Assembly: GCA_025774805.1 (NCBI GenBank)
Contig: JALGZR010000085.1
Location: forward strand, 1-16,240
Direction of reading: 5' to 3'
DNA from: a bacterium
Lineage (GTDB): Bacteria; ARS69
Length of the DNA: 16,240 bases
The notes beneath the pieces were generated by a model. That model was not told where the DNA came from, ran no database searches, and worked only from the letters and a program-made list of their open reading frames with translations. The position numbers and the translations under genes are program-made. Of this stretch, positions 1 to 16,240 are shown one piece after another. Positions within the stretch are counted from its first letter, which is position 1, and every line of letters begins with the position of its first letter.

Positions 1-105
1 GGCGCGGCGAGCCGCTGCCGCAGCAGAGCCTGGTGAGATATGCAGGCTAGCATCGGATGCCTCGTCCGGAATGGCAAGATCGGAGACGGACGCCGGCCCG
101 ACCGC
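1..105. other. Left-edge non-coding stretch, possibly holding the end of a neighbouring gene
   Basis: This is the sequence downstream of the permease stop. On the plus strand, one frame entering from the left edge runs RGEPLPQQSLVRYAG and stops at TAG 48-50. It could be the last residues of a convergent gene, but 15 residues cannot be assigned to a family. The right part (82-105) is one arm of a long inverted repeat spanning the permease stop codon. Nothing else is recognisable. Confidence 0.25.
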
Positions 106-131
106 TCACGCGTCGCGGCGGGCCCGTCTCC
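82..131 (-). terminator. Long imperfect hairpin spanning the permease stop codon
   Basis: GGAGACGG at 82-89 pairs perfectly with CCGTCTCC at 124-131. Inside it, CGCCG (91-95) pairs with CGGCG (116-120), and a short third helix (CGC 103-105 with GCG 110-112) surrounds the permease TGA at 108-106. On the minus strand the exit side reads GATCTTGCC, so there is no proper U tract. The position at the 3' end of a gene with no minus-strand successor before the edge fits transcription termination or 3'-end protection, but this is an inference from base pairing alone. Confidence 0.45.
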
Positions 132-1458
132 AGACCAGGTAGGCGGGGACGGAGGCGAGGAGCAGGACGAGTCCGACCCCGGAGCGAACCGGTTCGCGGA
201 GCACCTGGTGGATCGTCACGCCGAGCGCGGCCACCATGAACAGGGCGGGAGTGAACGGGTAGCCGGGAACCCGAAAGGCCCGCGGCGCGTCGGGCAGCGT
301 GCGCCGGAACCGGAAGAGAGCCGCCGGCGAGAGGACTCCGTAGAGGGCCGTGAGCGCGACGTAATAGCTCATGATCTGGGTGAACGAGCCGGTCGCGACG
401 TACACGACACTCGTGACGAAGAGCGCGGTCGATCCCCACCGGGGCGCGGCCGTTTCGGAGTCGACGCGTCCCGCCGCCTCGAAGAAGAGGCCGCTGCGAC
501 CCATGGCGAAGAAGTAGCGGGGACCGGAGACGGAGATCCCGAACAGCGCCCCGAAGGCGGAGACCGCGACGAGCACCGCGACGACGGTGCTCCCGGCCCG
601 TCCCAGCACGGCCCCCGCGGCGGTCGACGCGACCGAGTCGGTGGACCTCAACTCCTCCATCGGGAGCAGCACGAGATACGCGACGTTGAGGAGCAGGTAG
701 ACCGCCGTGACCACGCCGATGGTCGCGAGGAGGGCTCGGGCGATCTCCCGGCGGGGGTTCTCGATCTCTCCACCGATCACCGTGAGGTTTCCCCAGCCGT
801 CGAACGTCCAGTAGACCCCGACGAGAGCGGTCGCGAACGCTCCGACGCCGGGCCAGGGGGCGCCGCTCCCGGCGAAGAGCCGGGACCAGTCTCCGGGCGC
901 GACCGCGAGCGCCAGAACTCCGAGGATCCCGAGGGCCCCCACCTTCAGCAGGGTCAGCGCGGTCTGGAGCGAGACGGAGAACCGGGTGCCCCGCAGGTTC
1001 AGCCCCCAGACCGCCACCAGCGCCGCGAGGGCCAGCGGCCGGTCGAGGCGACCGTCCCCTCCCAGGGCGGCGGCGACGTAGGTTCCGAACACCGTGGCGA
1101 TGGCGGCGGCCGAGGCGGGAAAGCCCACGAGGAACGGTCCCCATCCCATCAGGAACGCGGGGTAGGGTCCGAACGCCCGCAGCACGTAGATGAAGCTGCC
1201 GCCCTGCCGGGGGAAGAGGCCGGCAAGCTCCGCGTACGTCATCGCTCCGGCCAGGGAGAGACCTCCCCCGAGCAGCCAGAGGAGGAGGATCGGCCCCGGG
1301 GAGCGGAGCTGGTCGGCGATGAACCCGGGAACGGCGAAGATCCCGGTCCCCACGACGATGCCGATCGCGAGGGCCGCCGCGTCCCGCACCGAGACGACCC
1401 GCCGCAGCCCGGCTTCCCCGGCTTGCGACTCTTCACGGTCTCCCGGCACGTTTTTCAT
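106..1458 (-). CDS. APC-family amino acid permease
   Basis: A 450-residue integral inner-membrane transporter of the amino acid-polyamine-organocation (APC) superfamily, expected to have about 12 transmembrane helices and to move amino acids by proton or sodium symport or by exchange. After a short charged N-terminus, the first helix carries the family glycine motif GIVVGTGIF (residues 33-41). It is followed by TYAELAGLFPRQGGSFIYV (74-92), the conserved end of helix 2 and start of helix 3. Hydrophobic helices continue to a basic C-terminus (WRRARRDA). The start is the ATG at 1458, preceded by an AGAGGGG ribosome site; an in-frame TTG directly before it (1461) could also be used. It is transcribed alone, with a palindrome-bearing leader upstream. 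The substrate cannot be read from sequence; the loop motifs resemble LAT-like and related bacterial permeases. The family call is firm, the substrate unknown. Confidence 0.9.
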   Translation of the reverse strand: MKNVPGDREESQAGEAGLRRVVSVRDAAALAIGIVVGTGIFAVPGFIADQLRSPGPILLLWLLGGGLSLAGAMTYAELAGLFPRQGGSFIYVLRAFGPYPAFLMGWGPFLVGFPASAAAIATVFGTYVAAALGGDGRLDRPLALAALVAVWGLNLRGTRFSVSLQTALTLLKVGALGILGVLALAVAPGDWSRLFAGSGAPWPGVGAFATALVGVYWTFDGWGNLTVIGGEIENPRREIARALLATIGVVTAVYLLLNVAYLVLLPMEELRSTDSVASTAAGAVLGRAGSTVVAVLVAVSAFGALFGISVSGPRYFFAMGRSGLFFEAAGRVDSETAAPRWGSTALFVTSVVYVATGSFTQIMSYYVALTALYGVLSPAALFRFRRTLPDAPRAFRVPGYPFTPALFMVAALGVTIHQVLREPVRSGVGLVLLLASVPAYLVWRRARRDA

Positions 1459-1495
1459 CAAGTGGGTCCCCTCTTCCGCCGTTGGATGGACGGGA

Positions 1496-1526
1496 GGCGC
1501 CGACTCGGCGCCCGCCCGGGCCCGGG
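1496..1526. promoter_or_regulatory. Paired GC palindromes in the permease leader
   Basis: GGCGCCGA-C-TCGGCGCC (1496-1512) is a perfect 8+1+8 inverted repeat ending 38 bp before the permease ATG. The neighbouring 1515-1526, CCCGGGCCCGGG, is a perfect 12-bp palindrome. They could be an operator or a leader-RNA hairpin. Chance is more likely than usual in DNA this GC-rich, so regulation is a guess. Confidence 0.3.
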
Positions 1527-1737
1527 GGTCCGGGTGATCCGTTGACCGACGCGAGCGTGGACCCCGGTTCCGCCCGACGTCCGGCCGTTCCCGTGCCCGG
1601 AGGTCCCGGGGCGGGGGGGAGCCTTTTCAGGGGCGGACTCCCTTAGGATCGGACCGGCAGGCCGGGGTCCTCGCACGCGACGAGCATCTCCTCGTTCCTC
1701 CGAGCTCACCCTCGGAACGGGGCAGGAGCGGCAACCG

Positions 1738-1759
1738 GGGCCGCCCGTCGGGGCGGCCC
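1738..1759 (-). terminator. GC hairpin downstream of the TrmH-family gene
   Basis: GGGCCGCC (1738-1745) and GGCGGCCC (1752-1759) form a perfect 8-bp stem with a 6-base loop, starting about 30 bp after the methyltransferase stop. There is no T run on the minus-strand exit side. The place and strength fit a transcript end for the two-gene methyltransferase operon. Confidence 0.45.
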
Positions 1760-1788
1760 TCTCGCATTCTCCGCTCACGACACTCCGC

Positions 1789-2640
1789 TCACGACGAGCC
1801 CACCCTCTGGCGATCGGCCTCGTAGAGCAGGATCCCCGCCGAGACCGAGACGTTCAGGGAGTCGGCGCGGCCCCGCATCGGGATGCGGATGCGTGCGTCG
1901 GCCGAGTCCGTGACGCGCGGATCGAGACCCTCCTCCTCGCTCCCCAGCAGGATCGCGACCGCTCCGGTGAGATCGACCTCGTCGGGCCGGCTCGCGCCGT
2001 GCGGAGTGGCCGCCACGATCCGGAGGCCGGCGCCGCGCAGCGTGGAGAGGAGCGCACCGGCGGGCGCCGCCGCCACGGGCACCGTGAAGAGACACCCGAG
2101 GCTCGAGCGCACCACGTTCGGATTCCAGAGATCGGTCCCGCCCTCGACCACGAGGGCGTCGATCCCGAACGCGTCCCCCGATCGGAGAAGCGCGCCGACG
2201 TTTCCGGGCTTCTCGATTCCCGACGCCGCGAGGACGAGTGCGTCCCCCGGGAGCCGCAGCCTGTGAAAGGAGATGTCGGGGATCGGAAAGACGCCGAGCA
2301 ATCCGTCCCGGTTTCCGCGAACCGCCAGCTTCTCGAAGACCGCCGGCGCCACCGTGGCGACCCGCGCGCCGAGCCTCTCGACCCGCTCGACGATCTCCGC
2401 TCCGCTCGGGCAACGGGCCCCCCGGCCCTCCGACTCCGCCCCGTCCCCCGTGCGCCGGGCGAGCGTCTCCTCGAAGAAGAGGATGTGCGGAACGTGTCCG
2501 TTCTCGAGCGCGTGGGTGATCTCGCGGCGGCCTTCGACGAGGAACCGGCCGCTCTTGCGGCGGGCCCGTCGATCGCGGAGGCGAACGGCCTCCCTCACCT
2601 TCGGATTGTCGAGACTCACGATGCGAAGCGGATCAGGCAT
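1789..2640 (-). CDS. TrmH/SpoU-family RNA 2'-O-methyltransferase
   Basis: A 283-residue SPOUT-superfamily enzyme predicted to transfer a methyl group from S-adenosylmethionine to a ribose 2'-OH in tRNA or rRNA. The N-terminal part (about 5-125) looks like the SpoU substrate-binding domain, with GRFLVEGRREITHAL at 31-45. The C-terminal catalytic knot has all three motifs: motif 1 with N147 and R153 (NVGALLR), motif 2 LLGSEEEGL (231-239), and motif 3 SLNVSVSAGILLYE (261-274). The length is normal for the RlmB/TrmH/TsnR group. The start ATG lies inside the end of the upstream methyltransferase gene (8-bp overlap), and AAGGAG sits 4 bases before it, so the two are translationally coupled. The exact target nucleotide (for example 23S G2251, as for RlmB) cannot be decided from sequence. 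A GC hairpin follows the gene. Confidence 0.9.
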   Translation of the reverse strand: MPDPLRIVSLDNPKVREAVRLRDRRARRKSGRFLVEGRREITHALENGHVPHILFFEETLARRTGDGAESEGRGARCPSGAEIVERVERLGARVATVAPAVFEKLAVRGNRDGLLGVFPIPDISFHRLRLPGDALVLAASGIEKPGNVGALLRSGDAFGIDALVVEGGTDLWNPNVVRSSLGCLFTVPVAAAPAGALLSTLRGAGLRIVAATPHGASRPDEVDLTGAVAILLGSEEEGLDPRVTDSADARIRIPMRGRADSLNVSVSAGILLYEADRQRVGSS

Positions 2641-3493
2641 GGAACTCCTTCAGGGCGAAGATCCCGGAGGGAAGCATCCCGCCCTCCGACGTGACGAGCG
2701 TCAGCCGACCGGATGCCGTGACTCCGGGCCGCGCCGCGGAATGCCGATCGACGCGCGACGCGAGGTCCGCCACGCGGATCGACGGGGCGTGCGCGGTCAC
2801 GAGCAGCAGCTTCGGCCGGTCCGCGAGCAGGGCGACGCAGGCCGCGAGCAGGGAGTCGAGGTCCCGCTCGAGCTTCCAGACCTCTCCCTTCGGACCCCGG
2901 CCGAAGCTCGGAGGATCGAGGAGAATCGCCTCGTAGCGGTTCGCCCGGCGAATCTCCCGGTGCACGAACCCGGGAACGTGATCGACGATCGTGCGCAGGC
3001 GGTCCGCGTCCAGGCCGTTGCGCGCGAGGTTGCGACGCGCGCGAGCGAGAGCCCCGCGGGCGCCGTCCACCGCCGTCACCCTTCCCCCTCCCGCCGCGGC
3101 GGCCATGGCGTTGCCCCCGGTGTAGGAGAAGAGGTCGAGGACGCGGACTGGATCCGCCCGTTCCCCTCGCTCCCGCACCAGCGACTCGACCCGGCGGCGG
3201 AGCGGCGCCTGCTCCGGGAAGAGACCGACCTGCCCCGACGGCGACGCCTCGAGAAGGAACTCCCTTCCGCCGGACCGAACCGACCAGGGATCGGGCAGCG
3301 GACGGCGGATCGACCACCGGCCCTCGCCCTCCCTCTTCCCGCGGGAGTACACGGCCCAGGCCTCCCGCCACCGCTCCCTCCCGCGGCGTGGACCGCGAGC
3401 CGCCGGAGCCGGACGATCGAGCACGACCTCTCCGAAACGCTCCAGCTTCCGACCCCGGTCGAGGTCGAGCAGCTCGTAATCGTCGTCCGGCAT
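2633..3493 (-). CDS. RlmI/RlmK-like class I SAM-dependent RNA methyltransferase
   Basis: A 286-residue cytoplasmic protein of the class I rRNA cytosine methyltransferase type related to RlmI/RlmK, without an N-terminal PUA domain. The N-terminal region has YELLDLDRGRKLERFGEVVL (6-25) and VGLFPEQ (89-95), both characteristic of a bacterial subgroup of this family. The Rossmann fold follows, with motif I DLFSYTGGN (120-128), an acidic AVD (141-143) at the end of strand 2, and motif IV DPPSFGRG (193-200). The last strands (about 220-286) end in SGIFALKEFHA. The ATG at 3493 is chosen because family similarity begins right after it and GGAACGG precedes it; an in-frame extension to 3583 is only Gly/Arg/Pro and unlikely. 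It is the first gene of an operon with the TrmH-family enzyme, suggesting joint roles in ribosome or tRNA maturation. The target base is not known. Confidence 0.85.
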   Translation of the reverse strand: MPDDDYELLDLDRGRKLERFGEVVLDRPAPAARGPRRGRERWREAWAVYSRGKREGEGRWSIRRPLPDPWSVRSGGREFLLEASPSGQVGLFPEQAPLRRRVESLVRERGERADPVRVLDLFSYTGGNAMAAAAGGGRVTAVDGARGALARARRNLARNGLDADRLRTIVDHVPGFVHREIRRANRYEAILLDPPSFGRGPKGEVWKLERDLDSLLAACVALLADRPKLLLVTAHAPSIRVADLASRVDRHSAARPGVTASGRLTLVTSEGGMLPSGIFALKEFHA

Positions 3494-3733
3494 GCCCGTT
3501 CCGATCCGTCTTCGCGGCCGGCCCCGGCCCTCCCCGGGCCGCGGCCCGGGGAGGAGGGTACCTTCGTTCCCCCCCGTCCGCATCCCGGCGTTTCGCCGGC
3601 CCGGGGCGGCGGGCCCGGGACCCCCGCCACCCTGCCTGAGGAGTCACGCCGGGCCCCCGATCGCGTACCATTCCACGGGGGCCCCCGCCGACCGCCCCCT
3701 GTGCCCATCTCTCTCTGTCCCGGGTAGCCGGCC
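3494..3733. promoter_or_regulatory. Divergent intergenic region rich in palindromes
   Basis: This 240-bp region separates the minus-strand methyltransferase operon from the plus-strand Omp28-like gene, so promoters for both should lie here. It contains a perfect 26-bp palindrome (3529-3554), a stem-loop CCGGCG-TTT-CGCCGG (3585-3599), and a perfect 12-bp palindrome CGGGGGCCCCCG (3676-3687). I see no clear sigma-70 boxes on either strand, and no gene. Confidence 0.45.
3529..3554. repeat. Perfect 26-bp inverted repeat upstream of the methyltransferase operon
   Basis: The 13-base half CCTCCCCGGGCCG at 3529-3541 is followed at once by its exact reverse complement at 3542-3554, with no spacer. It lies 36 bp upstream of the ATG at 3493, in the probable promoter or leader of the methyltransferase operon. 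It could be a repressor operator, an RNA hairpin, or the terminator of an unseen transcript. The palindrome itself is certain; its role is not. Confidence 0.6.
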
Positions 3734-4798
3734 GTGATTCCCCTGCGTCGCACCTCCGCTCTCCTCGTGATTCTGACGGTGCCTCTCGGCCTCGTCTCCC
3801 GCTCCCCCGCGGCCGACGGTCCCGTGCCGCGGGCGGTGCTCGTCGAACTTTTCGGGGGAGAGTCGTGCGCGGCCTGCGAGGACGCGCGGGCCGCCCTCAC
3901 CATGCTCGAGGCGGAGCTCGGAGCGGAGAACGTACTGGCGGTGGAGTACTCCCGGGACGCGCCGCTGGCTCACGGGGGGGCCGCCGCCCGGTTCACCTAC
4001 TACGGAAATCCCGTCCCTCCGGCGGCCTTCTTCGACGGCGGGGATCCCGTTCTCGGGGCCCCGGGCGACCTCGTGCCCGCGTACCGGGCTCGCCTGGAGG
4101 GGCGTCTCGCCGTCCCCTCCCCGCTGGGGGTCGAGTCGGTCTACACGTTCGGGGCGGTCGGAGGAGAGGGTTCACTCCTCATCGATCTCCGATTGCCCGA
4201 GGGGGAGACGTTTCCCGATCCGGAGGCCTGGACGGTTCGCGCTCTTCTCGTGGAGGACGCCGTTCCGGTCCCGTCCGGAGGGGGTTCGGCGGTCCGGAAC
4301 CGGGTCGTCCGGCAGCTTCTTCCGGCGAGGGCTCTGGCGCTCGACGCGTGGGGCCTCCAGCGAATCGAGCCGGTGTTTCCCCTCGACCCGCAGTGGGACC
4401 TCGATCGGCTCGGGGCCGTCGTCTTCGTCCAGCGGGACGCCGATGGCGCGATTCTCAACGCTCACCGGTCCATCGACGCGCTCTCTCTCCAGCCCGTTCC
4501 CTCGCTCCCGCTCGACGCGTCCCGCCCTGTCCTCCTCCCTCTCGTGCCGAACCCGATGCTCACCGAGACGCGGATCTCCTTCGTGCTGCCCGCCGAGGCC
4601 CGGGCGTCGTTGACGATCCACGATCTCTCGGGGCGCGTCGTCCGCGTTCTCACCGACGACCTGCGCCCGCCCGGTATCCATCCGCTCCCGTGGAACGGCA
4701 CCGACTGGAAGGGGCGCCGGATGGCCGGCGGAGTCTACTTCGTCCACCTGCGCACGAGCGCGGGAACGGACACGAAGAAGCTGGTTCTGATTCGCTGA
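3734..4798 (+). CDS. Secreted Omp28-like thioredoxin-fold protein with FlgD-like C-terminal domain
   Basis: A 354-residue exported protein. Residues 1-27 form a signal peptide (MIPLRRTS, then a hydrophobic stretch ending SRSPAA). A thioredoxin-like domain follows: VLVELFGGESCAACED (35-50) holds a CxxC pair, C45 and C48, and NPVPPAAFFDG (92-102) matches the proline loop plus 'x-DG' strand typical of Omp28-type proteins. The middle (about 130-260) is a beta-rich region. The last 90 residues are a FlgD Ig-like/sorting-tail module, with VPNPMLTETRISF (271-283), WNGTDWKG (320-327), AGGVYFVHL (331-339) and KKLVLIR at the end. Such tails usually mark proteins of the cell envelope or exterior. The start is GTG; an in-frame TAG 9 bp upstream means no earlier start exists, although the ribosome site is weak. 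A role in envelope thiol chemistry is plausible but unproven, and the substrate is unknown. Confidence 0.8.
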   Translation: MIPLRRTSALLVILTVPLGLVSRSPAADGPVPRAVLVELFGGESCAACEDARAALTMLEAELGAENVLAVEYSRDAPLAHGGAAARFTYYGNPVPPAAFFDGGDPVLGAPGDLVPAYRARLEGRLAVPSPLGVESVYTFGAVGGEGSLLIDLRLPEGETFPDPEAWTVRALLVEDAVPVPSGGGSAVRNRVVRQLLPARALALDAWGLQRIEPVFPLDPQWDLDRLGAVVFVQRDADGAILNAHRSIDALSLQPVPSLPLDASRPVLLPLVPNPMLTETRISFVLPAEARASLTIHDLSGRVVRVLTDDLRPPGIHPLPWNGTDWKGRRMAGGVYFVHLRTSAGTDTKKLVLIR

Positions 4799-4802
4799 TT
4801 CG
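4787..4802 (+). repeat. 8-bp tandem repeat at the stop codon
   Basis: CTGATTCG occurs twice in tandem (4787-4794 and 4795-4802) and is followed by another CTGA. The second copy contains the TGA stop (4796-4798) of the Omp28-like gene, and the following CTGA gives another TGA at 4804-4806 in a different frame. It looks like a small slippage duplication. Confidence 0.6.
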
Positions 4803-4829
4803 CTGATGGGCAGACGTGGAACGAACGGG

Positions 4830-4849
4830 GGCGAGCGGCTGCGCTCGTC
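4830..4849. terminator. Small hairpin between convergent genes
   Basis: CGAGCG (4832-4837) pairs with CGCTCG (4842-4847) over a 4-base loop. The stem extends by a G-U and a G-C pair at 4830-4831 and 4848-4849. It occupies the 50-bp gap between the ends of two convergent genes and could end transcription from both sides. There is no T tract on either side, so confidence is low. Confidence 0.3.
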
Positions 4850-6105
4850 TACGGCACCACCACCTCGATCGTGGCCGTGAGATCACGCGTGAAGCCGGCG
4901 GAGTCGATCGCTCGCACGGTGAAAGTGTGGATCCCCTCCGTGCCGGGGACCCAGGGGCCCTCCGTGTTCGGCGGCCACCTTCGGCTCGGGCCGAAGTCCG
5001 AGAACGCGCCGCCGTCCGTTCGGGTGGCATAGCCGGTGACCACGCTGCATTCCGTGGTCGGCAGGCCCACGAAATCGAATCGGACACCCGCGTTCGGGCC
5101 GATGAGGAGGACATCGCCATCATCGCCGGTGGACCATCTCTCGTTCCGAGGCTCACCGTTGACCCGCACCTGAATGTCGAGGGTGGGACCCCCCGCCGAG
5201 GCGAGATCGCGAACCTCGAAGGCGATCAAGTTGCGTCCGGCCTCGAGAACGCGCTCCGTGGCCCCGGCGTTGTCGATGGCCCGAAGCGCGTACCAGAAGC
5301 GGTTCTCCTCCTGGACTCCCGAAACGGTCTGCGGCAGACCGGTGAGCAGAATGGAGTGCGCGGTCTCCGGAACCCAGACCGGATCGCTCGTGTCGTATCC
5401 CCCCGCTCCGTCCGGACGGTACACCACGTTCTCGAGCCAGGCGGCCACGGCCGCGTCATCCGCGGGAAGAGCCCCCGCGTTCACCGGATCGTTCCGGTAG
5501 TCGAAGGCGGATACGAGGGCACGCTGGAAGGAGACGATCTCGCCGTCCGGGTCGATACCGATCCACTCGAACGGGGTGTCGGGACAGCTCAAGGCCTCGT
5601 GCGTCGGCCCCTCCATGACGTGCGTGGATGGCGCGATCGTGTGGGACGTGAAGCGGACCGAGACCGGGGTGGGGTCCCTCTTCCCGCTGGGTGAAAGCCC
5701 TCTCACGAAGAACGCGTGCGGCTGGGAGTAAACGGAGTCGGGCAACGGGGTCTGGTACGTGGGAAGCGGATCGACACAGCACGTCTCGGCGGCCTGCGTG
5801 AAGAAGATGCTGTCCGTGGACGTAACGGAGACCCACTCCGAGGTGTCCTCCCAGGCGATCTCGTAACGATCGGCGGCCCGCGCGGCGGGAGAGGCCTCGG
5901 GCAGGGTGTTCGTCGTCCAACGGAGGTTGACCCGGTAGCTGACGTCGGCCCCTTCCGCCGGCCCGACCGTCAGGTAGGTGTTGGGAACCCGGTCATCGTC
6001 GACCGGACCGCTCAGCTCGTCGTCACCGCACCCCGCGGCGAGGGCCAGACCGAGAAGGACACCCCCCCCCATCGAGGAGGTCCGGAGAAGACGTGGGCGC
6101 AACAC
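4849..6105 (-). CDS. Lipoprotein with Fn3/Ig-like beta-sandwich domains
   Basis: A 418-residue predicted lipoprotein. The GTG at 6105 is chosen as start because AAGGAG lies 7 bases before it and it gives a classic lipoprotein signal: basic VLRPRLLR, a hydrophobic core, and lipobox LALAAGC with the lipidated cysteine at about residue 26. Acidic GCGDDE then disfavours inner-membrane retention in proteobacteria-like sorting rules. Residues about 38-85 (YLTVGPAEGADVSYRVNLRW) look like a fibronectin type III-type strand set. A central region has paired cysteines (ETCCVDPLP) and a segment DTPFEWIGIDPDGEIVSF resembling Fn3-type repeats, and the C-terminus (IHTFTVRAIDSAGFTRDLTATIEVVV) is an Ig-like edge. 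No catalytic motif was found. Likely a cell-surface binding or structural protein; the function is not recognised. The gene is monocistronic or weakly linked to the large glycosyltransferase gene 153 bp upstream. Confidence 0.75.
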   Translation of the reverse strand: MLRPRLLRTSSMGGGVLLGLALAAGCGDDELSGPVDDDRVPNTYLTVGPAEGADVSYRVNLRWTTNTLPEASPAARAADRYEIAWEDTSEWVSVTSTDSIFFTQAAETCCVDPLPTYQTPLPDSVYSQPHAFFVRGLSPSGKRDPTPVSVRFTSHTIAPSTHVMEGPTHEALSCPDTPFEWIGIDPDGEIVSFQRALVSAFDYRNDPVNAGALPADDAAVAAWLENVVYRPDGAGGYDTSDPVWVPETAHSILLTGLPQTVSGVQEENRFWYALRAIDNAGATERVLEAGRNLIAFEVRDLASAGGPTLDIQVRVNGEPRNERWSTGDDGDVLLIGPNAGVRFDFVGLPTTECSVVTGYATRTDGGAFSDFGPSRRWPPNTEGPWVPGTEGIHTFTVRAIDSAGFTRDLTATIEVVVP

Positions 6106-6254
6106 GATCGAGCTCCTTCGAGTGCTCGGAGAGGGGGCGGGACCGTCGCGTGGGCTCGAGCCCGGAAACGAAGCCCCCATGAGGGCCTCTACCATACTCA
6201 ACCCCGCCCGGTTCGTCATCGGGGGAAATGGGTGACGGGGCCGGGGCAGAGAGG

Positions 6255-6266
6255 CGGGCTAGCCCG
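6255..6266. repeat. 12-bp palindrome centred on the glycosyltransferase stop
   Basis: CGGGCTAGCCCG is perfectly self-complementary, and its centre holds the TAG stop (6261-6259) of the large fusion gene. The following 140 bp up to the lipoprotein start hold no gene; a weak -10-like TATGGT on the minus strand near 6190 could serve the lipoprotein. It might be a short 3'-end hairpin, or chance. Confidence 0.35.
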
Positions 6267-9200
6267 TCCGGGGCGCGGAGCCCCTCTCCGCCGGACTCGG
6301 CGCGTCGTACCCGGCACCCTCGATCTCGGTGAGGCGCGAGTGGTGGACGTAGGCTCCGGGGACCCGCACGACCGGGTGTCCGGCCCGGCGGAGCCGGGGA
6401 AACAGGTCGAACAGCGCGTCCGCGAGGGAGAGCTCCTCGTTCAGGCCACCGGCGCCGACCACGTGCTCCGTCCGGAGGAGCAGGCAGAACCCGCCGAGGT
6501 GAGGAACCTCCTCCCAGGCGTCCCGGTGCCGCTTCCCCCGACGACGAACGTAGCGGTGCAGCCCGCGCCCGAGATCGGAGTACTCCGACCTCACGCGCTG
6601 CGGCGCGGGGGCGGCGTTCGACACGGGGCCGACCGCTCCGAGATCAGGGTTGTCGACGGCAACGCGCACGAGACGCGACAGCACCTCGTCTCCGAGGACG
6701 ACATCCGGCCCGACGAGCAGCACGAGTCCGGGCTCGGCCATCTGGGATTGCAGGTGGATCGTCTCGGACCAGACGGGGATCTCGTCCTCGTGGTGGTACC
6801 GGTGGAAGAGATCCCGGATCTCGGCCTTGGGCTCGCGGCCGGGCAGCATGCCGACCTCGATGCGGCACGAACGGCCGATCGCGGCCCGAGCGGAGGCGGA
6901 CTCCCGCTCGCCCGCGGCCGCCGGCTCCGGTGAACGCGGCCGTCTCTCCTCGGACCCGGCGGTCACGGTCGGCAGCGGGACGGGCGGATGGTGCGGTCCG
7001 GACACGAGCTCCATGAACGGGTACGCGTCCTCGATCCGGGCCGCGGGGTCCATCCCCCACTTCTCTTTGAAGATCTCGAAGTTGTTCCGCATGTTCTGCC
7101 GGTAGTCGATCGACTCCCCGACGAAAGTCTGGGTTCCGACGTGGTGGATGAAGACGTCGAGCGCGATTCGCGTCCGCCATCCGGCCTGGAACGCGCGCAG
7201 ACAGAAGTCGTCGTCCTCGAAGTTCCCCAGGCCGAACCGCTCGTCGAACCCGCCGATGGCGTCGAGAACTTCCTTCCGCATCAGCCAGCAGAAGCCCACG
7301 AGGCGTCGCGACGGCACGCTCCGGCCCGCGTGGCTCCGGGCGATCTCGCGCGCGAAATCCTCCATCTCCTGCGGAGTCCGATAGGGGACGTCGGGAATGA
7401 CCTGCGGTCCGGAGGCGCGGTTCGTCACGGGCCCGACGATGCCGACGTCGCGGTGCTTCGTCAGCACCGAGGCCAGCCCCTCGAGCCACCCCTGGGTGAC
7501 GGCGGTGTCGTTGTTCAGCACGACGATCCGGCGACCCGTGGCGATGGAGAACCCCTGGTTGTTCCCCCGGGCGAAGCCGAGGTTCTCCCGGTTGAAAACG
7601 GTGCGGACGGTATCGTGGCGCTCGGCGAGCTCCCCGAGGTACTCGACGGTCCCGTCGGTGGAGCCGTTGTCCACCAGGATCAGCTCGTAGGGCGCGGGTG
7701 TGTGGCGGCGGATGCTCGTGACGCAGTGCCGCGTGTGTTCGAGCTGGTTGCGGGTCAGAACGACGATCGACGTCCGGTCGTCCTCGGGCCGCCGTGCGGA
7801 AGGTGTCGCGCCGCGAGTGCGAGGGAAGATCCTCCATCCCCTCTGCCGGATCCGGCTGAGGAGATCCGCGTACGCGACATCGCCCTGCAGGGTCCCGTCG
7901 AAGCCGTCCACCTCCTCGTACACCGAGCGCCGCACGAGGAGTCCGGTCTCGACCGGCGAGAGAGAATGTTCCCGCGCAACCGCGTCCGGGAGCTCCACCG
8001 CCGCGAGACCGGGGTCGCCGTCCAGGGTCTCCAGCAACGGATCCAGCCATCCCTGCCCCACCTCGACATCGGGGCCGAGGAGGAGAAGGAACTCCGTCGT
8101 GGCCAGGACGGCTCCCTGATTGCCGGCGACGGAGTATCCGAGAGGGCGCTCGTTGACGACGACCTTCACGTTGCCGTCGAGGCAGGCGAGGAGCTCGTCG
8201 GTGCCGTCGGTCGAGCCGTCGTCCACGAGAACGATCTCGAAGCTCCCCTCCGGGGTGTTCGCGGCGAGCGCCTCCAGACACCTCGTCGCGCTCTCCACCC
8301 GATTGTGGAGAGGAAGGACGAGCGTGACGCGCGGGTCTCCCTCGGGACGGTCGTAGATGCGCCGAATCGTCGTTCCCGGCAGCTCGAGCAGTCGGATTCC
8401 CTTCCGGCCCGCGGGCGCCGGCGCGGGGGGCGCGGCCGGGAATGCCGGCGGCGACGGCACGGGCGAGGTCGTCCCGGAGGTCGGAGTTCTCGTCCCGGCC
8501 GGGGACGGAGGCCCGGCCGCGGGTCGGTCCGACGGTGGGGTCGGCGAGGACGAGCCGAGCAGCGCGGCCGCGAGGCGATCGGCCGCCGAGCTCGTCGTGC
8601 AGGGTCGGGTCGCGTCCCTCGCGGGGGGGCGGACCGGACCGGCCGCATCGACCGGCCCCGTCGGAAACCCCACCGTGTCGAGAGTGAGCGGATTCTCGGG
8701 CGACCCGGGGAGGGGGGCCGCCGCGGTGGGCCGGGCACCGACCGGGGAGATCGCGGGGAAGAAGAGGCGGCCCGCCTCCTCGAACCGCTCGCGGACGCGA
8801 TCCAGTCGCTCGACGATCTCCTCGGGCCTTCCCATCGCCGCCCGACGGAAGACCGTCTCCACCTCCTCCAACCAAGGGTGCGGCGCGGATCGGAGCGGGT
8901 CCGCCGTCCCGACGCCACCGTGGTGCCGGAGCCCCGGATCGAGGAACGCGTCGATCGCGGACCCGGACTCGGCCATCCGGTCTCCCCAGGGGAGGCGGAG
9001 ATCCTCGCCGACCCGCGCGATCTCCGAGCGCCAGTCGGCGAGCAGCCCGTCGTAGGTCACGAAGGAGCGGACGAGCCCCCGCGACTCGCTCTCGGCGGCG
9101 AGGCAGTGCGTCAACCAGAGCAGGCGGGATCGCGGCTCGGAGAGACCGTTCCGGCGGAGGAGGGACGCGGCCACCTCGTCCACGCTCCGCAGCACGAGGA

Positions 9201-9624
9201 CGGCGCGGAGTTCGCACCCCGAGTCCGTGAGAACCCGAGTCCAGAGGGGAACGAGTCGGCAGAGACGCGGGTCCTTGAGACCCCACAGGGACGATCTCCC
9301 GAAGTCGCGCGCGAGGATCGCACCGAGCTCCTCGCGGAGGGGGCGGAGATCCTCGCCGAGCAGGCGGGAGGCGGGCAGGGGCGTGGGATCGTCCCAGGCC
9401 GTTCCGAGCCGGGCGAGAAGGCGCTCGTGAAGGAGCACGATCTCCCGGTGCTCCCAGAAACCCGCCCGGTTGTCTCCGGCCGCGGGCAGAAGCCGATCGC
9501 CGAGGTCCACGCCGAGAAGGTTCAGAACCCGAGTCAGAGCGGACGTGCCGCTTCGGTGCATTCCGAGGACGAGGATCGCGATCCGGTCGGATCCTGCAGC
9601 ATCACGCGGGGCCGTCGAGTCCAT
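6259..9624 (-). CDS. Sulfotransferase-like domain fused to three GT2-like glycosyltransferase modules
   Basis: A 1121-residue multidomain protein. Residues 12-290 resemble the sulfotransferase family: P-loop-like GMHRSGTS (21-28) binds the 5'-phosphosulfate in relatives, and LRSVDEVAASLLRR (about 144-157) fits the 3'-phosphate motif. A Pro/Ala/Ser-rich linker (about 325-410) follows. GT2 module 1 (about 425-605) has EIVLVDDGSTDGTDEL but GPDVEV where the metal motif is expected. Module 2 (about 615-860) is the most complete: LILVDNGSTDGT, NRENLGFARGNNQGF, VVLNNDT and FEDDDFCLRAFQAGW. Module 3 (about 910-1110) keeps only the second half (LLVGPDVVLGDEVL, GGFCLLLRTEHV). The start is uncertain: ATG 9624 with GGAG 8 bases before is preferred, while ATG 9666 has GGAGG at 10. 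Likely makes or decorates surface polysaccharide at the inner-membrane face. Domain classes are firm; donor, acceptor and true sulfotransfer are unknown. Confidence 0.8.
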   Translation of the reverse strand: MDSTAPRDAAGSDRIAILVLGMHRSGTSALTRVLNLLGVDLGDRLLPAAGDNRAGFWEHREIVLLHERLLARLGTAWDDPTPLPASRLLGEDLRPLREELGAILARDFGRSSLWGLKDPRLCRLVPLWTRVLTDSGCELRAVLVLRSVDEVAASLLRRNGLSEPRSRLLWLTHCLAAESESRGLVRSFVTYDGLLADWRSEIARVGEDLRLPWGDRMAESGSAIDAFLDPGLRHHGGVGTADPLRSAPHPWLEEVETVFRRAAMGRPEEIVERLDRVRERFEEAGRLFFPAISPVGARPTAAAPLPGSPENPLTLDTVGFPTGPVDAAGPVRPPARDATRPCTTSSAADRLAAALLGSSSPTPPSDRPAAGPPSPAGTRTPTSGTTSPVPSPPAFPAAPPAPAPAGRKGIRLLELPGTTIRRIYDRPEGDPRVTLVLPLHNRVESATRCLEALAANTPEGSFEIVLVDDGSTDGTDELLACLDGNVKVVVNERPLGYSVAGNQGAVLATTEFLLLLGPDVEVGQGWLDPLLETLDGDPGLAAVELPDAVAREHSLSPVETGLLVRRSVYEEVDGFDGTLQGDVAYADLLSRIRQRGWRIFPRTRGATPSARRPEDDRTSIVVLTRNQLEHTRHCVTSIRRHTPAPYELILVDNGSTDGTVEYLGELAERHDTVRTVFNRENLGFARGNNQGFSIATGRRIVVLNNDTAVTQGWLEGLASVLTKHRDVGIVGPVTNRASGPQVIPDVPYRTPQEMEDFAREIARSHAGRSVPSRRLVGFCWLMRKEVLDAIGGFDERFGLGNFEDDDFCLRAFQAGWRTRIALDVFIHHVGTQTFVGESIDYRQNMRNNFEIFKEKWGMDPAARIEDAYPFMELVSGPHHPPVPLPTVTAGSEERRPRSPEPAAAGERESASARAAIGRSCRIEVGMLPGREPKAEIRDLFHRYHHEDEIPVWSETIHLQSQMAEPGLVLLVGPDVVLGDEVLSRLVRVAVDNPDLGAVGPVSNAAPAPQRVRSEYSDLGRGLHRYVRRRGKRHRDAWEEVPHLGGFCLLLRTEHVVGAGGLNEELSLADALFDLFPRLRRAGHPVVRVPGAYVHHSRLTEIEGAGYDAPSPAERGSAPRTG

Positions 9625-9834
9625 GCCGAGCACTCCGGAGAGAGAATGGGGGCGCTCAGACCGCATTCTTCGCCGGCCTCCGCCGCGGCAGCGGCAGGGC
9701 CGGGGAGAAACGCAGGCGGAGGCGCGCGGATCGGGTCTCCTCCCCTTCATCGGCAAAGGCTTGCGGATAATGAGCACTCTTCAGCATGATGGACCCGCTC
9801 GCCTCGCCCCTCCCCGACACCTCCGGGAGCCCCG
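9625..9834. promoter_or_regulatory. Divergent promoter region between the glycosyltransferase fusion and the START-domain gene
   Basis: This 210-bp gap separates divergent genes. It contains one locally AT-richer patch (about 9755-9790) in otherwise GC-rich DNA. On the plus strand GATAAT at 9766-9771 resembles a -10 box, but no good -35 lies 16-18 bases before it. The minus-strand side may hold an N-terminal extension of the fusion protein if an earlier start is used. Promoter placement is inference. Confidence 0.35.
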
Positions 9835-10770
9835 ATGCCCACGCCGTCCCGTTCCCCGCTCCTCGCGCTCGCTCTCGGGGCGACCGGGCTGGCGGCGTCC
9901 TGGTCGGCCGGAGGCCTCCCCTCCCCGGCGTGGGCCGGCGACTCCCCGCTGCCGCCGGATCACCTGGCGCTCGCGCGTCGTCTGACCGCCGTGCTCGAGA
10001 GTCACAATCGGCTCACCCAGTTCGACATTCCCGCTCTGACCGACGACCAGTACGCGGAGCTCTTCGACGGGGGCGTGGTCCGGATGATGGACACCTCGGA
10101 CTTGCCCGACGTGGACGGCGAGAGACGCCAACGTCGTCAGATCTGCGGGCTCCACATGGTCCCCGCTCGCCGGTGTCCCGTCTGGCTCTCCGCGCTCCAT
10201 CCCGACTACATGTCCACGGATCGTCTCACTCAGGTCATCCTCGACACCGACGATCGGGGGGGAAGCACCTGCTACCAACACATCCGCCTCCCCTGGCCGG
10301 TACGCGACCGGCACTGGGTGATCCGGATCGAGAAGGGGATCGAGATCGCGGAGGCGACGGACAATCTGGTCTGGGAGCAGACCTGGCGTCTCGTCGAGGG
10401 CGGTCCCGAGATCGCTCTCGACGTCGTGAACCGCGGCCTCGCCCCGGGGCTCGACGCCGGCGACGCGCGCGGCGCCCGGTATCTCCCCGCGAACCGGGGA
10501 GCGTGGACGGTCTTCGATCTCGGCGAGGAGTGGAGCCTCGTCGCCTACCGGCTCACGTTCGTCCTCGGAGGATGGATCCCCGACGCGTTGGCGGTCCGGT
10601 TCGCGATGAGCGAGCTCGAGGGCGCGCTGCGCACGATCGCCGAGAACGCGTCGATCATGCCCTCGGTCTACGATCCGGAGAAGTTCACGATCTGGGGCGG
10701 AGACGGTCGCCCGATCGAGCGTCTCGCGTCCGATCCTGCGACGTTGCACCCTCCCTCCGGAGGGGGGTAG
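9835..10770 (+). CDS. Secreted START/SRPBCC-like lipid-binding domain protein
   Basis: A 311-residue exported protein. The signal peptide covers residues 1-34 with a likely cut after AWA (AWA-GDS). The mature part resembles START domains of the SRPBCC helix-grip fold, which enclose a lipid in a deep pocket. Family-like features are LPWPVRDRHWVIRI (the 'WPxxxRD' signature strand), YLPANRGAWTVFDLG, and the C-terminal LGGWIPDALAVRFAMSELEGAL, which matches the long lid helix preceded by Gly-Gly-x-Ile-Pro. The start ATG has GGGAG 5 bases before it. The C-terminal 25 residues are Gly/Pro-rich and not part of the fold. The gene heads a plus-strand run with the deacetylase 65 bp downstream. The ligand is unknown; a periplasmic lipid carrier or sensor role is inferred only from fold and signal peptide. 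Confidence 0.7.
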   Translation: MPTPSRSPLLALALGATGLAASWSAGGLPSPAWAGDSPLPPDHLALARRLTAVLESHNRLTQFDIPALTDDQYAELFDGGVVRMMDTSDLPDVDGERRQRRQICGLHMVPARRCPVWLSALHPDYMSTDRLTQVILDTDDRGGSTCYQHIRLPWPVRDRHWVIRIEKGIEIAEATDNLVWEQTWRLVEGGPEIALDVVNRGLAPGLDAGDARGARYLPANRGAWTVFDLGEEWSLVAYRLTFVLGGWIPDALAVRFAMSELEGALRTIAENASIMPSVYDPEKFTIWGGDGRPIERLASDPATLHPPSGGG

Positions 10771-10835
10771 GTTCGGGCCCTGCCCGCGTCTCCCCCCCTC
10801 GCAGAAAAGCCCTGCGGAAAGGCGGCGACTCTCCC

Positions 10836-11837
10836 GTGCGCTCCACCGCTCTCCTGGTCGACGCCCGCTTCACCGCTCACGTCAACGGGCCGGGTGACCC
10901 GGAGCGGGTCGAGCGGATCGAGCGCCTGCTGCGGGTGGCGGAGAGGCCGGAGCGGGACGGAATCGTTCGCGTGGCGCCTCGCCCGGCCCTCCCGGAAGAG
11001 ATCCTCGCCGTGCACGCGCCCGAGCACTACGAGCGCGTGGCGGCGTCGGCCGGCCGCCCCTTCACGCGCTTCGATCCGGACACGACGGCGTGCGCCGCGT
11101 CGTTCGACGTCGCCCGGCTCGCCGCCGGGGGCGTGCTCGAGGTGGTCGGCACCGTGCTCGACGGTCGCGCGCAGAACGGTGTCGCGCTCGTGCGCCCTCC
11201 CGGTCACCACGCCGAGTCGAACGCCGTCATGGGGTTCTGCCTCTTCAACAACGTGGCGATCGCCGCGGCCTGGCTCCGGCGGCGCGGCGTCGCCCGCGTG
11301 CTGATCGTCGACTGGGACGTGCACCACGGAAACGGAACGCAGGAGATCTTCTGGGAGAGCCCGGACGTGTCTTTCCTCTCCGTCCACCAGCACCCTCTCT
11401 ACCCCGGCACCGGACTTCCGACGGAGACGGGCGCCGGAGAAGGAGCGGGCGCCACGCTCAACGTTCCGCTCCCGGCGGGCTGTGGCGACGGGGAGTACGT
11501 CGAGGTCTTCGAACGGATCGTGCGGCCGGCCGCCGATCGCTTCGCCCCCGACTTCGTCTTGGTGTCCGCGGGATTCGACACCCACCGAGACGATCCTCTC
11601 GGCGGCATGCAGGTCACGGGCGCCGGCTACCGGGAGCTCACCCGAATACTCCTGGAGATCGCCGACCGGCACGCGGGGGGGTCGATCGTCTTCGTGCTCG
11701 AAGGAGGCTACGATCTCGACGGTTTGGAGGAGGGCGTTCGCGCGGTGCTGGAGACCCTCGCGGCGCCGACCGGAACGACGGTGTCCGCGCGCGAAGTGCG
11801 TGGACACGAAACGGAGAACAAGGAGGAGGGGACTTGA
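10836..11837 (+). CDS. Histone deacetylase-family zinc deacetylase (class II type)
   Basis: A 333-residue cytoplasmic enzyme of the arginase/deacetylase fold, removing acetyl groups from lysines, polyamines or other amides. The active site is complete: RPPGHHA gives the catalytic histidines H124 and H125, DWDVHHGNGT gives zinc ligands D161 and H163, SAGFDTHRDDPLGGM gives the third ligand D248, and LEGGYD gives the transition-state tyrosine Y292. The GFD-x-HRDDPLGG form is typical of bacterial class II HDAC-like proteins rather than AcuC. The GTG at 10836 is chosen as start because family similarity (LLVDARFTAH...PERVERIERLL) begins directly after it; the ribosome site is modest (AAAGGCGG). 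Its stop overlaps the start of the acylphosphatase gene by four bases (TTGA). The substrate is unknown. Confidence 0.92.
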   Translation: MRSTALLVDARFTAHVNGPGDPERVERIERLLRVAERPERDGIVRVAPRPALPEEILAVHAPEHYERVAASAGRPFTRFDPDTTACAASFDVARLAAGGVLEVVGTVLDGRAQNGVALVRPPGHHAESNAVMGFCLFNNVAIAAAWLRRRGVARVLIVDWDVHHGNGTQEIFWESPDVSFLSVHQHPLYPGTGLPTETGAGEGAGATLNVPLPAGCGDGEYVEVFERIVRPAADRFAPDFVLVSAGFDTHRDDPLGGMQVTGAGYRELTRILLEIADRHAGGSIVFVLEGGYDLDGLEEGVRAVLETLAAPTGTTVSAREVRGHETENKEEGT

Positions 11838-12103
11838 GAAGCGTCGACGCCCGCGTCACCGGACGGGTCCAGGGCGTCTTCTTTCGGCTCTCGACCCAGG
11901 AGAAGGCGATCGAGCTCGGAATCCGGGGTACGGTGCGCAACGAAGCCGACGGCTCCGTCTTCATCGAGGCCGTGGGAGGGCCGAGGGAGATGGAGCAGTT
12001 TCTCGCCTGGATTCACGAGGGTCCGAGCGGGGCGCGCGTGGATTCCGTCACGGTGACCGAACGGGAGTCGCGCGCGTTCTCCGGATTCGAGATCCTCGCC
12101 TGA
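11834..12103 (+). CDS. acyP: Acylphosphatase
   Basis: An 89-residue cytoplasmic enzyme that hydrolyses the carboxyl-phosphate bond of acyl phosphates. The family signature GRVQGVFFR (10-18) includes the phosphate-binding cradle and catalytic R18, and GTVRNEADGSV (32-42) gives catalytic N36. The rest matches the alpha/beta sandwich, with FIEAVGGPREMEQFLAWIHEG (43-63, helix 2) and a last strand FSGFEILA. The length is typical (about 90). The start is a TTG at 11834 whose last two bases begin the TGA of the deacetylase gene (TTGA overlap); AGGAGG lies a few bases upstream. Without this TTG, no ATG or GTG start would include the VQGVFFR motif. It is translationally coupled to the deacetylase. Identification is firm; the physiological substrate (acetyl phosphate, 1,3-bisphosphoglycerate or others) is not. 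Confidence 0.93.
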   Translation: MRSVDARVTGRVQGVFFRLSTQEKAIELGIRGTVRNEADGSVFIEAVGGPREMEQFLAWIHEGPSGARVDSVTVTERESRAFSGFEILA

Positions 12104-12120
12104 CGGGCCGTCGACGGGAC

Positions 12121-12140
12121 CGGCCCGCCCGGGTGGGCCG
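12121..12140 (+). terminator. GC hairpin after the acylphosphatase gene
   Basis: CGGCCCGC (12121-12128) pairs with GTGGGCCG (12133-12140) through seven Watson-Crick pairs and one G-U, over a CCGG loop. It begins 18 bp after the acylphosphatase stop, the usual place for a transcript end. No T run follows, so an intrinsic terminator of the classic kind is not shown. Confidence 0.45.
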
Positions 12141-12185
12141 ATCGCGACCCGGGAGGGGTCGAACCGGAGGGGAGACGGGGCGAGC

Positions 12186-12262
12186 CGGCCTTGCGGATTC
12201 CGCCTCCCCGGGGACAGTATTTCGTGTAACTTACCGCGGTATCGTGGATTGCAGACTCAGGG
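12186..12262 (+). promoter_or_regulatory. AT-richer island, probable promoter of the M16 peptidase operon
   Basis: Within the 239-bp gap (12104-12342), the stretch from about 12211 to 12256 is clearly richer in A/T than its surroundings (for example CAGTATTTCGTGTAACTTAC). TTGCGG at 12191-12196 followed after 18 bases by CAGTAT (12215-12220) is a weak sigma-70-like arrangement; TAACTT at 12227-12232 is an alternative -10. It would leave a leader of about 110 bases before the ATG. The rest of the gap holds the hairpin at 12121-12140 and nothing else recognised. Confidence 0.35.
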
Positions 12263-12342
12263 GCCATCCCCCCGCAGTCGGGCCCCTCTCCCGGCGGCGG
12301 CCGATCGGCGTTCCGCCTTCGATCCCGCGAGAAAGGAATGAC

Positions 12343-15102
12343 ATGAACTCCCGCTTCGCCTTCGCGGCCCTCGCGCTCGGACTCGGAATGGCGGCCTTCG
12401 CCTCGACGAGCGCGGCCGATCTTCCGGAGATTCCCTTCGAGTTCTACACCCTCGACAACGGTCTCGAGGTCATCCTCCACGAGGATCACTCGACGCCGAT
12501 CGTCGGGGTCAACATCTGGTACCACGTCGGCTCGAAGAACGAGAGGTACGGCCGCAGCGGCTTCGCCCATCTCTTCGAGCACATGATGTTTCAGGGATCG
12601 GAGCACCATGACGACGAGTACTTCGAGCCGATCCAACGGATCGGCGGAACCCTGAACGGCTCGACCAGCGAGGACCGCACGAACTACTGGGAGATCGTCC
12701 CCGCGAACCATCTCCGGCGCGCGTTGATCATGGAGGCGGACCGGATGGGTTGGCTTCTCCCCGCGATGACCCAGGAGAAGTTCGAGAACCAGCAGGACGT
12801 GGTGCGCAACGAGCGGCGAGAGTGGCAAGGTTCGCCCTACATGGTCTTCTGGCTGACGTTCAACGAGCACTTCTATCCGAAGGGCCACCCCTACGACCAC
12901 TCCGTCATCGGGATCCACGAGGACCTGGCCAACGCGACCCTCGAGGACGTGAAGGACTTCTTCCGGACCTACTACACCCCGAACAACGCCACCCTCTCGA
13001 TCGCGGGAGACTTCGATCCGGGGCAGACCAAGGAGTGGATCGAGGAGCTGTTCGGCCCGATACCCCCCGGCCCACCGGTCTCCGAGGTCGCCACGTGGGT
13101 GCCGGAGCTCGAGCGGGAGAAGCGCGTCCACCTCCAGGACCGGGTGCAGCTCACCCGCCTCCACTACGCGTGGCACACGCCGCCGTACTTCCACGAGGGA
13201 GACGCGGACGTGAACCTCGGGGCGCAGATCCTCGGTCAGGGACGCACGAGCCGCCTCTACCGCCGTCTCGTCCACGAGGAGAAGCTGGCCCAGGACGTGT
13301 TCGCGTCCCAGAACAGCCAGCAGCTCAGCTCGTTTCTCCTGGTGCAGATCACGCTGGCGCCCGGCGCCGAGAAGGCGCGCGTGGAACGGATCCTCGACGA
13401 GGAGCTCGCGAAGTTCGTGAAGGGGGGTCCGACGCGGGAGGAGCTGGAGCGGGCAAAGAACGGCTTCGAGGCGTCCTTCATCCGGGGCATTCAGCGGATC
13501 GGAAGCTGGGGCGGACGGAACGACCGTCTCAACCGGTACAACCACTACGTCGGGACCCCCGACTACTTCCGCCAGGACTACGACCGGTTCCTGTCGCGGA
13601 CGCAGGACACCGTCCGGGAGACGTTCGAGCAGTGGATCGGACCGGGCCGCATGGTCGTCGAGGTCGCGCCGTTCGAGGAGCACAGGGCGGTCGAGGTCGC
13701 GGCCGACCTCGATCGGTCGGTCCTTCCCGAGGGGGAGGAGGAGCGCCCCTTCACCGTTCCCCCGATCCGGCGCGATCAACTGGACAACGGCCTCGGGATC
13801 CTGGTCATGGAGCACTCCGAGCTTCCGCTCATCCAGCTCGACCTGGTGTTCCGGTCGGGAACGGCGAACGATCCGGACGACCGGGGGGGCCTCTGCGACT
13901 TCGCCGTCTCCATGCTCGAGGAGGGAACGAAGAAGCACGACAAGTTCGAGTTCGAGGAGGAGCTCGATTTCCTCGGAACGAATCTGTACACGTGGACCGA
14001 CCTCGATCGCACGGTCATCACGATGTCCTGCCTCGGGAAGCACCTGGACCGCTCGCTCGAGCTGCTGGCCGAAATGCTCCTGGAGCCGGCGTTTCCGGAG
14101 AAGGAGTTCGAGGACGAGAAGGAGCGGCGGCTCGTCGACATTCGCCAGGAGATCGACGACCCGAACGTCGTGGCCGCGAAGGTCACGCGCAGGATCATGT
14201 ACGGCGACGGCCATCCCTACAGTCGACTCGGGACGGGCACCGAGGAGACGATGGCCGCGATCACGCTCGACGACGTGCGCGGGTTCGTGAGAACGCACAT
14301 CACCCCGGGCAACGCCACCCTGGTCGCCGTGGGGGACACGGACGTCGCGGACCTGAAGGCCCGCGTCGGGCGCTACCTCGGCGACTGGAGAGGACAGGCA
14401 CCCCCGTCGCTCGTCGTGCCGAAGCCCGAGAAGCGCGGCCAGCGCACGGTCTTCCTCGTCGACAAGCCGGGGGACACGCAGTCGACGATCCGCATCGCCC
14501 ACTTCGGGCTCCCCCGGGACCACGAGGACTGGGAGGCGGTCTTCGTCGCGAACCGTGTGCTGGGCGGCTTCTTCTCGAGTCGCCTGAACCTGAACCTCCG
14601 AGAGGACAAGGGATACACGTACGGCGTGCGATCCATGACGCCGGAGCGCCGGGGCACGAGCACGTTCGTGATGTCGGGAAGGGTCCAGACCGAGGTGACG
14701 GCGCCCGCCCTGGTCGAGTTCATGAACGAGCTGGACGGGGTCGCCGGAAAGAGGCCGATCACGGCGGACGAGTTGGAGTTCGCGAAGAACTCGATCCTGC
14801 TCGGCTACCCGCGGGAGTTCGAGACGATCTCCCAGCTCGCGGGGGCGGTCAACGACCAGGTGACCTACGGACTGCCCAACGACAATCTGTCGCGCTACGT
14901 CCAGAAGATCGGTGAGGCCGATCTCGACGTCGTCCGGGGCGTCGCGGACTCGTACTTCCGCCCGGAGAACGTCGCCGTCATCGTGGTCGGTGACGTCGGC
15001 AAGATCGAGAGCTCGGTCAAAGAGCTCGGCCTGGGTCCGATCCGCTACGTGGATCGGGAGGGGAACTTCCTGGACGTGCACACGGACCTCTCGAGTCGAT
15101 GA
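12343..15102 (+). CDS. Secreted two-domain M16 zinc peptidase
   Basis: A 919-residue exported metallopeptidase of family M16 (pitrilysin/processing-peptidase type). A signal peptide covers residues 1-25 (hydrophobic core, then STSAA). The first M16 unit (about 33-480) is catalytic: HLFEH (76-80) is the inverted zinc motif with H76, H80 and base E79, and E157 in VVRNERRE is the third ligand. The second unit (about 490-915) begins DQLDNGLGILVMEHSELPLIQ; at the matching site it reads GLCDFAVSMLEEG, so both histidines and the glutamate are lost. It keeps LREDKGYTYGV, the Arg/Tyr substrate-contact motif of the non-catalytic half. One chain therefore carries both the active and inactive halves, as in other fused periplasmic M16 proteins. 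The start ATG follows AAAGGAA; an out-of-frame ATG lies 5 bases earlier. The likely role is degrading peptides in the periplasm. Confidence 0.9.
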   Translation: MNSRFAFAALALGLGMAAFASTSAADLPEIPFEFYTLDNGLEVILHEDHSTPIVGVNIWYHVGSKNERYGRSGFAHLFEHMMFQGSEHHDDEYFEPIQRIGGTLNGSTSEDRTNYWEIVPANHLRRALIMEADRMGWLLPAMTQEKFENQQDVVRNERREWQGSPYMVFWLTFNEHFYPKGHPYDHSVIGIHEDLANATLEDVKDFFRTYYTPNNATLSIAGDFDPGQTKEWIEELFGPIPPGPPVSEVATWVPELEREKRVHLQDRVQLTRLHYAWHTPPYFHEGDADVNLGAQILGQGRTSRLYRRLVHEEKLAQDVFASQNSQQLSSFLLVQITLAPGAEKARVERILDEELAKFVKGGPTREELERAKNGFEASFIRGIQRIGSWGGRNDRLNRYNHYVGTPDYFRQDYDRFLSRTQDTVRETFEQWIGPGRMVVEVAPFEEHRAVEVAADLDRSVLPEGEEERPFTVPPIRRDQLDNGLGILVMEHSELPLIQLDLVFRSGTANDPDDRGGLCDFAVSMLEEGTKKHDKFEFEEELDFLGTNLYTWTDLDRTVITMSCLGKHLDRSLELLAEMLLEPAFPEKEFEDEKERRLVDIRQEIDDPNVVAAKVTRRIMYGDGHPYSRLGTGTEETMAAITLDDVRGFVRTHITPGNATLVAVGDTDVADLKARVGRYLGDWRGQAPPSLVVPKPEKRGQRTVFLVDKPGDTQSTIRIAHFGLPRDHEDWEAVFVANRVLGGFFSSRLNLNLREDKGYTYGVRSMTPERRGTSTFVMSGRVQTEVTAPALVEFMNELDGVAGKRPITADELEFAKNSILLGYPREFETISQLAGAVNDQVTYGLPNDNLSRYVQKIGEADLDVVRGVADSYFRPENVAVIVVGDVGKIESSVKELGLGPIRYVDREGNFLDVHTDLSSR

Positions 15103-16082
15103 CGTACGACCGGGAGATCGCGGCCGCCCGAGACGCCGCCCGGGAGGCCGCGCTCCTCTGTGAGGACGTGCGGCGGGAGATGGTCGGGACGCACCTGACC
15201 AAGGAGGACCGGAGCCCGGTCACCGTGGCCGACTTCGGAGCGCAGGCCGTCATCTGCCGGCGTCTGGAAGACGCATTCACCGACGATCCCGTCGTGGGCG
15301 AGGAGGACGCGGGGGCGCTCCGCGCGCCGGACGGCGCGTCCACCCTGGAACGTGTCACGGAATTCGTCGGCCACCGCGTCCCGGGCGCGACCGCGGACGA
15401 CGTCGTGCGGTGGATCGACCACGGCAACGGTCGGGTCGGCGAACGCTTCTGGACCCTCGATCCCATCGACGGAACGAAGGGATTTCTTCGCGGAGATCAG
15501 TACGCGATCGCGCTGGCGTTGATCGTGGACGGAGACCTGAAGGCGGGCGTGCTCGCCTGTCCGTACCTTCCCGTCGATGCGGCGCGTCCCGACGGCGAGC
15601 GGGGCGCGCTGATCACGGCGGTCCGGGGCGAGGGCGCCTTCCTGGAGACGCTCGCCGGGGGCGATCCCCGACCGATCCGTGTCGTGGCGGGAGAGAACTC
15701 TCCCGATTTCCGCATGGTCGAGAGCGTCGAGGCGGCCCACGGGCACCACTCCCTCCAGGAGCGGATCGCGAAGAACGTCGGATTCCGGACGGAGCCGGTC
15801 CGCATGGACAGCCAGGCGAAGTACGCCGCCGTCGCGCGCGGCCAGGCGGCGCTCTACCTCCGCCTCCCCTCCCCGAAGAGCCCCGACTACCGGGAGAACG
15901 TCTGGGATCACGCGGCGGGCGCGCTGGTCGTCGAGGAGGCGGGCGGGACCGTCACCGACGTGTTCGGCAATGCGCTGCGGTTCGCCGACGGCCCCCGCAT
16001 GGTCGACAACCGCGGCGTGGTGGTCTCGAACGGGACGATTCACGATCGAGTGATGGGTGAGCTCGCCGCCGTCTTCCGGTAA
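15099..16082 (+). CDS. 3'(2'),5'-bisphosphate nucleotidase / inositol monophosphatase-family phosphatase
   Basis: A 327-residue metal-dependent, lithium-sensitive-type phosphatase. Family motifs are in order: KEDRSPVTVAD (35-45), GEED (67-70), LDPIDGTKGFLRGDQYAIAL (120-139) with metal ligands D121 and D124, and WDHAAGALVVEEAGG with W269 and D270. The KGFLRGxQYAI stretch following DPIDGT is characteristic of the HAL2/MET22-like branch, which removes the 3'-phosphate of PAP (3'-phosphoadenosine 5'-phosphate) and PAPS, rather than of plain inositol monophosphatases. Its length also fits HAL2-like proteins better than the shorter CysQ. The start ATG overlaps the M16 stop (ATGA) with no strong ribosome site, so it probably depends on re-initiation after the peptidase. 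PAP removal supports sulfate assimilation and sulfotransferases. Specificity between PAP and inositol phosphates needs biochemical testing. Confidence 0.85.
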   Translation: MTYDREIAAARDAAREAALLCEDVRREMVGTHLTKEDRSPVTVADFGAQAVICRRLEDAFTDDPVVGEEDAGALRAPDGASTLERVTEFVGHRVPGATADDVVRWIDHGNGRVGERFWTLDPIDGTKGFLRGDQYAIALALIVDGDLKAGVLACPYLPVDAARPDGERGALITAVRGEGAFLETLAGGDPRPIRVVAGENSPDFRMVESVEAAHGHHSLQERIAKNVGFRTEPVRMDSQAKYAAVARGQAALYLRLPSPKSPDYRENVWDHAAGALVVEEAGGTVTDVFGNALRFADGPRMVDNRGVVVSNGTIHDRVMGELAAVFR

Positions 16083-16149
16083 GGTGCCCGGGAGCCGACC
16101 GCTTCCCTTCGACCCTCGCTCCGTCCCCGGCCCCTCGAGGTAGGACCCA

Positions 16150-16240
16150 GTGCACGAAGAGCTCGCCCGTCTCCTGCCTCCCGACCGGATCGTCACCGAT
16201 CCGGTCGAGCGGACGGTCTACGAGTGCGACGGTCTCCCGA
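16150..16240 (+). CDS. FAD-linked glycolate oxidase subunit GlcD-like protein, N-terminal fragment
   Basis: Only the first 30 codons are in the window: a GTG start preceded by GAGGTAGGA and coding for VHEELARLLPPDRIVTDPVE followed by RTVYECDGLP. The pattern 'LLPPDRIVTDPxERxVYECDGL' is the typical N-terminus of the FAD-binding subunit of glycolate oxidase and related D-lactate dehydrogenases, just before the FAD_binding_4 domain. An in-frame TAG at 16141-16143, 9 bp upstream, rules out an earlier start. The gene begins 67 bp after the phosphatase gene and may belong to the same transcript. The call rests on a short stretch, so the exact substrate is open. Confidence 0.7.
   Translation, partial: MHEELARLLPPDRIVTDPVERTVYECDGLP

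Follow-up and report, generated by a model that had tools for sequence, protein, structure and literature searches.

The window, that is, the whole stretch of 16,240 nucleotides analysed here, carries on its minus strand a gene of 1121 codons (6259..9624) whose predicted product consists, in order, of a sulfotransferase (ST) domain, a linker, a decayed glycosyltransferase (GT) module 1, a putatively active GT module 2 and a pseudo-GT module 3; all features given below lie on the same strand. A preliminary description had placed the gene at these coordinates without giving the strand, and its picture of one chain in which a Pro-rich linker joins a sulfotransferase P-loop domain to three GT-A/GT2 modules is borne out by the open reading frame, its translation, profile searches and structural models. 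The open frame itself runs from 9777 to 6259 and would encode 1172 amino acids from a GTG codon, but the ATG at 9624 appears to be the better start, because the orthologue in genome G001 begins there and because the codon-position GC periodicity that is present through all modules is absent 5' of it. An ORF of 933 amino acids on the opposite strand (6988..9789) was taken as a shadow ORF of this GC-rich gene. Many NCBIfam GT2 equivalogs match the protein far below their cut-offs, and no named family in that collection fits it.

The phylum of the window is very small, and G001 is a separate genome of that phylum. The G001 orthologue (1146 amino acids) has the same architecture, so that the order ST-GT-GT-M3, in which M3 denotes the subfamily of module 3, is repeated in an independent assembly; GT-GT-M3 is also found in G357 and in G003, where the orthologue is cut by the contig end. 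That a frameshift or an assembly error joined separate genes, which the preliminary description had named as a possible flaw and which the draft state of the genome (284 contigs) might suggest, is hardly credible against this recurrence, which already refutes an artefact as the source of the architecture.

The PAPS-type sulfotransferase domain spans residues 15-290 (8755..9582) in a 17-sequence alignment (A7), and its profile matches solved protein-tyrosine sulfotransferases at 2.5e-10. Within it, the 5'-phosphosulfate loop GMHRSGTS (residues 21-28; 9541..9564) represents a GxxRSGTS motif that is near invariant in A7, and a predicted 3'-phosphate binding pair, R146 and S154 at a spacing of 8 (9163..9189), has an invariant R and a nearly invariant S and aligns with the protein-tyrosine enzymes. 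The window protein scores 13.6 bits on a curated sulfotransferase profile with a cut-off of 27, whereas the homologous domains L051, L172 and L173 pass; relatives pass Pfam Sulfotransfer_3. An APS kinase encoded in the genome (1e-56) is a possible source of PAPS, which is permissive only. The Pro/Ala-rich linker that follows (residues 297-425; 8350..8736) is not conserved in G001.

Module 2 (residues 616-856; 7057..7779) is a complete GT2 with a putative active site. PF00535 matches the window protein in two stretches (6e-49), and this module combines a PF00535 match with the nucleotide loop, the DxD-equivalent NNDT (7504..7515), the xED catalytic-base motif FEDDDF (7204..7221) and the C-terminal His in alignment A5, together with a fold match at Z of about 21. 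The full motif set that had been ascribed to module 2 only (VDNGSTDGT, NNDT, FEDDDFCLR) is visible in both translation and alignment, and the module has evolved at a similar rate in the window protein and in both orthologues.

Module 1 (residues 429-608; 7801..8340) retains its nucleotide-binding half, including VDDGSTDGT, while its catalytic half has decayed (alignment A4 and AlphaFold model). When judged by the DxD, xED and C-His criteria of PMC7185993, it has GPD in place of DxD, AYAD in place of the catalytic base and no His, as the preliminary description had anticipated in calling it degenerate. GPDV (8065..8076) thus stands where the orthologues have NNDT and NNDI, and both orthologues that cover the module have it intact. 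From the DxD position onward, 70 of the 97 sites conserved in the orthologues are changed or deleted, compared with 12 of 93 in module 2; about 35 conserved residues that the orthologues keep are missing, all deletions are in frame, and the branch leading to the window module is 1.24 long, against 0.24 and 0.30 in the orthologues. The fold is retained, with the AlphaFold model matching the GT-A structure 6p61_B over 172 residues (Z 21.9, rmsd 2.2). By these comparisons module 1 is a putative active GT of the ancestor that has decayed only in the window's lineage, and, if this reading is right, a module that is intact in sister genomes and dead here offers a clean case of an active GT turning dead stepwise.

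Module 3 (residues 920-1106; 6307..6867; alignments A6 and A8) matches PF13641 at 2.5e-6, and the alignment of its profile to module 2 has an E-value of 2.7e-15. An AF2 model of the module alone has a pLDDT of 88.9, and GT-A structures make up nearly all of the PDB matches listed for it (Z about 12); a sequence search of the PDB with M3 gave no significant match, the relationship being found by fold search alone. Thus structure prediction assigns GT-A folds to modules 1 and 3 alike, against the possibility, raised earlier, that they are something else. An RRM-like resemblance of the N-terminus of module 3 reached only E 0.06, and we attribute it to chance, since the model gives GT-A. The nucleotide loop, DxD and xED are all gone, and the nucleotide-binding half, which the preliminary description had considered lost, is mostly absent, although a single N-terminal beta-alpha unit survives. 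At the DxD position module 3 has GPDV (6700..6711), where relatives show APD, SSD, SGA, SSG or MGG, and xED is present in none; indeed, M3 members vary freely at both positions.

Phylogenetic reconstruction places module 3 of the window within an M3 clade with a support of 99.4/100, and the M3 profile recovers it at E 2.8e-79, against about 1e-26 at best for ordinary GT2 modules. This separation was obtained with a profile of seven sequences; one of three sequences did not cleanly divide M3 from ordinary GT2 modules for G240 and G275. M3 therefore appears to be an old pseudo-glycosyltransferase subfamily, spread across several bacterial families and, as far as its motifs tell, inactive already in its ancestor. 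If the flagellar reading given below is right, M3 is a non-catalytic module by which flagellin glycosyltransferases can be recognised in several lineages of uncultured bacteria.

The two GPDV strands noted previously in modules 1 and 3 are both present, and had suggested internal duplication with decay or, alternatively, non-catalytic modules used for scaffolding or binding. Decay and a scaffold or binding role find support, but the shared GPDV does not stand as a sign of a common duplication: orthologues carry LNND[TI] at this place in module 1, and the two separate in the tree, module 1 joining other first modules and module 3 the M3 clade. Gene conversion between the two was rejected, as the codons differ (GGC CCC GAT GTC and GGG CCG GAT GTC) and no tract of identity exists in the DNA. 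GPDV is then, to judge from alignment and tree, convergent, with no evidence for a common duplication, and the two dead modules seem to have different histories, with a recent loss in module 1 and an ancient one in module 3.

One or both of these modules might still be catalytic through metal-independent or base-free chemistry, making the protein a multi-step synthase. Both retain the final Asp of the DxD strand (GPD), module 1 has its nucleotide-binding half, and some GT-A families are active without DxD or xED (PMC7185993); the missing nucleotide loop of module 3, the variability of M3 members and the losses in module 1 weigh against such activity, which we consider improbable. Still less probable is it that the gene is simply decaying, with modules 1 and 3 functionless and the protein heading for loss. 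The fast change and the deletions in module 1 would fit such a course, but the 1121-codon frame is open, codon-position GC is normal in every module, module 2 evolves at about the rate of its orthologues, module 3 is kept across lineages, and the deletions in module 1 preserve the frame.

The connection with flagella comes from M3. Each of the eight M3 genes outside the window's phylum adjoins a flagellin gene in the same orientation and has a GT2/TPR or GT2 gene as a neighbour, and in these multi-glycosyltransferase genes, as in the window protein, M3 follows a putatively active GT2 module. Four of the eight were held out, having been found after the hypothesis was formed, and the rough chance of all four lying beside flagellin is about 2e-9. 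Within the phylum, for which five genomes, some incomplete, could be compared, M3 and flagellin occur together in G000 (the window's own genome), G001 and G003, while G002 and G004 have neither, and in G000 a matching GT2/TPR gene directly precedes the flagellin gene. No flagellar gene lies on the 16.2-kb contig of the window, the flagellin of the same genome being on another contig (C144), and in G001 and G003 the gene has no adjoining flagellar genes either.

The sulfotransferase domain has a wider distribution. Two sulfotransferase-GT fusions from other lineages (L051, of the Neomarinimicrobiota, and G347) directly follow flgL. The eight M3 relatives from beyond the phylum gave no ST match within their frames. 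The domain by itself is no flagellar marker, because it also occurs in genomes without flagellin, such as G002, where an ST-GT2-GT4 fusion lies beside other glycosyltransferase genes; G086, G195, G326, G289, G351 and G051, which also carry it, gave no flagellin match. The gene might instead serve to build and sulfate EPS, capsule, LPS or another polysaccharide or lipid-linked oligosaccharide of the surface, cyanobacterial sulfated EPS being a parallel, and the association of M3 relatives with flagella would not have carried over to this phylum. G002, a genome of the same family, has its fusion but no flagellin, EPS clusters commonly contain ST genes of this kind (PMC8205485), and the window gene lies apart from flagellar genes. 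Genes for Wzx/Wzy, ABC export or other glycan functions are absent from the window, and what G002 lacks, the second GT2 and M3, are the modules tied to flagellin loci; we regard a surface polysaccharide as rather unlikely.

We lean towards the protein being a soluble cytosolic flagellin-glycan GT fused to a sulfotransferase, its two non-catalytic GT modules serving as scaffold or docking parts, although sulfation and flagellin as the target are themselves predictions from motifs and gene order. The separate GT2/TPR protein, whose gene immediately precedes that of flagellin, would probably attach a starter sugar to flagellin; module 2, given its complete motifs and fold, would add a sugar; and the N-terminal sulfotransferase, given its PAPS motifs and the genomic APS kinase, would transfer sulfate from PAPS to the glycan. 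Modules 1 and 3, having lost their motifs, would transfer no sugar and may act as a scaffold or in docking of flagellin or its glycan, in the manner of the LH3 accessory GT-A domain or COSMC. As the ancestral protein would have had a further active GT in module 1, disabled in this lineage only, a shorter or simpler glycan than in relatives is to be expected. The earlier suggestion of chain extension and sulfation on one surface glycan finds support as regards the coupling of both reactions in one chain, and gene order suggests narrowing the surface glycan to that of flagellin. More tentatively, and with less than even confidence, we propose the fuller scheme in which one cytosolic enzyme extends and sulfates a flagellin O-glycan while both dead modules, M3 being ancient and lineage-spanning, dock flagellin rather than transfer sugar. 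A search of one literature library returned no report of a sulfated bacterial flagellin, and this one, if real, would be the first known to us. The proposal would then predict sulfated bacterial flagellin glycans and illustrate the fusion of tailoring enzymes to flagellar glycosyltransferases.

Several known systems share parts of this design. The best PDB matches of the whole model are chondroitin polymerase K4CP and heparosan synthase PmHS2, which have tandem GT-A modules in one chain but are polymerases with neither a third module nor an ST domain. In both enzymes the two GT-A modules are active. The type B flagellin GT2 of Clostridioides difficile (CDR20291_0242), encoded beside fliC, joins a GT2 domain to a methyltransferase, so that sugars on flagellin are added and modified (PMC5207246). 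The window protein is likewise a GT2 fused to a tailoring enzyme, whereas CDR20291_0242 uses methyl instead of sulfate, is linked to fliC and has no reported pseudo-GT modules. FlmG is a modular, cytosolic flagellin glycosyltransferase in which a separate domain provides flagellin binding (PMC7591256), but it combines TPR with one GT, acts with pseudaminic acid and lacks ST and pseudo-GT domains. In bacterial EPS sulfotransferases such as XssA and XssE, a PAPS sulfotransferase works with glycosyltransferases (PMC8205485), in that case as separate genes inside a Wzx/Wzy EPS cluster. COSMC (C1GALT1C1), a pseudo-GT chaperone that has lost both DxD and xED and acts as a scaffold for an active relative (PMC7185993), is a separate GT31 protein and not a fused module. 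The collagen glycosyltransferase LH3/PLOD3 carries an active GT beside a GT-A domain without activity, proposed to serve in substrate recognition (PMC6082870); M3 matches this accessory domain (296-519, Z 10.9) in fold only, and LH3 is eukaryotic, acts on collagen and has a hydroxylase in place of the sulfotransferase.

The fusion gene lies in an open frame of 1172 codons on the minus strand (9777..6259), for which the ATG at 9624 is the better start, because the orthologue starts there and because the codon-position GC structure is missing upstream (0.65/0.69/0.75, without periodicity) but normal inside all modules (for example, module 1, 0.76/0.46/0.85; module 3, 0.80/0.45/0.88). The resulting 1121-aa protein comprises a sulfotransferase domain (residues 15-290), a Pro-rich linker (297-425) and GT modules 1 (429-608), 2 (616-856) and 3 (920-1106). 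The window is an entire contig of a draft genome, and the phylum is sampled by five genomes of one family. In the sister genome G001, the orthologue (1146 aa) has the same order, sulfotransferase-GT-GT-module 3, and in G003 the contig end cuts the gene but GT-GT-module 3 is present; G002 encodes a sulfotransferase-GT2-GT4 protein without module 3. The single chain reported in the preliminary description is therefore real, and not an artefact of assembly or a frameshift. In both G001 and G003, a LytS-type histidine kinase gene (L046:1272-3142 and L010:111-1337) immediately follows the orthologue, on its strand, and in G001 a LytTR regulator accompanies it; the corresponding place in the window holds an unknown lipoprotein-like gene (4849-6219, minus). 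The window also encodes (3734-4798, plus) a protein that ends in a FlgD-Ig-like domain of the sorting type; a similar C-terminus occurs in locus L039 of the outside genome G029.

Our criteria for the modules were the DxD, xED and C-His features of the GT-A core (PMC7185993). Module 2 has all GT2 motifs. In module 1, GPD replaces NND, AYAD replaces EDVD, the C-terminal His is missing and about 35 conserved residues have been lost by in-frame deletion, but DxD, xED and C-His are all present in both orthologues. The nucleotide loop, DxD and xED are all absent from module 3, so that the complete motif set is confined to module 2, as originally proposed. Both degenerate modules nevertheless match GT-A folds: the AlphaFold model of module 1 matches 6p61_B (Z 21.9, 172 residues, 2.2 A), and that of module 3 alone (pLDDT 88.9, pTM 0.87) matches a large number of GT-A enzymes (Z about 12), among them the accessory domain of LH3, and shows a predicted shortage of beta-alpha units in the N-terminal half. 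By profile comparison, module 3 is nearer to module 2 (2.7e-15) than to module 1 (1.3e-10). The likeness of its N-terminus (RLxVGxLPG...LFxRYG, 6769-6867, minus) to the first part of an RNA recognition motif (E 0.06, NONO) is probably due to chance.

The two modules lost their motifs at different times. Among sites identical in G001 and G003, the part of the window's module 1 that precedes the DxD strand has 16/49 changed or lost, and the part beginning with that strand has 70/97; the figures for module 2 are 9/44 and 12/93. The tree branch of module 1 is 1.24 in the window and 0.24 and 0.30 in the orthologues; the branches of module 2 are 0.27, 0.38 and 0.32. This loss from the catalytic half, together with the long branch, shows that the disabling of module 1 is confined to this lineage. 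An independent parallel is seen in the second tandem GT2 protein of the distant genome G029 (L039:4556-6793, contig C340), whose first module reads LDPGVV without xED and whose second is intact. All three orthologues have a degenerate module 3, which falls within a wider pseudo-glycosyltransferase clade, M3 (support 99.4/100), although the long branches call for some caution; the first members found outside the phylum are in G357, G240, G275 and G138. The GPDV motif of modules 1 and 3 had been taken as a possible sign of internal duplication with decay. However, LNNDT/LNNDI stands at this place in the orthologues' module 1, the GPDV codons differ and the histories are separate, so that the shared motif is convergent.

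Flagellin (PF00669) matches adjoin the M3 gene in all four of these first relatives: on one strand, flgL is followed by the multi-GT gene that carries M3, then by a GT2/TPR gene (or GT2 genes) and finally by flagellin. In G275, a second, FlgL-like match was found only on another contig; in G138 the Pfam neighbours are FliW, FlgL, flagellin, FliS and FliD. Four held-out M3 genes (G387, G388, G391 and G415) show the same arrangement, G391 as far as its contig reaches, bringing the total outside the phylum to 8/8. The rough chance of such closeness for the held-out genes is about 2e-9, a value that ignores shared ancestry and hence represents fewer than four independent events. Among 80 matches to the whole protein, flagellin lies within 6 kb in 7 of the 17 top contig matches versus 0/63 others (Fisher 6e-6, with the cut at 17 picked after the data were seen). 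An active GT2 precedes every M3 copy, and the xED base occurs in no copy. In the flagellar locus of G415 (contig C1), one open frame of 2964 aa (L227:9747-18638) combines M3 with four GT2 modules and is among the largest multi-glycosyltransferase frames in this analysis.

Within the phylum, M3 and flagellin are both present in the window's genome, G001 and G003, and both absent from G002 and G004. The flagellin locus of the window's genome (contig C144) resembles those of the relatives in that a GT2/TPR gene immediately precedes flagellin, but it has no multi-GT gene; the sole M3 gene of this genome is that of the window. Neither this gene nor its G001 and G003 orthologues are linked to flagellar genes, which is the main gap in the flagellar argument.

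The N-terminal domain scores below the cut-off for Pfam Sulfotransfer_3 (13.6 bits), which homologous domains of other fusions exceed. Across 17 aligned sequences, GxxRSGTS, KDPR and an Arg...Ser pair (spacing 8) are conserved, and the alignment matches protein-tyrosine sulfotransferases in the PDB (2.5e-10). APS kinase is required for making PAPS; it is present in the window's genome and G001-G003 (about 1e-53 to 1e-56), and the best match in G004, which has no such sulfotransferase, reaches just 20.7 bits. Together, these observations identify the domain, by sequence, as a putative PAPS sulfotransferase. Two ST-GT2-GT4-GT2-TPR fusions of other lineages (L051, Neomarinimicrobiota, and G347) lie directly after flgL, but the same sulfotransferase family is also found in genomes without flagellin, so the domain alone gives no information on the target. 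The fusion of a sulfotransferase to three GT2 modules also arose elsewhere, in G051 (L172:2810-6805), a complete genome without flagellin matches. Locus L178 (G163, contig C24) has a free-standing 339-aa sulfotransferase gene and a 1365-aa multi-GT gene, both no more than about 15 kb from flagellin at C24:1617, possibly an unfused form of the same pairing.

Beyond the observed domains, folds, motif loss, lineage pattern and gene order of relatives, we infer a substrate, an order of steps, sulfation and docking. Flagellin would most likely be glycosylated in the cytosol before export, for which FlmG is a precedent (PMC7591256). The GT2/TPR protein would start the glycan, module 2 would extend it and the sulfotransferase would add sulfate. 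Module 3, joined in this lineage by module 1, may bind flagellin or the glycan, or give the enzyme its shape. The individual parts are of known kinds but, to our knowledge and within the literature searched, the fusion, in which the two dead GT modules differ in age, and the tie between M3 and flagellin are undescribed, and we found no report there of sulfated bacterial flagellin. The C. difficile type B GT2, a flagellin-acting glycosyltransferase fused to a methyltransferase, offers a precedent for joining a GT to a tailoring enzyme (PMC5207246). For the non-catalytic modules, precedents are the GT-A accessory domain of LH3, which is no longer active and may serve in substrate recognition (PMC6082870), and COSMC, which has lost DxD and xED and has a scaffold or chaperone role (PMC7185993).
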